Assembly: GCA_021817045.1 (NCBI GenBank) | Contig: JAKAWG010000003.1 | Coordinates: 1-64,000 of the forward strand | From: Acidobacteriota bacterium | Lineage (GTDB): Bacteria > Acidobacteriota > Terriglobia > UBA7540 | DNA length: 64,000 bases | Reading direction: 5' to 3' | Shown here: piece by piece, positions 1 to 64,000 of the stretch | How the letters are laid out: every line of letters begins with the position of its first letter | Position numbering within the stretch: the first letter of the stretch is position 1 | The notes under the pieces: model-generated | Seen by the model: only the letters and a program-made list of their open reading frames with translations | Database searches by the model: none | Told to the model about the DNA's origin: nothing | Translations under genes and position numbers: made by a program

Positions 1-1
1 G

Positions 2-166
2 GTTTCAAATCTTAAATCGGAGGGGAAAATCGACGCATTGGCCGGCTTTGTATTAGTCGTGCTCGTCGGTATTCTCCTCATCTTCCAGGTCGTCCGCATA
101 GGCAAATACGCCTCGCGCCAGGTCGAAATCAACCGGGAGCGCGACCGTAAGCATAGCGGTAAATAG
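2..166 (+). CDS. C-terminal fragment of a small membrane protein (partial)
   Basis: The frame is open from the left edge to a TAG at 164-166, giving 54 residues. It contains one hydrophobic segment (about residues 14-31, rich in V, L, I and F) followed by a basic, hydrophilic tail ending in KHSGK, which is the pattern of a single-pass membrane protein with a cytoplasmic tail. A TTG at 38-40 lies 8 bases after a purine-rich GGAGGGG stretch, so it could also be a complete 42-residue protein starting there. The family is not recognised. It could equally be the end of a longer gene that begins outside the window. Confidence 0.45.
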   Translation, partial: VSNLKSEGKIDALAGFVLVVLVGILLIFQVVRIGKYASRQVEINRERDRKHSGK

Positions 167-487
167 GCTACTTTAATAGCTGAAAATGAGCCACGGCACC
201 TTGAGGCGGCACGCAGTCGCCAGCGCCTGTCGGTGTAATTATTACCTGGTTGTAGGTTGCATCTTTCAAGTTGTCACCTTTTGGTTATCACCTTTGCTTA
301 TCTTGTTGATTCTATTGGAGCTAACTTTTTTGGTTCCCACCTTTACTGCCATTTATCTCTTACATGCGTTCACACGCCGGTCGTCACATAACCTCAACAA
401 TACAAAACACTTGCCCTCGTGCGCCGCCATCCGCCAACTACTGCCAAATAAAGCCGCCAGCAATACAATTTAGGTTCAGCAGGGACG

Positions 488-566
488 AGAAAAAGTGTCT
501 CATTTATCTCATCTGTCTCCAATGTCTCACCGAGTTGTGGCACGATAGCCGGGATGGGCGTCAGAC
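488..566 (+). repeat. Short dispersed repeat, copy 1 of 2
   Basis: This segment resembles the reverse complement of 10733-10815. Both contain GAAAAAG, a TGTCTCA tract and, at the distal end, GTGGCAYGATAGCCGGGATGGG with a single difference. The tract has TCTC-type sub-repeats (TGTCTC twice). No coding role is visible. Confidence 0.5.
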
Positions 567-576
567 ACGCCAAATT

Positions 577-712
577 GGAGTGCGGGAGCTTGCTCCCGCT
601 TTTTCTAAGGCCAGCTTGCTGGCCGCCGGAACCACCCTTATTCCCCTCCTTAGTCAAGGAGGGGAACCGCGAAAGCGGCGGGATGGCTGTCGGCGGCAAA
701 CAGCCGCACTCC
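577..712 (+). mobile_element. MITE-like element, copy A (136 bp)
   Basis: It is bounded by perfect 9-bp terminal inverted repeats, GGAGTGCGG (577-585) and CCGCACTCC (704-712). The left end runs into the palindrome GCGGGAGCTTGCTCCCGC. The interior has further short palindromes (GGCCAGCTTGCTGGCC; CCTCCTTAGTCAAGGAGG). Two related elements with the same ends lie at 29415-29629 and 31053-31195. No transposase is encoded, so it would be a non-autonomous element or a composite REP cluster. No target-site duplication was identified by eye. Confidence 0.6.
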
Positions 713-780
713 ATAGAGCCTTTGGTCGGATGTGCTTGGAAATCATACATTTCAAAAGCCTTAACGCGGCGGCAACCCGC

Positions 781-990
781 TCGCCCGAAAAGCGGGCCAG
801 GCGTAAAAAAAGATTCCTTAGGGTGGTGCCTTTCTAACCCATTGAAAACAAATGACGATTATGACGAACAATTGCCAACAATCTCCCGAAGGTCAAGTAT
901 CTGAATGATTCTAAAGGAGTAATTGAAACGAATTGTTGGTAAATGTTGAAGTTGTAGAAAACAAGTAGGTTAGATGAAAATTCAGGTGGG
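781..990 (-). repeat. ~170-bp dispersed element, copy 1 of 3
   Basis: Read on the - strand, this AT-rich segment aligns with 29670-29880 and, more weakly, 18895-19080. Shared landmarks in order are TGTTTTCTRCAACTT, TTACCAACAA, CCTTTAGAATCA, a GGAG-TTGTTGG block, TGTTTTCAATG and an AATCTYTTT block. The arms TTGCCAACAA (872-881) and TTGTTGGTAA (933-942) are inverted with one G-U type difference, separated by 51 bases. No open frame is conserved across copies. Confidence 0.65.
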
Positions 991-1055
991 AAGAGCAAGT
1001 TTGTTTGTACGGAATTCGGCCCATTTGGGTCTTTCAGTGGCGGTGATTGTTTGAC

Positions 1056-3173
1056 ATGCGTTTCTCGTGCCGTTCATTCTTGAGGCAGTTGGCTGGCTGG
1101 CTTGGGGCCGCGGTCGCATGGAGTCGCGTGCCGGTTGCCGCCGCCTGGCAACCGGCCGAAGGTTCTCCAGGCATCCCTCGCATGGTCGCTCGGGACTTTT
1201 CCCGGCACTTCGACCCCGCCTATTCGAGTAACGGCTTGATCGGAATCCGCCCCGGCCCAAACCCTCTTGCCCAAGCGGCCGCGGCTCTGAGTGGCTTCGT
1301 TTACGCTCACCTTCCTTACCAGATGCAGGCCCTTTCGCCTGCGCCTTATCCGCTCATGATGGACGTGGTGGCAGGCGATGTCAGTCTCCTTGGCCGTCCC
1401 GACCTGCTCCAAATCCACCGGCAAGCTTTAGACATGGCCACCGGCGAACTCTCGACCCGGATGACCTTCTCGCCGAGAACCAGCGCGCGGTTCCAGCATG
1501 AGATTCTGCAATTCGCTTCCCGGTCTGTGCCAGCCTTGATGTGCCAGGAAGTCCGCATCACTCCGTCCGCCAACGTACAGGCGCTCCTCGCGTCGCAAAT
1601 TGGAACCAAGGGCGTGCCAGGAACGGTTTATCGGCAGTACCCGCCTCCACAAACCAAAATCGATTTGGTCATCGGCATCCGCAGCCATGGCGGACTAAGC
1701 AAGATGGGCGCGGCGGTTATGATGCTCCCCGGACCGGGAATCACGCGCGCGGGCGAGCCCTTTGCAACTGTCGAGCGTCTGATCCGTCGCTACGAATTTC
1801 ACGGCAGGGCGGGCGAGACTATTCGTTTTCAAACGATAGCGGCGATGGTTTCCGAGTTCTATCATCCCGAGCCTGAGCTGGAAGCTATTCGCATGGCTCG
1901 GTGGGGAGCGACGTTAGGTTTCGATTTTCTGCGCAAAGAGAACCGGGCACGTTGGGCGGAGCTTTGGAAGTCGCGCGCCAAAATCAGCGGCGACGCCGAG
2001 AGCCAGAAGGTTCTCGATGCTTCCTTCTTCTATCTTCATTCCAGTCTCAGCCCTTCGGATAAAACCGGCATGGCGCCATTCGGTTTGTCGCAGACAGGCG
2101 CCTATTACGGGCTCAGTTCTTGGGACACGGAGAGTTGGTCGCTGATTCCGGTGATGCTTGCATCGCCGGCAACCGCGAAATCGCTCCTTGAATTCAGGCG
2201 GCGCAGCCTCGGCCATGCGAAAAAGCTTGCCGCACTCTATGGGTATCGTGGCGCGCAATTTCCTTGGGAGGCGGCGCCCGTAGACGGCTTCGAGTCAACG
2301 CCCACCTTTGCCGCGACGGGCTGGGAAGAACAGCCTTCGACTCCCGACGTGGCCCTCGGATTTTGGGAGTGCCAAGTGGCCGATGGCGATGAAGGTTTTC
2401 TGAGACAAGCCACATGGCCCGTGCTGAAAGCGTTGGCCCAGTGGATTGTGAGCCGAGGCGTTTATACCCGGCGTGGGCTTGAAATCCATCACATCATGGG
2501 ACCCGATGAAGGGTCGCCCGATGTGAACAACGACGCTTATGTGAACGTGATCACGAAAACGGTTCTCCAGGACGCCGGGCAATGCGAGCAGAAGGTGGGC
2601 GAAGTTGCGCCGGCTTCCTGGCAGCGCGCCGCGCGGCGGCTGTTCGTTCCAATGGATTCCTCAAAGAACATTGTCTTGCCTTGCGACCATCCGCCCGAAG
2701 GTAAGAATTATCCGATCGGCGGTTTGGACATGCTCACCGTTCACGCCCCGCCTGTCAGCAAAGCCTTGCTCCGCAGAACTTTCAATTTCGAAGAAACACT
2801 TCGTGCGAGGCGCGCTCCGAGCATCGGATTTGCCACCGCTGCGGCTGCCGCGACGGCAGCGTATCTGGGTTATCGGAAGCAGGCTCAGTCGATGTCCCGA
2901 ACCGCGTGGGCAGCCGACGGGATGGAGCCGGTTGGAATGCTGAAGGAAGCGCCGGTAGAGACTTATGGCTGCTTCCTCACGAATTGCGGATCGTTGCTGC
3001 AAACGGTGATGCTGAGCTTCACCGGCTTGCGCATTCGTGAAGGCGACTGGCGCGCTTACCCGGCTAACCTGCCCGAAGGCTGGTCGAAAATTGAGATTGA
3101 CCAGGTGTGGGTTAAGGGAAACCCGCGCGCTCTTGTTGCTGAAAGCGGCAAGCTCGTCCGGTGGATGGAATGA
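1056..3173 (+). CDS. Secreted glycoside hydrolase family 65-like protein
   Basis: GH65 enzymes hydrolyse or phosphorolyse alpha-glucosides such as trehalose, kojibiose or maltose using an (alpha/alpha)6 barrel. The 705-residue protein has a hydrophobic export signal (about residues 7-30), an N-terminal beta-sandwich-like part and the barrel in the C-terminal half. The barrel carries GH65-type blocks: SSWDTESWSLIPVML (near residue 355), GAQFPWEAAP (near 400) and IMGPDEGSPDVNNDAYVNV, whose Glu (about 485) aligns with the general acid. A TTG three codons earlier (1047) is possible; the ATG is preferred. The stop overlaps the ATG of the trehalase-like gene, so the two are probably translationally coupled. 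Whether it is a hydrolase (acid-trehalase type) or acts on a glucosyl-glycan cannot be told from sequence. Signal peptide and absence of any phosphorylase context favour a periplasmic hydrolase. Confidence 0.8.
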   Translation: MRFSCRSFLRQLAGWLGAAVAWSRVPVAAAWQPAEGSPGIPRMVARDFSRHFDPAYSSNGLIGIRPGPNPLAQAAAALSGFVYAHLPYQMQALSPAPYPLMMDVVAGDVSLLGRPDLLQIHRQALDMATGELSTRMTFSPRTSARFQHEILQFASRSVPALMCQEVRITPSANVQALLASQIGTKGVPGTVYRQYPPPQTKIDLVIGIRSHGGLSKMGAAVMMLPGPGITRAGEPFATVERLIRRYEFHGRAGETIRFQTIAAMVSEFYHPEPELEAIRMARWGATLGFDFLRKENRARWAELWKSRAKISGDAESQKVLDASFFYLHSSLSPSDKTGMAPFGLSQTGAYYGLSSWDTESWSLIPVMLASPATAKSLLEFRRRSLGHAKKLAALYGYRGAQFPWEAAPVDGFESTPTFAATGWEEQPSTPDVALGFWECQVADGDEGFLRQATWPVLKALAQWIVSRGVYTRRGLEIHHIMGPDEGSPDVNNDAYVNVITKTVLQDAGQCEQKVGEVAPASWQRAARRLFVPMDSSKNIVLPCDHPPEGKNYPIGGLDMLTVHAPPVSKALLRRTFNFEETLRARRAPSIGFATAAAAATAAYLGYRKQAQSMSRTAWAADGMEPVGMLKEAPVETYGCFLTNCGSLLQTVMLSFTGLRIREGDWRAYPANLPEGWSKIEIDQVWVKGNPRALVAESGKLVRWME

Positions 3174-4837
3174 TGAATCGCAGATTCGCGCAAAGGTCCT
3201 GCCTGCTGGCCATCCTCGCTCTTCTCGGTGCGCGATCCCTCGCGACGGCGCGAAATGCGCCCGTGGGGCCGCCAGCGCCGGCACAGGGCGGACAAAGATA
3301 CGCGCAGATTCTACGCTACATTTCTAACGCCTGGACCACACTCTCGCGCTCGGTGGACGAGTGCAAGACCTTATACGATCCCAAGTCTCCAGGCAAATCG
3401 GTTCTCTACTTTCCCGCCGGATTCCGAATCCCTGCAAAGGTCGAAAAACTCCCGCACTCCTGCCCTGTCCGGATCAAGTTTTTGCCGCCCAACCACAAAC
3501 TGGGCGATCCCGATGTGCGGAACATTCATCCCGAGGGGTTGCTCTATCTGCCACATCCCTACGTTGTGCCCGGCGGCATGTTCAATGAAATGTATGGGTG
3601 GGACAGTTACTTTATCGTGCGGGGTCTGCTGGAGGACGGACGGCTGGATCTGGCGCGTGGCATGGTGGGGAACTTTATTTTTGAGATCAAACATTACGGC
3701 GGAATCCTCAATGCCAATCGAACTTATTACCTGACGCGCTCGCAGCCGCCATTTTTCACCGAGATGGTCCGCGCCGTCTATGATGCCGAGAAATCCCGCG
3801 GCCGGAACGACCGGGCTTGGCTTGCACGAGCGTATCCGTTCGCCGTTGAGAGCTACCGCTTCTGGACCCAGCCGCCTCACTTGGCCGGTTCGACCGGACT
3901 TTCGCGGTACTTCGGTTTTGGAAGCGGTCCCGCGCCTGAGCTTGCGGGCGCAGACAGCCACTATTATCGGGACGTTGCCAGTTATTTCCTCCTGCACCCG
4001 AATGTAGCCAGGGGCTTTCTAATTTTGAAACCGCCTCCCGATTCGCCCGGCCCTCTCTTTCCTCTTTTCGTCTGCAATCCAAGTCCGGCGAGATTTCCAG
4101 GAGCTTGCAAAGTGGTCGGGAAGATGAGTTTGTCCACCGCTTTTTACAAGAACGACCGCAGCCTGCGTGAGTCAGGCTTCGACGTGACATTCCGTTTCGG
4201 GCCGTTCGGAGACAAAACTACGGAGTACGCGCCGGTTGATCTGAATAGTCTTATTTATCGTGAAGCGAAAGACCTCGCGTGGATGAGCAACCAGCTCGGA
4301 AGGCCCGCAGAAGCGCGCGTGTGGCGGAAGCGTGCGGCGCGTCGGCGCGAAGCGATCACGAAATGTTTCTGGAACGCTCGGCGGGGGCTGTATTTTGACT
4401 ACGATTTCAAAACGGGCAATCAGTCAGGTTACGTTTATGCGAGCACTTTCTTTCCGCTGTGGGCGGGAGTTGCGTCCCAAGCGCAGGCCCGGGCAGTGAT
4501 CCGCAACGTCAAAATCTTCGATGAGCCGGGTGGCATTGTGACCAGCCGTACCCGCTCGGGCGGGCAGTGGGATTTTCCTTATGGATGGGCTCCGCTCCAG
4601 CTTATCGCCGTCGAAGGTCTGCGGCGCTATGGCGACAGGGCAGATGCGCGACGGATCGCGGCGCAGTTCTTATCCGTGGTCAATGCCAATTTCCTCCGCG
4701 ATCACACGATTCGCGAAAAATATAACGTTGTGACGCGATCGTCGGAGACGCACGTGAGCGTGGGCTACGTGAAGAATCAAGTCGGCTTCGGATGGACAAA
4801 CGGCGTGTTCGTCACATTGCTGCGCGAATCGCCGTAG
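3170..4837 (+). CDS. Periplasmic trehalase-like protein (GH37), possibly with altered catalytic base
   Basis: GH37 trehalases split alpha,alpha-trehalose to two glucoses in the periplasm. The protein has a signal peptide (about residues 3-27), the first trehalase signature PGGMFNEMYGWDSY (about 134-147), the acid Asp in SGFDVTFRF (about 338), PVDLNSLIY, the second signature QWDFPYGWAP and the C-terminal FGWTNGVF block. Compared from memory with Escherichia coli TreA there is an extra stretch of a few tens of residues before the acid Asp. In addition, the residue aligned with the general base Glu (GEYxxQxGFGWTNG) is Tyr (GYVKNQVGFGWTNG). If that alignment is right, activity or substrate may differ from true trehalase. 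The start ATG (3170, or 3173) overlaps the stop of the GH65 gene; an in-frame GTG lies at 3161. Confidence 0.8.
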   Translation: MMNRRFAQRSCLLAILALLGARSLATARNAPVGPPAPAQGGQRYAQILRYISNAWTTLSRSVDECKTLYDPKSPGKSVLYFPAGFRIPAKVEKLPHSCPVRIKFLPPNHKLGDPDVRNIHPEGLLYLPHPYVVPGGMFNEMYGWDSYFIVRGLLEDGRLDLARGMVGNFIFEIKHYGGILNANRTYYLTRSQPPFFTEMVRAVYDAEKSRGRNDRAWLARAYPFAVESYRFWTQPPHLAGSTGLSRYFGFGSGPAPELAGADSHYYRDVASYFLLHPNVARGFLILKPPPDSPGPLFPLFVCNPSPARFPGACKVVGKMSLSTAFYKNDRSLRESGFDVTFRFGPFGDKTTEYAPVDLNSLIYREAKDLAWMSNQLGRPAEARVWRKRAARRREAITKCFWNARRGLYFDYDFKTGNQSGYVYASTFFPLWAGVASQAQARAVIRNVKIFDEPGGIVTSRTRSGGQWDFPYGWAPLQLIAVEGLRRYGDRADARRIAAQFLSVVNANFLRDHTIREKYNVVTRSSETHVSVGYVKNQVGFGWTNGVFVTLLRESP

Positions 4838-4898
4838 GACGCTGCTTTCCGCGCGGATATGGAATCGACACACTGCTGTTTCGACCTGGAGAAATACC

Positions 4899-6126
4899 GT
4901 GAATTGGAAGAAAAGAACGTGGACTCTGGCAGCCTTTCTTTTCTTGCTTTCTGCGCCCGCCTGGAGCGCCGGTGCGCGGAGGAACTTGTCGAGTGAGCTC
5001 AGCCGGCTAATGGCAAAGGCAGGCGTGAAGAAAGATATTGTCAAGCCGCCGAAGGGCCTGTTGAAACACGAATACCTTGTTCCGAGCGGCCCTATTTTCA
5101 GCTCTTCGATTGGGACATGTATTTCATGGGCGTGGCGCTAAGCTACGATGGCGTCGGACGTCCTTTGGCGGATTCCGTGAAGGACTTTTTGGATTTGTGG
5201 GCAGGAATGCGGCCTACAGCGGTTACGTGCCGCGCGAAATTGCTCCGGGCGGTCTTTGGGCGCTGCCGGAGATGTGCAAGCCTTTCCTCGCGCAGGCGGC
5301 CTGCCGGGCGTCGGAGACGATGATGAATTGGACATGGTTGCGGCCGTATTACCGGAGGCTCGCCCTCACCCTCAGTTTCTGGGCAGACGCGCGACGCTCA
5401 CAGGATGGCCTGTTTCGCTGGTTTGACGGAGTCGAGAGCGGCGTGGACAACAATCCTGCCGTTTCGGATTCACCGACTGACACAACGGAGGGAGTCGATT
5501 TGCAGTGTTACATTTACAGGGAATACCGCGCCATGGCGCTAATTGCTGCGAAGCTCGGCAAGCCGCACGACGCGGCGATTTATCGGCAGAAGGCCCGCGC
5601 GCTCAAAGCGCTCGTCCAGCGGAAGATGTGGTCGAAATCCGATGGGATGTTTCTGAACATTGATTCACGGACCGGCCAGTTTATTCGTGTGAAGACTTGG
5701 ACGAACTTCGTTCCGCTGTGGGCGGGAATGGCTACGCGCGCCCAGGCCGTCACGACCATTCGCGAGCATTTGCTCAACCCCAAGGAATTTTGGGCGCTGT
5801 ATGGAATCCGCTCGCTTGCTGCGGACGAACCGCTTTATAATCCGCGCTCCGGCTACTGGCGCGGACCGGTGTGGGTGATTTCCAACTGCCTGCTCATGCA
5901 CGGTCTGATGCGCTACGGATTCCGGCGTCAGGCGATAGAGCTTGCGCGAGAAACGCAGACCTTGCTGGTGCGCGATCTGAAGACCACCGGAGGAATGAAC
6001 GAAAATTACAATCCCGAAAGCGGAGCGCCCGACGCAGCCGGGCACTTTGTGAGCTGGGACCTGCTTGGCGAGCACATGCTTCGTGAAGCGGAAGCGGGCG
6101 AGAGTCCGACCTCGATTCCGCGCTAG
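4899..6126 (+). pseudogene. GH63-like glucosidase interrupted by two frameshifts
   Basis: Three frames join into one protein of about 408 residues. The first (from 4899) gives a signal peptide and reaches LKHEYLVPSGP. The second gives PYFQLFDWDMYFMGVALSYDG and VKDFLD. The third gives FVGRNAAYSGYVPREI through to the end, with PVWVISNCLLMHGL and GGMNENYNPESG. This is the layout of GH63-like or related (alpha/alpha)6-barrel glucosidases. The breaks are near 5080-5091 (one C fewer than expected in GGCCC) and near 5192-5197 (one T fewer in GATTTGTG). Both are single-base losses in homopolymers, so assembly error is a serious alternative to decay. It follows the GH65 and GH37-like genes on the same strand after 61 bases, and all three are barrel enzymes on glucosides. 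Confidence 0.7.
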
Positions 6127-6175
6127 GCATCGCTGTTCTGATCGGCGCGATTGCTGTCATTGGCGTGCGAAACCG

Positions 6176-6846
6176 CTAAAGCCATTGGACCTCTTCTACT
6201 CGCTGGGTTACGCGCGAACAGTGAGTCTCAGGGTGTAGGCGTAATCGCAGAGTTTGCGGCTGGATGCGACGGAGTGAGCCCCGCTCAATGTCCATCACCG
6301 CCGTGCCGGTAGGATAGGCATGGCCTTTGTTCGTCAGGACCACGCCCTGATGGCCGCTTTCTGCGCGGTTGTGAAAGTAAGCCGCCAATTGCTTATTGTA
6401 CGGGTTGAACTCTGCCGCCTGGATACCCCATTCGAGCCGGAGCGAATCGGGCTGGAATAGATCGACGATCTCGATGGTTCGCGCGTACCAGTCGTGAAGG
6501 AAAGTCTGAGGTGCGATCTGGAGCATTTCGTGAGGCAAGTTGTCTATCGGGGTCCGCGAGGATGAGGCTTGCCGTAGAGGCCTGAATAGCGCAGATTATC
6601 CGTGTCAAAGTCTTTATCGTAGGTGTACCAGGACCAGTGCCAATTGCGGTGCGTGGAAAAGGCGAGCGTGAGGCGCTGGTTGCGCGTGGCGCGCGCCCAG
6701 TCGGCGACCACGTCCCGGTGCGGACCCATCCTGGCGGCGCACCATTCCGTCAAATGCGAGTCGTACATGAGAAAGACATCGCAATGCTTGCCCACTGGAA
6801 CAACGTAGCCGGCGCCCGTGTCGCCAATTTCTGGCACGATCATGGG
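6176..6846 (-). pseudogene. Alpha-L-fucosidase (GH29) remnant, N-terminally truncated and frameshifted
   Basis: Reading leftward from just beyond the stop of the rhamnosidase gene, one frame gives GAGYVVPVGKHCDVFLMYDS, MGPHRDVVADWARA and HRNWHWSWY, the GH29 core around the usual KHHDGF or EHHDGF motif. Near 6545 the match moves to another frame: PHEMLQIAPQTFLHDWYART, VDLFQPDSLRLEWGI, AAYFHNRAE and GTAVMDIERG. The first hundred or so residues and the C-terminal part are missing. The nucleophile Asp, usually in FDWW or similar, is Glu (LEWGI), and the His pair is changed to HC. The homology begins almost exactly where the GH78 gene ends, as if a deletion joined the two. This is a clear remnant, not a working enzyme. 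Confidence 0.75.
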
Positions 6847-9593
6847 GCCGAGGTCGTGGATAAAAAAGTGTAGCTCCCCGAGCCGATTAGATAAACCGCA
6901 GCGCCGGCCTGCATTCTTAGAAAGCGCACTCCCGGCGAGGCTTGCGCCGGCCGGCCGCTTTCCGTGACGACACCGGCCCGCGTTGCCGGAACGTAGACTA
7001 CGGCGGCGGTATTCGGCGGCACGATCACGTGAAGGCGAAAGTCGCGGCCATGCCGGCTCCAATCGCTCGCGATTTCGCCGCGTTGCGAGCGATAGCTGGC
7101 TTTGCACCAAGTGATGTTGCCCACCGGCTGCGGCTTGATTGAGATTCTGCTGAATGCCACCGCCCCTGGTGCGGCGCTGATCCCCGCAAGGTTGCGGTGA
7201 AACCACTCTTCAAGATGGCCCAGCATGAAATGATCCTGTGAATAGCGGCGGTTGGCGTCCCAGGCCTCAGTCAGGCTGGTGGCTCCCTGCTTAAGCATGC
7301 AGCCGTAACCTGGGCAACTGGTTTGGGAGTCCATATCGTAAATCACATCAGAGCGGCCAGCATCTGCCAGGTCGAGAAGCAGGTAGCGGTGGCCGATTTC
7401 CCCCGTCGTCATCTTGTTGCCGTGGGCATGGACGTTTCGGATGATGTTTGCGAGCAATCCGGCGCTTGCGCCGGGCGGGGCCATGCCCATTGCCAGCGGC
7501 ATGGCGTTTGATGTCTGGCTTCCGGTGGCGTAAGAGTCCGTCGCAGGATGAAAGAACTCCCGGTTGAACGCCGTTTTCACTTCGGCGGCGAGAGCCGCGT
7601 CGCGCTGCGCATCGCCACTCCTGCCGACTAACTTAGCGATTCGCTGCAGCAAGATCAGGTCGTGATAGTAGACGGTCGTAGCAGTGATCGCGAACGGTGT
7701 ACGCTGAGGATAGCCTGGCGGCTTCGGGCCGATATCGCACCAATCGCCCAGGCCATAAGAGAGAACGTGATGATGAGTCCTGGCTGTCAGATAATCCACA
7801 TAGCGTTTGAAACCATCATAATTGCGTTCGAGAATTTGCAAGTCTCCATACCAGCGGTATAAGTCCCAGCCGACGGTCAGATAACTGCTTCCCCATTCCG
7901 GCGAATCCCGGAAGCCGCCTCGAAAGACAACGTATTCTGGGGCGATGTCCGGAACCAGCCCGTCCGGCAGTTGAGCCTCGCGGATGTCCCGGATGACTTT
8001 GCGAAACAGGGTCGCAACGTCGAAGTTGTACATTATCGACGGCCCCATGAAATCGACTTCCTCGAGCCAGCCCAGCTTTTCCCGGTGCGGGCAATCCGTG
8101 AAGATACTTTGCATGTTGTTTTCGATGGCTATCTTGATGAGACGATGGATGCGGTTGAAGAGCGGGTTGGAACACGAGAAATGGCCCGCATCTGTTGCGG
8201 ACGAGTGGACAGCCTGGCCTTCGACCGCCAGCAGAAGCGGCTTGCGGCCGGCCAGATTTGCCTCTCGCGTTGCTCCTTCGATCTGAAGATAGCGGAATCC
8301 GTAATAGCTGAAGCGGGGATGCCACGTTTCGATCCCTCCACCTTTCAGCGTGTACCGGAAGAAAGCGGGCTTGCCCGAGCTCCTTTGCGTCACGAGGCCA
8401 CGCGAATCCAAGAGCTCGCCGGGAATGATCTTTATGGATGAGCCGCGCGGACCTCGAACCCTGATTTGCGGCCATCCTGCAAAATTCTGCCCGAGATCGT
8501 AGACATAGACACCTGGGGCAGGCTGGGTGATGCGTACCGGTGTGTAACTGCGGACTACGCGGATGGGTGGAATGGCTTGAGCGAGGAGGTGGCCGCCGGG
8601 CCCCGCCATCACGGTCGCGCGCTTGAACCGGCTGTCGTTCGTATCCGGCATATCCCACCCGGAAATGAGCCGCCGCGCGTCATAATCCTCGCCGCCGTAA
8701 ATCGAGTTGAACGTGATGGGCGAGGGAAGCACTCGCCAGGAGCCGTCAGTGACGACCCGTTGGGAGGTCCCGTCGCGATAGGCGATGTCGAGTTGCAGAA
8801 TGACTTTCGGCGGACCGAATGAACCGGTGAATTTCACGTACCTTCCGCCTTGCACAACGTTGTACATGCCGTTGCCGAGCATCACCGCGATGGCGTTCGG
8901 GCCGGGTCGCAACAGCTTGGTGACGTCATAGGCCAGGTAAAGACAGGTTTTGCGATAGTTGGTCCAGCCGGGCTCGAGAACGTCATCGCCGACTTTGTGG
9001 CCATTGAGGTACAGGTCAAACAAGCCCAAACCTGAAATGTACACAATCGCCCGCCGCGAGCCGTTCCTGATGCGAAACTCATGACGGAACACCGGCGCCT
9101 GGAGAGTCTCCCGCGCTGGTTGATCGAGACCTATCCACTGTCCTTTCCAGTCAGTCGGATTCAGGAGGCCCATTGCCCAGCGGGCTGGCGCGCTCCACGG
9201 CGACGCGCGTCCTTGCGGGTCCCATACCCGGACCTTCCAATAGCACACTTCGCGCGAGCGGAGCGGCTTTCCCTCATACGGAATCTGCAGTGTTTGGCTG
9301 GAATTCACTTTGCCGCTATTCCAGAGGTCGCCTTTGCCGGCCTCCAGGTTTCCCTCGCTACTTGCGACAAGGACTTGATACGCGGACTGTGCCTGAGCGC
9401 GCTCGTGTGAAGCCAGCGTCCAACCGAGCCGAGGACGGATGGAATTCACGGCCAGCGGATCGAGACGGTCATTGCAGGTCAGGAGCTTCGGCAAAAGCGA
9501 GCCGGAGTGGACAGCAGCTCGAAGCGGCGAGAGAAAAGCGATTGTCCAAAGGAACGTACTGGCAATCGAGAGAGAGCGCATCTTTTGTGGCAT
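6840..9593 (-). CDS. Secreted alpha-L-rhamnosidase (GH78)
   Basis: GH78 enzymes remove terminal alpha-L-rhamnose from plant polysaccharides, flavonoids and bacterial glycans by inversion. From the chosen ATG the protein is about 917 residues with a signal peptide MRSLSIASTFLWTIAFLSPL after a short MPQK. It has N-terminal beta-domains (an Ig-like fold, then a Bac_rhamnosid_N-type module with GLFDLYLNGHKVGDDVLEPG), the six-hairpin catalytic domain with FTDCPHREKLGWLEE (near residue 500) and TSLTEAWDANRR (near 777), and a C-terminal beta-domain with WYR-type GHLEEWFHRNLAGI. The start at 9593 is chosen because longer starts lack a signal peptide and overlap the upstream gene, whose stop is 10 bases away. 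The two genes are therefore probably one operon. Confidence 0.9.
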   Translation of the reverse strand: MPQKMRSLSIASTFLWTIAFLSPLRAAVHSGSLLPKLLTCNDRLDPLAVNSIRPRLGWTLASHERAQAQSAYQVLVASSEGNLEAGKGDLWNSGKVNSSQTLQIPYEGKPLRSREVCYWKVRVWDPQGRASPWSAPARWAMGLLNPTDWKGQWIGLDQPARETLQAPVFRHEFRIRNGSRRAIVYISGLGLFDLYLNGHKVGDDVLEPGWTNYRKTCLYLAYDVTKLLRPGPNAIAVMLGNGMYNVVQGGRYVKFTGSFGPPKVILQLDIAYRDGTSQRVVTDGSWRVLPSPITFNSIYGGEDYDARRLISGWDMPDTNDSRFKRATVMAGPGGHLLAQAIPPIRVVRSYTPVRITQPAPGVYVYDLGQNFAGWPQIRVRGPRGSSIKIIPGELLDSRGLVTQRSSGKPAFFRYTLKGGGIETWHPRFSYYGFRYLQIEGATREANLAGRKPLLLAVEGQAVHSSATDAGHFSCSNPLFNRIHRLIKIAIENNMQSIFTDCPHREKLGWLEEVDFMGPSIMYNFDVATLFRKVIRDIREAQLPDGLVPDIAPEYVVFRGGFRDSPEWGSSYLTVGWDLYRWYGDLQILERNYDGFKRYVDYLTARTHHHVLSYGLGDWCDIGPKPPGYPQRTPFAITATTVYYHDLILLQRIAKLVGRSGDAQRDAALAAEVKTAFNREFFHPATDSYATGSQTSNAMPLAMGMAPPGASAGLLANIIRNVHAHGNKMTTGEIGHRYLLLDLADAGRSDVIYDMDSQTSCPGYGCMLKQGATSLTEAWDANRRYSQDHFMLGHLEEWFHRNLAGISAAPGAVAFSRISIKPQPVGNITWCKASYRSQRGEIASDWSRHGRDFRLHVIVPPNTAAVVYVPATRAGVVTESGRPAQASPGVRFLRMQAGAAVYLIGSGSYTFLSTTSAP

Positions 9594-9603
9594 GACCTGA
9601 CGG

Positions 9604-10641
9604 CTAGGTTTTCCAGGGCCTGGAGCGAGCCACGGAAATTCCCCGGCCAAACTCCTTTGAAACCGCGCAATAAAAGTGGTAAAGCACGCCAGCGTGGGAG
9701 ATGATCGAAGGCTTGTGAGCAAACATCGAATCGATCGAGCCTTTTGGCCCCACGTCGATCAGCACGCCGGCGCACTTTCTGACGGTGACCAGATTGGGCG
9801 AGAGTGCTAACAGATCGCGAGCGATGAATTTCGGTCCCAGACCGTAGTAAAAAATCGGCCATTCCTTGCGATACTTCAGCACGCACGGGTCGCTCGCAAA
9901 ATATTCGTCGTCGCTGCCCGGAGGACCGTTTCTCAAAATTGGATTATGAGGATCTCGAACCCAGGTTTTCAAATCACGCGAGGTCGCAATGCCAGTCTGT
10001 TCGTGCCAGTGAACCGGGCGGTTCTTCGCGTTATAGAAAATGTGATAACGACCGTTCTCCTCCAGAATGCAGGCCTTGTACAGGCCGGCGTGTTCCCAAG
10101 CTGCGCCGTCTTCAGGACGAAGGCACGGCGGCTCCACTTCCCAGTTTCTTAGATCGCGGCTCCAACAAAGGCCGATCACGCCCGGACCTTGCTCATAACC
10201 GGAACCGGGTTCCGCATTGTAGAGGCCAAGATACCGGCCGCGAACCTTCTTCAACTCTCCAGGCCCGAAGACGTTGTTCTCTCGCAGGATCCAAGTGAGT
10301 GCGACGTTGTAGCGGATGACGGGCGAGGCAGGATTTCTTTTCAGAATTACTCCCTCCCGACGCCAGTTTTGAAGATCGCGCGAGGAGGCAAGCCCGGTTT
10401 GATAGCCGACACCGTCAAAGCCGACGTAGGTCATGTAAAAGACGCCTTGATGCCGAAAGACGAAGGGAACATCGGCGCTCTTCTCATCGAACGAACCGGG
10501 CTGGTGGGAAGGGCCTATGACGAAACGTTCCAGCTTGTAAGGCGTTCGCAGGTCTTTCGGGACAGAGAGCCGCGAGCGTGCCTCAGCCAGTGTCGGAGCT
10601 GCAAGCAGACCGGCAAGAAGTTCTCTGCGTGTCATCCTCAT
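9604..10641 (-). CDS. Tat-exported five-bladed beta-propeller glycosidase-like protein (GH32/43/130-like)
   Basis: The 345-residue protein starts MRMTRRELLAGLLAAP, a twin-arginine-like signal. The body has the repeated propeller phrases of clans GH-F/GH-J and GH130: PFVFRHQGVFYMTYVGFDG, GLASSRDLQNWRREG, LCWSRDLRNWEVEPP and ATSRDLKTWVRDP, that is, a blade core followed by S-R-D-L-x-x-W. The exact family and the catalytic acids cannot be assigned by eye. It precedes the rhamnosidase by 10 bases and is probably co-transcribed, which suggests it acts on a side chain of the same glycan. An in-frame ATG at 10695 would add 18 residues before the signal and is less likely. Confidence 0.65.
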   Translation of the reverse strand: MRMTRRELLAGLLAAPTLAEARSRLSVPKDLRTPYKLERFVIGPSHQPGSFDEKSADVPFVFRHQGVFYMTYVGFDGVGYQTGLASSRDLQNWRREGVILKRNPASPVIRYNVALTWILRENNVFGPGELKKVRGRYLGLYNAEPGSGYEQGPGVIGLCWSRDLRNWEVEPPCLRPEDGAAWEHAGLYKACILEENGRYHIFYNAKNRPVHWHEQTGIATSRDLKTWVRDPHNPILRNGPPGSDDEYFASDPCVLKYRKEWPIFYYGLGPKFIARDLLALSPNLVTVRKCAGVLIDVGPKGSIDSMFAHKPSIISHAGVLYHFYCAVSKEFGRGISVARSRPWKT

Positions 10642-10732
10642 ATTTTCTGTCTTATTTCCCTTCGGAAGAAGCTCCACTTCCTCAATCCTATCCATTTCCT
10701 TTTGGATTTCTTGTCAGACATGACCCCTCCCA

Positions 10733-10815
10733 TCCCGGCTATCATGCCACGGCGCTACAAGACGGGGGTGAAACTTGCGACAACTGAGACAACTTTTTTC
10801 GAGACTACGCGTGTA
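10733..10815 (-). repeat. Short dispersed repeat, copy 2 of 2
   Basis: This is the inverted counterpart of 488-566; the best conserved part is CCCATCCCGGCTATCATGCC (10733-10752), followed by a GACAACTGAGACAACTTTTTT tract. It sits just upstream of the beta-propeller/rhamnosidase operon, between it and the methyltransferase gene, so it may overlap their promoter or terminator. Confidence 0.5.
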
Positions 10816-10858
10816 AGTTTCAATCTGCTGAAAGCCGAGACAGCTAGTGTTCACGGCG

Positions 10859-11425
10859 CTATTTCGGTGCTGGGAAAAGAGCAAGCGCCGCCCGAATCCG
10901 ATTGATCGAAGGACGATCAATGAGTTTGAAGCCTGCTTCAGCGGCTGCTCGCAGCTCGGAGTCGAACGCCTCCGGTTTCACGTGGCCTTTAGGTTCCGCC
11001 AGAAGAAGCGAGGCACCGGGCTTCGAGGCTGCGGCAACTGTGGCGAAGAAACGGCCCGCATCGGGGAACTCGTGCACCACGGCGAAGGCCAGAGTGAAAT
11101 CAACCACGCCATTGATGTCCTTGAGGTTCGCGGAATCCGCAAAGCCGATACGGGCATCAACGCGAGACAGAAGTCCCGCTTTGGCCGCTCGGCGCTTCAG
11201 GCGGTCGATCATTTTCGGCTGCACATCGACCGCAACGACGCGCCCCGACGCACCGACAAGGCGAGCGAGTTCCAGCGTAAAGAAACCCATGCCCGGACCG
11301 GGTTCGAGCACCGTCATGCCTTCGTGAACGTAAGGAGCCAAAATCGTTGCTGGGTCTTGGCCGTAGCGCCGCAGCGGGCAGGTGAGCCAATAACCGAGCC
11401 ACCAAGGACATACTCGATGCGCCAT
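10859..11425 (-). CDS. Class I SAM-dependent methyltransferase
   Basis: This is a 188-residue single-domain methyltransferase. Motif I is MTVLEPGPGMGFFTLELA (near residues 37-54) and the acidic end of strand beta2 is GRVVAVDVQPKM. A DFTLAFAVVHEF block corresponds to motif IV and GASLLLAEPKGH to the post-motif strand. It belongs to the broad Methyltransf_11/UbiE-like group; the substrate cannot be predicted. It opens with a Cys/Trp-rich leader (MAHRVCPWWLGYWL) seen in some small environmental methyltransferases. The next gene upstream encodes a zinc-finger protein in the same direction, 66 bases away. Confidence 0.8.
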   Translation of the reverse strand: MAHRVCPWWLGYWLTCPLRRYGQDPATILAPYVHEGMTVLEPGPGMGFFTLELARLVGASGRVVAVDVQPKMIDRLKRRAAKAGLLSRVDARIGFADSANLKDINGVVDFTLAFAVVHEFPDAGRFFATVAAASKPGASLLLAEPKGHVKPEAFDSELRAAAEAGFKLIDRPSINRIRAALALFPAPK

Positions 11426-11490
11426 TATCTCGCTCCGATTCAGTGACGTTCGAGCGGCCCGAAAACTTACTCAGGACTGAGTGCGATCCG

Positions 11491-11760
11491 TCAATCGAAA
11501 GGCTCTATCATGATCTCATCTACATAACACCAGTTCCAGTTCTCGCCCGGTTCGAAAGAGCGGATGATGGGGTGACGGGTCTCGTGGAAATGTTTCGTGG
11601 CGTGTTTATTTTTCGATGAGTCGCAGCAGCCGACATGACCACATATCATGCAGAGCCGCAGATGCACCCACGAGTCAGACATCTCCAGGCACTCTTCGCG
11701 GGCTTCTGTGTGGGGCGAGACATTTTGAATCTGGTTCATGTGAGAACAAGAATCCGGCAT
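11491..11760 (-). CDS. UBP-type zinc finger protein
   Basis: The 89-residue protein is almost entirely a ZnF-UBP domain, the fold that in eukaryotic deubiquitinases binds the free C-terminus of ubiquitin. Visible landmarks are REECLEMSDSWVHLRLC, CGHVGCCDSSKNKHATKH, HFHETRHPIIRSFEPGE and WCYVDE, with the Cys/His ligands in the usual order. Stand-alone bacterial members are known but their ligand is not. The ATG at 11760 is preferred over 11772 because GGAGGT lies just before it and overlaps the earlier ATG. It is near the methyltransferase and the cytidylate-kinase-like gene, which gives no clear functional lead. Confidence 0.8.
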   Translation of the reverse strand: MPDSCSHMNQIQNVSPHTEAREECLEMSDSWVHLRLCMICGHVGCCDSSKNKHATKHFHETRHPIIRSFEPGENWNWCYVDEIMIEPFD

Positions 11761-11869
11761 TAAGACCTCCATCTATTGCCGCAATGGCTAAGCTTCCGGC
11801 TGAATCTAATATCACATGACATGCAGTCCGCAATCGGAAGTTTCCAAGCCTCGATCCGTCAGGCCGTGG

Positions 11870-12083
11870 TCACCGCACCGTAATGTCTGGCTCGACAGCC
11901 ATCTCGGGCCTTAGGAGGTGCCTGGGGTCTTGGCCATTGCCGAATGCGATCTTAGCGAGAATTCGCTCGACGACCTACACGTAATTTCCGGTCGTGCTTT
12001 CCGGTGGCGGCAAGCTGTAAAGCGCTTCTGTGGCGCCGGGGATGTTCAAAACGTAGCCGGACCCTGAGTTTGCGTCAATATAT
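11870..12083 (-). pseudogene. Relic of an EmrA/HlyD-family membrane fusion protein (C-terminal tail)
   Basis: Read on the - strand, this stretch gives IDANSGSGYVLNIPGATEA, YSLPPPESTTGNYV, an in-frame TAG, then VVERILAKIAFGNGQDPRHL and MAVEPDITVR before a stop. It lines up with the end of the intact EmrA-like protein encoded at 39122-40390 (GHLIGIAGATG, SLLPPENATGNYVKVVQRVP, FDKGQDPNHLLKVGLSVEPH). Only about 70 terminal codons remain and they hold a stop, so it is a dead remnant. It is too short and too broken to appear as an open frame. Confidence 0.75.
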
Positions 12084-12208
12084 CAGTCATAGTCGTTTCA
12101 CGCTCGCATAGCGCAGGCTCGATGAATCCGCAATCTGTAACACCGGCGGGAGGCTGACCCGCCGGTCTCTGAGCATCGCGCTTCCGCGACGGAATGATTG
12201 TGACCCCA

Positions 12209-12838
12209 TCAGTTCCTCTGCTTCGCGTACCGCGTGACGGCATCGAGGATCATCTCCGCCGACAATTTCTCTCCCAGGCTGGAATTGACCATCAAGTGAA
12301 ACCGACGCCTTTCGGGCCAATCGACGTTGAAGTACTGCTTAATGAAAGCCGCGCGGTCGCGATCTACTGTCTCCGCCAGTTCAATCGCTTCTTTCTCGCT
12401 TTTGCCGGTTGCCCGCAGGCGGCGAACTCTGTCTCGAAAAGGGGCGTAAATGAAGACATGGAACGTATCAGTGCGAGTTCCCAGGTAGTAGGCGGATCCT
12501 CGCCCCACGATTACGCAGTTCCCGGCGTCAGCGATGCCGGGCAGGATTCTCTGCACGACGTTACGCACGCAATCCGTATCCACCATTTTCAAGCGAGGAG
12601 CATTCATGCTGCCCTCAAAACTTCCTCGCATGAAAGCCTTCAAGAGCCTGTAATAAGCCGGATCCTTTCGCTCTTCGTGTTCCTCCACGGAGCGACAGTC
12701 GCAGTCCAGGCGGCGCGCGATCTCCTCGGTCAGCAACTGGTCCCAAAGCTTCCAGCCCAAGCGGGACGCAACCTCCGCCGCGATCTCGCCGCCGCCGCTC
12801 CCGTATTCACGCTCCAGGGTTATGACTCGTATCGTCAT
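12209..12838 (-). CDS. Cytidylate kinase-like P-loop protein
   Basis: This 209-residue protein belongs to the cytidylate-kinase-like family (Pfam CMP kinase-like, PF13189). The N-terminus VITLEREYGSGGGEIAAEVA carries the P-loop variant GSGGxxIA, followed by SRLGWKLWDQLLTEEIA. A central VIVGRGSAYYL and HVFIYAPFRDRVRRLR with an Arg-rich lid, and VDRDRAAFIKQYFNVDW near the end, fit the family. The substrate of these stand-alone homologues is unknown; a nucleotide-kinase role is inference. It is bracketed by the EmrB-like relic (12865-13040) and the EmrA-like relic (11870-12083), so it may have arrived by the same rearrangement that destroyed the pump genes. Confidence 0.8.
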   Translation of the reverse strand: MTIRVITLEREYGSGGGEIAAEVASRLGWKLWDQLLTEEIARRLDCDCRSVEEHEERKDPAYYRLLKAFMRGSFEGSMNAPRLKMVDTDCVRNVVQRILPGIADAGNCVIVGRGSAYYLGTRTDTFHVFIYAPFRDRVRRLRATGKSEKEAIELAETVDRDRAAFIKQYFNVDWPERRRFHLMVNSSLGEKLSAEMILDAVTRYAKQRN

Positions 12839-12864
12839 ATTGTTTTATCCGACGGCGATCTTGT

Positions 12865-13040
12865 CGCCTCCTCCCAACTAGTTTTCTTCGCAGCCCAAAT
12901 GACAACGGAAACATAATTGCCACTCCAAGGCAAAGAATCCAGAACGTAACGATGTAGGCCAATCTGTTCGCCTGGCCGATTAGCGCCGGATTAAGCCGGT
13001 CATTCGCTTGACTCAGGGCCCAAGAGCCACTTAGACCCGA
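12865..13040 (-). pseudogene. Relic of a DHA2-family (EmrB/QacA-like) efflux permease (C-terminal tail)
   Basis: The - strand gives GLSGSWALSQANDRLNPA, LIGQANRLAYIVTFWIL and a hydrophobic segment ending FGLRRKL. The intact EmrB-like protein at 40500-42080 ends GLSATAALSQAYGRIYQA, LIGQATTLAYIDTFHVL, then its last membrane helix and KKNK. The match starts abruptly near 13040; nothing permease-like lies upstream. The remaining stretch encodes only the last transmembrane helix. Confidence 0.75.
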
Positions 13041-13049
13041 TACGGTCAC

Positions 13050-13513
13050 GCGCGTCTGACCGGGGTCACGACGATTCTGCCCGACTTCCCGCCCTATGTA
13101 AACGCCCGGCAGGCTTTTTCGCGGTTGTGCTCATGACCATCGAAAGATGGAGCTCGCGCGGCGAAGCCGAAAAGCACGGTGCCCGAAATCGCGGTGTTCC
13201 GGCAAGTGCCGGCCTGTCCCCATTCAAACGCCAAAAGGTTTCGCCGTGCTCTCGAGGTATTGAGTTGGATGTGTGCTTGACAACCAATGCTCCCTTCAGT
13301 ATCGTCTACGGGCTTGCAGCGGTGGGAGATGTCGTCGGTGGCACGCCTTCCAAGATCGTCCACGTGAGTTTCAACCGGTGTCGTCCTGGACGTATCGAAC
13401 GGGGAGCGGCTTCGACCTTTGTTAATGGCACAAGGATTAGTGAGATTCAAGAAGGAGCGTGCTGTTTCAAAGCAGCTCTATCGAAACACACATCATTTAA
13501 GGCGAAGTAAATC
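13050..13513. other. Intergenic, nothing recognised
   Basis: Open frames in this interval on either strand show no family resemblance and no convincing start signal. It presumably holds the promoter of the GH116 gene, but no clear promoter boxes could be picked. Confidence 0.5.
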
Positions 13514-15673
13514 ATGAAGCGCAGAGAGGTCTTGGCAGCGTTAGGAGTTCCGGCTCTTACCGGTTTGAACTCGCTTAAAGCGTCCGCCCGTAACGAGCGA
13601 ACAAATACGAGGGGACCACGCCAGGAAGGTTTCCGGAGTTGGCCGTTTGTGGTTCCGGCTGCGCTGAACCAATGGACCACCGTCGACGCGGATGGATTTC
13701 GGGCCCCGGTTCCAGCTTTTGTATTTGAAGGCCGCGATCTGAGCGAGGGCGTTCCGCTGGGAGGACTGGGAACAGGCTATTTCACATTCGAAGGGAGCGG
13801 AAAAATCGGCTTTTGCTCGCTCTTTAATGATTGGGTTCCTCCTCAAAAGGCTTTCACAGATTGGCTTCATATCCAAAATGGCACCAAGGACGTTCCCCTT
13901 TCAGCGGCGCGCGTGTCGTACTGGGGGCACTATCCCGTCGCCGACATGCAAGCTATCTTTCCGGAGATTCCGGTTGAAGCAGGTATACGGGCGTTCGCGC
14001 CCTACATCGTAGGCGACGCCGCAGTCTCGAACACGCCGGTTGCACTCTTTGAGCTTGAGCTTCGGAATAACTCTAGCGAACAACTGCCTCTAAGGCTCCT
14101 GTTGAGGTTTCCGGTTGCCCCTCATGGCAGGGAGTTTCCGGACTATGCGCTGGACGTGCGTGGCGATGGCGTTAACCAACATAGTGGCGAAGAGGGAAGC
14201 TTCGTTATTGAGACCGCCTTGAAAGCGAACGGTTCCCGGCGTTTCCGGTTCGCGGTTGCCTGGTACGCGCCGTCCTGGCGTGATAGTGGAAGTGAATTGC
14301 GCTACAACCGCTATTCGCAGCGTTTCCGAAATGCAAGCGAGGTTGCCGAGTTCGGCCTTCGGAATCATGACGTGTTATTGCGCCGCGTACTGGCCTGGCA
14401 GGGGGAAATTTACAATTCGGATCTGCCCGCTTGGCTTCAGGATGCGCTGATCCAGGCACTCTACAGTCACGCTAAGAACTCAGTGTGGATTGCGCACTGG
14501 CGCCATGATAATTGGTGGGGCGAAAACGGATGGTTTACGCACAGCGAAAGCCATACGGGCTGCCCTATCGTCGAGACCATGGTTTGCCGGATGCACGGGC
14601 ATTTCCCTCTGCTGTTCTTTTTCCCGGAGCTAGAGGAAACGACGCTGGATGGTTTCCGCCGCTATCAGATCTCGAATGGCGAGATTCCTTTTTGCTTCGG
14701 CATGCCGACGAGCATGCGTGACCCTCGTTTTGAATGCCAGCACCCGTTAAACTCAGGCCAATTTACGCAAATGGTCTATCGTCTCTATCTCCGGACGGGA
14801 GACCGCCAGCAGCTCATGTATTTTTATGATTCAGCCAAGCGGGCGATTCGTTATCAATATACGCTGGATGATGATAGGTGCGGCTTGGTACATGACCAAC
14901 CGCACGTCCGGCCCGGCGAAGCTTGGCCTGCCAATCAGTTTTACGACTGCTGGCCCTGGCACGGCGTCTCGAGTTACGTTGCAGGTACTTGGCTCGCAAC
15001 CCTCTCGGCGGGGAAAAAGCTGGCGGAGTTGGCCGGCGACCGTCCATTCGTTGTGGAGTGTTCGGAACGGCTTCAAAAGGCTCAGGCAAGCTTCGAGGCT
15101 AGGCTTTGGAACGGCGCGTATTACCGGCTTTGGAATGATGTCCAAACCGGACGGCTAAGTGAGGTATCTCTCGCCAATCAGTTGATGGCCGAGTGGTGTG
15201 TCCATGTGCTCGGGCTGGAGAGCGTCCTGCCTGAAGAGCGGGTTAACAAGGCGCTGGACAGCATCGCACGGCTGAACTTGAATGCAACCTTCTACGGCTT
15301 GATCAACGGCGTAACGCCGGACGGAAAGCCATTCGACACCGGCGTTCATCCAAGCGGTGATTTTGGAAAGAATATTTTTGTAGGAGAGAACCTTTGTAGC
15401 GCGATGACCTTTCTCTATTTCGGAAGACGCGATATAGGGATGGAAGTAGCCCACAGACTGTATCAGGCGATAGCCGTCAAAGCCCGGTCTCCATGGAACC
15501 AGCGATGTCTCCTTTACGGAGACACGGGCATGCCTCTGTGGGGCGATGACTATTACTCAAATTTGGCGATTTGGGTTGTGCCTCTCGCGTATGAAGGTGT
15601 GTCAGTCCGCGAATTTACCCAAACCGGGCTTGCAAAGAAGATGATCGCTGCCGCGAACGGGGCACGGGCGTGA
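13514..15673 (+). CDS. Exported GH116 beta-glucosidase-like protein
   Basis: GH116 includes the GBA2-type glucosylceramidases and bacterial beta-glucosidases/xylosidases acting on beta-linked glucosides. The 719-residue protein starts MKRREVLAALGVPALTGL, a Tat-like signal. The N-terminal beta-sandwich holds GVPLGGLGTGYFTFEGSG. The C-terminal (alpha/alpha)6 barrel has WLQDALIQALYSHAKNSVW, the nucleophile region SESHTGCPIVETM with Glu at about 345, HGHFPLLFFFPELE, and the acid/base region NQFYDCWPWHGVSSY with Asp at about 476. Both acids expected for the family are present. Three genes for a dehydrogenase, an MBL-fold protein and an SDR follow on the same strand with gaps of 100-220 bases, suggesting further processing of the released sugar or aglycone. 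Confidence 0.85.
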   Translation: MKRREVLAALGVPALTGLNSLKASARNERTNTRGPRQEGFRSWPFVVPAALNQWTTVDADGFRAPVPAFVFEGRDLSEGVPLGGLGTGYFTFEGSGKIGFCSLFNDWVPPQKAFTDWLHIQNGTKDVPLSAARVSYWGHYPVADMQAIFPEIPVEAGIRAFAPYIVGDAAVSNTPVALFELELRNNSSEQLPLRLLLRFPVAPHGREFPDYALDVRGDGVNQHSGEEGSFVIETALKANGSRRFRFAVAWYAPSWRDSGSELRYNRYSQRFRNASEVAEFGLRNHDVLLRRVLAWQGEIYNSDLPAWLQDALIQALYSHAKNSVWIAHWRHDNWWGENGWFTHSESHTGCPIVETMVCRMHGHFPLLFFFPELEETTLDGFRRYQISNGEIPFCFGMPTSMRDPRFECQHPLNSGQFTQMVYRLYLRTGDRQQLMYFYDSAKRAIRYQYTLDDDRCGLVHDQPHVRPGEAWPANQFYDCWPWHGVSSYVAGTWLATLSAGKKLAELAGDRPFVVECSERLQKAQASFEARLWNGAYYRLWNDVQTGRLSEVSLANQLMAEWCVHVLGLESVLPEERVNKALDSIARLNLNATFYGLINGVTPDGKPFDTGVHPSGDFGKNIFVGENLCSAMTFLYFGRRDIGMEVAHRLYQAIAVKARSPWNQRCLLYGDTGMPLWGDDYYSNLAIWVVPLAYEGVSVREFTQTGLAKKMIAAANGARA

Positions 15674-15779
15674 GCGGTGGAAACTGCGTTCTCGGGTTTA
15701 TGAGGCTGGTGCGAAATCCTGGAATACCTTTAGCGAATGTCTTCTCCTCGAAAGGTAAGGGTGTGCCAAGGAGAAACGA

Positions 15780-16766
15780 TTGAACGACGCGACAAATGGA
15801 CGGAACGTCTACATCCTGGACTCCGTGATCGTTCCTGACGCCTGGGATTCTGAGGTGGAAGCGGAAATTCTCAGCGGGTTCTCGAAGGTTTCTCTTCTGC
15901 ACTTACGGAGTGAAGAAGAGTTTGTGCCCTACGCGCCATCGGCTGACGCGATCATTATGTGGCATCACCTAAATCTGACTCGCCTGTCTATTAGCAGGCT
16001 TAGCCGTGCACGGGTGATCGTGAGAAACGGCGTAGGAGTTGATAATGTAGACCTGGAGGCAGCCTACGAATTCGGGATTCCCGTCTGCAACGTCCCGGAC
16101 TATGGAACCGAAGAGGTTGCCGATCACACGCTGGCGATGCTCCTGTCTCTGTGGCGCCGCCTGGACGCTTTGAAGGAGAGTGTGAGAAGTGGGGCTTGGG
16201 ATTGGAGGGTGGCGGAGCCTGTGCGGCGAATCCGCGGTACAACCTTCGGAATTGTCGGTTGTGGCCGGATTGGGACTGCCGCTGCCCGACGGGCGAAGGT
16301 ATTTGGCTTTGAAGTGGCATTTTACGATCCTTACGTGCCGTCCGGGTACGAGAAGGCGATCGCAGTCAAGAGGGTCAACACCCTGGAGGAATTACTCGAA
16401 AGGTCGGACGTGGTGTCGCTTCATGTTCCGCTGACGGACGGCACGTTCCATCTAATAGGTCTCGATCAACTTCAGCGGATGAAGCCCTCAGCTTTCCTCG
16501 TCAACACGTCGCGCGGTCCCGTCATCGACGAGAAAGCTCTGGTCGTGGTCGCGCAGTCGGGGCGTCTCGCCGGAGTCGCGCTGGACGTGGTAGAGACCGA
16601 ACCGAACCCTCCACGTGAACTGCTAGAGCTCCCGAACTTCATGATCACGCCCCACGCTGCGTTTTACTCGGTGGAGGGGCTGAGAGAAATCAGACAGAAG
16701 TCTGCGTCCATTGTCCTGGATGCGCTGGCCGGCCGCGAGCTGAGGAACGTTGTCAGCGCGAAGTAA
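15780..16766 (+). CDS. CtBP-type D-isomer-specific 2-hydroxyacid dehydrogenase
   Basis: This 328-residue NAD-dependent dehydrogenase interconverts a 2-hydroxyacid and a 2-ketoacid. The Rossmann motif is GIVGCGRIGTAAARRA (about 157-172). The substrate Arg is in NTSRGPVIDE (R245), the Glu in LDVVETEP, and the proton-relay His in PHAAFYSVEG (about 292). YGTEEVADHTLAMLLSLWRR is typical of the C-terminal-binding-protein-like subgroup. Translation starts at a TTG (15780) preceded by AAGGAG at ideal distance; no ATG is better placed. Between a beta-glucosidase gene and an SDR gene, a role in oxidising sugar acids is plausible but not proven. Confidence 0.85.
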   Translation: MNDATNGRNVYILDSVIVPDAWDSEVEAEILSGFSKVSLLHLRSEEEFVPYAPSADAIIMWHHLNLTRLSISRLSRARVIVRNGVGVDNVDLEAAYEFGIPVCNVPDYGTEEVADHTLAMLLSLWRRLDALKESVRSGAWDWRVAEPVRRIRGTTFGIVGCGRIGTAAARRAKVFGFEVAFYDPYVPSGYEKAIAVKRVNTLEELLERSDVVSLHVPLTDGTFHLIGLDQLQRMKPSAFLVNTSRGPVIDEKALVVVAQSGRLAGVALDVVETEPNPPRELLELPNFMITPHAAFYSVEGLREIRQKSASIVLDALAGRELRNVVSAK

Positions 16767-16866
16767 AATCAACAGTAGGAAATGAGCTACGCTATTCTTT
16801 GCCGCTTCTTGCGGGAGACAGGCACAAGCAGGGCGAGATGCGCATGGCGAGCGGAGAGAATGAGAC

Positions 16867-17643
16867 ATGAAATATCGACTTCGGCTTCTGAAGATGGGCC
16901 AATGCGAGGTGCCAGGCCCTGAAGTTTATTGGATGTCTGGATGGCAGACTTGGGAGATGCTGCATTTTTGGATGGTCGTCATTCAGGGCGGGGGTAAGAC
17001 TGTCGTAATTAACACGGGTCCGCCGGCGGACTTGGCTCCGTTGAACGAGGCGTGGAAGAAGGCAATCGATCCGCGAGCGCAGATGATTCGCAAAGAAGAT
17101 GAACGCCCTGAAAAGGCGCTCGCAACCATTGGTGTCTTGCCCTCAGGGGTCGGTCACGTCCTCATCACGCCACTACAGGCTTATGCGACCGGAAATATTC
17201 CACTCTTCAGGAATGCGACGATCTGCATTTCGAGACGAGGATGGATCGAGGACTTCCATGCGCCCAAGTACGAGATGCACATTCCCAGAAAACTTCGTAT
17301 TCCGGATGATGTGCTGACGTACCTGGAAATTCAAGCTCCGGAGAAGATACGGCTTCTTGACGATGAGGATGAAATCCTCCCGGGCATCCGGGCCTTCTGG
17401 ACTGGGGTCCATCACCGTTCATCCATGGCCTACTTGATCGAGACCGAAGCCGGAACGATCGCCGTGTCCGATTGTTTCTTCAAATACAGAAATCTGGACG
17501 AGATGATTCCCCTAGGCATCATGGAGAGCATGGAAGAGTGTATAAAGGCGTATACCCGGATCAAGCGGGAATCACACTTATGGCTTCCTCTGTACGATCC
17601 ACTCGTTCCAGACCGGTTGGGTAAGCACTTGAAATCAAGCTGA
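16867..17643 (+). CDS. MBL-fold protein lacking the HxHxDH metal motif
   Basis: The 258-residue protein has the outline of lactonase-type metallo-beta-lactamase-fold proteins: WMVVIQGGGKTVVINTGPP for the first strands, ending in NTGPP where active enzymes have DTG, then GVGHVLITPLQAYATGNIPL, then TGVHHRSSMAYLIETEAGT and AVSDCFF. Where active enzymes have THLHxDHxGG, this one reads TPLQAYATGN (about 101-110), so the main metal-binding His and Asp residues are missing. The later His (182/183) and Asp (202) are retained. It may be a non-hydrolytic relative or a distinct subfamily using another metal site. It sits between dehydrogenase genes, which hints at a lactone or glycoside substrate, but that is inference. 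Confidence 0.7.
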   Translation: MKYRLRLLKMGQCEVPGPEVYWMSGWQTWEMLHFWMVVIQGGGKTVVINTGPPADLAPLNEAWKKAIDPRAQMIRKEDERPEKALATIGVLPSGVGHVLITPLQAYATGNIPLFRNATICISRRGWIEDFHAPKYEMHIPRKLRIPDDVLTYLEIQAPEKIRLLDDEDEILPGIRAFWTGVHHRSSMAYLIETEAGTIAVSDCFFKYRNLDEMIPLGIMESMEECIKAYTRIKRESHLWLPLYDPLVPDRLGKHLKSS

Positions 17644-17862
17644 TCTATTTGGCGTTGCCGGTCCAAGCGGGTCGGGCATCTTCTTCGAGCTTGGACTTCT
17701 CCTTTGTGCCGGGGCGGACCCCATGTCAACATCTGCTAAATTTTGGTTTGATCGTCTAGAGACGCCACAAGGTGTGCAGGATGCTGAAGCGAAAACCGCA
17801 AGTACCGGTTGTGGTTCAATCTGCCGCCTGAGTAAGCAGCGGTCGAAGAGGAGTTGAAGACG

Positions 17863-18666
17863 ATGCTGTTAGATGAGAAAGCAGTTCTTGTTACTGGATC
17901 TGGAGGTGGGCTGGGCGAAGGGATTGCCCGAGTGTGTCATCGGGAAGGTGCAACTGTGGTGGTTGCAGATATTCGTGGAAATGAGGCACAGCGGGTGGCT
18001 CAATCGCTTGGGAATAGAGCCTTGGCTATTGAATGTGATGTAGGCCACGACGCTGACCTTGATCGCTTGGTTGCGATGAGCGTCGGGAAATTTGGACGTA
18101 TCGACGGGCTCGTAAACAATGCCGGAGTGAATTTCGTAAAACCCTTCCTCGAAACGACCTCCGATGATTGGGACCGTGTGATCCGCGTTGATCTGCGCGG
18201 CGCATTCTTCCTCACGCAGAAAGTATGCCGGCAAATGTTAGAGCAAACGCCTGGCGGCGGGAGCATCGTGAATATTGCGAGCGTGCATACGCACGCCGCT
18301 CTCCCTGGTTCAGGCCCATATGACGCCGCAAAGTGGGGCCTTGTGGGTTTCGGAAAAAGCATTGCCGTTGAATTGGCCGCACAAGACATTCGCGTCAACG
18401 CGATTTCGCCGGGACTGCTTGATACGCAAATCTGGCAGCAGATTCAGGCCGCAGCTCCAGACCCCGCGGCCTGTTCAGAATACTGGAAGTCGAATATTCC
18501 AATCGAGCGCGTCATTGAGCCGGAGGAGATTGGAGAGTTGGCGGCATTCCTGCTGAGCGATCGATCTCGCGCCATCACCGGCGCAAACATCATGGCGGAC
18601 GGCGGCATGACTTCACAATTGATCAGCAAGGAGCCATACAGATCAAAGCCGATTGAAGTAAATTGA
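17863..18666 (+). CDS. SDR-family NAD(P)-dependent oxidoreductase
   Basis: This is a classical short-chain dehydrogenase of 267 residues. The cofactor motif is TGSGGGLGEG (11-20), the structural motif VNNAGV (85-90) and the catalytic triad S140, Y153 and K157 (in PYDAAKWGL). The C-terminal PEEIGELAAFLLSDRSRAIT and GANIMADGGM are standard for glucose-dehydrogenase or FabG-like members. ATG 17863 is preferred over TTG 17854 because AGGAG lies 8 bases before the ATG and abuts the TTG. It ends the GH116-dehydrogenase-MBL-SDR series, so a sugar or sugar-acid substrate is likely. The precise substrate is not predictable. Confidence 0.85.
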   Translation: MLLDEKAVLVTGSGGGLGEGIARVCHREGATVVVADIRGNEAQRVAQSLGNRALAIECDVGHDADLDRLVAMSVGKFGRIDGLVNNAGVNFVKPFLETTSDDWDRVIRVDLRGAFFLTQKVCRQMLEQTPGGGSIVNIASVHTHAALPGSGPYDAAKWGLVGFGKSIAVELAAQDIRVNAISPGLLDTQIWQQIQAAAPDPAACSEYWKSNIPIERVIEPEEIGELAAFLLSDRSRAITGANIMADGGMTSQLISKEPYRSKPIEVN

Positions 18667-18724
18667 TGGCGAATGGAACGTGATGGCTGGCCGCCACCGG
18701 AGCGGACACAAAGATCTGGCTGCT

Positions 18725-18859
18725 TCACGGCGCGTTTGCAGCAGGTGCGAAAGGCGGAATGGCAGCGTTTATGTGAACACCCGATTCCCCGCGCCGCGAG
18801 TGTGCCCCAGCCCGTGCCGTCGCTCCAACCGGACGGGCAAGAAGCGCTCGGCGTGTCAT
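18725..18859 (-). pseudogene. Possible N-terminal remnant of a Tat-exported protein
   Basis: The - strand frame from 18859 reads MTRRALLARPVG, then an Ala/Arg-rich stretch, and stops after 44 codons. It resembles the start of the beta-propeller gene (MTRRELLAGLLAAP) and the adjoining sequences are also alike (GCGTGTCAT followed by an ATTTT stretch). It may be a leftover Tat signal from a lost gene, or chance. The evidence is thin. Confidence 0.25.
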
Positions 18860-18894
18860 GAGCATTTTGAAAAAACAAACTCGGTTTTTCCTCA

Positions 18895-19080
18895 GATACT
18901 TCTCATAAGTCATTTGCTTTCAGTAACTTTAATGCGCGAAAACAATCTCATCCGTAACAGGTTTATATTCAATGAGATACATGGATACAGGGAGTTTGTT
19001 CCTGAATTGCTCCTCTAACGGCCATTTGTTTTCAATGAGTTGAACGAAGTTTGTTCCTCAATAAACATTCTTTTTCCGCG
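18895..19080 (+). repeat. ~170-bp dispersed element, copy 2 of 3
   Basis: This copy aligns along its length with 29670-29880: AAGTCATTTGCTTTCAGTAA, GATACATGG, GGGAGTTTGTT, TTGTTTTCAATGAG and CAATAAAC-TTCTTTTTCCGC. It is the most diverged of the three and its inverted arms are reduced to a short ACAA/TTGT pair. No gene lies between the SDR gene and the small membrane protein gene except this element. Confidence 0.6.
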
Positions 19081-19746
19081 TCCGACGTTTCCTGGCTCGC
19101 TCGAGGGTACCTGGGTTACATCGAACGGGAAAAAAGACGAGCATGAATTCGTTGTTTCGCATCTTGATGAAGTAGCCTAGCATGCTAGTAATCGGCATCG
19201 GCGTCAAGGGCTTGAAGATACGGTCGCGTCCTAATCTGAGGGTAGCGCCGGCACCTGCCGAGCTAAAGCTCGGCGCTACGCCTGAAATGAGGTTAGGACG
19301 CCACCGATGACACCACACCGGGCCAACCGGCTGGAGTTCTCGTCTGATGATGGGCTGCGGAGCGTCTTCCGAGCCAATGGCTCGTCTGAGGAGCTTCACG
19401 GGTTCGTTGCCACAATGGATTCCATTTGCTGCTGCTTGCACCACATCAGCAAATCATTCGCCAGATGCGCGCATCGCCGCAAGGCCTGACGTGACAGCTT
19501 CAAAAAGTGTGATGCGGTCACATCGGCGCTAGGCCTAACGCCCTTCAGCCATGCTAAACTGGCATGAAGGCAGAGCCATATGCCGGTAGCCTACCAGTTT
19601 CGCTTTTAATTCGTCCGTCGGGTACGCCGCTTCGTTTTTCGCTTCCGATTCTCTTTCTGTTCGCCTAATCAATAAACAGCTAAATACTTACTTCCACGCG
19701 GGAAGTCTGCTACTTTTCGCCGATAGAGAGCAACAAGGAATGAATC
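19081..19746. other. Intergenic with one hairpin, no gene recognised
   Basis: The segment contains GCCGAGCTAAAGCTCGGC at about 19258-19275, nested in GTAGCGCC...GGCGCTAC, a REP-like hairpin resembling those at 25355-25382 and 29534-29600. Open frames such as 19058-19444 (- strand) have no family features. A purine-rich AAGGAA precedes the next gene. Confidence 0.5.
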
Positions 19747-19965
19747 ATGGTTTGGCACCTGGCTTCGTTCGGTATTGGAATCGCGCTTGCCGTTGTCTGC
19801 GTTGGCATTGGGCTCTGGTTCTTCTTTCAGATGCTGGCGGACGCTCTGCACGACTTTCTGAGAGAGCTTAAGGAGTTTCGCGGCGAAAAACTCAAGCGGC
19901 AATCGATCAACGTCGGTGGGAAGGCGCGAGTAACCGTGGAGACCGTTAACGAAGACGAAGCATGA
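19747..19965 (+). CDS. Small single-pass membrane protein
   Basis: This 72-residue protein has one long hydrophobic helix (about residues 6-32, GIGIALAVVCVGIGLWFFF), then an amphipathic DALHDFLRELKEFRGEKLK and a hydrophilic C-terminal tail. AAGGAA is placed 6 bases before the ATG, supporting translation. The family is not recognised and nothing nearby explains its role. Confidence 0.5.
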   Translation: MVWHLASFGIGIALAVVCVGIGLWFFFQMLADALHDFLRELKEFRGEKLKRQSINVGGKARVTVETVNEDEA

Positions 19966-20158
19966 AACGCCAGAACTTGAAACCCGCCTGATGCGGGCGC
20001 TGAGAAGCTGGAAATTTGATGAATCCCGGGGCGATGAGGTATTCCTGCGATTACAACACGTTTACCGCGATGCCGGCGGCACCGCTCAGGCGGCAGAATG
20101 ACGGGCATCCTGTCGTGGAGGTTCGCCGAAAAGGCAGTCCTTCATCGTTATGCTTTCG

Positions 20159-21001
20159 TCAGGACAACCTGTAAATTCTCGTTGCGTTTTCGTAAAAGAG
20201 CTTTTTGCGATTTTCTTCGCTTTCGGATTGCGTGAGGAGGAAAAGCGTTTCCACCCATTTCTTCAGGGATGACGAAATGGTGCAGACGGGCCAATCGCTG
20301 CCGAACATGACGCGGTCCCAACCGAAGGATTCGATACAGTGCTCGACATACGGGCGAAGGTCATTCGCGCTCCATCGCTCGGGATCGGCGTAGGCGACCA
20401 ATCCCGAGATCTTGCAGGCTACGTTGGGGAACGGGGAGATTTGACGCAGATGATCGCGCCACGGATCGAGCGCTTTCTCCTTGACCTGGGGCACCCCGCA
20501 ATGATCCAGAATGAAGTTGGTGTGCGGGCATTGCCGCACCAGATCAATGGCTATGGGCAATTGCCGGGCGAGCACGCAGAGATCGAAGGAAAGTCCGTAG
20601 GAGCCTAACGAGCCTACGTTTTCGATAAAAGTTCCTCCTTGTCCGGCAGCGTCCGGCTGAGTGTGGAGGATGCGGCGGATTCCTTTCAGCGCGGGATGCC
20701 CCGCGATCTTTTCGAGATAATCTCTGAAGTCGTCTTTTTCAGGCCGCGCCGCAGCGACTACTCCGGACACAGGGTTGTCCTTGGCGTCGGCGAGTTTCAG
20801 GACGAACCGGGCTTCGTCCAGCATCCAGGGCTCATCGACGTCGGCTTCAACGAAAACGGATTGCTCGATTCCGAGTCCGTGGATTGCCTCGAGGTAATCC
20901 GTCATGAGAAAGCTTCGATTGAGCTTCGGCTCTTCTTTGTTCCAGGACAGTTCGAGGTGGTCCAGGTCCCAGAGGTGCTGGTGCGTGTCCACAATTCTCA
21001 T
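20159..21001 (-). CDS. Amidohydrolase of the L-fuconolactonase/COG3618 type
   Basis: The 280-residue TIM-barrel hydrolase starts MRIVDTHQHLWD with the HxH metal motif (H7, H9). It continues with GIRRILHTQPD, a strand ending in FILDHCG and the late metal/acid motif MFGSDWPVC. Members of this Amidohydro_2 group open sugar lactones such as L-fuconolactone, L-rhamnonolactone or related compounds. The ATG at 21001 overlaps the TGA of the upstream Gfo/Idh/MocA gene (ATGA), so the pair is translationally coupled. Together they could oxidise a sugar and hydrolyse the resulting lactone. Given the GH29 remnant and GH78 gene nearby, a deoxy-sugar is an attractive but unproven substrate. Confidence 0.8.
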   Translation of the reverse strand: MRIVDTHQHLWDLDHLELSWNKEEPKLNRSFLMTDYLEAIHGLGIEQSVFVEADVDEPWMLDEARFVLKLADAKDNPVSGVVAAARPEKDDFRDYLEKIAGHPALKGIRRILHTQPDAAGQGGTFIENVGSLGSYGLSFDLCVLARQLPIAIDLVRQCPHTNFILDHCGVPQVKEKALDPWRDHLRQISPFPNVACKISGLVAYADPERWSANDLRPYVEHCIESFGWDRVMFGSDWPVCTISSSLKKWVETLFLLTQSESEENRKKLFYENATRIYRLS

Positions 21002-22071
21002 GGTGTTACCGCGCCTTCGTCGCTCGAATAGTAAGCGGCCTCGACTAAAGCCATCGTCTTGAGGGCGTCGTCCACCGAGGTCGCCGCAGGGCCGCTGGAG
21101 CCTTCTACCCAGCGCATTAAGCTTGCCATGGTTCCAATAAAAGCGTCGGGAAACCAACTCCCTTCGACGGCAAGGGTTTCCCAGACCGGCGGTTCGGATT
21201 CGCGGAGGATGCAGACTTCCAGTTGGTCGGGCTCGCCTTGGGGATAGTTCATCAGCAGACCCATTTTAGCGACGATCGCGCCCTTCGTGCCTTCCCACTT
21301 GATGAAGCTTTCCTGGTGGCGGCTTCCAAACACGTGGCCATGACAGGCGGAGACGCAGGCCCGGACGCTATTGCCGTAATCCAGGATGATATTCGAGCGC
21401 GTGGCGGCCAAGCGCGGAGCCGAGGGATGCTTGGTGGTCTTGGCGTAGATGCCGCGCGGTTCGCCGAGAAACGAGCGGAGGAGGTCGAGATAGTGAAGAC
21501 TGTGGTAAAGGACCTCGACGCGTGGAGCGCCCTCAAGGAAAGTCCACAAGTGCCAGGGGGTGTACACGTTCACGCGAATTTCCAGGTCGTGCAGATCGCC
21601 GATCAGCCCTTGCTCGATGATACTGCGGGCCGCGAGAACGTAAGGAGCGTAGCGGAGCTGAAAGTTGACGGCAGCCAGAAAGCGGCGGCGCCGGCAAAGC
21701 TCAACGATGCCCCGGGCTTGGTCCAGGTTCTCTCCGAGCGGCTTCTGGATGAGCACGCCGCGCCCTTCGGCTAAGTGTGGTAGGACGTCCCGGATGGCAG
21801 CGGCAGGGACGGCGACATCGAACACAGCATCTTCCGGAACTTCTTCCGCGGCGCGCTGAAGGGAAGGGAAGACTCGTTCCACTCTAAACTTGTCGGCCAG
21901 TTCACGCGCGCGCTCCGGGTTCAGATCATAAAGGCCCGCCACCGGGAAGCCGGCCTTGCGGTAAGCGGGCAAGTGGGCGTCCCGGACGATTCCGCCCGCT
22001 CCAACGATGACAATCGGGCGAATCGCGGCGGGCAGCGGAGGTTTTTGATTCGCCTGGATCGGCGTCGGCAT
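20998..22071 (-). CDS. Gfo/Idh/MocA-family oxidoreductase
   Basis: The 357-residue protein has the N-terminal Rossmann motif IVIVGAGGIVRDAHLPAY, the conserved Lys in IQKPLGENLDQA (here QKP instead of the usual EKP), and the Gfo/Idh/MocA C-terminal sheet with QLRYAPYVLAARSIIEQG and the HSLHYLDLLRSFLG helix. These enzymes oxidise sugars or cyclitols with NAD(P). The ATG at 22071 is chosen because upstream candidates encode no recognisable sequence. It is translationally coupled to the amidohydrolase gene, and transcribed divergently from the MaoC-like gene across a 106-bp spacer that must hold both promoters. Confidence 0.85.
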   Translation of the reverse strand: MPTPIQANQKPPLPAAIRPIVIVGAGGIVRDAHLPAYRKAGFPVAGLYDLNPERARELADKFRVERVFPSLQRAAEEVPEDAVFDVAVPAAAIRDVLPHLAEGRGVLIQKPLGENLDQARGIVELCRRRRFLAAVNFQLRYAPYVLAARSIIEQGLIGDLHDLEIRVNVYTPWHLWTFLEGAPRVEVLYHSLHYLDLLRSFLGEPRGIYAKTTKHPSAPRLAATRSNIILDYGNSVRACVSACHGHVFGSRHQESFIKWEGTKGAIVAKMGLLMNYPQGEPDQLEVCILRESEPPVWETLAVEGSWFPDAFIGTMASLMRWVEGSSGPAATSVDDALKTMALVEAAYYSSDEGAVTP

Positions 22072-22177
22072 ACGTTCCAATCTTCCACTTCGCACGGACC
22101 CGCGTCGTGTATAATGGCTCCGCGCTTTGCGAAGCATCGTTGTACGAAGAAATAGAGGGTTTGTCAATCTACGTGCG

Positions 22178-22627
22178 ATGACGTCGAAATACTTCGAAGA
22201 TTATGAAGTTGGCGCGTGGAGAGAGAGTCTTGGACGAACGGTTACGGAGACGGACATCGTCATCCACGCCGGGCAGAGCGGAGACTTCTATCCACACCAC
22301 ATGGACGCCGAGTGGTGCAAGGATCAGGAGTTCAAGCAGCGGGTTGCCCACGGAACGCTTGTGTTCGCCATGGTTGTCGGGCTAAGCGCTGCAGAAGTGA
22401 ACCCCGAGGCATTCACGTATGGTTACGACCGCCTGCGGTTTGTAAGACCCGTCTTCATCGGCGACACGCTGCGTGCGCGCGTGACCCTGAAGGAAAAGCG
22501 CGATTCTCCCAAGCGTGCAGATTACGGCATCGTCGTCGAAGCGGTCGAGGGCGTGAACCAGCGCCGGGAAACTGTGGTTGCGTGCGAGCACCTCCTGTTG
22601 GTGAAAAGACGCGGCGGGGTCCGCTGA
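22178..22627 (+). CDS. MaoC-like (R)-hydratase/dehydratase
   Basis: The 149-residue single hot-dog protein matches MaoC-like dehydratases: [20 protein letters not shown], the catalytic-type block [20 protein letters not shown] with Asp and His, and [14 protein letters not shown]. The second half has [18 protein letters not shown]. Such enzymes hydrate enoyl-CoA or act on other 2,3-unsaturated acids. The chosen ATG gives the family's normal N-terminus; longer starts do not. It is divergent from the Gfo/amidohydrolase pair and 82 bases before the GH39 gene, so it may share regulation with both. Confidence 0.85.
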
Positions 22628-22709
22628 GACGCTCCGGCGGGAGCCGCACGGCGCCTATCGTCAAGCTGCACGTCGCGAATGATTGGAGAAAACTTTCGGA
22701 GGAATTCCC

Positions 22710-24185
22710 ATGAGACAAAAATTGCTTTGGATAGTGATTTTATTGCTTTTGCCGGTGAGCGGATCTGCGGCGGAACAGGCGAAAGTGAGTGTTGACTGGA
22801 GCAAGGTGGAAGTTGTGTCAAAAACCACCGCGACGCTTCAGGTGGTGGTGAATCCACCACTGCGGCGCGGGTCACCAATCCACGATCGGGTTTTTCATGA
22901 GCTGCGCGATTTGCACGCCAATTACGTTCGCTACGTGCCCTGGCTCCCTTATCCGAAACTGGGCGTCGCGGAGCTTGAACCGCCTGCGAACGGAAAAACC
23001 TCGTGGGATTTTTCGCTCATTGATCCACTGACGGTCGATTTTCTGAACGCGACGGCGGGGCATTCGGTGATTGTGAATTTCAGCACGATTCCCGAATGGA
23101 TGTTCAAGACTCCAAAGCCGGTGCCCTATCCTGCGAATCCCGATCAAGTGACCTGGAGTTACGAGCAAGGGACTCAGTTTCGCGACCCTTCGCTCAAGGA
23201 AGTGGCGGATTATTATGCGCGGCTCGTGAGCTGGTACACCAAGGGGGGATTCAAAGACGAGTACGGACACTGGCACAAGTCGGGGTACCATTACCACATT
23301 CCTTATTGGGAAGTGCTGAATGAGGTGGACATCGAGCATCACATGACGCCCCAAACCTACACGCGCGTCTATGACGCGATCACTGCCGCCATTCGCCGCG
23401 TTGCGCCAAATATGAAATTCGTCGGGCTCGCGCTCGCCTTTCCCTCAAGCGATCCCGAGTTTTTCGATTATTTTCTCAATCACGCCCATCACCGGCCAGG
23501 GACGCCGCTGAACATGATTTCGTATCACTTTTATGCCTCGCCCGCGGCAAGCGAATCTCCCAGCGACTGGCAATACACCTTCTTCGACCAGGCGAGCGGA
23601 TTTCTGGACACGGTCCGCTACATCCAGAACATCCGCCAGCGTCTGTCGCCCGAAACCGAAACGGACACTGATGAGCTTGGCGCCATCCTGCCCAATGATA
23701 ACGTCACGCCGCGCGGTCCGATCCCGACCTTTTATTGGAATCTGTGCTCGGCGATGTATGCCTATATCTATGCAAACCTGGCGAAGCTCGGCGTCCAGGT
23801 GGCAGGTGAGTCGCAATTAGTCGGCTACCCGTCACAGTTCCCAAGCGTCACCATGGTCAACTGGAAGACAGGTCAGCCCAACGCCCGCTTTTGGACTCTG
23901 AAACTGCTGCGCGACAACTTCGGCCCCGGAGACAAGCTCGTGGAGTCGGAGTCGAGTTGGGAGCCCGTCTTCGCGCAGGGTTTTGTGACGCCCAGTGGCC
24001 AAAAGAAGCTCCTGCTGGTGAACGAGCGCAGCCAGCCGATGGAGGTTGCTGTCCCGGGTGCGGCCGGAGGGAAGGAAGAGTACGTCGATGAGACAACCGG
24101 CGAGCAGCCGCCTGCGTCGGTCCAGCTCACCAGCAACACGATAACCCTGCGCGACTTCGGCGTGGCCGCGATCACGATGCGCTGA
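22710..24185 (+). CDS. Secreted GH39-like glycoside hydrolase
   Basis: GH39 contains beta-xylosidases, alpha-L-iduronidases and related retaining enzymes of clan GH-A. The 491-residue protein has a signal peptide (MRQKLLWIVILLLLPVSGS). The TIM barrel includes LRDLHANYVRYVPWLPYP, PYWEVLNEVD with the acid/base Glu at about 205 (N-E pair), MISYHFYAS and TDELGAILP with the candidate nucleophile Glu at about 322. A C-terminal beta-domain follows. GGAGGA is 5 bases before the ATG. Substrate cannot be assigned by sequence. It follows the MaoC-like gene on the same strand and closes the glycosidase-rich region. Confidence 0.8.
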   Translation: MRQKLLWIVILLLLPVSGSAAEQAKVSVDWSKVEVVSKTTATLQVVVNPPLRRGSPIHDRVFHELRDLHANYVRYVPWLPYPKLGVAELEPPANGKTSWDFSLIDPLTVDFLNATAGHSVIVNFSTIPEWMFKTPKPVPYPANPDQVTWSYEQGTQFRDPSLKEVADYYARLVSWYTKGGFKDEYGHWHKSGYHYHIPYWEVLNEVDIEHHMTPQTYTRVYDAITAAIRRVAPNMKFVGLALAFPSSDPEFFDYFLNHAHHRPGTPLNMISYHFYASPAASESPSDWQYTFFDQASGFLDTVRYIQNIRQRLSPETETDTDELGAILPNDNVTPRGPIPTFYWNLCSAMYAYIYANLAKLGVQVAGESQLVGYPSQFPSVTMVNWKTGQPNARFWTLKLLRDNFGPGDKLVESESSWEPVFAQGFVTPSGQKKLLLVNERSQPMEVAVPGAAGGKEEYVDETTGEQPPASVQLTSNTITLRDFGVAAITMR

Positions 24186-24302
24186 TTGGGAAAATCGGCG
24201 GAGTAAAGAGGATTTTCCAGGAAGTGGCGTGGTCTTACATTAGGGAGCGAGCGGAGCAGCAGTCTGATACACATTTGAGGTCACACGTAGGATAAAGTCT
24301 GG

Positions 24303-24380
24303 CTGGCGCACACATGGCGGTCTGTGCCATGTGTACGAGTATGCGTCATCGCACACATCCCGAACAACGGGATGTGTGCG
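24303..24380. repeat. Pair of CACACAT/ATGTGTG palindromes
   Basis: Two hairpins lie side by side: ACACATGGC/GCCATGTGT (24310-24334) and the perfect 12-bp arms GCACACATCCCG/CGGGATGTGTGC (24351-24362 and 24368-24379, 5-base loop). A third member with the same outer bases and a different core is at 59853-59875. They sit between the GH39 gene and the tRNA. The remainder of 24186-24509 shows no gene. Confidence 0.6.
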
Positions 24381-24490
24381 CCACCCCAAATTAAATCTCT
24401 ATGTAGGCCGTCACATTGGTATGAGCCGGCGTGGCGGAACACGCAAGAAAGACTGGGCGTAGCCAATCTAATGCCATCAAGATTGGATGC

Positions 24491-24496
24491 TACAAT
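24491..24496 (+). promoter_or_regulatory. Putative -10 box of the tRNA-Leu gene
   Basis: TACAAT lies 13 bases before the tRNA 5' end, a normal distance for a tRNA start site. No good -35 box is visible 17 bases upstream, so support is modest. Confidence 0.35.
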
Positions 24497-24509
24497 GATG
24501 GGGCATCAT

Positions 24510-24594
24510 GCGAAAGTGGCGGAATTGGCAGACGCGCCAGACTTAGGATCTGGTCCCGCAAGGGGTGGGGGTTCGAGTCCCCCCTTTCGCACCA
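24510..24594 (+). tRNA. tRNA-Leu (anticodon UAG), CCA encoded
   Basis: The acceptor stem GCGAAAG (24510-24516) pairs with CTTTCGC (24584-24590), followed by ACCA at 24591-24594. The anticodon stem CCAGA/TCTGG encloses the loop CTTAGGA with anticodon TAG (24544-24546). A long variable arm (CCCGCAAGGGGTG region) and the T-loop GTTCGAGTC confirm a class II leucine tRNA that reads CUA and probably other CUN codons. It lies on the opposite strand from the response-regulator gene, whose stop is 34 bases away. No integrase or attachment duplication was seen next to it. Confidence 0.95.
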
Positions 24595-24627
24595 GGCTTA
24601 CGGTGACGCCGTTGGTGCCGGGCGGGG

Positions 24628-25278
24628 CTACGGCTCGATGATTTTCTCGCGGAGTGCGTAACGGACCAACTCGCTGAACGAGTGAAGGTCCAGCCGGCGC
24701 ATGATGTTGATGCGGTGGGTTTCCGCCGTCTTCACGCTGATGCGGAGGGCCGTCGCGACCTCTTTATTCGTCTTTCCTCCTGCCAGCAGACGAACTACCT
24801 CCCACTGGCGTGGCGTGAGCCCGGATCGCGTCCTGCGGCCCGGCGCCGCTGTGCGCTTCTGAAAGTCTTCGAGCATCAATTGCGAGACTCTCGAAGTGAA
24901 ATAGGGAATGTGTTGGCTGAGGGACGTGATCGCGTCCACAAGATCGCGGTCGAAGTCGGACTTGAACACGTAACCGCGAACCCCGACCTGGAGCAGCTCG
25001 CGCATGAGCTGCGGCGATTCGTCCATGGTAAGGATCAGGATTTCGGTGTCCGGAAGCGCTCTCAGAATCGCCCGCGCCGCGTCCACACCTGAAACCTCGG
25101 GCAAATTGACATCCAGTAACACGATGTTCGGTTTCAGGTGCTTGGTCTTTTCGACTGCATCGTGCCCGGTGACGGCTTCGCCGCACACTTCCCAAGAAGG
25201 TTGGTCACGAAACAACGCGCGGATTCCGCGACGCACGAGGTCGTGGTCGTCAGCAATGAGGATGCGAACAGGTTTCAT
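24628..25278 (-). CDS. NarL/FixJ-family response regulator
   Basis: The 216-residue protein joins a receiver domain (1-120) to a LuxR-type helix-turn-helix (about 150-212). The receiver has the acid pair D10/D11, phosphoacceptor D56 in NIVLLDVNLP, T84 and K106. The output domain reads LTPRQWEVVRLLAGGKTNKE and SVKTAETHRINIMRRL, a standard DNA-binding signature. The large kinase gene 324 bases upstream on the same strand ends in a HisKA_3/HATPase pair, the kinase type that partners NarL-type regulators, so the two are very likely cognate. Confidence 0.92.
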   Translation of the reverse strand: MKPVRILIADDHDLVRRGIRALFRDQPSWEVCGEAVTGHDAVEKTKHLKPNIVLLDVNLPEVSGVDAARAILRALPDTEILILTMDESPQLMRELLQVGVRGYVFKSDFDRDLVDAITSLSQHIPYFTSRVSQLMLEDFQKRTAAPGRRTRSGLTPRQWEVVRLLAGGKTNKEVATALRISVKTAETHRINIMRRLDLHSFSELVRYALREKIIEP

Positions 25279-25601
25279 AAGCCAGCCTATCTCGTATCAG
25301 GGCACGACTTTCGTCGAGCTAACAAGGGCTAAAGAGTCTGTGTGACAACTGCAGTTATAGCGGCGGTCATAGAGCGCCGCTACAGCGGAAAAACCGAAGT
25401 TGTCACACAGATTCTAAAGCCCTATTCCTTTCCACGAACTGGCAGCATGGCTGAAGCCATGCCCTGATACAAAGACTCAACCCAGGCCGTTGGCTTGGGC
25501 CGGGATCGAGCGCCCCTTCGGGGCGGTCCAAAACCCGTCACCCCGAACGGCGAATGTAGAAACTCCCCGGCAGTCATACCCTGATACCGAGCACTTCTCA
25601 C
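25279..25601. repeat. Intergenic spacer made of REP-like palindromes
   Basis: The gap between kinase and regulator holds a half palindrome TATCAGGGCACGACT (25295-25309), a hairpin GGCGGTCATAGAGCGCCGC (about 25360-25378), CATGGCTGAAGCCATG followed by CCCTGATA (25446-25469) and another half ACCCTGATAC (about 25578-25587). These belong to the families completed at 31696-31727 and 29534-29600. Such hairpins could also end or process the kinase transcript before the regulator gene. Confidence 0.6.
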
Positions 25602-28600
25602 CTACTTCTTACCGCCGTCGACGGGCAGCGTGGCCCGGATTGTACTTCCTTTCTTCCCGGAATTTATCTCTAAACGACCTCCCGCATCATGCACCCGCTC
25701 TTCGATGGAGTGCAATCCGAGGCCGGCTTTGGTGCCGAGCTTGCCATCCTGTTCCAAAACGCCCGGCGGCATTCCCCGGCCGCCATCGCTGATCTCGACC
25801 ACCAGATTGCCATCGGACGATGTGACGCTGAGCCGCGCCATTGTGCTTCCCGAGTGTCGATGGATGTTGGAAAGCGCCTCCTGCACAACGCGGAAAACAG
25901 TCATCTTGAGCGTGGCGGAGAGATTATCCGAGTTCTCCGGAAGGTCTGTCTTCACCTGAACACCGCTCCGCTCGACGAAACCCTCCACATACCACCTTAA
26001 GGCGCCCGCCAGGCCGAGCGTGTCCAGGAGCGGCGGGTGGAGCAGGTAGGCAAGCGTGCGAACCTCGCGCGCGCACTGGTTCGCCAAGGTTGACGCGTGG
26101 CGCAGGTTTGCGCGCGATTCCTCATCGAGCATACCCGCGGACTTACTGGTTAAGGACAAGAGTATGTTCAGGTCGGCAAGGGCGGCGGCGGTCGTGTCGT
26201 GCAGCTCGCGGGCCAACCTCTGCCGTTCCTCATCTTGCAGCGTGAAGAAGCGGCCGGAAAGTCTTCGGACCGACTCGCCCGCCTGCTTAAGCTCGGTTAC
26301 GTCTTCAATCGCAAGCAGGATCACGGCCTCGCCGGCCTGTTCGATGCGCCGAGCATTGAGCAACATGCTGCGGTGGCCAATGGCGGGGAACTCGTGATCC
26401 ACTTCGAAGTCCTCAACCACGGCACTCTGAGGTAGGACCTCTTCGAGCAAAGTTCGCAGCTTGGGAACATTCCACTGCCCGTTGCCCAGCTCGTACAGGA
26501 AGCGGTTCTCGACCTCTTCGGGCGAAACTTGGAAAGCCTGGTAGAAGGTCCGGTTGGCGGTCTTCACGCGCAACTGCCCGTCCAGGACGAGCAAAGATTC
26601 GCGCGCGCTATCCACAATGGCCTCCGCATAAGCCGTGGCGCGCTGCAGGCTGACCTTCAAGGCCGTGATCTCAATCCAGATGATCACGGCGCCGTCGAGC
26701 TTGTTCTCGGTGGTACGGTAGGGCCGGATGCGCATCGCGTACCATCGACCCTGGCGGTCCTGCACCTCCTGTTCCTTGATCGTGACGGCATCGATAGACT
26801 CCGTAATGAGTTCCTCCAGGTTGGCGAGAGTGAAATTGGGCTTGATATCGCCGATCGGCCGGCCAACGTCGGTAGGAATCAGGTTAAGCAGCCTTTCCGC
26901 CTGCGGAGTGAAGCGCCGGATGCGCAGATCGTTGCCCAGTATGAGAATGGGAATGTTAACGCTCGCCAGCAGGTTCAGCATATCGTTGTGGGCGACGCTC
27001 AATTCTGTGTTGCGGTTCTGCAATTCTTCGTTCAGCGTGGTGAGCTCTTCATTGGTGGATTGCAATTCCTCTTTGGCAGTTTCGAGCTCCTCGTTGGTGC
27101 TTTGCAGTTCTTCGTTCGAAGATAAAATCTCCTCGTTAGCGGACTTCAATTCCTCGTTGGTGGTGTCCTGCTCCTCGATGACCGACTGAAGCGTGCTCTT
27201 GGTCTGAGCCAACTCATGTTTCAACTGGCCCACCTGCCGCTCCGTGACCCTTTCGGCCTTTGGGCCGGGCTTGCCCTTCCGGTCGGCGACCCTGGGCAGC
27301 TCGATCTTTGGCGCTGGTTTGGATTCCTGGAAGAGGACCAGATAATAGCGCTCTGCCGGCGTCGGACCTCGCAGCGGAATCACCTCGAGATCGACCTCGC
27401 GCGTGCCGCCGTTGGACCGGAATTCCACCCCTTGCTTCTTGACTAAGACATCATTCTTCTTGGCCTTTTGCAGGGCGCCGCGCAGGTCTACCAGCAATCC
27501 TTCCCGAGTCATCTTGGAAAGATTGAGGCTGGCCTGCCCGGGCGTGGGCTCAAGGTAAGCGCCCGTGCGGCCCCGGAACTGAAGAATTTCCAGGTCCTGG
27601 TTGACGATCACGCCGGCGGGAGCGAACCGGGCAAGCAGAACGCGTTCCGCCTCCTTCTGGACGTCGAACTCTGCGACGGCTTCTTCGAAGACGTGCCGTA
27701 CTGCTTGCCGATCGGCTGCGTAGTCCGGTCTCTCCAATGCGTAGGGCGGCAGCCGAAGCGCGGTGGCCTTCTTGGCGTAGATCTTGTTCTTTTTGTCTAT
27801 TAACGTGAAATGGTCTCCGAACGGGCCAATCGTTTCCGAAGTTCCTAGCATCAGAAAGCCCGTCGGCTTGAGGGCGTAGTGAAAGACGGGAATGACTTTT
27901 TTCTGCAGCACCGCTCCCAGATAGATCAGCAGATTGCGGCAGCTTATGAGGTCGAGCCGCGAGAAGGGCGGGCCCTTGGCAACGTCCTGGCGCGCGAACA
28001 CGAACATGTCGCGGAGGGATTTGTTGATCTGGTAACCGCGTGAGGTCTTTGCGAAGAAGCGCCGCAAGCGCTCCGGCGAAACTTCGGTCGTGATATTTTC
28101 CAAGTAGAGTCCCGTGCGAGCCTTTTCCAGCGCGGCCTCACTAATGTCGGTGGCAAAGAACTGCATTTCTCTTCCGTTGGCCGAGTCGCCGAGATATTCC
28201 ATCAGCGCCATGGCGATGGAATAGGCTTCCTCGCCCGTCGAGCAGCCCGGCACCCAAATGCGGATGGGGACGTTAGGCCGCCGGTCCTTCATGAGCACAG
28301 GAAACACCTGGGCTTTCAACGCTTCGAAAACTTGTGGATCGCGGAAAAATCCGGTGACGTGGATGAGGATGTCCTCGTAGAGCGCGTCGAGCTCCGCTCG
28401 ATTGCTTTCGAGTAAAGCAACGTAGTCCTGCACCTCCTGGAGCTTATGGAGCACCATCCGCCGCTTGATCCGCCGCTTGATGGTGGTGTGCTTATAATGG
28501 GTGAAATCGACTCCGGCGGCCGCGCGCAACAGCGCGAAAATCCTGCGCAAGGCCTCTTCCCCTTCAGCCGGTAATCCGACCGCTTCTTCGATGGTTCGCG

Positions 28601-29258
28601 TCTGGAGCAAATAAGGATGATGCGCGATCCGCACCAACTCACGCGCGATGCCTTCGGGCGAAAGCACAAAGTCCACGCTCCCGCTCGCCACCGCGTTCCG
28701 CGGCATGTCGCCATATTTGGCGGACTTCGTGTCCTGGGCAAACGTAATGCCGCCTTCCGTCTTGATTGCTTGCAGGCCCAGCGTACCGTCGGAAGCAGTG
28801 CCGGAGAGGATCACGCCGATGGCGCGGCTCCCGAGTTCTTCTGCCAGCGAGCGCAAAAAGTAGTCGATGGGCAGGTGCTGCGTGTCCGGGGTGCGGGGCA
28901 CCAGGTAGAGCCTGCCTTTTTGAATCGCCATGTTGGTGTTGGGCGGAATGACGTAAATCCGGTCGCGCTCGACGACCATGCCGTTTTTCACCTCCATGAC
29001 TATGGTCCGCGTGGCTCGGGCGAGGAGCCCTGTAAGCGCGCTCTCGTGTTGTGGGGCCAGGTGCTGGATGAAGACCAGCGCCATGCCGGGACTAGCGGGC
29101 AAGTGCGAGAGTAATTGAGTAAAAGCTTCTAAACCGCCGGCCGAAGCGCCAATGCCGACGATCGGAAATAACGTCTTGTCCTGGGCCTTGCGTGTCGTCG
29201 CGCGCTCCTTGCCGCCTGGCGGCTTCGTCGCCGGTTGTTGGCGTGATGGTTTTCGCAT
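25602..29258 (-). CDS. CheB-CheR-PAS hybrid sensor histidine kinase
   Basis: The 1218-residue fusion starts with a CheB methylesterase domain (about 31-215) that keeps its Ser39, His66 and Asp157 (GIGASAGG, IQHLAP, SGTASDG). A CheR methyltransferase domain follows (about 225-495; RIWVPGCSTGEEAYSIAMAL and FFATDIS). Next is a long heptad-rich coiled coil (about 660-760, with repeated S-T-N-E-E-L and S-N-E-E-L units), two PAS-like domains and a HisKA_3/HATPase_c kinase (LARELHDTTAAALADLNI; VFRVVQEALSNIHRHS). CheB/CheR-fused kinases of this type are common in soil bacteria but their methylation target is usually unknown. GAGGAAA precedes the ATG. The NarL-type regulator downstream is the likely partner. 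Confidence 0.9.
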   Translation of the reverse strand: MRKPSRQQPATKPPGGKERATTRKAQDKTLFPIVGIGASAGGLEAFTQLLSHLPASPGMALVFIQHLAPQHESALTGLLARATRTIVMEVKNGMVVERDRIYVIPPNTNMAIQKGRLYLVPRTPDTQHLPIDYFLRSLAEELGSRAIGVILSGTASDGTLGLQAIKTEGGITFAQDTKSAKYGDMPRNAVASGSVDFVLSPEGIARELVRIAHHPYLLQTRTIEEAVGLPAEGEEALRRIFALLRAAAGVDFTHYKHTTIKRRIKRRMVLHKLQEVQDYVALLESNRAELDALYEDILIHVTGFFRDPQVFEALKAQVFPVLMKDRRPNVPIRIWVPGCSTGEEAYSIAMALMEYLGDSANGREMQFFATDISEAALEKARTGLYLENITTEVSPERLRRFFAKTSRGYQINKSLRDMFVFARQDVAKGPPFSRLDLISCRNLLIYLGAVLQKKVIPVFHYALKPTGFLMLGTSETIGPFGDHFTLIDKKNKIYAKKATALRLPPYALERPDYAADRQAVRHVFEEAVAEFDVQKEAERVLLARFAPAGVIVNQDLEILQFRGRTGAYLEPTPGQASLNLSKMTREGLLVDLRGALQKAKKNDVLVKKQGVEFRSNGGTREVDLEVIPLRGPTPAERYYLVLFQESKPAPKIELPRVADRKGKPGPKAERVTERQVGQLKHELAQTKSTLQSVIEEQDTTNEELKSANEEILSSNEELQSTNEELETAKEELQSTNEELTTLNEELQNRNTELSVAHNDMLNLLASVNIPILILGNDLRIRRFTPQAERLLNLIPTDVGRPIGDIKPNFTLANLEELITESIDAVTIKEQEVQDRQGRWYAMRIRPYRTTENKLDGAVIIWIEITALKVSLQRATAYAEAIVDSARESLLVLDGQLRVKTANRTFYQAFQVSPEEVENRFLYELGNGQWNVPKLRTLLEEVLPQSAVVEDFEVDHEFPAIGHRSMLLNARRIEQAGEAVILLAIEDVTELKQAGESVRRLSGRFFTLQDEERQRLARELHDTTAAALADLNILLSLTSKSAGMLDEESRANLRHASTLANQCAREVRTLAYLLHPPLLDTLGLAGALRWYVEGFVERSGVQVKTDLPENSDNLSATLKMTVFRVVQEALSNIHRHSGSTMARLSVTSSDGNLVVEISDGGRGMPPGVLEQDGKLGTKAGLGLHSIEERVHDAGGRLEINSGKKGSTIRATLPVDGGKK

Positions 29259-29414
29259 TTTCGTTTCCTCCCCACAGCTTGCCCTCGCGGCGTTCGCTGC
29301 CGTCGCGGGCGATGCCGGAAACCGTCACTGTCTGCGCGAGCGCGCTCCCTGTGCAGGCCTCTTGTGCATATCGTGCATCCCGCCGGATGAAAATGCAATC
29401 ACGACTGCACTTTT

Positions 29415-29629
29415 GGAGTGCGGGAGCTTGCTCCCGCTTTCTTGAGCTTGCTTCCGGCCGTTGCCAACCATCCCGCCGCTTCGCGGCGAGCCTCCTTGAT
29501 AGGGAGGGGAATCGGGATGGTCGCGCGCCGACTGTAGCGGCGCTCTGTGAGCGCCGAATCTATTAATGAAGACCGGCGGTCATAGACCGCCGCTACAGCG
29601 CCAAAAGCGGCGGCGAGCTGCCGCACTCC
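29415..29629 (+). mobile_element. MITE-like element, copy B (215 bp)
   Basis: The ends are GGAGTGCGG (29415-29423) and CCGCACTCC (29621-29629), as in 577-712. The left palindrome GCGGGAGCTTGCTCCCGC is identical to copy A. The interior carries extra palindromes, TGTAGCGGCGCTCTGTGAGC and GCGGTCATAGACCGC, which makes it longer. It lies between the kinase gene start and the third roughly 170-bp element. Confidence 0.6.
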
Positions 29630-29669
29630 ATAACACGAACCGTCGCGATTTTCAGCAAACAATTTCGCC

Positions 29670-29880
29670 ATTTTTCTCTAATACATTGAGCCAAGTCACC
29701 TGTTTTCTGCAACTTATACTTTTACCAACAATTTGCTCCAATTGCACCTTTAGAATCAATTTGGATACATGGTCTCGGGGAGTTTGTTGGTAATTCTTCG
29801 CTTTCGCAATCCTGTGTTTTCAATGAGCTAGGTGTTGGTTCGTCAATAAACAATCTCTTTCTCCTTGGCGCCTTTTTCCG
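29670..29880 (+). repeat. ~170-bp dispersed element, copy 3 of 3
   Basis: This is the best-preserved reference copy. It has a perfect inverted pair TTACCAACAA (29722-29731) and TTGTTGGTAA (29784-29793) around 52 bases, followed by TGTTTTCAATGAG, GTCAATAAACAATCTCTTTC and a GC-rich end. The first copy on the - strand matches it closely over the whole length. No shared open frame exists, so the conserved object is DNA or RNA. Confidence 0.65.
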
Positions 29881-30471
29881 GAGCGAGTCCGGCGCACCGG
29901 GAGCGGATATGCATGGCTTTTGTTCTTCTAAAAAGAGAGAGCCGCAAATCGGGTCGTCGAGATCAATAAACTCCTTCCCGCGCCCCCCGCTTTCGCGGAG
30001 TATCAGCTTCGCGGAAATGACGCGTCGGGGATGGTTCCATACAGAACGTCTAAAGTTGACGTGCCCTGATACGCCGCCAGCCGCTGATGCGCAGCTATTT
30101 ATGTCGCTCTGTATAGCAGGCCACAGCCAGGCGAAGAATCTGGTCTTGTCCAAGGCAAAGCCCCGGGATTACTGCGAGGGGGGAATCGTCCAATCGGCGC
30201 GCTCGGTGAGGGTAAAAAACCGCGCGCACCCATTTTTATTTATATCATATTCCTCGCCGGCTTGTCAAGCTATGTAGGCTACCTAGAATATCGCGTCAAG
30301 ATGTATATGCTGGCCGGTAGTAATTAGGTAGTTATCAAGAATTGTTTGTACGCGTTGTACAGACAAATCCTCTAGTCCCGTATACATAATCAACCGTCTA
30401 GCGCCAAACAAGAGGAAACAGAATAATAGTCATGGTGTAAACGCGGACGGTTTGGGCAGCGTAATTTGAAC
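29881..30471. other. AT-rich intergenic region upstream of the twin zinc-knuckle genes
   Basis: No gene is seen. 30210-30440 is noticeably richer in A and T than the surroundings. It includes a promoter-like pair at 30262-30289 and the half REP GTGCCCTGATACG at 30061-30073. Confidence 0.5.
30262..30289 (+). promoter_or_regulatory. Candidate sigma-70-type promoter
   Basis: TTGTCA (30262-30267) and TAGAAT (30284-30289) are separated by 16 bases inside an AT-rich stretch. The nearest gene on this strand begins at 30472, leaving a leader of about 175 bases. This is a consensus match by eye, without independent support. Confidence 0.4.
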
Positions 30472-30651
30472 ATGAACAAACACGAGGGGAATTCGGTGGC
30501 GAAGGAAGCGGAGTCTTTGGAAGGGCATCTATGCGCAATCTGCGGGAAAGTGTTCGAATCAGCCAGCGCACGCGATGAGCACCAGATCGAATGCAGGGAT
30601 TACATCGCTTACCTCGTTGCGCATCTTTTTTCGAATGCGCCGGACGGGTAG
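30472..30651 (+). CDS. Tiny C2HC zinc-knuckle protein, first of a tandem pair
   Basis: The 59-residue protein contains CAICGKVFESASARDEHQIE followed by C, giving C21-x2-C24-x12-H37-x3-C41, a single C2HC finger. The flanks are hydrophilic and acidic in front, with a short hydrophobic YIAYLVAHLF behind. The next gene, 27 bases downstream, encodes a second protein with exactly the same ligand spacing, so the pair arose by duplication. DNA, RNA or protein binding is possible. A TTG at 30466 is an alternative start. Confidence 0.65.
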   Translation: MNKHEGNSVAKEAESLEGHLCAICGKVFESASARDEHQIECRDYIAYLVAHLFSNAPDG

Positions 30652-30678
30652 TAACTAAAAACGCCGGAGGACGTGAAG

Positions 30679-30852
30679 ATGGCGGAAGAATCGGAGCGTT
30701 TTCACTGGTATCAATGTTCGATCTGCGGCAAGTTGCTCGACTCGGAGGAGGCGCATCGGGAGCACGAAACCAAGTGCAAGGAGCGGTTCCGTACTCTGAT
30801 TTTGTCTGCTGAATCGGCGCTGCCTTGGAATAGCGGCGGGTATCGGCTTTAA
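30679..30852 (+). CDS. Tiny C2HC zinc-knuckle protein, second of a tandem pair
   Basis: The 57-residue frame opens at an ATG preceded by CCGGAGG and stops at TAA 30850-30852. It reads MAEESERFHWYQCSICGKLL and then has C13-x2-C16-x12-H29-x3-C33, the same spacing as the upstream protein. CSICGKLLDSEEAHREHETK parallels CAICGKVFESASARDEHQIE in the neighbour. The tail, KERFRTLILSAESALPW and so on, differs. Its small size makes it easy to miss. The function is unknown; close spacing implies one transcript with its neighbour. Confidence 0.65.
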   Translation: MAEESERFHWYQCSICGKLLDSEEAHREHETKCKERFRTLILSAESALPWNSGGYRL

Positions 30853-30890
30853 CGCTTGATTGTATAAATGAGCGTCAGTTTGATCCGCCG

Positions 30891-30996
30891 TATCAGGGCG
30901 CGACTTTAGTCGTGCCGCCCTCATTCACCGCTTAGCGGCTCCCCCTCCCCGCAAGCGGGAGAAGGCTTCGGCACGACTAAAGTGGTGTCCTGATAC
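30891..30996. repeat. Two REP-like palindromes around a CCCTCCCC tract
   Basis: TATCAGGGCGCGACTTTAGT continuing to CGTGCC (30891-30916) and GGCACGACTAAAGTGGTGTC continuing to CTGATA (30970-30995) are two members of the TATCAGGGCAC family in opposite halves. The DNA between them includes a short CCGCTTAGCGG palindrome. No gene lies in 30853-31216. Confidence 0.6.
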
Positions 30997-31052
30997 GCAA
31001 TCAAGCAGTGGAGTGGGCGCGGCCGGCGCACCATTTGGCCGGTGTGGATTTT

Positions 31053-31195
31053 GGAGTGTGGGAGCGTGCTCCCGCTTTCTTGAGCCGGAAGCTTGCTTCC
31101 GGCTGAATGGCGCGCCAGCAAGCGGGCCACTGAATATTCTGCGCCGCCGCGAGCTTGCTCGCGGCTTCCAAAGCGGCGGCAAGCCGCCGCACCGC
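31053..31195 (+). mobile_element. MITE-like element, copy C (degenerate)
   Basis: The left end, GGAGTGTGGGAGCGTGCTCC (31053-31072), differs from copies A and B by two bases. The right end, CCGCACCGC at 31187-31195, is a poor match to CCGCACTCC. The interior has the hairpins CCGGAAGCTTGCTTCCGG and GCCGCGAGCTTGCTCGCGGC. It ends just upstream of the receiver-like gene at 31217. Confidence 0.5.
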
Positions 31196-31216
31196 ATATT
31201 CAGGAGAAGGGCGATT

Positions 31217-31621
31217 GTGACGAACAAAATTCCCGTGCTCCTCCTGCACAGCACCATTGAGCCCGTAGCCAGTTTGAAGCCGGCTCTCGCAAGATTATCC
31301 ATTGCGAGTACGGACGTGCTTACCTGCGCGGAGGTCCGACAGTTCCTGGTGCAAACGGGTCCTCCCCAGTTGATTTTCACTGACGTGGCCTTTCAGGACG
31401 GCACGTGGAAAGACGCGGTGAGGGCAACGGCAGGCGCGAAAGTGGCTGCCGGCGTCATCGTTGTGAGCCGCTTTTCAGACGATCCGCTATATGTGGCTGC
31501 GCTTCAGTGCGGCGCCCTGGACTTTATCTTTCCGCCTTTTGACACGGACGAGTTCGCCTACGTTGTGACCTCGGCTTTCGAGCAGCTCTTTCGGCGCCGG
31601 AACTCGATGGCATTCGCTTAG
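31217..31621 (+). CDS. Degenerate receiver-domain protein
   Basis: This stand-alone protein of 134 residues has the alternating strand/helix pattern of response-regulator receivers. The putative phosphoacceptor is D56 in QLIFTDVAF and a Ser is at the switch position (VVSRF, S84). The N-terminal acid pair is replaced by HS (LLLHSTIE) and the conserved Lys by Pro (FIFPPFD), so normal phosphorylation is doubtful. GTG is the start, with AGGAGAAGG in front. A PAS histidine kinase gene follows 126 bases downstream, beyond a perfect REP palindrome. It could act as a phosphate-independent adaptor. Confidence 0.6.
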   Translation: MTNKIPVLLLHSTIEPVASLKPALARLSIASTDVLTCAEVRQFLVQTGPPQLIFTDVAFQDGTWKDAVRATAGAKVAAGVIVVSRFSDDPLYVAALQCGALDFIFPPFDTDEFAYVVTSAFEQLFRRRNSMAFA

Positions 31622-31695
31622 GGAGTTGCGGCGGTCGACTGAGGAGTCACTCATGAGGCCGGAAGCGGCTAGACATTCCGGCGCGAAACGCAGGG

Positions 31696-31727
31696 TATCA
31701 GGGCACGGCTGAAGCCGTGCCCTGATA
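31696..31727. repeat. Perfect 32-bp REP palindrome
   Basis: TATCAGGGCACGGCT and AGCCGTGCCCTGATA are perfect 15-base arms with a 2-base centre. Related full or half copies occur at 25295-25309, 25446-25469, 25578-25587, 30061-30073, 30891-30916 and 30970-30995. It sits between the receiver-like and kinase genes. Confidence 0.75.
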
Positions 31728-31747
31728 GAAGGAGAGAGGAGGGGACA

Positions 31748-32881
31748 GTGAATTTGCCAATCGATCAGGTGACCGCCGACTTCCCGGGTTTGATTCTCGA
31801 CGAGCAAACCAGCGCTAAACCTCGCGCGCACCCTACCCAGGAAAAGCAAATCGCGCTCGACAATCACAGAGTGCTTGAACTCGCGCACGACGCGATTCTC
31901 GTGCGGAATATTTTTGGCGAGATTATTTTCTGGAACCGGGAGGCGGAGAGACTCTACGGCTGGTCAGGACGCGAGGCTCTCGGGAAGCTCAGCCACGAAT
32001 TGTTGCAAACGCGTTTTGCGGAGGGTTTTGACGCGATGGTGGACAAGCTCTTCGAACAGAATACGTGGGAAGGAGTGCTCACCCAGATTTGCCGCGACGG
32101 CACGCAGATCATGGTTGAAAGCCGCCAGGCTGTGCAGCGGAACCACACAGGCCGGCCCGTGGCCATCATCGAGATCAACCGGGACATTACGCAACACGCA
32201 CGAACCGAGGAGAAACTGAGGCAGATGACGGCGCACCTGCTTCAGGTACAAGACGAGGAGCGGCGTTGCATTGCGCGCGACCTGCACGACAGCACCACCC
32301 AGACGCTCGCCGCAGTGGCGATCAATCTGGCCAATGTGCAAGCCAGGCTGAACGGCAATTCAGAACTCGCTAAAATTCTTTCCGACACGATGGCGCTCGC
32401 CCAACAAGCCGGAGATGAGATTCGTAATCTCGCTCGCCTCCTGCACCCGCCCGTTTTGGAAACGGTAGGACTGGTTGCGGCAGTTCGCTGGTATGCCAAC
32501 GCCTTCGCGAAGTGCTACGACATTCGCGTCACGGTGGAGGCGCACGAGGAGTGCAGAGAATGCCCGGAAGACGTAAAGCTCGCCTTGTTCAGAATGGTCC
32601 AGGAAAGCCTGACGAACGTGCGGCGTCATTCCGGCAGCAAGACGGCGAGTGTGCGCGTGAAGAAGGAGGCCGGTCACATCACGCTCGAGATTCAGGATTA
32701 CGGGAAGGGGATGCCGCTCGGGAATGCCGGTCCTGCGCTTCCAGGCATCGGCATTTCGGGAATGCACGAGCGAATCCGCCAACTCGGAGGCTCTCTGCAA
32801 CTTGATTCCAGCCCCGAGGGAACGACCGTCCGTGCTCGTCTGCCCGTGTCATCGCGCGCGGCAGCGCCAAAATGGCCGTAG
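31748..32881 (+). CDS. PAS-domain sensor histidine kinase (NarL-partner type)
   Basis: The 377-residue soluble kinase has a PAS domain (about 43-150; LELAHDAILVRNIFGEIIFW) and a HisKA_3 dimerisation helix with phosphoacceptor H180 (RCIARDLHDSTTQTLAAV). It then has an HATPase_c domain with N-box LFRMVQESLTNVRRHS and G-boxes DYGKGMP and GIGISGMHERI. There is no transmembrane segment, so it senses an internal signal. A GTG start is supported by GGAGAGAGGAGG upstream. No NarL-type regulator lies next to it; the degenerate receiver upstream or the distant regulator at 24628-25278 might be its partner. Confidence 0.85.
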   Translation: MNLPIDQVTADFPGLILDEQTSAKPRAHPTQEKQIALDNHRVLELAHDAILVRNIFGEIIFWNREAERLYGWSGREALGKLSHELLQTRFAEGFDAMVDKLFEQNTWEGVLTQICRDGTQIMVESRQAVQRNHTGRPVAIIEINRDITQHARTEEKLRQMTAHLLQVQDEERRCIARDLHDSTTQTLAAVAINLANVQARLNGNSELAKILSDTMALAQQAGDEIRNLARLLHPPVLETVGLVAAVRWYANAFAKCYDIRVTVEAHEECRECPEDVKLALFRMVQESLTNVRRHSGSKTASVRVKKEAGHITLEIQDYGKGMPLGNAGPALPGIGISGMHERIRQLGGSLQLDSSPEGTTVRARLPVSSRAAAPKWP

Positions 32882-32983
32882 AGGGCTTAGGAAAAGGCAC
32901 TTGATAGCATCGTTCGGGGAGTTGCGTGTTGCTTTGCTACACCTCGAATCACGGAAATGACCTCTCACCCGCCCTCCGTTGTC

Positions 32984-33014
32984 GGGCGCCCTCTCCCTTG
33001 GGAAGAGGGCGCCC
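32984..33014 (+). terminator. Terminator-like hairpin after the PAS kinase gene
   Basis: GGGCGCCCTC (32984-32993) and GAGGGCGCCC (33005-33014) form a perfect 10-bp stem with an 11-base loop. No T tract follows, so it could also be a dispersed repeat. It lies 100 bases after the kinase stop. The remainder of 32882-33449 has only repeat-like sequence. Confidence 0.4.
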
Positions 33015-33039
33015 GTTCGCCTTTCAGCTTGCGACCGGC

Positions 33040-33180
33040 CCCTTCGCAATGCTCAGGGCAGGCTCCGCGAAGGGGCTCAGGATAAACTCCGCGAGCCAGG
33101 TGACGGGTATCGGCCGAAATCTTGGAAACAGATTCCTCCGCCTCGCGAAGCTCGGCGTCGGAATGACAGCCGCTCACGTT
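33040..33180. repeat. Dispersed CTCAGG/GGAATGAC intergenic repeat
   Basis: CCCCTTCGCAATGCTCAGGG, CGCGAAGGGGCTCAGGAT and then ATTCCTCCGCCTCGCGAAGC before GGAATGAC belong to an intergenic repeat class with relatives at 37395-37525, 43790-43860 and 58465-58605. They share a phrase of the type CATTCCGAG(N)GAGGAATCTGC, read on either strand. Confidence 0.45.
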
Positions 33181-33449
33181 GCATCCCAGTACCCCTTAAA
33201 TGCCAGCTTAACCATCCAGCACCCGCCGCGTCACCATAAATAGCCCTTCCTTTGATCTCTCAGCCGAGCACCTGACAGAGAAGTCGAGTGTTCCCCTGCC
33301 TGTAACCTCGACCATCGAGTTCAATTACTTGCCGGGCTCACGGCGTAAATGAGCGGAGAGTTAAATTCTGGTCCGCGTTCCCCGCGCCCTTCTGCAATCT
33401 ATTTAGGCAGGTTTTATAATTGAGTGGCTAGATCGGGAGTGCGAGACGA

Positions 33450-34619
33450 ATGACTGGCTTCGTGAAGTGGGGAACGCTGGTGATTGCGACGGCTTTTGCG
33501 ATTCGGCCGTCTTTGGCGCAGGCGCAAGAGGGTAAGGCTTCAACTCCACTCGCCGCGCAGCACAACACAGAAATTCCTTCTGGCCGGAATCTCGCCCGTA
33601 TTTACGTTCAGTCTCCTCTTGTACAAATGCCGGTTGCTGTGCTCGACCGCTCGGGACAATACGTTGAAAATCTCGGCAGGAGCGACTTTCACGTGCTGGA
33701 TAACGGCGTGCCGCAGAAAACCACGCGGACCGACCTCGCGCTGGAACCGATCTCGCTGGTGATTGTCGTTCAGACGAATGAGGCGGTCGCTCCGTTGCTA
33801 AACCAAGTCCGGTCGCTTGGGCCGGTACTTTCGAGCCTGCTCGTAGGAGCGCAAGGGAAAGCGGCAGTGATCTCCTTCGGCGATGCGGCGCGCATCGTGC
33901 AAAAATTCACAAGCGACGCGGATAAGCTGGATCAGGCGTTTGCACACCTCACCACGGAAGGAACGAAGTCCCGATTGAACGATGCGCTTGCCTTAGCGCT
34001 CATGATGCTGTCTGAAAGTCCCGCAAGAGACCGGCGAGTGATCGTCGCCCTTGCGGAAGGACTCGACCGTGGCAGCGAGACGACCAGAGCTGAAATCATC
34101 CAGGCTGCCTTAGGGGGCGAAGTTTCAATTTACGGCCTCCAGTTCAGCAGGCTTCAAGCGCTTCTACATAATCAACAGACTCCTGGGCCGGAAAACCCGC
34201 TGGACTTGAACATGGCGAGGCCGGTGCCTCCGGGGCGGCCTCAAACGCCGGCCACTAATCAGACCTATAATGAGCCGATGAATACGCAAATTCTTCCTTT
34301 AATCTCCGAGTCCACGCAAGCCGCGCGCGGCGCGGCAAGCAAGGTGCTGCCCTGGGAGAGCTTGCTCGAGACCTACGCAAACTATACAGGCGGCCTCACG
34401 TATACACACTGGAACGTGGCGACACTTCAGAATCAGCTTAGTCGCGTGGCTCTGGACGTGACCAGCCAATACATGCTGGCGTATGTTCCGAGCGACTTTA
34501 AGCAGACCGGCTTCCATCGTATCGTCGTCCGAATCGATCAGCCAGATGTTTCGGTTCGCGTGCCTTCCGGCTATTTCAACATGATAAGATTTCTGCCTGC
34601 CACAAGTTCTCCCCGGTAA
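33450..34619 (+). CDS. Secreted VWFA-related acidobacterial domain protein
   Basis: This 389-residue exported protein fits the VWFA-related acidobacterial domain family (TIGR03436), a lineage marker whose function is unknown. After the signal peptide it has RIYVQSPLVQMPVAVLDRSG and a YVENLGRSDFHVLDNGVPQK segment typical of the family. The VWA fold begins at PISLVIVVQTNEA, where the usual DxSxS metal motif is lost (VQTNE). RLNDALALALMML and RRVIVALAEGLDRGSETT correspond to later metal-site loops, and near the end is SQYMLAYVPSDFKQTGFHRI. A Pro-rich insert occurs near residues 245-275. It is followed, after 47 bases, by the sigma-54 activator gene. Confidence 0.85.
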   Translation: MTGFVKWGTLVIATAFAIRPSLAQAQEGKASTPLAAQHNTEIPSGRNLARIYVQSPLVQMPVAVLDRSGQYVENLGRSDFHVLDNGVPQKTTRTDLALEPISLVIVVQTNEAVAPLLNQVRSLGPVLSSLLVGAQGKAAVISFGDAARIVQKFTSDADKLDQAFAHLTTEGTKSRLNDALALALMMLSESPARDRRVIVALAEGLDRGSETTRAEIIQAALGGEVSIYGLQFSRLQALLHNQQTPGPENPLDLNMARPVPPGRPQTPATNQTYNEPMNTQILPLISESTQAARGAASKVLPWESLLETYANYTGGLTYTHWNVATLQNQLSRVALDVTSQYMLAYVPSDFKQTGFHRIVVRIDQPDVSVRVPSGYFNMIRFLPATSSPR

Positions 34620-34666
34620 TTCACGGAGTTGAGCGCGTTAGGGGGCGATGCTATGCTGAGAGGGTT

Positions 34667-36859
34667 ATGGCCGACGTTTTCGCCGGCGCTGTGAAGGCCC
34701 AGCCTGCATCGGAACTTGAGCGCCACCGCGCCCTGCTTGAGATTGCTGAAGCGATCTCAGTTCATCGAGACCTGCCGGCGCTCTTCCACAGCCTGGCGGA
34801 TCTCCTCCACAAAGTCGTGCAATTCGACGCGATTTACCTCGTGCTCCACGACGAAGAGCGCCAGATGATGCGCCTGCACATTCTGGTGAGTGAAGACGAT
34901 ACGGCTTCCACTCCGCAGTTGGAGCTGCCGGTTGAAGATTCGCCGGGAGGCATGGTGTGGCAGACGCAGCAGCCGGTCATTTTTTCCGGGGAGGAAATGG
35001 TAGCTCGTTTCCCGCAGGTCAAGGGTGTGACGAGCCAACACCGTGTTCGGTCGGTGTGTATTCTACCCCTGAGCAGCGCGCACCGGCGGCTTGGGGCCAT
35101 CGGTTTCGCGAGCGCGCAGCCCGAGATTTACGACTTGGAAGATGTTACTTTTCTGGAACAGGCCGCGCGCCAAGTGGCGGTTGCTGTGGACAACGCGCTG
35201 AACGGAGCTCGCGCGCAAACCTATCAGCGGCAGCTTGCGCGGGAGCGGGACCGCCTTCAGGTGCTGCTCGAAATGACGAACGCCGTGGTGTCCACGCTGG
35301 ACCTGCGGGGATTGTTTCCGGTGATTTCCGCCTGCCTGCGCCGCGTGGTGAACCATGACTATGCGAGCCTCGCGCTCCTCGACGCCGACGGCCAGCACCT
35401 GCGCCTTTACGCGCTGGATTTCCCTGGCGGTAGGGGCTACGTGCAGGAGCAGATGGCGGGACGGGTGGATGAAATTCCTCCCGGCCGCGCCGTTCAATCT
35501 CACAAGCCGTATGTCATTCGCGCAGGCGAGGCCGGCTTTGGAATCTGCTCGGAAATTGCCAGCCTCCACAGGACCGAAGGTCTGAAGTGCGCCGTTTTCC
35601 TTCCGCTAATCAGCCGTGACCGTGTGCTTGGGACACTGAATGTCGCTAGCCGGCACGTCGATGCGTTTCCCGCTGCGGACATCGAACTGCTCACTTCCGC
35701 CGCCAGCCAGTTCGCCATCGCGGTCGAGAACGCGGTGGCTTATCGCGAGATTGCGGAACTGAAGGACAAGCTTGCGGAGGAAAAGCTATACCTCGAAGAT
35801 GAAATTCGCACGGAATACAACTTCGAAGAGATTATCGGCGAGAGCGTGGCGCTCAAGCGGGCGCTGAAAGACGTGGAAACCGTCGCGCCCACCGAATCCT
35901 CAGTCCTGGTTCTAGGCGAAACGGGCACAGGCAAAGAACTGATCGCGCGTGCCATTCACCAGCTTAGCCCGCGCAAGGAGAGGACGTTCGTCAAGATCAA
36001 CTGCGCCGCCATTCCCTCGGGGCTCCTGGAAAGTGAACTGTTCGGCCATGAGCGCGGCGCGTTCACGGGTGCGATCGCCCAGAAAGTCGGACGCTTCGAG
36101 CTGGCTCATCATGGCACGCTCTTCCTCGACGAGATTGGCGACATTCCCCTTGAATTACAGCCGAAGCTCCTGCGCGTCCTCCAGGAACACGAGTTTGAGC
36201 GGCTCGGAAGCACGAAGACCACGCAGGTGGACGTTCGGCTGGTTGCCGCAACCAATCAAGACCTTGCGCGCATGGTGGAGGAACGGCTCTTTCGCAGCGA
36301 CCTCTATTACCGTTTGAACGTCTTTCCCATTCAGGTCCCTCCGCTACGCGACCGCGCGAGTGATATTCCTCTCCTCGTGCGCTACTTTGCCCAGAAGTAC
36401 GCGCGGCGGATGAACAAACGGATTGAAACCGTCCCGGCCGAAGCCTTCGAAGCGCTGGTGAATTACTCCTGGCCAGGAAACGTGCGCGAGCTCGAAAACC
36501 TCGTCGAGCGAGCGGTCATCCTCACCCAGGGGTCGGTGCTCTATGTGCCTCTTGCCGAGCTGCAGTCTTCCGGGAGCCGTGCCGCAAGTGGCGTAGGCAT
36601 CTTGCCAGTGACCGGCCACGGGCGGGTCCTATTTCGAGACTCCGATGGGGTCCCTCGGACTCCAGCTATCGGAGACGCCAGTGCCACTGTTCCTCCCGTT
36701 CAAACGCTGGAAGAGGCCGAGCGCGATCACATCCTGCGCGTGCTTCGAGAATGTGATTGGGTAGTGGGCGGGCCGGGCGGCGCGGCGGTCCGTCTTGGGA
36801 TGAAGCGCACTACCTTGCAGTCCAAGATGCGTAAGCTTAATATTTCACGCCCGCAATAA
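34667..36859 (+). CDS. GAF-domain sigma-54-dependent transcriptional activator
   Basis: The 730-residue protein resembles FhlA-type activators. Two GAF domains (about 40-190 and 215-355) are followed by a coiled linker, an AAA+ sigma-54 interaction domain (about 395-625) and a Fis-type helix-turn-helix (about 685-728). The Walker A is GETGTGKELIARAIH (near 415), the sigma-54 contact loop is GAFTGA (near 463) and the arginine-finger region YRLNVFPIQVPPLRDR is present. Absence of a receiver domain indicates ligand control through the GAF domains. One candidate target in this window is the PEP-CTERM gene with a sigma-54 promoter (47751-47765), but no binding site was found to prove that. Confidence 0.9.
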   Translation: MADVFAGAVKAQPASELERHRALLEIAEAISVHRDLPALFHSLADLLHKVVQFDAIYLVLHDEERQMMRLHILVSEDDTASTPQLELPVEDSPGGMVWQTQQPVIFSGEEMVARFPQVKGVTSQHRVRSVCILPLSSAHRRLGAIGFASAQPEIYDLEDVTFLEQAARQVAVAVDNALNGARAQTYQRQLARERDRLQVLLEMTNAVVSTLDLRGLFPVISACLRRVVNHDYASLALLDADGQHLRLYALDFPGGRGYVQEQMAGRVDEIPPGRAVQSHKPYVIRAGEAGFGICSEIASLHRTEGLKCAVFLPLISRDRVLGTLNVASRHVDAFPAADIELLTSAASQFAIAVENAVAYREIAELKDKLAEEKLYLEDEIRTEYNFEEIIGESVALKRALKDVETVAPTESSVLVLGETGTGKELIARAIHQLSPRKERTFVKINCAAIPSGLLESELFGHERGAFTGAIAQKVGRFELAHHGTLFLDEIGDIPLELQPKLLRVLQEHEFERLGSTKTTQVDVRLVAATNQDLARMVEERLFRSDLYYRLNVFPIQVPPLRDRASDIPLLVRYFAQKYARRMNKRIETVPAEAFEALVNYSWPGNVRELENLVERAVILTQGSVLYVPLAELQSSGSRAASGVGILPVTGHGRVLFRDSDGVPRTPAIGDASATVPPVQTLEEAERDHILRVLRECDWVVGGPGGAAVRLGMKRTTLQSKMRKLNISRPQ

Positions 36860-36912
36860 TTCGCACTTCACTCTTTACAAGGAACGATGGCCCGAAGTCT
36901 TAAGGCGCGCCA

Positions 36913-36936
36913 GCATTTCGGCCTGTGCCGAAATGC
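36913..36936 (+). terminator. Terminator-like hairpin after the sigma-54 activator gene
   Basis: GCATTTCGGC (36913-36922) and GCCGAAATGC (36927-36936) form a perfect 10-bp stem with a CTGT loop, 54 bases after the stop. No T tract follows. Confidence 0.45.
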
Positions 36937-37081
36937 CGTCTGCCGCTCATTCCCATGAGGCGGCGGCCGAGACCGGTCCGTAATTCTAACTTGTTCAGAA
37001 TCTGCGCTCTAGGAGGAAACGTCCGCTTCTCGGCCGTGTGGAAACAGATGTGCTTTTCTATTGGCTGAGGAACAGCGGACC

Positions 37082-37381
37082 GTGCTTAAGATAACAGTTG
37101 AAAAGACGGGCAGGCCCGTGCGGGTTAAGCTGGACGGTAGCCTTTCCGGACCCTGGGTGGCCGAGCTTGAAAAGAGCTGGGTCGGGTTGGGTTCCGGCGG
37201 CCGCAAGGGTTGGTTGGTCGTGGACTTGATCGACGTGACTCACGTTGACGCCCAAGGCCGCGAATTGCTGAGGCGAATGCATCGGGGCGGAGCCGAGCTT
37301 ATAGGTTGTGGCTTGATGACCCGAGAAATCATCCAACAAATTCAGCTTGCCAGCCAGGGCTGCGAGCCCGAAAAGAGCTAG
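37082..37381 (+). CDS. STAS-like domain protein
   Basis: The protein of about 99 residues has a STAS-like strand/helix pattern: VLKITVEKTGRPVRVKLDGS for the first two strands, GWLVVDLIDVTHVDAQGREL for the strand and helix that carries the phospho-site in anti-anti-sigma factors (here D-A instead of D-S/T), and a final MTREIIQQIQLA helix. GAGGAA lies 9 bases before this GTG; a TTG at 37061 would add 7 residues. The lack of Ser/Thr in the key position suggests it is not a switchable SpoIIAA-type protein. It could regulate a partner by binding alone. Confidence 0.55.
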   Translation: MLKITVEKTGRPVRVKLDGSLSGPWVAELEKSWVGLGSGGRKGWLVVDLIDVTHVDAQGRELLRRMHRGGAELIGCGLMTREIIQQIQLASQGCEPEKS

Positions 37382-37394
37382 CCGGATTTGAAAA

Positions 37395-37525
37395 ACGGGT
37401 CGGAGCCCGTCATCCTGACGCCGAGCTTTGCGTGGTGGAGGAATCCGCTTGTGGTGCTTTGAAGTGCCGCAACACGAGATTCTTTGTTGTCGCAACGCAC
37501 TCTATCAGGACGCCTCGGAATGACC
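37395..37525. repeat. Dispersed CATCCTGACG...GGAATGAC intergenic repeat
   Basis: Outer sequences GTCATCCTGACG (about 37408) and CGCCTCGGAATGAC (about 37511) are loosely inverted, with GAGGAATCCGCTT inside. It separates the STAS gene from the efflux operon and is related to 43790-43860 and 58465-58605. Confidence 0.45.
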
Positions 37526-37609
37526 TAGCCCAGGCGGTACCTACTTCGGTTACGGGACGCTTTGCGCCGAGGGGAAAGTTATTATGTCGAAAGGGAGGCA
37601 GAGAGATTC

Positions 37610-39118
37610 ATGAGTTCTAAATGCCACGTAGCGCATGCGCTGAATGGTCTGATGCTCACGATCACGTTGGTAGGAATCACTCCTCATGTTGTCGCGCAGA
37701 CCCAGCCGGCGGCTACGGGCACGCTGAGCTATGAATCTCCGATGTCGGGGTCAGCGGCGGCGACGGGAGCGAGCGCGCTCTCCGCAATCACCGCGCCGCA
37801 GAGTCCCTTTCTTGGCAGCATTCCGTCGGGAAAAGCCACATCCGGCGTTGTGCCGGTTTCGCTAAAAGACGCCATCGAGCGCGGTCTGCGCTACAACCTG
37901 GGTTTGCTGCTCGACGAGCAGTCCACGCGGGCGCAACGTGGAGCGCGCTGGCAGGCCTTGAGCCACCTTCTGCCGCACTTGACGACGGGCACCAGCGAGA
38001 CCGATCAGCAAATTAACCTGGAGGCGCTCGGTTTTCCGCCCAGCGCTGCCCAACAGTTTCACTTCCCGATCGTCGTTGGGCCGTTCAGCACATTTGACGC
38101 GCGCGCGTTTCTTTCCGCGCCGCTTATCGACCTTCAGCACTGGCGCAGCGAGCACGCCGCGTCAGATGACGTGCGAGCGTCGGAATACACGGAGCGGGAT
38201 GCGCGCGACCTGGTGGTGCTCGTGGTCGGCAACGAATACCTGGTGGCGAATGCCGGGGTGGCGCGGATTAAGGCTGTCCAGGCGGAGGTACAAACGGCGC
38301 AGGCTCTCTATCGACAGGCGGTGGACCGCTTTCATGCCGGGCTGAGCCCGGAGATTGACATGCTTCGCGCCCATGTGGAGTTGCAGACGCGGCAGCAGCA
38401 GTTGATTGCCGCGCGAAACGACTACGCCACGGAAAAGCTCAATCTGGCGCGAGTGATTGGCTTGCCCTCGGGGCAGCGTTTCACGCTGACCACGCCTACG
38501 CCCTACGAGCCGCTAACGGGCGTGACGCTTGAGAAGTCGCTGACGGACGCCTATGAGAACCGTCCTGATTACAAGGCGGCGCTCGCGCAAGTGCGCGCTG
38601 CCCAGGCGCAGCGACGTGCGGTGCTTGCCGAGCGGTTGCCCTCGGTGACCTTGAACAGCAACTTTGGCGACATCGGATTGACGCCCGGCAATTCGCACGA
38701 AACGTTCCTGGTTTCAGGAACGCTGCACATTCCCGTTTTTCAGGGGGGCAGGGTGCGAGGCGAACTGTTACAGGCGGATGCGAATCTAAGACAAAAAGAG
38801 GAACAGCTTTCCAATCTGAAGGCGCAGATCGATTACGACGTCCGCACGGCGCTGATGAACCTTCAGACGGCAGCTGATCAGGTTCGCGTGGCGCGCAGCA
38901 ACATTATCCTCGCGCAGCAGACGCTGACGCAGGCCAGGGATCGGTTTGCCGCTGGCGTGGCAGACAACATTGAGGTCGTCGAGGCGCAGGAAGCAGTGGC
39001 CAGCGCCAACGATGCTTATATCTCAAGCCTTTATCAGCACAATCTCGCCAAGGTTGCCTTGGCGCGCGCGGTTGGCGTGGCCGAGCGGGCCGTGCTGCAA
39101 TATCTGGGAGGAAAATAG
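37610..39118 (+). CDS. TolC-family outer membrane efflux protein
   Basis: This 502-residue protein forms the outer-membrane channel of a tripartite pump. A signal peptide (about 1-30, ending HVVAQ) and a Ser/Ala-rich linker are followed by the duplicated OEP repeat. Long amphipathic helices (QAEVQTAQALYRQAVDRFHA, and later NIILAQQTLTQARDRFAAG) and VSGTLHIPVFQGGRVRGELL are characteristic. The end, NDAYISSLYQHNLAKVALAR, is a TolC hallmark. GGGAGG precedes the ATG; upstream in-frame starts lack a signal peptide. The EmrA-like gene starts 3 bases after the stop. Confidence 0.9.
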   Translation: MSSKCHVAHALNGLMLTITLVGITPHVVAQTQPAATGTLSYESPMSGSAAATGASALSAITAPQSPFLGSIPSGKATSGVVPVSLKDAIERGLRYNLGLLLDEQSTRAQRGARWQALSHLLPHLTTGTSETDQQINLEALGFPPSAAQQFHFPIVVGPFSTFDARAFLSAPLIDLQHWRSEHAASDDVRASEYTERDARDLVVLVVGNEYLVANAGVARIKAVQAEVQTAQALYRQAVDRFHAGLSPEIDMLRAHVELQTRQQQLIAARNDYATEKLNLARVIGLPSGQRFTLTTPTPYEPLTGVTLEKSLTDAYENRPDYKAALAQVRAAQAQRRAVLAERLPSVTLNSNFGDIGLTPGNSHETFLVSGTLHIPVFQGGRVRGELLQADANLRQKEEQLSNLKAQIDYDVRTALMNLQTAADQVRVARSNIILAQQTLTQARDRFAAGVADNIEVVEAQEAVASANDAYISSLYQHNLAKVALARAVGVAERAVLQYLGGK

Positions 39119-39121
39119 ACC

Positions 39122-40390
39122 ATGGCGCAAAGAACCGATCTCGAATCAGGCGTGCGGCCGGAAGAAGCTGAAGCCCTTCTCGCGGCTAACGGAGCGGGCT
39201 CCGGGACAAACGAAAACGAAGGACCACGGACCGCGCCGAGGAGCAAGTTGCCCATCATCCTTGCTGTCGTCGGCTTGGCCGTAGCTGCCTTGCTCGTCTG
39301 GAGGCACTACGCGAATTGGGTTTCCACCGACGACGCCGAAATCGAGGGTCACATTGATCCAATCAGCGCGCGAGTCAGCGGCCATGTCGTTCGCGTGTTG
39401 GTGGACAACACGCAATTTGTGAACAAGGGAACCGTGCTGGCGCAGCTTGACCCGACGGACTACCAAGTGGCCGTCGCGCACGCTCAAGCGCGGCTTGCCA
39501 ACGCCCGCGCGGCCGCCGAGGCTGCGGAGGTGGGCGTTCCCATCACTTCGATCAATACGCTCAGCCAGGTACACTCGGCCAGCGCGGGAGTTCAAAGCGC
39601 GCAGGCCGGCATTGAAGCTGCTGAGAAGCAGTTTCAGGCGGCTCAAGCCCGTCTTCTGGCCGCCGAGGCCGATAATGTGAAAGCCCAGTTGGACCTCAAG
39701 CGTTATCAGGAGCTTGTCGGTAAAGCGGAAATTTCGCGGCAGCAGTATGACCAAGCCGTGGCCGCAGCCAAATCCAGCGCGGCCGCGGTGACGGCAGACG
39801 AAGCAAGTGCAGCGGCTGCCGAACAACAGGTGACCCAAGCACGCAGCCGGCTGGCGGACGCCGAAGCCAAGCTGCGGTTTGCCCAAACGCGGCCTCAGCA
39901 ACTACGCGAAATTCGCGCCCGCGCGGATGCAGCGATGGCGGCGGTCCAGGAAGCGGATGCGACTTTGCACCAGGCCGAACTCAACCTTCAGTACACCACC
40001 ATCGTGGCACCAATCAGCGGCATCATCGGCAACCGCACGGTGGTGGATGGCCAGAACGTTCAGCCCGGCCAGGCTCTGATGGCCATCGTGCCTACGGAAG
40101 ATATTTGGGTGACGGCCAATTTCAAAGAGACCGCGCTTCATCACATGCGAGTCGGGCAGCCGGTGAAGATTCACGTGGACGCTTACGGCCGCGATTATAC
40201 CGGTCACCTAATCGGAATCGCCGGCGCCACAGGAGTGCAGTTCAGCCTGCTACCGCCGGAAAACGCCACAGGCAACTACGTCAAGGTGGTCCAACGCGTT
40301 CCGGTTCGGATCGTCTTCGACAAGGGTCAGGACCCGAACCACCTGCTGAAAGTGGGTCTGTCCGTCGAGCCGCACGTCAAGATCAATTGA
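39122..40390 (+). CDS. EmrA-like membrane fusion protein (HlyD family)
   Basis: The 422-residue periplasmic adaptor links an inner-membrane EmrB-type permease to TolC. One transmembrane helix (about 42-60, LPIILAVVGLAVAALLVW) is followed by the lipoyl half-motif WVSTDDAEIEGHIDPISARV. A long alpha-hairpin rich in Ala, Gln and Glu (about 115-285) comes next, then TIVAPISGIIGNRTVVDGQN and a beta-barrel with FSLLPPENATGNYVKVVQRV. The start is just after the TolC-like gene with GGGAGGAAAA in front. Its final part is the reference for the relic at 11870-12083. Confidence 0.92.
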   Translation: MAQRTDLESGVRPEEAEALLAANGAGSGTNENEGPRTAPRSKLPIILAVVGLAVAALLVWRHYANWVSTDDAEIEGHIDPISARVSGHVVRVLVDNTQFVNKGTVLAQLDPTDYQVAVAHAQARLANARAAAEAAEVGVPITSINTLSQVHSASAGVQSAQAGIEAAEKQFQAAQARLLAAEADNVKAQLDLKRYQELVGKAEISRQQYDQAVAAAKSSAAAVTADEASAAAAEQQVTQARSRLADAEAKLRFAQTRPQQLREIRARADAAMAAVQEADATLHQAELNLQYTTIVAPISGIIGNRTVVDGQNVQPGQALMAIVPTEDIWVTANFKETALHHMRVGQPVKIHVDAYGRDYTGHLIGIAGATGVQFSLLPPENATGNYVKVVQRVPVRIVFDKGQDPNHLLKVGLSVEPHVKIN

Positions 40391-40435
40391 ACCGCCTGCG
40401 GCTGCAAAGTCACCATGGGCATTTTGAAAAAGTAA

Positions 40436-40473
40436 GGCCCTGTCCCTCCAGGGTCCTCAATTTCACTTTTTTA
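40436..40473 (+). terminator. Weak hairpin with T tract between the emrA- and emrB-like genes
   Basis: GGCCCTG and CAGGGTC form a 7-bp stem containing one G-U pair, and a run of six T follows 12 bases after the stem. It could attenuate read-through into the permease genes; the distance to the T run makes it doubtful. Confidence 0.25.
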
Positions 40474-40499
40474 TTAGGCGCACAGACGAAGGAGATGTC

Positions 40500-42080
40500 T
40501 TGAGTCCCGAGCCCCACAGCGAAGCCGCCCCCAGTGTCCACCCGTGGCTGATCGCTGCCGTCGTGGCGCTGGCCGCGTTCATGGAGGTCCTCGACACCAG
40601 CATCGCGAACGTCGCCTTACCTCACATCGCCGGCAGCCTGTCCGCGAGTGTTGACGAGAGTACCTGGGTGCTGACTTCCTATCTTGTCTCGAACGCGATT
40701 GTGCTTCCCGCAAGCGGCTGGATTGCGGGAAGGGTTGGACGCAAACGGTTCTTCATGCTGTGTATCGTCCTCTTCACGACGAGCTCGTTTCTGTGCGGTA
40801 TCGCGCCGACCCTCGGCGCGATCATCCTGTTCCGCGTCATACAGGGCGCAGGTGGCGGAGGTTTGCAACCCATGGCGCAAGCGATCCTCGCAGATACGTT
40901 CCAGCCTGAGCTGCTCGGCCAGGCCTTCGCCATCTACGGCGTCACGACAGTCGTGGCGCCCGTGATTGGACCCACACTGGGCGGGTGGATTACGGATAAT
41001 TATTCCTGGCGCTGGATTTTCTTTATCAATATTCCCGTCGGCGTGCTGGCGTTGCTGCTCATTTCCCGCCTCGTAGAAGATCCTCCTTATTTTCACAAAC
41101 TCGCAAAGGCGGGCGTCAAGATCGATTTCATCGGAATGGGATTACTGGCGCTCGGCGTCGGCTGTTTGCAAGTGATGCTTGACAAGGGGCAGGAAGACGA
41201 CTGGTTCGGCTCGCACTTCATTGTAACGTTGGCGGTGCTTTGTGCGATCTCGCTGGTCACGCTGGCGATCTGGGAGTGGCGGAACAAGAATCCCTTGATC
41301 GATGTCCACCTTTTCAAGAACTTCAATTTTCTCAGCGCGAATCTCATGATGTTTGTGCTGGGCGTCCTGCTTTTCAGCAGTCTCGTCATGCTGCCTCTGT
41401 TTTTGCAAACGCTTATGGGCTACACGGCGGAAAGCGCCGGCATCGTGCTTTCCTTCGGCGCGCTGGTCGTGCTGGTGGAATTGCCCATGATCGGAAAACT
41501 CACAACCATGGTGCAGGCGCGCCGCCTGGTGGCTTTCGGCTGGCTCCTGGTGGCGCTATCCATGTTCTATACCACGCGCCAGCTTGACCTCGAAGTCAGC
41601 TTCAAATCGATGGCCGTCCTGCGGATCATCCAATCGCTGGGCTTTCCTTTCCTGTTTATCCCGTTGACGATGGCCGCGTATTTCGGTCTGCCGCCGGAGA
41701 AGAACAACAGCATTGCCGGCATGATGAACTTCATGCGGAACATTGGGAGCAGCGTCGGCACTTCCATGGTGACGACGCTCATCGCCCGGAGAGCGCAGTT
41801 CCATCAACAGGTGCTGGTGGTCCATGCGAACGCCACGAGTAACCTTTTCAATGGCGCCCTTCGTGGTCTCTCGCAGACTCTGCTGCGCGCGGGCTTGAGC
41901 GCGACCGCAGCACTTTCTCAGGCTTACGGACGCATTTACCAGGCTCTGATAGGCCAAGCCACCACGCTGGCCTATATCGACACGTTTCACGTCCTGGCGG
42001 CAGGATCGCTCGCGATGTTCGTGCTTTCTTTTGTGCTGAAGAAGAACAAACCCGGACGGGGAAGCGTCACGCCGGCCTAA
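40500..42080 (+). CDS. DHA2-family (EmrB/QacA-like) drug efflux permease, first copy
   Basis: This 526-residue MFS permease has 14 predicted hydrophobic segments. ALAAFMEVLDTSIANVALPH is the motif of DHA2 helix 1, followed by STWVLTSYLVSNAIVLPASG and GRVGRKRFFML (loop 2-3 motif A), and FRVIQGAGGGGLQPMAQAIL. It exports hydrophobic compounds using the proton gradient with the EmrA- and TolC-like partners upstream. TTG is the start, with AAGGAGA in front. A close paralogue follows after 6 bases. Its C-terminal sequence is the match for the relic at 12865-13040. Confidence 0.92.
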   Translation: MSPEPHSEAAPSVHPWLIAAVVALAAFMEVLDTSIANVALPHIAGSLSASVDESTWVLTSYLVSNAIVLPASGWIAGRVGRKRFFMLCIVLFTTSSFLCGIAPTLGAIILFRVIQGAGGGGLQPMAQAILADTFQPELLGQAFAIYGVTTVVAPVIGPTLGGWITDNYSWRWIFFINIPVGVLALLLISRLVEDPPYFHKLAKAGVKIDFIGMGLLALGVGCLQVMLDKGQEDDWFGSHFIVTLAVLCAISLVTLAIWEWRNKNPLIDVHLFKNFNFLSANLMMFVLGVLLFSSLVMLPLFLQTLMGYTAESAGIVLSFGALVVLVELPMIGKLTTMVQARRLVAFGWLLVALSMFYTTRQLDLEVSFKSMAVLRIIQSLGFPFLFIPLTMAAYFGLPPEKNNSIAGMMNFMRNIGSSVGTSMVTTLIARRAQFHQQVLVVHANATSNLFNGALRGLSQTLLRAGLSATAALSQAYGRIYQALIGQATTLAYIDTFHVLAAGSLAMFVLSFVLKKNKPGRGSVTPA

Positions 42081-42086
42081 TTCGAC

Positions 42087-43685
42087 ATGGCAGAATCCGC
42101 AAACGCACAAATCGCCGCCGCGATGGATTGGAAACCGGCGATCAACCCGTGGATGATCGCCGGCACCGTGATGCTGGCGACGTTCATGGAAGTGCTGGAT
42201 ACGAGCATCGCCAACGTAGCTCTGCCTCACATCGCCGGCAGTCTCTCGGCCAGCGTTGACGAAAGCACCTGGGTGCTGACGTCCTATCTGGTCTCAAATG
42301 CCATCGTCCTGCCGCTTACGGGATGGTTCTCGTCGCTGTTTGGCCGCAAGCGCTTTTTCATGGTGTGCGTGGCCATCTTCACAACGAGCTCGTTTCTCTG
42401 TGGTCTGGCACCGACCCTTCCAGCGCTGGTGACATTGCGGGTCATTCAGGGAGCAGGCGGCGGCGGGCTGCAACCCGTCTCGCAAGCCATCCTGGTGGAG
42501 AGCTTCGAACGGAAACAGCAGGGGATGGCCATGGCGGTCTACGGGATGGGCGTTGTGGTCGCGCCTATCGTGGGCCCGACGCTGGGCGGCTGGATCACGG
42601 ACAACTTTTCGTGGAGGTGGATTTTTTTCATTAACATCCCGATTGGGATCCTTGCGCTGCTGATGACGTCCACGCTCATCAGCGATCCTCTCTACCTCGT
42701 GCGAAAGCACCTGAGTGAGATGAGCATCGACTTCATGGGGCTTGGCTTGCTCAGCCTCGGCCTGGGGTTCCTGCAAGTCATGCTCGACAAAGGGCAGCGG
42801 GATGACTGGTTCGGCTCACACTTTATCGTGGTTTGCGCGATGCTTGCGGCGATTGGGCTGGTCGGAGTGGTCGTCTGGGAGTTGCGGCAAAAAGAGCCCG
42901 TCGTTGACTTGCGCCTGCTCAAAGACAAGAATTTTGCCGTCTCCACATTTACCATGTTTGCCCTGGGCGTGGTGCTTTATGGAACCACTGTATTATTGCC
43001 GGTTCTCGTTCAGACCCTGCTCGGTTACACGGCAGAACTCGCCGGCCTCGTGCTCTCGCCCGGCGCGGTGATCACGATGCTAGCCATGCCGCTGGTGGGT
43101 TGGCTGCTTGGCCGATACGAGCCGCGGTGGCTTGTCGTCCTCGGATTGGGGATCCTTGCTACAGGGATGTTTCAGCTTTCAGGGATTAATTTGGATGTGA
43201 GCTTCTGGATTCTGGTGGGAATCTGGTGCATCTCCCGGCTTGGGCTTGCCTTTCTCTTCGTGCCCGTCAACGTAATGGCGTTCTACTTCATTCCGAGGGA
43301 AAAAACGAACAACGCCACGGGACTCATCAACGTGGCGCGCAATATCGGCGGCAGCGTAGGTATTTCCCTGGTCACAACCATGCAAAGCCGGCTCGCCCAG
43401 GCGCACCAGAACATCCTCGTTAGCCACCTTACGCCCTATAGTTCTGCTTACCGCTCGATGATGGCAGGCGCGTCCGCGATGTTCCAAGCGGCGGGTTCCA
43501 GCGCTACGGAAGCGTCCGCTCGCGCTCGCGGCCTTATTTACAGTGAGTTGTTACGTCAGTCGGCGATACTTTCTTACGTCGATATTTTCTGGCTACTCGC
43601 CATGACGTGCCTCGCCATGATCCCGCTGATGTTTCTAATGAAGAAGGTGCGGCCGGGCCAAGGTGCTGCTGTAACCGCTCACTGA
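42087..43685 (+). CDS. DHA2-family (EmrB/QacA-like) drug efflux permease, second copy
   Basis: At 532 residues it parallels its neighbour almost block for block: FMEVLDTSIANVALPHIAGS, WVLTSYLVSNAIVLPLTGW, FGRKRFFMV, FRVIQ-type RVIQGAGGGGLQPVSQAIL and WRWIFFINIPIGILAL. The N-termini are nearly identical while the C-terminal halves diverge (ALGVVLYGTTVLLPVLVQTL; PREKTNNATGLINVARNIGG), suggesting duplication followed by a change in substrate. It starts at ATG 42087, 6 bases after the first permease stop. Two permeases behind one adaptor may give a pump with alternative or mixed subunits. Confidence 0.92.
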   Translation: MAESANAQIAAAMDWKPAINPWMIAGTVMLATFMEVLDTSIANVALPHIAGSLSASVDESTWVLTSYLVSNAIVLPLTGWFSSLFGRKRFFMVCVAIFTTSSFLCGLAPTLPALVTLRVIQGAGGGGLQPVSQAILVESFERKQQGMAMAVYGMGVVVAPIVGPTLGGWITDNFSWRWIFFINIPIGILALLMTSTLISDPLYLVRKHLSEMSIDFMGLGLLSLGLGFLQVMLDKGQRDDWFGSHFIVVCAMLAAIGLVGVVVWELRQKEPVVDLRLLKDKNFAVSTFTMFALGVVLYGTTVLLPVLVQTLLGYTAELAGLVLSPGAVITMLAMPLVGWLLGRYEPRWLVVLGLGILATGMFQLSGINLDVSFWILVGIWCISRLGLAFLFVPVNVMAFYFIPREKTNNATGLINVARNIGGSVGISLVTTMQSRLAQAHQNILVSHLTPYSSAYRSMMAGASAMFQAAGSSATEASARARGLIYSELLRQSAILSYVDIFWLLAMTCLAMIPLMFLMKKVRPGQGAAVTAH

Positions 43686-43789
43686 AGCAGTGCAGCAAGG
43701 GCAGATTCGTCGCCCCTTTTGCGACGGTCTCGGAAAGACAATATTCCGGGTCCGTTCGCCCTTCCGCTAGGACCGGCGCTGAGCCCTTC

Positions 43790-43860
43790 GCTGCGTCATT
43801 CCGAGCGAGGCGAGGAATCTGCTTTTCCGGTGCTCAAGGCAAACTCCGCGAGGAACCCGC
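43790..43860. repeat. CATTCCGAG...GAGGAATCTGC intergenic repeat
   Basis: TCATTCCGAGCGAGGCGAGG followed by AATCTGC matches the class at 58465-58605 closely. It lies between the efflux operon and the convergent membrane-protein gene; no terminator was singled out in 43686-43900. Confidence 0.5.
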
Positions 43861-43900
43861 ACCTGTTGCACCTCTCCTCTGGGTGATGCCTTTACCGTCA

Positions 43901-44791
43901 TCATTCCCCTGCGCGAGCCGCCAGCTTCTCCGTCACCGCGCCCTTCGGGGTGCTGATATAGCCCACGATCTGGTGCGGAAGTACTTGGTAGACAACCATT
44001 TCGTCAAAGGTGTGAGTGTATTGGGGAGCGAAAAAGAGCGGCTGATCGACCGCCAGGTTTTTCCTGGTCACCCTCATGTCGTTGTAGTACATGTCGAGGC
44101 TGAAAGTATGATGCCTGGCGCTCGCCCCTTTCAGCACCAGTCCGATGCCCGCCACGTTTTTCCGTTGCTTCTTTCTCAGCGTGAACTCGTAGTAGTCGCG
44201 CATGCCGAGTCTTTGAAGGGCAACGATGTCCTGGTGATTGGTGGCGATCAGGGTACCAAACTTGCTGCGCGCCATTCCGAGGTCTGAGGCCAGCGTGCCC
44301 ACAGTCCGCTTGGTCGTTGCTAAGTCAAGTTGGGCAGCGCTGAAGTTCTGGCTGAGCGTTCCCAGTTGCTGCTGGTCTGCCTTCGTAGCCAGTTCCCTGC
44401 GCAGTTCGTCCGCGCTTCGTTGCTGTTCCTGTGCGAGGCGGCGAACCAAGCGTCCGGCATAATGAGCGTTCAGAAGGGCTTTCTTTTCCGTCGTGCTCAT
44501 CTGGTCAGTCGCGCTTTCCAGTTCCGTGCGCAATTCTTCCAGCGACTGCTCGTTGGAAGTCTCAAGGTTTTGTATCTTCTTCGCAAGGCTGGCGTTCATT
44601 TGCTTCGCCATCTGCGCCTGCTGAGTGGTGAGGCTGGAATGCAGAGAAGAGAGCCTGCCAAGCATATAGATTTCACCAATCGCCAGCAGCGCCAAGACAG
44701 CAAACACGGCAGCCAATTTTCGCGCCACGTTGCCTTCAGCAGACTGGGCTGGCGCGGGACCCTGATCTTGAGAACCGGTTATGTTCTCCAT
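43901..44791 (-). CDS. Membrane-anchored coiled-coil protein of unknown function
   Basis: The 296-residue protein has a short cytoplasmic head rich in Gln and Pro, one transmembrane helix (about 25-47, KLAAVFAVLALLAIGEIYML) and a long heptad-type coiled coil (about 50-205, with many K, Q, E and L). A compact C-terminal domain reads YYEFTLRKKQRKNVAGIGLV, HTFSLDMYYNDMRVTRKNLA and QPLFFAPQYTHTFDEMVVYQ. That tail looks like a beta-rich domain. I do not recognise the family. It could be a periplasmic scaffold. The gene is convergent with the efflux operon. Confidence 0.65.
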   Translation of the reverse strand: MENITGSQDQGPAPAQSAEGNVARKLAAVFAVLALLAIGEIYMLGRLSSLHSSLTTQQAQMAKQMNASLAKKIQNLETSNEQSLEELRTELESATDQMSTTEKKALLNAHYAGRLVRRLAQEQQRSADELRRELATKADQQQLGTLSQNFSAAQLDLATTKRTVGTLASDLGMARSKFGTLIATNHQDIVALQRLGMRDYYEFTLRKKQRKNVAGIGLVLKGASARHHTFSLDMYYNDMRVTRKNLAVDQPLFFAPQYTHTFDEMVVYQVLPHQIVGYISTPKGAVTEKLAARAGE

Positions 44792-45060
44792 AGTATCCTC
44801 CGTGGCTGGAGCAGATTATTCACGAACGTTTCGAAGAGCAGGGAGATCCCTGCTCCCTCCCTGCCGTTATAGAACCCTCAGTGATTGATCCGCTCGCCTG
44901 TCTGAGCTAAAAGGCACGATGCTTGCCAATCAGATTAAGTGCAACTACTTGAACAAGTTGGAGATAGCAGCTGAAGCCCTGCCCGGAGCCCTCTTGTTGC
45001 TGAAAATCTTACGCGCCGGATGTAAAACTTGCGATAGCACGTGTTAAGTACGGTACGCGT

Positions 45061-46497
45061 CTACTCGCTCCGCCCGCCGGCGGCTCCCTCGGCCTTCTTT
45101 CGTTTTCTCTTCTCTCGTGCCCAACCTACTTTGTTCACCTGTCTGGCTCGGCCCAAAGCGAGCGATTCGTCGGGGACGTTTTCGGTAAGAGTCGATCCCG
45201 CGGCAACGTATGCCCCGCGGCCGATACGGATCGGAGCCACGAGCATGGATCCGCTGCCCACAAAGACGCTATCTTCAATCGTGGTCGGGTGCTTCTTTTC
45301 GCCATCGTAATTGCAGGTGATCACGCCGGCACCCACGTTCACGCGCTCGCCGACTCTGGCATCACCAAGGTAAGTGAGGTGATTTGCTTTCGTGCCAGCG
45401 CCAATGCGTGAATTCTTGACCTCCACGTAATTTCCGATATGAGCCTCGGAGCCGATTACGGCTCCAGGCCGAAGATGGGCGAACGGGCCGATTGAGGCGC
45501 CGGCGGCGACCTCCGAGCCGGAGACCACCGAGAAGGAGTGAACGGTCACCCGGTCCCCAAGGGATGAATCCGTGATGAGGGCGTAAGGGCGTACGACGCA
45601 CTCCCGTCCGAGCCGCGTGTTGCCGAGGAGATGTGCGCCCGGCTCGACTCGGCTGTCGCGGCCTACTTGAACGGCGTCGTCGATCACCGTTGTGCGATGA
45701 TCGACAATGGTTACGCCTCCACGCATCAGTTCCTCGGCTTTGCGTCGCCGGATGACCCTCTCGACCCGCGCCAATTCGACGCGGTCGTTGACCCCCAGCA
45801 CCTCCCGTGATTCGGCCACTGGAAATGCCGTCACCTTCAGTCGGCGGCGATTGAAAATTCGAACGAGGTCGCTGAGCAGATACTCCTTCTGCGCGTTGGT
45901 GTCCGTGAGTTCATCGAGGTGCTCAAGCAGCGCCTCGCGGTCAAAGCAAAGGATGCCGGAGCTGACTTCGCGAATACGCTTCTGCGTCGGGGTGCAGTCC
46001 TTCTCTTCAATGATCGAGCGGATACGGCCTCCCGGGCCGCGGACAATGCGACCGTAACCGGCAGGCTTGCCAAGGCGCGTCGTGAGCGCGACGGCGGCGG
46101 AGCCGGAGTCGGCGCGCGATTGGGTGAGTGCCTGCAACGTCTTGGCGGTGAGCAGCGGCGCGTCCCCCACCAGCACGAGCAGGGCCGGGCTGGCGCACTT
46201 TTCAATCTCGGCCCGCGCTGCCATCACGGCGTCTCCAGTGCCTTGCTGCTGGCGCTGGGTAATGAAGCCAAGGCCGGAGCGAGCGAAGGTGGCACGCACC
46301 CGCTCAGCCTCGTGACCTACCACCATCCACGCGCACTCGGGCTTGCTGCCCAACGCCGTATCAAGCACGTAGTCTCCAAGCAGGCGCCCTGCCAGGACAT
46401 GGAGCACTTTGGTGTGCTCGGAGCGGAAGCGTGTCGCCTTTCCTGCTGCGAGGATCAGAACGGAAAAACGAGCGTCACTTGAGGTTTTCTGCGGCAT
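45061..46497 (-). CDS. glmU: Bifunctional GlmU (GlcNAc-1-P uridyltransferase / GlcN-1-P acetyltransferase)
   Basis: GlmU acetylates glucosamine-1-phosphate and couples it to UTP to give UDP-GlcNAc for peptidoglycan and lipopolysaccharide. The 478-residue protein has the N-terminal uridyltransferase (LILAAGKATRFRSEHTKVLH, with Ala where GKGTR is usual; QRQQQGTGDAVMAA; LVLVGDAPLL). The C-terminal left-handed beta-helix has repeated hexapeptides, HIGNYVEVKNSRIGAGTKAN and HLTYLGDARVGERVNVGAGV, which include the acetyltransferase residues. ATG 46497 is preferred because GAGGAG lies 7 bases upstream. The basic tail (REKRKRKK) exceeds the usual end. Confidence 0.92.
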   Translation of the reverse strand: MPQKTSSDARFSVLILAAGKATRFRSEHTKVLHVLAGRLLGDYVLDTALGSKPECAWMVVGHEAERVRATFARSGLGFITQRQQQGTGDAVMAARAEIEKCASPALLVLVGDAPLLTAKTLQALTQSRADSGSAAVALTTRLGKPAGYGRIVRGPGGRIRSIIEEKDCTPTQKRIREVSSGILCFDREALLEHLDELTDTNAQKEYLLSDLVRIFNRRRLKVTAFPVAESREVLGVNDRVELARVERVIRRRKAEELMRGGVTIVDHRTTVIDDAVQVGRDSRVEPGAHLLGNTRLGRECVVRPYALITDSSLGDRVTVHSFSVVSGSEVAAGASIGPFAHLRPGAVIGSEAHIGNYVEVKNSRIGAGTKANHLTYLGDARVGERVNVGAGVITCNYDGEKKHPTTIEDSVFVGSGSMLVAPIRIGRGAYVAAGSTLTENVPDESLALGRARQVNKVGWAREKRKRKKAEGAAGGRSE

Positions 46498-46658
46498 AAC
46501 GGAACTCCTCAACGGGCGAGACGAACGCCCACCCTTCCAGAGTGCGCCCTAACTGCTCTTCAAGAGTTTCTGATCGCCGGGCGTGCCGCACCATTATAGC
46601 GACAAAACCTCCGCCGCTCCTAGCGGCGCCTCAGCGTTATGGCCCGCCCTAAGCAACC

Positions 46659-47537
46659 TCACTTGTGAGCGGGTGGCGGAGGCAGGGAGGCCAATCGGAG
46701 TTTGATGGTCTCAAATTGCGGCGTATCGGTGATCCAGTGCTTGGGCGGGCCCAGCAGAGGGACTTCCCGGTCTACGGCCTGGATGCGGTTTCCGGGGTTG
46801 GGATGGTCCGAGAAGAACTGGAGTGTCTGCTGAGGATAGCGCTTTTGGATGATCTGAAAAAACTGAGCCATGGCGTAGGGATCGTATCCCGCTTGATAGA
46901 GGATGTAGGTGCCCACCTGGTCCGCTTGCGCTTCCATGCCTCGGGAATTGTGTAAGAAGATGGAGTTCACGCCAAAGCCCAGCGCCGCCTGGCCAAGTGC
47001 CCCTGCCACAGACCCGCTTGAGCCGAGAATCGCGCTGACGATGGAAAGCGGGGCCCGTGCCAGCGTCATTTCAGAGGCTCGGTGCGTGCCGTGGCGCATT
47101 ACGACGTGACCGATTTCGTGAGCCATCACGCCCGCAAGTTGCGCCTCGTCCTTTGCGGCCTGAATCGTGCCTCGGTTAATGAAAATGAAGCCTCCGGGTA
47201 GTGCAAAAGCGTTAATATCCGAGGTATTAACAACGTGGAAATTCCATACATAGACTGGCTGGTTGTCGGGTGCAAACGAGGCCAGCTTGCGGCCGAGCCG
47301 GTTGATGTAGCCTTCAACCACGGAGTTACGCAGCATGGGCATCTGCTTTTCCACCTGCAAGGCGCTTTTGCGCCCCTCTGCCACATCCTGCTGCGGGGTA
47401 TATAAATTAAAGCCTGGCTTGAAGGTGAGGCGGCCAATCGCGTACATCGCGGCGGGCAAGATCAAGCCGAGCAGCAGCGCGACCAGCAGACCGCGAATCC
47501 GTCTCGCCTTCCCAAAATTGCTGTTCCGGACTTTCAT
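46659..47537 (-). CDS. M48-family zinc metalloprotease
   Basis: The 292-residue peptidase has an N-terminal membrane helix (about 16-37), a propeptide-like QQDVAEGRKSALQVEKQMPM and the zinc motif GVMAHEIGHVVMRHGTHR (His140, Glu141, His144). The third ligand is in RGMEAQADQVG (Glu about 204) and the domain ends FFSDHPNPGNRIQAVDREV. The pattern matches YfgC/BepA and LoiP-type proteases that survey the outer membrane. Soluble TPR repeats of BepA are absent, so it is a short form. The start is the ATG after GGAAGAAACTTG; a TTG three bases earlier is possible. Confidence 0.88.
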   Translation of the reverse strand: MKVRNSNFGKARRIRGLLVALLLGLILPAAMYAIGRLTFKPGFNLYTPQQDVAEGRKSALQVEKQMPMLRNSVVEGYINRLGRKLASFAPDNQPVYVWNFHVVNTSDINAFALPGGFIFINRGTIQAAKDEAQLAGVMAHEIGHVVMRHGTHRASEMTLARAPLSIVSAILGSSGSVAGALGQAALGFGVNSIFLHNSRGMEAQADQVGTYILYQAGYDPYAMAQFFQIIQKRYPQQTLQFFSDHPNPGNRIQAVDREVPLLGPPKHWITDTPQFETIKLRLASLPPPPAHK

Positions 47538-47750
47538 CAAGTTTCTTCCGCTTTCACTGACACCATATTGGTCGAGCGGAGCCCCGGCAAGTAAACTCGA
47601 CTAAGTCAGCCCAGCGGCCAGTCAGAGGGTGGAAAACTGTTTTCCCATTGAGGAAGCATTTTTCCACATTTTAACACTATTTTGAACGTTTCACGGTCAG
47701 TAAACCCAAATTAAGTCATTGTAAATAAATTGCTTAGAGGAAAACGCATT

Positions 47751-47765
47751 TGGCATTCGGCTTGC
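47751..47765 (+). promoter_or_regulatory. Sigma-54-type promoter upstream of the PEP-CTERM gene
   Basis: TGGCATTCGGCTTGC agrees with the -24/-12 consensus (TGGCAC-N5-TTGC) with correct spacing and only one differing base. It lies 65 bases before the ATG at 47831. An A/T-rich stretch (GTAAATAAATTGCTTAGAGG, 47721-47740) precedes it. A sigma-54 activator gene is in the window at 34667-36859. Confidence 0.65.
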
Positions 47766-47830
47766 GCAATATCTGTGCGTGGCGATGGGCGGTGGCATTG
47801 CGAAGAAATGTAGTGCAAGGGGGTACTTCG

Positions 47831-48373
47831 ATGCTAAAGAGGGGTTTGCTTTTTGTGGTTGTTGTGGTTTTCTTCTCCGCGATGGCACTTTCAGAAGGGC
47901 TTGATTTGAGCGCACAGTCGTGTGCGCCGGGAGACCTTTCTGCGTGGTGCCTTCAGACTTTCAATTCGCAGGGGGCGGTAACTACATCGACCTCAGATGG
48001 GGTTCAGGGGCGCATGAGTGAATCGGATACGTTTGGCCTGATGTTCGAATCGGCCTCGCATGTGGGGCAGAACCAGGTCAAGACGTATAACCTCGATTAC
48101 GTTTTACGCTTTAAGGCGAACGATTCCAATGGATTTGGTAATTTGACCAATGTGGGCGACCCGCCGGGAAACAACGGATTCACGGTCTCGGGCGACCAGG
48201 GCCCGACCACTTACATACGCGATTCAGGTGGCAGTGATCCCTCGAATAGCGTTGTTTCAAACGGAGACCCGCCAGCCGGTCCCGTACCGGAGCCGGGATC
48301 TCTCGTGCTCCTTGGGAGCGGTCTCCTCGGCGTGGCTGTTCTCGTGCGGCGTAAGCGCCGGCTGGCACACTAA
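47831..48373 (+). CDS. PEP-CTERM sorting-domain protein
   Basis: The 180-residue secreted protein has an N-terminal signal (MLKRGLLFVVVVVFFSAMAL) and ends with the exosortase signal VPEPGSLVLLGSGLLGVAV followed by a basic RRKRR. The middle domain, with only two Cys, has no recognised family and contains FGNLTNVGDPPGNNGF and TTYIRDSGGSDPS. Exosortase cleaves after the PEP motif and retains or releases the protein at the envelope, often in exopolysaccharide-producing bacteria. No exosortase gene is in this window. The preceding sigma-54 promoter suggests stress- or growth-phase-controlled expression. Confidence 0.85.
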   Translation: MLKRGLLFVVVVVFFSAMALSEGLDLSAQSCAPGDLSAWCLQTFNSQGAVTTSTSDGVQGRMSESDTFGLMFESASHVGQNQVKTYNLDYVLRFKANDSNGFGNLTNVGDPPGNNGFTVSGDQGPTTYIRDSGGSDPSNSVVSNGDPPAGPVPEPGSLVLLGSGLLGVAVLVRRKRRLAH

Positions 48374-48460
48374 CCATCACTCTCTTCCGCTTCTCCCGAC
48401 GGAAGGGGAAACCGTGTGAGCTGACGGGCAGGCGCATGGTCACTCCGCAGCGACTGAGGC

Positions 48461-49678
48461 CTACTCGTCTGCTTCTGCGAAATCTCTCCCGTGCCGCTCC
48501 CATCCGAGGTTGATGACCACGATGGACGCGGCGAGAGCCACCGCTTCAAATCCTGCCAGTGCCCACCCGTAGCCGATCAAGCCACGCAGGGCGTACTCGA
48601 TGATGTCTGTGGGCGCGGCAAGCAGAATCCCCAACTGGTAAGCCAGTCCGGGCAGCAAGCTGCGCGCGGAGGCCGGCGCGAGCTCAATGAGATGCGCCGG
48701 TACGATGCCCCACGCCCCCTGTACGCCAATCTGCATAATGAAGGACGCGATGGCCAGTTCCACCGCGGAACCGCCAAACGCCCACAGGGGAAGAACGAGC
48801 AACGACAGGGCGAACGCCCAAGTCATGCCGGCTCGCCGCCCGGCCCGTTGCGAAATCATTCCAAACGCAATCGACCCCAAAATTGCGCCGCAATTATAAA
48901 GGATGGCCGTCACCGAGACTGCGGAGGGCGAGAGATGGTGCGCGGTGCCGAGGAAGTCCGGATAGAGGTCTTGCGAGCCGTGGGAAACGAGCATCATGAG
49001 GGTCATGAGCACGACGAGGTAGCCGAACACTTTCCAGGAATGGGAGATGGTGCGCACAATCGCGGTGGAATTGGAAGCGCGGTGGCGGCGCCACGCCTCA
49101 GGTTCGGGCATCCGGGCGCAAGCGGCGAGTACGACCAGCGCCGGCACGCTTCCCACCCAGAACATGGCCCGCCAGCCCCAGGCGGGCAAGACGAAGCGCG
49201 CCGCAACGGCTGCCAGCAGGTATCCCACGGAATATCCGCATTGGAGAAACCCGGAGAAGAATCCTCGCCACCGAACCGGCACCGTCTCCATGACGAGCGA
49301 TGCGCCCACGCCCCATTCGCCTCCCATGCCGATGCCAAACAGAGCGCGCAGGAACAGGAAAACGCCGTAGTCGGGAGCGAAGCCACATAGAACTTCGACG
49401 ACGGTGAAAAACACGACGTTTCCTATCAATGCACCACGCCTTCCGAAAAGATCCGAAAGAGCGCCGAACACGAGGGCGCCCACCGGGCGCATGGCCAGCG
49501 TCACGGTGAGCGTCAGGACGATGGCGGCTTTGTCTACTGAAAACTGTCGTGCCAGGGCTTCGACCAGGAAAACGACGGCGAAGTAGTCAAATCCGTCGAG
49601 CGCCCAGCCAAGGAAGCCCGCGGTTACGCCCAGCCAGCGGTTTGGGTGGTCAGCTGAGCTGCAAATCGAATTTGGCAT
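48461..49678 (-). CDS. MFS transporter of the metabolite:H+ symporter type
   Basis: The protein of about 405 residues has 12 predicted helices. GVTAGFLGWALDGFDYFAVV, GALSDLFGRRGALI (motif A) and LRALFGIGMGGEWGVGASLV are typical of the sialate/aromatic-acid MHS or AAHS branch of the MFS. The start at 49678 fits the family; the longer frame would add 177 unrelated residues. It is divergent from an OYE-type oxidoreductase gene (49794), so the pair may form an uptake-and-reduction unit for an organic acid or an enone. Confidence 0.88.
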   Translation of the reverse strand: MPNSICSSADHPNRWLGVTAGFLGWALDGFDYFAVVFLVEALARQFSVDKAAIVLTLTVTLAMRPVGALVFGALSDLFGRRGALIGNVVFFTVVEVLCGFAPDYGVFLFLRALFGIGMGGEWGVGASLVMETVPVRWRGFFSGFLQCGYSVGYLLAAVAARFVLPAWGWRAMFWVGSVPALVVLAACARMPEPEAWRRHRASNSTAIVRTISHSWKVFGYLVVLMTLMMLVSHGSQDLYPDFLGTAHHLSPSAVSVTAILYNCGAILGSIAFGMISQRAGRRAGMTWAFALSLLVLPLWAFGGSAVELAIASFIMQIGVQGAWGIVPAHLIELAPASARSLLPGLAYQLGILLAAPTDIIEYALRGLIGYGWALAGFEAVALAASIVVINLGWERHGRDFAEADE

Positions 49679-49793
49679 CGTCGTGGTCCATGCGCCTGCG
49701 GGGCAATAAGCGCCGACCCGTGACCATCCGAGCGGGGCAAATGGGAAGCCGAGTTTAACGCAGCGCGCTGGATATTTACAAGCGTGCTGCGCG

Positions 49794-51278
49794 ATGCTAG
49801 GCTGGCCGAAAATGCCGGCAAATCCAAGAATTGCGAGCTTCCACAGCGCTGGCGCGCTTGCCGGCCACCTGCGAAACCTCGGCTGGCCGTTTCCGATTGA
49901 CGAAGCGATTTTGGCCGCGCCTGCGTCGCCGCTCGCGCAGCCGCTTGAAGTCTCCTGGCTGAGTGGCCGGCGACGAATCGGAAACAGGTTCGCCTCGCAG
50001 CCAATGGAAGGATGGGACGGTGAAACAGACGGGCGCCCGTCCGAGCTCACTCGCCGCCGCTGGCTGCGCTTCGGAAGAGGCGGCGCCAAGCTGATTTGGG
50101 GCGGAGAAGCAGTGGCCGTGTTGCCGGAAGCGCGCGCCAATCCCAACCAGTTGCTTCTGACGAGCGGCACCGCGGCTAGTTTTGAAACCCTTCGTCGCGA
50201 AGCGGTCAAAGCTCATGAGGAACGCTTTGGCGGATCCGACGACCTGGTGATCGGTCTTCAGCTCACCCATTCCGGCCGCTTCTGCCGCCCGCGCGAAAAG
50301 AACCGGCTGCAGCCGGTGATTGCTTATCGTCACCCGTTACTGGACGCCCGCCTCCCGGCGTCCGGGGGGACGGAGCCAATTTCCGACTGCGAAGTCGCGC
50401 GCATCGTGAACGCGTTTGGAGAAGCCGCTCGTCTGGCGCGCGAGACCGGGTTTGACTTTGTGGACCTGAAACACTGCCATGGATACCTGGGACATGAGTT
50501 CCTCAGCGCCCTGCATCGCGCTGGACCTTACGGAGGAGCGTTTGAGAACCGAACGCGCTTTCTGCACGAGTTGGTCTCGGCGGTTCGCGACCGAGCTCCA
50601 GGGCTTGAAATAGGTGTTCGCTTCAGCGCGTATGATTCGATTCCTTTCGAGAGAGATCCCACGACGGGGCTCGGCCGGCCTTGCGCCGTGAATGGGACGC
50701 ACCCGTACACTTGGGCGTTCGGCGCAGACCCTGCGCACCCCACACAGCCCGATTTGACCGAAGCGAAGGCCCTGGTAAGGCTGATTGCTTCTCTAGGGAT
50801 TCACTTGGTCAACGTTACGGCCAGCAGCCCGTATTATGCCCCTCACCTTTCCCGTCCTGCGCTGTTCCCACCGAGCGATGGCTACCTGCCGCCTGAAGAT
50901 CCGGCGGCAGGAGCAGCGCGGCTCTTGGATGCGGCTCGGCAGTTAAAGGCCGCCGAACCCGGCCTTGTATATGTCTCGACGGGATGGAGCTACTTCCAAA
51001 ACTTTCTGCCTCACTTGGCGCAGGCGGTGGTGCGGGAAGGGTGGACCGATCTGGTAGGGCTCGGAAGGATGATGCTTGCCTACCCGGACCTCGCCGCCGA
51101 TGTTCTCGAAAAAGGCCAGATTGATACGAAACGCCTCTGCCGCACTTTCAGTGATTGCACCACCGGGCCACGCAACGGGCTCGTTTCCGGCTGCTATCCC
51201 CTCGACCCGTTCTATAAATCTCGCCCCGAAGCCACTGAAGTGCGCAAAATCAAGCTGAGAATGAGACAGCCGGAATGA
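49794..51278 (+). CDS. NADH:flavin oxidoreductase (Old Yellow Enzyme-like)
   Basis: The FMN-binding TIM-barrel protein reduces an activated double bond or acts as a related dehydrogenase. RIGNRFASQPMEGWDGETDG and GAKLIWGGEAVAVLPEAR match the N-terminal strands. QLTHSGRFCRP carries the substrate/FMN His, and KHCHGYLGHEFLSALHR (usually HxAHGYL) and VSTGWSYFQNFL follow, with VGLGRMMLAYPDLAADVL for the phosphate-binding end. Cys residues near the end (RLCRTFSDCTTG, GCYP) resemble an iron-sulfur-type Cys cluster, but no C-terminal dehydrogenase domain follows. Start at 49794 or 49812 is uncertain. Confidence 0.82.
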   Translation: MLGWPKMPANPRIASFHSAGALAGHLRNLGWPFPIDEAILAAPASPLAQPLEVSWLSGRRRIGNRFASQPMEGWDGETDGRPSELTRRRWLRFGRGGAKLIWGGEAVAVLPEARANPNQLLLTSGTAASFETLRREAVKAHEERFGGSDDLVIGLQLTHSGRFCRPREKNRLQPVIAYRHPLLDARLPASGGTEPISDCEVARIVNAFGEAARLARETGFDFVDLKHCHGYLGHEFLSALHRAGPYGGAFENRTRFLHELVSAVRDRAPGLEIGVRFSAYDSIPFERDPTTGLGRPCAVNGTHPYTWAFGADPAHPTQPDLTEAKALVRLIASLGIHLVNVTASSPYYAPHLSRPALFPPSDGYLPPEDPAAGAARLLDAARQLKAAEPGLVYVSTGWSYFQNFLPHLAQAVVREGWTDLVGLGRMMLAYPDLAADVLEKGQIDTKRLCRTFSDCTTGPRNGLVSGCYPLDPFYKSRPEATEVRKIKLRMRQPE

Positions 51279-51317
51279 ACAATCGAATGTGCGTTTCAAT
51301 CGAACCGAGACAGGCAA

Positions 51318-51722
51318 ATGAAAATCGAATACTTCCATGACCGGAAGATTACACCGGATCAGTTTATTGACCTCTTGCGGCGATCAACGTTGGCCGAGCG
51401 CCGTCCGGTCCACGACTTGGCGCGCATTGCCGACATGCTCGCTCACGCAAATCTAGTTTGCACGGCCTGGGACGGAGGGGTTCTGGTAGGCGTTTCCCGG
51501 TCACTGACCGATTTTGCCTATTGCTGTTACCTTTCCGATCTCGCTGTGGACGTGGTTTACCAGAAGAAGGGGGTAGGAAAAGCGTTGATCCGGCTAACGC
51601 AAACGCGACTTCATCCGCAGTGCAAGATTATCCTCCTGGCCGCGCCGAAGGCGGAAGGCTACTACCCAAAGATTGGTTTCAGTCATTTTCACTCGGCGTG
51701 GATTTTGGCCTCGCCAAAGTGA
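51318..51722 (+). CDS. GNAT-family N-acetyltransferase
   Basis: The 134-residue single-domain GNAT has the acetyl-CoA phosphate-binding motif DVVYQKKGVGKALIRL (Q-x-x-G-x-G) after the strand YLSDLAVDVVY. The end, ILLAAPKAEGYYPKIGFSHF, is the classic motif B that closes over CoA. The substrate is unpredictable. It follows the OYE-like gene by 39 bases on the same strand, so the two may be co-transcribed. Confidence 0.82.
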   Translation: MKIEYFHDRKITPDQFIDLLRRSTLAERRPVHDLARIADMLAHANLVCTAWDGGVLVGVSRSLTDFAYCCYLSDLAVDVVYQKKGVGKALIRLTQTRLHPQCKIILLAAPKAEGYYPKIGFSHFHSAWILASPK

Positions 51723-51789
51723 AAAACAGGCTTAACAACGCATCAAGACACCGTCCCAACCGAGTGGGGCTATTCTTTTGCGAAAGCAA

Positions 51790-54700
51790 TCAAAAGGTCA
51801 GCCGAACACCGATCTGCGCTGCAAATGGGATGCCGGCGGTCGTGCCGGGACCGAAGAAATCGCCCAGAGCGCCTGCAGGGACGCGCAATTGTCGGAGGCT
51901 CGTAATGGGCTTCGTCTCGGAGCAGCTTGCGTTGAGACAAAACACAGTGGCGTCGTACAGATTATTCACTGGTGCGGGAAGGGCTGCGAGATTCGTAACA
52001 TAATTCGCGCCAGGATTGTTGCGGTTGAAGAGATTGAAAAACTCGATGAACGGCGTCCGATGCCATCGCTCCTCGAACACGACCGGCCGGCTTATTTGCA
52101 GATCCATCTGGGTGTAAGGAGTACCGCGGAACTGATCGAGGGCAGTCTGGGTTCCGTTCACGACGGCGCGGTCATTTGTACTGTCGCCCAATCCGTTCAC
52201 GTCGACCGGGGTACTCATCGTAAAAGGCCGGGCAGTCTCTGCCTGGGAAAGCGTTGAGAGTTCGAAGCCGGACGGCAGATGGAAGACACCCGCAAGCACA
52301 AAGCGGTCCGTAATCGCCCGGCTCAAAAGCGTGCAAAGGGTCGCACACCCCGTTGACGTAATCGAAAAGCTCTCCCAGCACGCAACCCCAGGTATCTGCC
52401 CTGGACAGAGAATAGTTCACAATCAGGTTGAAGTGGCCTGTGGCGTTTCCTTGCAAATGAACGAGCAAGGCATCGTAGCTCGATCGGTTATCGGTCCGGA
52501 AAACCGAAATGTTTGGGACCCCATTCATTTGATCCTGAACGTTGCGGGGAAAATCCGGCGAGAACAGCGTATAACCGGCCTCATAGTCATAGCGCCGGTA
52601 CGCGTGCACTCCCTCTTCGTGCAGCCAGTCCGCGCTCAAGGTCCAGTTTGAAGTGAACGCGTGCTCGACTCCGGCAGTGGCGTGGATGGCGTAAGGTGTT
52701 TCGTAGTGAGGATCGATGATTGAGCCGGCGCCGCCCGCTGCAGCTCCCGCGATGCATCCCGGGTCGCTGGGATTTACACACACTCCCGGTGGCTCGTTCA
52801 CGGCTTGAAACGCCGTTACCCACCCGTTCTGGGCCAAATCGTTGTAAAAGAGGCCGAAACCCGCGCGAAAAACCGTATTCTTTTTGCTGCCCGGCGCGTA
52901 GGCCACTCCCAACCGGGGCGCCAGCGCTTTGTGATAGTCGTGGGGTACACCCGGGCTTAAGGGAATTTGCAGAGCCTTGAGGGTCAGCCACGCGGGATTC
53001 TGGGACTGGGAGCGACCGGAGGCAGTGAAGAGGCCAAACGTCGTGTCGTAGCGTAGTCCGTAATCCACCGTGACTTGCCGGCTGACCCGCCAAGAGTCTT
53101 GGGCATACATTCCCAGCCGCTGAACGTTCTGCGAAAAACTACCGTTCATTGCGGGGGTGTGAGTGCAGGTCGTTCCGAGTGTTGCCCCAGGCCCGCAAAC
53201 CAGGTCGATCGAAAACTGCGCAGGGTCTCCGAGATAGGTTGTGGGATCCTGGGGAAATACGGTGAGATTTTCCGGAGTGCCGGGGAGCGCGCCGCTCAAG
53301 ACCGGTTCGTGAATGAAGTTCACACCAAAGCGAACTGCGTGGTCACCTGCAGCGTGGCTCAGGTCGTACGTGAATTGATACTTCTGCTGTTCCCGCAGAA
53401 CAGGAAATGCCGTGATCGGCGTGACGAATTGGCTGTCGCCGAAGGTCTCGAAGCCCGAGATGGTGCTTGACGTCGAGGTAAATGGAAAGGCCAAAGCAAA
53501 ACCCAAATTGACATTGCGACTTTCGGTAAGGTCGAGACTTCCGGCGCCAAAGGTAAACGAACCAAGCCACGTGGGGCTGAAAGTGTATTCATTGCGAAGA
53601 GCGAGGTTGAAGTAGTTAGAGTGAGATGTACTGCCGGTGGAGGGCAGCGACCCTTGCTGCACGAACATGTTGTTCGTGAGATAAGTGTCAGCGGCTAAGC
53701 GAAGGAACCACTGGGAGCGCTCCGACTGGGTATAGTCAAAGCGAGTGGTAGCCAGGGCGTCGTGGAATGGAATTGGGACGTTGCTGGGCACCGCAATCGA
53801 GCTGACGCCCGGAATTCGCCCTTCGGACGCCAACGACGCGAGCGCGTTGAACTGCGAGAGGCTGGCCTGGCTGTAAGCTATGCTGGCGAGCTCGTTAACA
53901 TATTCCAGTGACGAAAAGAACCAGAGCTTGCTTTTGTGGATCGGGCCTCCAATCGTGCCAATATAATTTTGGCGTGAAAACGGCTGTTTGGGCTGCGAGG
54001 GAGGATTGTCAATGGGAAACCGGGCGTTCAACGCCGCCGCTCTCTCATAGAATGCATCGTCTCCGTGCCATTGGTTTGTGCCGCGCTTGGTGACGATCAC
54101 AACTGAGGCGCCGGTGGTGTTGCCGGTATCGGCTGCTGCCTGCGCGGTGGTTAGAGAAAACTGCTCGATTGCATCAGGAGAGAAATTCTGGAGAAGGCCG
54201 CCGATGTAATCGTCCGAATCATCGATGCCGTCAACGGACAGGGTGTCGTTCAGGCCTGAGCTTCCACCGCTCGAAACGGCGGTAATCCTGGCTTTCGTCG
54301 GGTCGGAAGGCTCGACGGGTTCTGTGCCGGAGACCAGGTAGGCGATATTGGCAAAGCTTCGGTTGGCGAGTGGAATCTGTTGAAGATCCTTCGCCGTCAC
54401 TACACCTTGAAGCGCCACGCGAGTGGCGGAGATGGGCTGAGTCGTTATGGAAGAAGCAGCGCCCTGGACATGGACCGACTGGCGAACCGCTGTCGGAGCC
54501 AGGATGACCGTGACGTCGCTCGTCGAGTTGACCCGGACGATCACATGGGAGCGGGCAGACTGAAAACCTTGTTTCGATACAGTGACCTCATATTTGCCCG
54601 GCATCAGTCCGACGACGCGGAATTCGCCACGATCTTCGCTGTCCGCGAAACGCCTAAATGCCGAGCTCGAGCCTGTCACAACAATGCGCGCGGCGGGGAC

Positions 54701-54839
54701 CCTGGCGACACTCAAGTCTTTGATCACGCCTGCGACCGTTCCCGTCGGACTCTGCGCGTTCAGCGAGAGTGATCAAGACTAGTTGCACGGTAAATAGGAA
54801 CGCGCCATGTCTTGAGAATGCCGGGGTTCTCTTGCTCAT
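51790..54839 (-). pseudogene. Oar-like TonB-dependent receptor, interrupted by two frameshifts
   Basis: Three frames make one receptor of about 1016 residues, a typical length for acidobacterial Oar-like receptors. The start at 54839 encodes a signal (MSKRTPAFSRHGAFLFTVQL). Near 54760 the frame must change to continue with LNAQSPTGTVAGVIKDLS and the carboxypeptidase-regulatory-like domain (GLMPGKYEVTVSKQGFQSAR). Plug-type sequence SVDGIDDSDDYIGG and a long beta-barrel follow. Near 52325, in a TTTT tract, the match moves again, to SRAITDRFVLAGVFHLPSGF and the last strands ending IGVRLTF. Either both are sequencing errors or the gene is dead; an internal GTG would lack a signal. The likely substrate is a glycan fragment or peptide, unproven. 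Confidence 0.75.
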
Positions 54840-55100
54840 CGTCCGTCCGTAATTTTGTGAGTGCGTAAACTCTCATTGCCAGTAAACATCCCGGGCCGCC
54901 GCGCCGTAGTTCGACATGAAAAATGCCATCGCGCGTTCTGCAACGGTTTCACCGGTCTCGACAGTCGGCTAATCGAATAAATCACCGAACTCGCGGAGAA
55001 TCGGGCTCACAGCCCGATCCTAACTGCCCGCCGACAGTCGCCCAGGTTCTGCCGATGAGCCGTCACCTGTGCCCTGATCTTTCCGGGGCGGTGCGCGCGG

Positions 55101-56246
55101 CTAACGCTGCTCCTCGTGCTCGCTGTCGTCTCGAACCTGGAAGCGCTCAAGCAGCGTGACTGACTGCTTCCAGGCGCTTCGCTGCCAGTTGTCGAAGCCC
55201 TCATGGACGAGCATCCACGGGGGGAGTGGCAGAAGGAACCGCTTGGAGAGTCCGTTCAAATAAGGCTCGTACATGGAGCGGAGCTCGCCTAATCGGCGCT
55301 GAGCGGTGTCGGCGCGGAGTGGCATACCGGTCTCGCTCAGCGATTCCCAGAGATTGGCGAGCGCGGCTTCGGGCAGGCGGTCCTCGTCGAGAGGGAGAGG
55401 CGGGCTGTAGATGACCTGGGACAGGTCGACGACCGTGTGGCGAGCGATGGCAAAAGTGAGCTGGGCTTGCCAGGCCAGCTTGTCCTCCGCATAAATCATG
55501 AGAAAGGCGCTCGCGTCCAGAACGGTGGTGAGCGCGGCGAGCCACGACTGGTTGCTGTGCTGGGAGCGGAAGAAGCACAGGACGGGATACGAGAGGTGAC
55601 TTTCCATAAGCTCCGCAGACCACACTTCCCATCGGCTCAGATGCTCGGTGAGCGCCTGTCTCTGCTCCGGATGCGCGTGACGCCGCAAGAGCTCGGCGGC
55701 CGTCGGGGGGGAACCGGCGCGGGCGTCCATCAGGGAGATATTCACCTCGCGCTGCGAAAAAGCTCCGTACATGACCGGCAGATAGGCGATGACGATGGCG
55801 ATCAAGCCAAATCCTGTACCCGATTCGACCACGGTGATCAAGCGGGCGAGCGATGAGCGCGGCGTAACATCACCCATCCCGAGCGTGAAGAACGTCGTTC
55901 CGCTTAGGTAAAGATCGGTCCAAAATCCGCGCTTAGAGCCGTTCAAAATTAGCGCCGAGTCGGCGGCCCAGTGAAAGAGGCCGAAACTCGCGATCACGCC
56001 GAGCGTCCACACTGCAAACAGAGTAAGCAGCGACAACGGGCCGAAGTAGCTAAGTAGCGTTTCGCGCCTCCTCGCGCGTTTGACCCGCCTCACAATCGCT
56101 GACCACAAAAACCACGTGTAACGGTAAAACGCACGCGTAAGGCGAAAATAGCGGGTGACGCGCCGGGGAAGGACGATGGTCTCGAACGAATCCCACAGAA
56201 CCACAGCCAGCAAAAAAAAGCCCGCTGCGGCAGCTACCAGTCTCAT
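55101..56246 (-). CDS. Two-pore-helix potassium-channel-like ion channel protein
   Basis: The 381-residue membrane protein has an N-terminal helix, two further helices (about 70-95 and 140-165) and between them the pore segment LYLSGTTFFTLGMGDVTPRS. TLGMGD corresponds to the potassium filter TxGxGD/TVGYGD with a changed middle. The soluble C-terminal half (about 170-381) is helical, with no recognised nucleotide-binding domain. It could be a potassium or non-selective cation channel. A region of 353 bases separates it from the divergent porin gene. Confidence 0.75.
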   Translation of the reverse strand: MRLVAAAAGFFLLAVVLWDSFETIVLPRRVTRYFRLTRAFYRYTWFLWSAIVRRVKRARRRETLLSYFGPLSLLTLFAVWTLGVIASFGLFHWAADSALILNGSKRGFWTDLYLSGTTFFTLGMGDVTPRSSLARLITVVESGTGFGLIAIVIAYLPVMYGAFSQREVNISLMDARAGSPPTAAELLRRHAHPEQRQALTEHLSRWEVWSAELMESHLSYPVLCFFRSQHSNQSWLAALTTVLDASAFLMIYAEDKLAWQAQLTFAIARHTVVDLSQVIYSPPLPLDEDRLPEAALANLWESLSETGMPLRADTAQRRLGELRSMYEPYLNGLSKRFLLPLPPWMLVHEGFDNWQRSAWKQSVTLLERFQVRDDSEHEEQR

Positions 56247-56599
56247 CGTTAGATCTCCCTCTCAGCGCGTGTCAAGATGAACCTAGGAGCGAAATCAATT
56301 CACCACAAAGGCGCCAAGACGCCAATAGCTCGCCCTTCTTCTACATCGCTGGTCGATGGCTGGCGCGTCAGATCATGATCGTCTCGAAATTCGTGCGGAT
56401 CAAGTGCGAATCGGCGAGGGTGGAATTCGAAGAAATCAGCCCTTGTACATCTGTAACATAAACTTCACAATCCGTTGATGCTGGGTTAACCCAGGCTTTA
56501 TAATCTGCGGTTTGTTCGAGTCCCCCACTCTTTCTGCGGGGAAACTGGCGATTCTGGTCGCGCCGGATCCATGCACACACTTCACGAAAGGAGCAGATA
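56247..56599. other. Intergenic between divergent genes, no gene recognised
   Basis: A small open frame at 56368-56580 (- strand) has no family features. GAAAGGAG just before 56600 is the ribosome-binding site of the porin gene. Promoters for both divergent genes must lie here; none was identified confidently. Confidence 0.5.
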
Positions 56600-58369
56600 A
56601 TGCCACGAAAGATACGAGCGCTGCTGGCGTGTGCAACGTTCCTGTCCAGCGCTCTTTTCCTGACCCTCCGACTCCATGCTCAGACCTCGAACGCCGCCCC
56701 AGCGGCCGACCAATCTAAGAGAGCAAGCGGCAGAGGCCGCGAAGTCGATGCGCTGAAGCAACAACTCCTTCAACAACAGAAAGAAATTTCGGCCCTCCGT
56801 GCTGCAATGAAGAAACAACAGGAGCTGCTCGAAAAACTCGTGTCGGCAAACTCCTCGCCGCAGCCCAAATCTCCGCAGGCGGTTGGTGTTCCAAAACCCG
56901 CGCGTCAAACCGTTGCTGAATCCGGCGCGCCGAAGCCGGCTGACGCGGCCGTCAAGGCCTCGCCTGCCAAGCCGGCCTCAAAGCCGAAGGTGCTCGAAGC
57001 GAATGCGACTCCGCCTTCCGTAGTGAGCGACTCGGCACCGCCAGCGTCGTCAGGGTACGATTCGGACCAACAGTTGAATCCGGCGATAACTAACTCACCC
57101 ATTGCTCCGGAGCATCTGAAAATTGGCAGCGCCACACTTACGCCCGTAGGGTTTGTCGATTCGACAGAGTTCTTCCGCACCACTAACCTTGGCAGCGGCA
57201 TCGGCACCTCCTTCGGCAGTCTTCCGTTCTCCAATACCACTGCCGGACGATTGACAGAGAACCGTCTCTCCATTCAAAACTCCCGGATCGGCGCGGAACT
57301 CGACAGCACGTTCGATGGCATGCCGGTGCGGGGCTATTGGGAATCGGACTTCCTCGGCTTCCAGCCTCCCGGCGCGTTTCAAACCAGCAACAGCGATAGC
57401 TTCCGCCTTCGCCTTTACTGGGCCAGAGTGAGGATGGGCAAGGTCGATTTCATGGCGGGACAATCCTGGAGCTTGATGACGCCGGGCCGCGTCGGTATCT
57501 CGCCCATGCCCGCCAATATCTTCTATTCCCAAGACATGGATACGAACTACCAGATGGGCCTCACCTGGTCGCGTCAACTTCAGTTCCGCGTCACTTACCA
57601 CGCCTCGCCGATTGTGACGGCCGCGCTTTCTGTAGAAAATTCTGATCCCTTCGTTGGTGGAGCGACCATTCCCGCTGCGTTTGCAAACGAAGTCGACAAC
57701 GGCACGTACAACAGTGCGCCCGCTTTCGTTCCGGACCTCGTCGGCAAGCTGGCCTTCGATCCCAAGGTCAACGGAAGGGACATGCACTTCGAATTCGCTG
57801 GCCTTCTTTCAAATTTCAGGACGTTCGATCCCGCCACCAACGTCAAGAATACGGCAACGGGAGGCGGGGGCGAGTTCAATTTCAATCTTGAGCTTTGGAA
57901 GAATTTTCATCTCATCGCGACCTCGTACTACAGCAGCGGCGGAGGCCGCTACGTCATCGGCCTGGGGCCGGATTTCATGGTTCGCCCAGACGGCACCATC
58001 TCGCTGGTCCAGGCAGTCTCGGGAATGGGTGGCTTTGAATACCAGATTACGCCGCAGACCATGTTTTACGGCTACTACAGCAATGCCTACTTCGGGCGCG
58101 ATTATACGGTCGTCCCTTCGCCGACGGGTGGCGCTTTCACCTACTACGGCTGGGGCTATCCTGGAGCTCCGAGTTCCCAGAATCGTAACCTCCAGGAACC
58201 CACTTTCGGTTGGATTCAAACCTTCTGGAAGAACCCGCATTACGGAGCGCTCCAGCTTATCACGCAGTATTCTTACCTCACACGCTCTCCGTGGTTTGTT
58301 ACTCTGGGCCAGCCCAAGAATGCGCACCTCAGCATGGTCTACGCCGACATCCGCTACATTCTCCCCTGA
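56600..58369 (+). CDS. Coiled-coil N-terminal outer-membrane porin
   Basis: The 589-residue protein has a signal (MPRKIRALLACATFLSSALF) and a short coiled coil (about 48-85, many Q, E, L and K, as in OprP-like porins that trimerise through a helix). An Ala/Pro/Lys-rich linker follows. The beta-barrel (about 170-589) has alternating aromatic strands, for example SFRLRLYWARVRMGKVDFMA, GGGGEFNFNLELW and MVYADIRYILP at the end with a Tyr-Ile-Leu-Pro close. Substrate specificity is unknown. AAAGGAG is in front of the ATG. A strong hairpin follows the stop. Confidence 0.75.
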   Translation: MPRKIRALLACATFLSSALFLTLRLHAQTSNAAPAADQSKRASGRGREVDALKQQLLQQQKEISALRAAMKKQQELLEKLVSANSSPQPKSPQAVGVPKPARQTVAESGAPKPADAAVKASPAKPASKPKVLEANATPPSVVSDSAPPASSGYDSDQQLNPAITNSPIAPEHLKIGSATLTPVGFVDSTEFFRTTNLGSGIGTSFGSLPFSNTTAGRLTENRLSIQNSRIGAELDSTFDGMPVRGYWESDFLGFQPPGAFQTSNSDSFRLRLYWARVRMGKVDFMAGQSWSLMTPGRVGISPMPANIFYSQDMDTNYQMGLTWSRQLQFRVTYHASPIVTAALSVENSDPFVGGATIPAAFANEVDNGTYNSAPAFVPDLVGKLAFDPKVNGRDMHFEFAGLLSNFRTFDPATNVKNTATGGGGEFNFNLELWKNFHLIATSYYSSGGGRYVIGLGPDFMVRPDGTISLVQAVSGMGGFEYQITPQTMFYGYYSNAYFGRDYTVVPSPTGGAFTYYGWGYPGAPSSQNRNLQEPTFGWIQTFWKNPHYGALQLITQYSYLTRSPWFVTLGQPKNAHLSMVYADIRYILP

Positions 58370-58384
58370 GACCAGGCAGCCTCC

Positions 58385-58418
58385 AGCCGCGGGAGTGGAG
58401 CAATCCGCTCCCGCGGCT
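58385..58418 (+). terminator. Terminator-like hairpin after the porin gene
   Basis: AGCCGCGGGAG (58385-58395) and CTCCCGCGGCT (58408-58418) form a perfect 11-bp stem with a 12-base loop, 15 bases after the stop codon. No T tract follows. Confidence 0.55.
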
Positions 58419-58464
58419 CCTCCCTGCGACACGGTTTGACTGTCATCATTCTGACCATCCACTC

Positions 58465-58605
58465 AACCCGTCATTCCGAGGACCGGTGTTTTTTGCCGGA
58501 CCGAGGAATCTGCATTTAATCCATAGACAGCAGACATAAGCAGATTCTTCGCCCCGCTCAGAATGACGTCATTCCGATCTCGCGAAGCGGTAGACGAATC
58601 TGCTT
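58465..58605. repeat. Two CATTCCGA...AATCTGC intergenic repeats
   Basis: CGTCATTCCGAGGACCGGTG ... CCGAGGAATCTGCA (58471-58515) and GACGTCATTCCGATCTCGCG ... GACGAATCTGCTTGG (58565-58605) are two members of the class also at 43790-43860 and, inverted, 33100-33180. It is a widespread type of non-coding repeat in environmental genomes. Confidence 0.5.
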
Positions 58606-58652
58606 GGGGCTGCGGCTCTACTATGCTGTAACCTCTGTGTTAAATTCCTTCC

Positions 58653-59819
58653 ATGACTCAACCTGAGGTACGGATCTCAAGCCGGGCCATCGACCGCATC
58701 GCCTCCGGCCATCCGTGGATTTATCGGAGCGATGTGAAGAGCGAGAGCGCGGCCGAGCCCGGCGCAGTAGTGCGCGTGCTGGACCGCAAGGGCCGATTCT
58801 GGGGGCAGGCGCTGTGGAGCACGCAATCGCAAATCGCGTTGCGGATGCTCACGCGTGAAGAGCGACCATTCGACCGCGCTTTCCTTACTGAACGGATCGC
58901 GCAGGCCGCGGCTTATCGACCGCTCGTCGCGGAAGGAGCGCAGGCGTACCGGCTGGTGGCATCCGAAGGCGACCTGCTGCCGTCGCTCATTGTGGACCGC
59001 TACGGGGACTGTCTCGCTCTTCAGACGCTCAGCCAGGGCATGGAGCGCATGAAGGCGGACGTGGTGGCGATTCTTACCGAGCGATTCGGGCCGCGGGCGG
59101 TAGTCGAGCGCAACGACGTGGCCGTGCGCGCCCTCGAAGGACTTCCGGAGCAAAAGGGCGTGCTGGCGGGAGAGCCGTCGCCGGAAGTCGTCATTGAAGA
59201 AAACGGGGTGAAGTTCCACGTGGATATCCTCGCCGGGCAAAAGACGGGGGAGTTTTTGGATCAGCGGGAGAATCGCTCCGTCACCCGTTGTTACGCTCGC
59301 GGGCGCTTGCTCGATTGCTTCTGTTACACGGGTGGCTTTGCGCTGACCCTCGCGCCGCAGTGCGAAAGCGTTGTGGCCGTGGACAGCTCCAGCGAGGCGC
59401 TGGAGGCCGCGCGGCGCAACGGGGAGCTGAACGGCCTCGACAACATCGAGTGGCGCCAGGCAAACTGTTTTGACGTGCTGAAGGCGGCTGACCACGATGG
59501 GTTGCGTTTCGACACGGTCGTGCTCGATCCGCCGGCGTTTGCGCGGCATAAATCGAGTCACGAATCGGCGCTGCGCGCTTACAAGGAGCTCAACCTGCGC
59601 GCGCTCAAGATTCTTACGCCGGGGGGATTTCTCATCACGTGCTCGTGCTCGTTTCACGTCAGCGAATCGGACCTGCTTGCGGTCATCGCCGAGGCTGCAC
59701 TGGACGCTCACCGCACAGTCGTAGTTGTCGATCGCCGCACGCAGTCGCGGGACCATCCTATCCTGCTTACCATGCCCGAAACACACTATCTGAAGTGCCT
59801 GATTCTGCGGGCGCTGTGA
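58653..59819 (+). CDS. RlmI-like 23S rRNA methyltransferase (PUA plus SAM domain)
   Basis: RlmI-type enzymes methylate a cytosine of 23S rRNA. The 388-residue protein has an N-terminal PUA-like region (about 1-75, with HPWIYRSDV), an EEHUD-like middle (AYRLVASEGDLLPSLIVDRY) and a C-terminal SAM domain. The SAM motifs are LLDCFCYTGGFALTLAP and VVAVDSSSEALEAARRN, the catalytic-type TVVLDPPAFARHKS and the Cys-rich ITCSCSFHVSESDL. The order and length fit the COG1092 family. Which C it modifies cannot be read here. Confidence 0.85.
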   Translation: MTQPEVRISSRAIDRIASGHPWIYRSDVKSESAAEPGAVVRVLDRKGRFWGQALWSTQSQIALRMLTREERPFDRAFLTERIAQAAAYRPLVAEGAQAYRLVASEGDLLPSLIVDRYGDCLALQTLSQGMERMKADVVAILTERFGPRAVVERNDVAVRALEGLPEQKGVLAGEPSPEVVIEENGVKFHVDILAGQKTGEFLDQRENRSVTRCYARGRLLDCFCYTGGFALTLAPQCESVVAVDSSSEALEAARRNGELNGLDNIEWRQANCFDVLKAADHDGLRFDTVVLDPPAFARHKSSHESALRAYKELNLRALKILTPGGFLITCSCSFHVSESDLLAVIAEAALDAHRTVVVVDRRTQSRDHPILLTMPETHYLKCLILRAL

Positions 59820-59852
59820 AAGAATTAAGTGGGCCGTGCTGAGCCTGGGTGC

Positions 59853-59875
59853 CACATCGCGCGTTTCGCGATGTG
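59853..59875. repeat. CACATCGCG/CGCGATGTG palindrome
   Basis: Perfect 9-base arms (59853-59861 and 59867-59875) with a 5-base loop, sharing the CACAT...ATGTG frame with the pair at 24310-24379. It is between convergent genes and could also act as a bidirectional terminator. The rest of 59820-60037 holds no gene. Confidence 0.5.
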
Positions 59876-60037
59876 TGCGATCCTCGAAGGGCGCAGCCAT
59901 GGCAAACGGCGCCACGTCTGCGCCGCCCGGGAAGGGTCACTGTATTTGCTGTTGCGCCAAATACGGCGATGCTTCGCTGCGTTCAGCATGACACCAGCAC
60001 CTTGAGGTTTGCCACTGATTCTGTGCTGCACCAAAAA

Positions 60038-60823
60038 TCAAATTTGCGAGTAGGGCGCGGGGTTCAGGAAACTATTGGTGATGTTGGTGATGATCTCCGG
60101 GTCGGTATAGCCCCGAGTGGTGCTTAACTTTTTCCACGCCGGGTCGGCGCCAAACGCTGTCCATCTCGCCTGCCGCTCTTCCAAATCCCTGAACGTCAGC
60201 ATATAGGTCAGCTTCGGCATTCTGTCTCCGAAGAGCGTGTTGCCGAAGAAAACGGGCCGGAAGCCATTGTGCCGGAATATCGAAATCTCCGCGGTGTTGA
60301 ACATTTGGAGCTTCGTTAAATTGGCCTTTTCGCTGGGATTCTCATAGGTCCGCAGCTCGAAGATGCGCTTTTCGTTCGTGGGCGGCGCTTCGATGCGAGG
60401 AAACGATTCGAACGCCTCGAGCAGCGAAATTTCGAAGCGAACGTACGCCGGGTGTGTGGCGGGTGCGTCGAAGTAGGCTGCGCCGCGCTCGCGGAATTCG
60501 GCGTCCTGGCTAAGCTTCGCGTCGATGGTGGCGAACGCTTCGAGTGAGGGGTGGGGAACCAGGACATAAACCGAGGGATTTTCCGGCCCGACGATTCCAT
60601 ATAAAACGCCCACCGGGCGCGCGCCCGCTCGGTTCAGCGCCGGCACGGCCGCCTCGCGCAAAAAATCATCCACCAGCTTCTGCTGTGGCCCGTTGCGAAG
60701 CTGGTAGCGCTTCAGTGAGTAAAACTGCCGCGGCGACCTCTGCGCCGCGCTATCAGACCTTGAAGCTCCGAGCGCAGAAAGTCCAGCGAAGGCAGAGGCG
60801 GCAAGCCAGTGGCGTCTTTTCAT
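60038..60823 (-). CDS. Tat-exported NIPSNAP-family protein
   Basis: The 261-residue protein begins MKRRHWLAASAFAGLSALG, a twin-arginine-like signal. It contains two NIPSNAP-type ferredoxin-like repeats: QFYSLKRYQLRNGPQQKLVD with PVGVLYGIVG, and RIFELRTYENPSEKANLTKL with FRPVFFGNTLFGD and KLTYMLTFRDLEERQARWTA. NIPSNAP domains are common in acidobacterial and planctomycetal exported proteins, with no known reaction. Its ATG is 1 base after the stop of the TonB receptor gene, so the two are translationally coupled and probably act together. Confidence 0.82.
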   Translation of the reverse strand: MKRRHWLAASAFAGLSALGASRSDSAAQRSPRQFYSLKRYQLRNGPQQKLVDDFLREAAVPALNRAGARPVGVLYGIVGPENPSVYVLVPHPSLEAFATIDAKLSQDAEFRERGAAYFDAPATHPAYVRFEISLLEAFESFPRIEAPPTNEKRIFELRTYENPSEKANLTKLQMFNTAEISIFRHNGFRPVFFGNTLFGDRMPKLTYMLTFRDLEERQARWTAFGADPAWKKLSTTRGYTDPEIITNITNSFLNPAPYSQI

Positions 60824-60824
60824 G

Positions 60825-63026
60825 TCAGTAATGAAATCTCCATGTGAGCTGCACGTAAAGTTCGCGCGGGTCGACGACGTGCGTTCCGCCAAACGTGTTG
60901 CTCGTGTCCAGCAGGAAGCGCGCGTTCGTCAGGTTGACCGCGTTCAGGCTTAACGACCAAGCTTCGCCGAAATCTTTTCCGAGTGCAAGGCCAACGGTCG
61001 AATGCGGTGGCAGGTGAGCAGGTCCGTTGCCGTTCAGAAATCCCGAGCCAAAGCTGTAAACCGCCGAAGCCCACGTTTTGCGAGGCAAGGTAAACTGCAG
61101 GACCGTGTTCACGGTGTTGCGCTGATCGTGGTCGAGGAAGAAGTAACTCGTCGGCGCGAACTCAATAAGGCCGCCGGTAATCGGTCCTAGTCCTTCCGCA
61201 ACTTGGTTCGAGTAAACGATGTTCAACGATCCATGGTTGAAGATTTCCGGCGAGCGAAGCGTCACCTCCGTTCCCGAGATCAGCGCGGCAAGATCGGTGA
61301 GTGGAAGGAAAATGTCCGAATTGCCTACCTCATCATGATCGAGAAAGTTGCTCGCGCTGGTCCGGAAATGATCGACGTTCAGAAACCAATGGCGCCAGGG
61401 AATGGTGAGCCCAGCGTCCCATTGCTTGTCACGCTCGCCGGGCAGAGGAATGAAACCGAAACCTTGATTGACCGCAAAATTCAGGAGCGGCCCGGTGACC
61501 GTGTCCAGTGGCGGCGGCTGGTAATAGTCGGAGTAATATCCGTGTAGAACCCAGTGAAGCCGGGGAATGCGCAGCGCTGCGCCAAGCCGCGGGTCGGCGA
61601 CATCTTCGCTCAGGAGGCCGCCGTAGTGCGTCAAGCGAACGCCGCCGTTGAGGGTCAGCCAGGAAGAAGCCTGGTAGCGGTCGCCGAAAAAGAGCGCTTC
61701 GTCATTTCCCCACGGGCGAAAATCCTGCTGGAGAACTCGCGTGCCCGGATTTGCAGCCAATCCGAAAAACGTGTTGTCGTGCTGCCCCCACACTTCGAGG
61801 CCTCCTTGGAAATTGTTCTTTCCCAAAGGTACGGTCAGGTTTGTAAGCGCTCCCACGTAGCTTGAGCGGCGATTGTCGTTGAGAATGAAAGGCGTGTCGC
61901 CGGGTCCCCCGATGTAATCCGCGCGATTGAAATGGAAGAACGGCGAGAGGGTTAATGTTGTCCCGTTAGGCGAGCTGTGCGCCCACGTCATGCCCACCAG
62001 GTCACCGCGCTCCACGTCCAGATCGCGAATGCCGGCAACTTGCTGCTCGGGCGTGTTCGGAATCTGATAATGATTGCCCCGCAGAGACACGAGAAAGCGG
62101 AACTGGTTTTCCGGCGATTGGTTAAAGAGCACCGATCCAAAGCCGCCAAGCCCGCTTTCCTGATCGTGGAGAACGGTTGGAGTGGGGGTGCTCAAGCCGA
62201 GATCGGAGCGATTGCCATTGACGCTCGCGTAGTAAGACAGGCGCTGCGTATGGCTGCCAAAACTTAGCAGGTCATCGGTCTGATTAAAGTTGCCGCCGGA
62301 CAGGATCAATTCGCCTTCGTTGTTGCGGTTGAAGCCAGAAGGAGTGACCGCATTGAAAAATCCATACGTCCGGTCACCATACTCGGAAGAGTAGCCGCCG
62401 GTTTGCACCTGGAGCGAGTTTACGTTCTTCGGGTCAATGCCCGGGCCGACGTTGCTCGCGATATTTGTGTTGAGATCCGGAATCCCGTCAATAAACCAGC
62501 TTTCCTGATGCCCGCCGCGCACGTGGAGCATGTCGTGGACCATGTATGCTCCAGGAACGAAATCCGTGATCATCGACATGCTGTTCGAGAGGTCGGCGCC
62601 GGGAGTGTGATTGATTTGTTTGCGCGTGACGAGCGTCTGCGTGGTGGATGTCTGCTCGTTCAGCAGCGCGGGCGCGCCGGAGACCGTCACCGCTTGCTTT
62701 GCTATCCGAATCTTCATCCAGAGATGTAAAACTGGTCCAAGGCCAGGTTGCACCGTCACAGACACTTTGATCGGCGCGAAGCCCGGCGCAGCGGCGGAAA
62801 TTATATACGCGCCGGGGGGAACGTCGCGAAATTGGAATTCGCCGCTCGCATTGGATTTTTGCGTTTTCGCCCACACGCCGCTTTGCGCGGACAGTGTGAC
62901 CATGGCGCCGGCGATGGGGCGGTGCTGAGGGTCGTGAACAACGCCGCGCACCGTGCCAGCCGTTTCCGCTCCGTACAAGACGGCGGCAATGGCTAAAAGC
63001 GTGACAATTAGGAAGGCGCTTCGCAT
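60825..63026 (-). CDS. TonB-dependent receptor with carboxypeptidase-regulatory-like domain
   Basis: The 733-residue outer-membrane receptor has a signal (MRSAFLIVTLLAIAAVLYGA), a regulatory-like beta-sandwich (about 22-105, GTVRGVVHDPQHRPIAGAMV) and a plug with SWFIDGIPDLNTN. A beta-barrel follows to the terminal aromatic ELYVQLTWRFHY. It is much shorter than Oar-like receptors (about 1000 residues) and lacks an obvious TonB-box. The barrel has DFGEAWSLSLNAVNLTN, usual for siderophore or metal receptors. Neighbours are a Cys-rich secreted protein upstream (114 bases) and a coupled NIPSNAP gene downstream. Confidence 0.88.
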   Translation of the reverse strand: MRSAFLIVTLLAIAAVLYGAETAGTVRGVVHDPQHRPIAGAMVTLSAQSGVWAKTQKSNASGEFQFRDVPPGAYIISAAAPGFAPIKVSVTVQPGLGPVLHLWMKIRIAKQAVTVSGAPALLNEQTSTTQTLVTRKQINHTPGADLSNSMSMITDFVPGAYMVHDMLHVRGGHQESWFIDGIPDLNTNIASNVGPGIDPKNVNSLQVQTGGYSSEYGDRTYGFFNAVTPSGFNRNNEGELILSGGNFNQTDDLLSFGSHTQRLSYYASVNGNRSDLGLSTPTPTVLHDQESGLGGFGSVLFNQSPENQFRFLVSLRGNHYQIPNTPEQQVAGIRDLDVERGDLVGMTWAHSSPNGTTLTLSPFFHFNRADYIGGPGDTPFILNDNRRSSYVGALTNLTVPLGKNNFQGGLEVWGQHDNTFFGLAANPGTRVLQQDFRPWGNDEALFFGDRYQASSWLTLNGGVRLTHYGGLLSEDVADPRLGAALRIPRLHWVLHGYYSDYYQPPPLDTVTGPLLNFAVNQGFGFIPLPGERDKQWDAGLTIPWRHWFLNVDHFRTSASNFLDHDEVGNSDIFLPLTDLAALISGTEVTLRSPEIFNHGSLNIVYSNQVAEGLGPITGGLIEFAPTSYFFLDHDQRNTVNTVLQFTLPRKTWASAVYSFGSGFLNGNGPAHLPPHSTVGLALGKDFGEAWSLSLNAVNLTNARFLLDTSNTFGGTHVVDPRELYVQLTWRFHY

Positions 63027-63140
63027 TTCTTACTCCGAAGTAATCGGACAATTTCGGGCGCGCAGCGCACCCATACACCGGTGCGCATGCCGACACAAAG
63101 GTACGCATCCATTTGCACGTGCGGTATGAAGTGAGAAAGT

Positions 63141-63536
63141 TCAGCTATTTGGAGGATGAAAAGCTGGGAGTGTGTATCCTGTGAGCGGGCGAGGCCCCGA
63201 GAACCACGACGGACCTAAAGAGTAAGGCAGGAGGAAGAGGGGTTCCTGGTCAAGCACCTCAGGGTAAAAGTGCACGTAACTGGGGGCGAGAGCTAGCGGT
63301 TTACTGGAAACGGAACGACGACAGCCGACCGTGCAACTATCAGCTTGCCGGCTGGCAGGCATCGGGCAGCAGCCGGACATGGGTGAATTGCCCATTCGGC
63401 AATGCCCGTTCGCGCAGCACGAAGCCGATCCGCAGCAACGCGGCTTAGCGGCTTCCGAATGAAGTCCTGTAAGTGGAGGGAGGGCTTGCACCGTCAACGC
63501 CGAAAGCAGCAGCCAAGCACTCCACTTCGGTCTCAT
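63141..63536 (-). CDS. Secreted Cys-rich protein, possibly metal-binding
   Basis: The 131-residue protein starts with a signal (MRPKWSAWLLLSALTVQALP) and then has nine Cys between residues 34 and 72. The spacing is CC-x4-CC-x4-C and then GCC-PMP, with several Met and one His interspersed (CCANGHCRMGNSPMSGCC). The remaining half is rich in Pro, Leu and Tyr. Clusters like this often bind copper or mercury, but no family is recognised. It is 114 bases upstream of the TonB receptor gene on the same strand, so a shared transcript is likely and a metal-related role for the group is an inference. Confidence 0.55.
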   Translation of the reverse strand: MRPKWSAWLLLSALTVQALPPLTGLHSEAAKPRCCGSASCCANGHCRMGNSPMSGCCPMPASRQADSCTVGCRRSVSSKPLALAPSYVHFYPEVLDQEPLFLLPYSLGPSWFSGPRPLTGYTLPAFHPPNS

Positions 63537-63631
63537 AGGACAAAAATACCATCCTGGCTTCCAAGCGGCAACTCATTCACAAGTCGTGGTAAACTCCGTT
63601 CTTTGCCTCATTTATCACGGGAAGGGAAGCC

Positions 63632-64000
63632 ATGACTCGACAAGAAGTGATTCAAAAACACAAGGATTACATATTCTCCTGCGTCGTCAATTACTATACC
63701 GAGCCGCTGGTGGCTGACCGGGGCGAAGGGAAGTACATCTGGGACATTGAAGGCCGGCGCTATCTCGACTTCTTCGGCGGTATCCTGACGATCAGCGTGG
63801 GGCACTGCAACCCGAAAGTGACCAAGCGGATCAAGGCGCAGGTGGACCGGTTGCAGCATACTTCCACGGTCTATCCGAACGAGCACATCGTCGCGCTCGC
63901 CGAAAAGCTGGCGGCCATCACTCCGGGGCGGCTGCAAAAGAGCTTCTTCACAAATAGCGGCACAGAAGCGAACGAGGCTGCGGTGTTGCTCGCCCGGATG
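63632..64000 (+). CDS. Class III PLP-dependent aminotransferase (N-terminal part, cut by window edge)
   Basis: The frame is open from the ATG (preceded by GGGAAGGGA) to the right edge, 123 residues. YYTEPLVADRGEGKYIWDIE, GRRYLDFFGGILTISVGHCN and TSTVYPNEHIVALAEKLA, then FFTNSGTEANEAAVLLARM, are the N-terminal landmarks of class III aminotransferases (alanine-glyoxylate/4-aminobutyrate/ornithine group). The PLP lysine lies beyond the edge. It is divergent from the Cys-rich protein gene, with 95 bases between starts. Confidence 0.88.
   Translation, partial: MTRQEVIQKHKDYIFSCVVNYYTEPLVADRGEGKYIWDIEGRRYLDFFGGILTISVGHCNPKVTKRIKAQVDRLQHTSTVYPNEHIVALAEKLAAITPGRLQKSFFTNSGTEANEAAVLLARM

Follow-up and report, generated by a model that had tools for sequence, protein, structure and literature searches.

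Three segments of the window, a stretch of 64,000 nucleotides from an Acidobacteriota genome, resemble each other, and the question they raise is what kind of element they represent. An earlier note had offered three options for this repeat of ~170 bp, i.e., a mobile non-coding element, a regulatory RNA or a fold-based leader. The segments exist and can indeed be aligned, but the ends of a covariance model give the block an extent of ~205–210 bp, and its functional reading strand, when it is read with the neighboring genes, is the reverse of the orientation originally given. The first of the three options is the best supported one because of the copy number, the common ends, the lineage-specific positions and the link to a multi-copy ORF, called KHG. 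The block is probably the 3′ tail of a copy-spreading KHG unit, the solo copies being non-autonomous, MITE-like members.

The repeat family in the window, the genome and its relatives

Copies were located with R1, a sequence-only covariance model made from an alignment of 30 copies. The features in the window are the following:

496–520, + strand: 5′ GTCTC iteron module of copy 1 (pattern, 0 expected; module HMM in L008)
807–1011, + strand: copy 1, 3′ tail module, class 1 (R1 model, E 1.9e-43)
1047–3173, + strand: gene of the glycoside hydrolase 65 family, downstream of copy 1 (Pfam)
18866–19075, − strand: copy 2, 3′ tail module, class-2-like, decayed arms (R1 model, E 1.2e-31)
25602–29258, − strand: gene downstream of copy 3, CheB-CheR-PAS-histidine kinase, 1218 aa (Pfam)
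29650–29860, − strand: copy 3, 3′ tail module, class 1 (R1 model, E 4.6e-37; 30-copy alignment)
29722–29731, no strand: left arm TTACCAACAA of copy 3, in the inverted pair that covaries (sequence; covariation)
29784–29793, no strand: right arm TTGTTGGTAA of the same pair (sequence; covariation)
30174–30268, − strand: 5′ module of copy 3 (HMM match in L001 left flank; sequence)

Copy 3 has the perfect 10-base arms around a 52-base interior that had been described, and copy 1 keeps both arms with one change (872–881 and 933–942), again as noted earlier; those of copy 2 are mostly decayed. The conserved block TGTTTTCAATGAG was located at 29815–29827. The 5′ module of copy 3 consists of TTGACA (30268–30263), an 18-bp spacer, TATAAA (30244–30239) and then a leader to 30174 with a GC hairpin and CCCTC motifs, and modules of the same type precede KHG genes. 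The motif matches at 30174–30184 and 30206–30216 within it are, by themselves, not above chance. In copy 1, the conserved part of the GTCTC module covers ~488–560, and the module lies 246 nt from the tail. The tail of copy 3 faces the CheB/CheR-PAS-histidine-kinase gene. The gene on the tail side of copy 2, an SDR gene (17854–18666, + strand), is convergent, which makes this copy an exception to the orientation bias discussed below. Thus, the earlier statement that the neighboring genes explain nothing holds for the flanking genes, but it missed the reverse reading strand and overlooked the upstream 5′ module and the status of the block as the tail of a gene family.

Directly upstream of copy 2, a separate long palindromic repeat, GCGTCCTAATCTGAGGGTAGCGCCGG...CGGCGCTACGCCTGAAATGAGGTTAGGACGC, is located at 19227–19312. 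Since its close copies flank KHG loci (e.g., L168 and L172), it too is a dispersed repeat, of a REP-like type with GTAG. The sole RNA gene found in the window is a tRNA-Leu gene (24510–24594).

In the 5.25-Mb draft genome, the model detects 57 copies of the block at E ≤ 1e-14, far more than three chance-like ones, and two further pieces that are truncated at contig ends; with blastn, the best copy matches ~40 genomic sites. This copy number is far beyond chance. The copies are spread over many contigs and have common sharp edges, and, as they diverge from each other by 20–32%, no recent jump is seen. The tail contains a half-site, SSAACRAAYTT, both as inverted and as direct copies, arranged in repeat units ~57 bp apart. 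Three classes of tails can be distinguished, i.e., class 1 with CCAACAA/CGAACAA, class 2 with GGAACAA, and class 3 with GGAACGAAC; the class was read from the arms, and four copies fall in no class.

A blastn search of related genomes with the best copy found nothing. The covariance model, in contrast, detected copies in two congeneric species, at least 39 in G002 and at least 30 in G003, both of which have a sequence version of their own; within G002, the identity between copies averages 81%. Related tails with repeats ~57 bp apart are found in other genera of the family. A 31-bp unit pattern derived from these tails was matched in six other genomes within the family, with 35, 16, 45, 20, 23, and 47 copies, and in one genome of a distant family, with 12; the reversed pattern, used as a control, had zero matches in these seven genomes. 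The genome under study and G003 miss the 31-bp pattern, their units differing in spacing or sequence. A lone class-3-like tail (E 2.9e-22) is present in a genome of another genus (L081, G041:C157:12744-12953). It is far closer to the family of the genome under study than are the tails of same-genus species, and it possibly results from horizontal transfer or a misbinned contig.

Covarying arms: DNA half-sites or an RNA stem

The arms covary over the 57 copies. One pair of columns has C-G in 25 copies and G-C in 25, and the adjacent pair has G-C in 26 and C-G in 25; other columns show A-T in 43 and G-C in 11, or T-A in 33 and A-T in 12, all of these counts coming from related copies with few independent events and at least three states. 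Among 30 copies, 96.6% of the arm cells pair, vs. 89% in shuffled and 16–58% in slid controls. The 8-bp pair covaries two-sidedly to an extent that was reached in none of 500 shuffles, and sister species G002 provides a further compensated state of the arms, ACGAACAA/TTGTTCGT.

Two-sided covariation beyond both kinds of controls is what would be expected of a structured RNA with a conserved fold, either a leader or a small RNA. Nevertheless, we consider such an RNA very unlikely. The alignment-wide fold contains this helix only, and no Rfam covariance model matched the block. Two other candidate helices, L-R1 and L-R2, were rejected as independent structural support, being hardly above shuffles, and so was a match to the c-di-GMP riboswitch at chance level (17 bits, E 0.23). 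Furthermore, the mismatches in the arms of the 57 copies comprise 10 of the GT/TG and 16 of the AC/CA type; hence, wobble-type changes prefer neither strand, and a palindrome of DNA half-sites would be no worse a fit than an RNA stem. The half-site of the arms recurs within each tail in both orientations, and these other copies change in concert with it, which suggests a common binder. The arms can therefore be taken for paired protein half-sites in the DNA no less readily than for an RNA stem, and neither the regulatory RNA nor the fold-based leader of the earlier note finds support here. A cis-regulatory role is possible, given the upstream, sense-oriented position of most copies.

The KHG gene and the copies without it

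Several copies have a paralogous ORF of ~320 aa at the distal end of the tail, which is named KHG after its N-terminal motif GPRTxxGKARVSLNALKHG. In the genome under study, the tail is located at or right after the stop codon in each of the four close KHG copies whose 3′ end can be seen (on C120, C147, C6, and C81), and the final codons of KHG are the first bases of the tail in two copies (e.g., KKRLFRGG in L179). A KHG gene of a sister species (L159) likewise carries a tail, and the one of a distant family is directly followed, after its stop codon, by a tandem array of ~57-bp tail units. Different KHG copies bear different classes of tails.

KHG matches no family in Pfam or NCBIfam and does not resemble known transposases or nucleases, RuvC/TnpB included. 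No description of its motifs was found in the literature searched, and no relatives were found in viral contigs, plasmids or phages. At least 16 matches are present in the genome under study, and the distribution in the phylum is patchy, i.e., 3 of 119 sampled genomes, with a scan based on a two-sequence alignment recovering only the two sister genomes. Structure prediction yielded models with a pLDDT of 55–63, of which the pLDDT-63 model is all-α, with low confidence. This model, which is weak evidence, lacks the β-sheets of RNase-H or HUH transposases; a PDB fold search yielded no helpful match (best E 0.36). The ends of contigs C20, C71, C104, C120, C147, and C6 interrupt KHG genes, the probable cause being the near-identity of their middle ~130 nt, and the draft assembly thus conceals the number of intact copies.

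The copies that lack the ORF share more with KHG genes than the tail. In 30 of the 57 copies, the tail is preceded at a distance of 81–504 nt by a 5′ module of the GTCTC type, AAAAAACTGTCTCATTTGTCTCACCTGTCTCCACTGTCTCA, with a sharp left edge; it was not detected in the other 27. This module also precedes KHG ORFs of several subfamilies. A second type, composed of a TTGACA/TATAAA-like promoter and a leader with a GC hairpin and CCCTCGC motifs, is present in several other copies of the genome and in 7 of 27 copies of the sister species, and again upstream of KHG genes. In addition, two intermediates were encountered, one with the N-terminal 42 codons of KHG and a tail (L167) and the other with a frame-broken KHG and a tail (L118). 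Together, the shared modules and these intermediates indicate that a solo element is a KHG unit that lacks its ORF.

Such remnants could also be left by old KHG pseudogenes that arose by ordinary duplication and decay of the ORF, their ends surviving by chance. This would agree with the high divergence of the copies and with gene conversion being at work, as KHG genes have near-identical middles and differing ends, a sign of gene conversion or recent homogenization. However, most copies retain both ends even though the ORF is gone, each species has a homogeneous version, as illustrated by G002, and the spacers at loci of conserved gene order differ in an insertion-like manner (see below). We therefore regard mere pseudogene decay as very unlikely.

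Position, likeness to known systems and meaning

The tails are strongly oriented with respect to genes. According to a home-made codon-usage gene caller, whose individual assignments may be mistaken, the tail-side gene is directed away from the tail in 23/25 class 1 and 15/16 class 2 copies (together 38/41; binomial 1e-8) and in 25/27 copies of the sister species, but in just 5/11 class 3 copies (Fisher p 0.0014), whilst gene orientation on the non-tail side is unbiased (28:20 and 8:13). Many tails stop ~10–60 nt short of a start codon. The downstream genes have no common function, and a comparison of the tail-side genes with those of the sister species revealed one clear shared orthologous pair among 57 × 28 loci. 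At two loci with conserved gene order, i.e., those of PALP and M13 peptidase, the spacer is ~565–900 nt including the unit, as compared to ~100–250 nt in relatives without it. This difference points to lineage-specific gain, even if the relatives may, formally, have lost the unit. A species-specific tail is located upstream of uvrA both in this genome (L015) and in G003 (L211), and upstream of an outer-membrane efflux gene both in this genome (L024) and in G002 (L137). These may be shared old insertions with concerted evolution, or insertion hot spots.

The main rival explanation takes the tail as a cis-regulatory operator or promoter, with the KHG proteins as DNA-binding regulators and the tails as multi-site operators of many target genes. 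The one-sided orientation towards start codons, the short distance to them and the covarying half-sites all suit this explanation. It does not account for the random orientation of class 3, nor for targets that lack a shared function and are mostly non-orthologous between sister species. Moreover, the 5′ module and the ORF remnants would be superfluous for an operator, and a consistent sigma-70 promoter was not found inside the tail. On balance, an operator is a rather unlikely explanation, albeit one to be taken more seriously than a structured RNA or decayed pseudogenes. Directed insertion could account for the bias, as could selection for units with a correctly directed promoter; the random orientation of class 3 favors selection, or a younger age of this class.

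Among known systems, REP elements are 20–40-bp hairpins tagged GTAG or CGTC that are associated with RAYT (Y1 HUH) transposases (PMC3733652). As in that system, dispersed extragenic repeats are found here together with a gene flanked by the same repeat, and the half-sites are palindromic with species-specific subfamilies (PMC3733652). However, the repeat described here is ~210 bp long with arms 52 bp apart rather than a 20–40-bp GTAG/CGTC hairpin, its partner KHG is not a Y1 protein, having no Pfam match, and the repeat is located only 3′ of the ORF. Y1 genes do occur nearby. At C157:7199-12206 of the genome under study (L107), there are three matches to Y1 (RAYT-like) transposases on one strand, the last ORF ending ~160 nt before a tail; the end of this ORF is overlapped by a TTGACA..TATACTAGCC promoter that resembles other 5′ modules. 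Y1 matches within ~2 kb of tails, in the same orientation, are also present on C9 and C138. Despite these three contigs, mobilization by RAYT was set aside, since neither the partner ORF nor the type of repeat fits, and none of the Y1 loci retrieved from G002 and G003 has a tail in its flanks.

MITEs and small mobile sequences such as Correia and RU elements are short, ORF-less, multi-copy and intergenic, and derive from coding elements by internal loss, which resembles the 57 short, ORF-less copies with common sharp ends. The ends are shared here with KHG genes, which do not encode a known transposase. The MITE-like reading has to face several objections. The 5′ ends (AAAAAACTGTCTC.. or of the TTGACA type) and the 3′ ends (..TTGTTTGTCCAAAAT) are not inverted copies of each other, so that terminal inverted repeats are lacking; no target-site duplications were seen by eye at the printed flanks, the exact ends being uncertain by several bases; and KHG is unlike known transposases. 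Strong one-way orientation ahead of genes is also unusual for passive mobile elements. The sharing of a 3′ end that overlaps the end of the ORF between autonomous and non-autonomous copies is reminiscent of LINE/SINE tails and of tnpB with its 3′ omega RNA, but no reverse transcriptase is present in the tail-rich sister genomes G002 and G003, and the tnpB comparison fails on the missing RuvC/TnpB match of KHG. Thus, the system appears to work in a REP/RAYT- or MITE-like manner, yet it misses defining features of both, i.e., a Y1 partner, a GTAG/CGTC hairpin and terminal inverted repeats.

The motifs Acido-1, Acido-Lenti-1, Solibacter-1, and Soil-1 were previously reported as acidobacterial or soil non-coding candidates (PMC2864571). 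The first two are in Rfam and do not match the tail. No description of the tail family was found in the literature searched, leaving aside Solibacter-1 and Soil-1, which carry no Rfam accession in the table of that paper; a prior partial description is therefore possible.

Returning to the copy-spreading KHG unit, a full unit would consist of a 5′ promoter/leader module, the KHG ORF and the 3′ tail of ~210 bp. Most copies, including the three in the window, would have lost the ORF and kept the tail, often with the 5′ module. As each KHG copy has its own class of tail, the KHG protein presumably binds half-sites of its own tail and, alone or together with a host enzyme, may spread the copies. 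Sense copies ahead of genes would be favored because the unit brings its own promoter. Perhaps, KHG is an undescribed mobile-element protein, without a known nuclease fold, that recognizes arrays of clade-specific half-sites in the 3′ tail of its own gene and thereby directs the oriented insertion or copying of ORF-less units to sites just upstream of host genes across the Acidobacteriota; this more specific proposal is tentative.

Acidobacteriota are one of the commonest phyla in soil. Dozens of copies per genome of a repeat/gene system that is unnamed in standard databases are located ahead of metabolic and housekeeping genes. The half-sites in the tail change coupled with the clade of KHG, which makes the binding hypothesis directly testable. 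If KHG spreads the tails, this would constitute a new mobilization system, and if the tails drive or control the downstream genes, they would form a rapidly turning-over layer of gene regulation.

Follow-up and report, generated by a model that had tools for sequence, protein, structure and literature searches.

A predicted sigma-54 promoter and tandem upstream palindromes in front of an acidobacterial PEP-CTERM gene

The question raised by the locus described here is how a gene for a PEP-CTERM protein is switched on in an acidobacterium. The paper defining this system, published in 2006, left regulation outside the Proteobacteria open (PMC1569441). The gene lies in a stretch of 64,000 nucleotides, which we call the window (Acidobacteriota bacterium, assembly GCA_021817045.1, contig JAKAWG010000003.1, positions 1 to 64,000). 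A first-pass annotation had placed a sigma-54 promoter, TGGCATTCGGCTTGC, in front of this gene and had suggested control of the PrsR type, pointing to a GAF-GAF sigma-54 activator encoded 11 kb away. We think it probable that the site is the sigma-54 promoter of a PEP-CTERM gene belonging to an acidobacterial PEP-CTERM/exosortase regulon, which would have its own promoter form, its own enhancer and an activator with a SYKALLYK-type helix–turn–helix (HTH), here likely the one encoded on contig C165.

The PEP-CTERM gene and its upstream region

The features of the window that are needed for the argument are as follows.

34667..36859, + strand: gene for a GAF-GAF-AAA-Fis sigma-54 activator, FhlA-like (Pfam, NCBIfam)
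47630..47647, no strand: palindromic upstream activator site 1 (predicted), TGGAAAACTGTTTTCCCA; held-out enhancer matrix, 10.5 bits on the + strand and 8.9 on the - strand
47650..47667, no strand: palindromic upstream activator site 2 (predicted), GAGGAAGCATTTTTCCAC; held-out enhancer matrix, 8.3 bits
47751..47765, + strand: predicted sigma-54 (-24/-12) promoter element TGGCATTCGGCTTGC; lineage matrix and geometry of the class
47777, + strand: predicted transcription start, about 12 nt past the -12 GC, placed by sigma-54 geometry
47818..47823, + strand: ribosome binding site AGGGGG, from the sequence
47831..48373, + strand: gene for a PEP-CTERM protein of 180 aa, with a signal peptide, a body of unknown fold and a C-terminal PEP-CTERM region (Pfam, NCBIfam)
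48284..48358, + strand: PEP-CTERM sorting signal VPEPGSLVLLGSGLLGVAVLVRRKRR (TIGR02595, E 1.4e-5, 29 bits)

The open reading frame is that of a PEP-CTERM protein according to two models, PF07589 (29.7 bits, cut-off 20.7) and TIGR02595 (25.3 bits, cut-off 16). The C-terminal PEP motif, hydrophobic stretch and basic tail are all present by the Pfam and NCBIfam models, and the signal peptide was assigned by eye from the N-terminal sequence. Upstream of the gene is a gap of 290 bp, which it has in common with a divergently oriented M48 peptidase gene (46659–47540, minus strand). Within this gap the letters, strand, coordinates and distance first reported for the promoter site were found to be correct when the sequence was re-read: the GG (47752–47753) and the GC (47764–47765) are ten bases apart (GG-N10-GC), and 65 nt separate the site from the ATG at 47831. 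Neither a sigma-70-type promoter nor a terminator was found in 47540–48480, and the leader RNA gave no sign of structure (z -0.07). Orthologue footprinting gave no result: the protein has matches in 20 of 101 genomes, its own included, and in the others the match is confined to the C-terminal sorting region and the residues next to it.

In the genome from which the window derives (94% complete; 5.25 Mb in 174 contigs), 13 PEP-CTERM genes lie above cut-off and RpoN is encoded (C19:23514-24908, 414.6 bits, over cut-off). The genome has three exosortase matches, two over cut-off and one below, and all of them are on other contigs (C72, C122 and C18), which confirms the earlier remark that the window itself holds none. 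An exosortase of XrtA grade (195 bits or more), as seen in most relatives, was not found in this genome, where the best match reached 142.5 bits; this may reflect a loss or an assembly gap.

Sigma-54 sites and enhancers of the family

Taken alone, the bare motif TGGCATTCGGCTTGC is unremarkable and at chance level. The window holds 8 one-mismatch matches where 9.5 are expected, the exact bare pattern occurs 31 times genome-wide as against 16 times for the reversed pattern, and the site takes only rank 4 in the window when scored with a generic matrix based on the sigma-54 consensus. Since the motif by itself was not above chance, we ran a test on the upstream regions of PEP-CTERM genes and widened it to the genomes of the family. 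Searched with TIGR02595 at E 0.002, the 39 family genomes yielded 134 matches, spread over 22 genomes; the genome of the window accounts for 9. From the 125 matches in relatives 101 were tested, 24 being left out as long frames, contig-end fragments or matches in one-match genomes; a further 15 were dropped for want of a start, a signal-peptide-like start or sufficient upstream sequence, so that 86 were kept. Together with 13 own genes (12 of the 13 above cut-off, plus L014, which is below it; L013, over cut-off, has no start and was omitted) these make up 99 upstream regions from 19 genomes, which are independent of each other at the level of blastn (98 clusters).

With the generic matrix, a score of at least 10 was reached in 30 of the 99 regions, as compared with 2 when they were reverse-complemented, 2 when they were mirrored and 4.2 expected. 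The lineage matrix refined from this starting point (promoter form tTTGG[CA]N5[AG]N[TG]TGCT) reached at least 10 in 42 regions when each genome was left out in turn, versus 4, 4 and 1 in the controls. When training began from the same matrix but used control sequences, self-consistent sites emerged too, in 34, 32 and 18 of 99 at the same threshold, and therefore only the held-out and the model-free numbers carry weight. In the model-free count, TTGG-N9-TGC occurs within 200 nt in 29 of the 99 regions, while each other spacing from 4 to 15 gave 0–3 and spacing 9 gave 1 in each of two controls. An intact TGG-N9-TGC core is missing in 4 of the 42 positives, and 57 regions score below 10 with the held-out refined matrix. 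The window site scores 16.3 bits and takes rank 1 in the window with a lineage matrix trained without its own genome, and it is this comparison across genomes that makes it, to our minds, a convincing candidate for a sigma-54 site.

Scanning the own PEP-CTERM genes, which had been proposed as a check on the promoter, gave an intact site (held-out score of at least 10) in 6 of the 13 examined, namely the window gene (L001), L003, L004, L005, L006 and L012. In a seventh, L008 (C72, gene 62744–62812, minus strand), the -12 part is broken: a near-perfect lineage promoter reads TTCC instead of TTGC and has an enhancer score of 7.8, and the promoter has possibly decayed. Upstream of L006 (also L045; C160:13186-13204) two strong sigma-54-like sites, one per strand, overlie each other (TGGCAAGACACGTGCCA and TGGCACGTGTCTTGCCA) at a distance of 35 nt from the PEP-CTERM gene. 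Of 25 exact genome-wide matches to the refined pattern, 3 (on C54, C93 and C160) precede PEP-CTERM genes by their coordinates and most do not.

Upstream of 38 site-bearing promoters the dyad GAA-N9-ACA stands out, and it extends to a near-palindromic tG[AC]AAnnnnTTTGCACAt; the resulting enhancer consensus is about TG[AC]AAnnnnTTTGCACA and usually lies 60–120 nt upstream. Leaving out one genome at a time, the enhancer matrix reached at least 8 for 27 of the 38 promoters, versus 7 in reversed sequence and an expectation of 4.9. As befits a palindrome, 25 reached this score on the reverse complement, and among PEP-CTERM upstream regions without a promoter site 3 of 51 did so. In the window, two copies stand in tandem, the second offset from the first by 20 bp, or about two helical turns, and each is self-complementary at 12 of 18 positions. 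As motif matches they lie 84–121 nt upstream of the sigma-54 site, with gaps to the promoter of 104 and 84 nt. Across the family these gaps cluster near 70, 92 and 113 nt, and those of the window fall between the clusters. A helical phase of 10.5 bp is not clear (p ~0.06, all sites). A periodicity of 20–22 bp is stronger, with nominal p values of 6e-4 to 6e-5 after several periods had been tried, and is only suggestive.

Within the own genome the enhancer is clear for two of the six site-bearing genes (the window gene and L012), weaker for L003, L004 and L006, and absent for L005. When both elements were required, with matrices trained without the own genome, a sigma-54 score of at least 13 and an enhancer score of at least 8 were found together only at 47751 in 750,317 bases of own DNA searched on both strands, and nowhere in the mirrored control; lowering the thresholds to 12 and 8 gave 2 real combinations versus 1 mirrored. 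In further acidobacterial loci, we scored PEP-CTERM genes that adjoin SYKALLYK-type activators (one of 19 skipped, 18 testable). A promoter score of at least 12 was found in 16 of these 18, and in 0 of 18 controls. Without two genes that belong to the training set the count is 14 of 16; among these, the sites of L418 and L423 are identical. As a raw count, an enhancer of at least 8 accompanies 8 of these 14 promoters.

Candidate activators and alternative explanations

The suggestion of PrsR-type control was not supported. In 39 family genomes the PrsR model (TIGR02915) reached its cut-off in none, the best match having 453.6 bits versus 502.6 required, and the PrsK model (TIGR02916) found none at E 1e-40 in a search whose own controls were silent as well. 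As positive controls on a known desulfovibrio plasmid, the PrsR model gave 585 bits and the PrsK model 407 bits on the known prsK. PrsT is over its cut-off of 312.2 bits in relatives (347 and 354 bits), with the own copy below it at 261.

In relatives, activators with the HTH NRK..A..L.ISYKALLYKIRQ are encoded near site-bearing PEP-CTERM genes, beside exosortase, EpsI and PrsT. They come in three types: response regulators accompanied by a kinase, proteins that have no receiver, and proteins lacking GAFTGA, encoded next to the exosortase. A profile of the SYKALLYK-type HTH has strong matches (60 bits or more) in 27 of the 39 genomes. Set against the presence of PEP-CTERM genes (E 0.002), 21 genomes have both, 6 the activator only, 1 PEP-CTERM only and 11 neither (Fisher p 7e-5, ignoring kinship and with the 60-bit line set after seeing the data). 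Two genomes with strong HTH matches lack promoter sites (G008, 0/4; G027, 0/5), and G014 has PEP-CTERM genes and a weak HTH match. Among the best 80 GTDB loci listed with this HTH, an exosortase is found in 49, a PrsT-like gene in 37 and a PEP-CTERM gene in 17; nearly all are titled as Acidobacteria, Acidobacteriota or Terriglobia lineages, and other phylum names appear for three (L369, L381 and L445).

In some activators from exosortase loci, about 330 aa long (L297:2580-3572, L298:15533-16594, L299:11834-12841, L303:13189-14193, L353:5691-6674 and L354:1613-2587), both the AAA region and the SYKALLYK HTH region are retained; that of L297 is visibly without the GAFTGA loop, and the others have no GAFTGA match. 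This hints that such regulators cannot themselves open a sigma-54 promoter. One locus, L353 (G031 C56:10000-29999), is compact and a good model: it encodes an exosortase, an EpsI-like protein, PrsT, EPS export functions and three activators, and its PEP-CTERM gene has the promoter (L427). On a Paludibaculum plasmid an exosortase is present and no activator is listed in the stretch.

In the own genome, the best activator of the exosortase type is C165:1042-2145, a receiver-less protein of 367 aa with a GSFTGA loop and a somewhat different HTH (70 bits, ISYRSLLYKM). It is the first gene of an operon that matches XrtA-type EPS models best, all just below cut-off: 160.6 of 180 bits for the export gene, 261 of 312 for the TPR gene (PrsT) and 258.7 of 278.85 for the chain-length gene. 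No site that would indicate autoregulation was found upstream of this operon. A second activator of this type (L347:225-1219, C37) is split over two overlapping frames and apparently frameshifted, which appears to be either a true lesion or an assembly error.

The GAF-GAF activator to which the first-pass annotation had drawn attention is indeed encoded 11 kb away, and its proposed part in controlling the PEP-CTERM promoter found no support. Its closest family is FhlA (592 bits, below that family's cut-off), its HTH is unlike that of the exosortase-linked activators, and by its reading frames the gene stands directly before a TolC/HlyD/MFS-like operon. The stretch 34667–43685 reads as the GAF-GAF gene followed by TolC-like, HlyD-like and two MFS drug exporter frames, and at 37039 the generic matrix gives a weak sigma-54-like site of 8.3 bits. 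The GAF-GAF protein is probably not involved. Because C165:1042-2145 joins an exosortase-type HTH to an XrtA-type EPS operon, and the GAF-GAF protein is FhlA-like with another HTH, we regard the former as the most likely cognate activator. Elsewhere in the genome (L247:4724-10376, C24), genes for a histidine kinase and for an NtrC-type regulator, the latter with a different HTH, come within about 5 kb after a PEP-CTERM gene that has a sigma-54 site.

Three other explanations have to be weighed against the preferred one. The promoter may be real and sigma-54-dependent and yet answer to another activator, such as the FhlA-like GAF-GAF protein or the NtrC-type regulator on C24. The genome has no shortage of them, with 27 matches to the PrsR model, most with an AAA domain, and one candidate lies 11 kb from the promoter, another, as a kinase/NtrC pair, within about 5 kb of the site-bearing gene L003. 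The HTHs of these candidates differ from the exosortase-linked family, the GAF-GAF gene has its efflux-like neighbours, and among the activators found it is the SYKALLYK family that recurs in exosortase loci, so that we consider this alternative unlikely. A diverged PrsR, too distant for the model and inherited as part of an ordinary PrsK/PrsR regulon of the proteobacterial type, would fit the shared layout of enhancer, spacer, sigma-54 site and about 70 nt to the start (PMC1569441) as well as the PrsT matches over cut-off in relatives. It is very improbable in view of the PrsR and PrsK results (0/39 each), of the HTH of an over-cut-off PrsR (SRPTFYDLLRK, not SYKALLYKIRQ) and of a TGTCGG-N8-ACA-like box, derived from one desulfovibrio plasmid, that is present in 0 of 99 regions.

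It could also be argued that a GC-rich genome often yields TGGCAY-N5-TTGC and that TGGCATTCGGCTTGC merely happens to precede a gene, and the bare-motif counts and generic rank given above agree with this. The family-wide spacing test, the held-out matrices, the upstream enhancers and the 16 of 18 further promoters speak against it; we give a coincidence at this site very little credence, and a chance origin appears unlikely for the class of sites as a whole.

The preferred reading is thus that of a sigma-54 promoter in an acidobacterial regulon, and the earlier proposal of such a promoter for the PEP-CTERM gene is supported by the intact sites of the own genes and by the presence of RpoN. Promoter geometry and enrichment, the enhancer motif, the linkage of activator and exosortase and the lack of a recognisable PrsR or PrsK are directly supported. 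According to this model, RpoN polymerase would wait in a closed state at the -24/-12 promoter of the PEP-CTERM gene, whose product is a secreted surface protein. The enhancer-binding protein, which has the HTH given above and comes from an exosortase/EPS locus (here most likely C165:1042-2145), would bind the palindromes, loop over, hydrolyse ATP and open the promoter, and surface proteins would be made together with the exosortase and exopolysaccharide machinery. From sequence we infer the binding of the activator to the enhancer, the looping, the transcription start and the biological timing.

More tentatively, and with somewhat more doubt than confidence, the regulon may extend across the phylum as an acidobacterial sigma-54 exosortase/PEP-CTERM regulon served by the three types of activator, which differ from PrsR in their DNA-binding part, and in which the GAFTGA-less type could be an antagonist or a co-binding partner. 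If this were true, the enhancer/sigma-54/PEP-CTERM architecture would have arisen on at least two occasions, each time with other activators and other boxes.

Comparison with known systems

A literature search, with most subscription journals and all bioRxiv preprints outside its reach, found no paper on sigma-54 control of acidobacterial PEP-CTERM genes. The promoter design described here is common to many acidobacterial surface-protein genes and apparently run by a regulator unlike the one known in other bacteria. Acidobacteriota would thus have a second sigma-54 circuit, apparently not orthologous to the first, which suggests that a link between the sorting of surface proteins and sigma-54 has been favoured repeatedly, and the circuit offers a testable promoter and enhancer code for finding genes that acidobacteria express together with exopolysaccharide.

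For Proteobacteria, a PrsK/PrsR/sigma-54 layout of PEP-CTERM genes was predicted in 2006, with cis-element motifs that, among the species discussed there, were shared only by the proteobacterial members (Haft et al., PMC1569441). Experimental data come from pepA of Aquincola tertiaricarbonis, which has a -24/-12 promoter (TGGCAC, CTGCTT) mapped by primer extension and needs RpoN1 for transcription (PMC9850573), and from DVUA0057 of Desulfovibrio vulgaris, a sigma-54 response regulator for which five predicted PEP-CTERM targets were enriched in DAP-chip (PMC3333781). The acidobacterial genes resemble pepA in the -24/-12 promoter of a PEP-CTERM gene, although A. tertiaricarbonis, unlike the acidobacterial case, is a proteobacterium with PrsK and PrsR (PMC9850573). 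They differ from the desulfovibrio system too: the PrsR-grade regulator of the related N. vulgaris plasmid (585 bits) has another HTH, SRPTFYDLLRK versus the acidobacterial SYKALLYKIRQ, and TGTCGG-N8-ACA boxes, defined from one desulfovibrio plasmid, occur in 2 of its 3 PEP-CTERM upstream regions and in none of the 99 acidobacterial ones. Conversely, the acidobacterial enhancer matrix does not reach 5 bits in any of these three plasmid regions.

Like the regulon of Haft et al. (PMC1569441), the acidobacterial one has individual PEP-CTERM genes, each preceded by an enhancer, a spacer and, some 70 nt upstream of the start, a -24/-12 element; a sigma-54 activator is encoded in the exosortase/EPS locus, and relatives have PrsT. 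It differs in that PrsK was not detected and PrsR stayed below cut-off in 39 genomes, and in its activator HTH and its enhancer, the latter as compared with the box of one desulfovibrio plasmid. Motif 1 of the PrsK/PrsR regulon is a 17-nt enhancer that ends in TTTACA (PMC1569441). The acidobacterial regulon would therefore work like the PrsR regulon and, by the tests made, is not a member of it.
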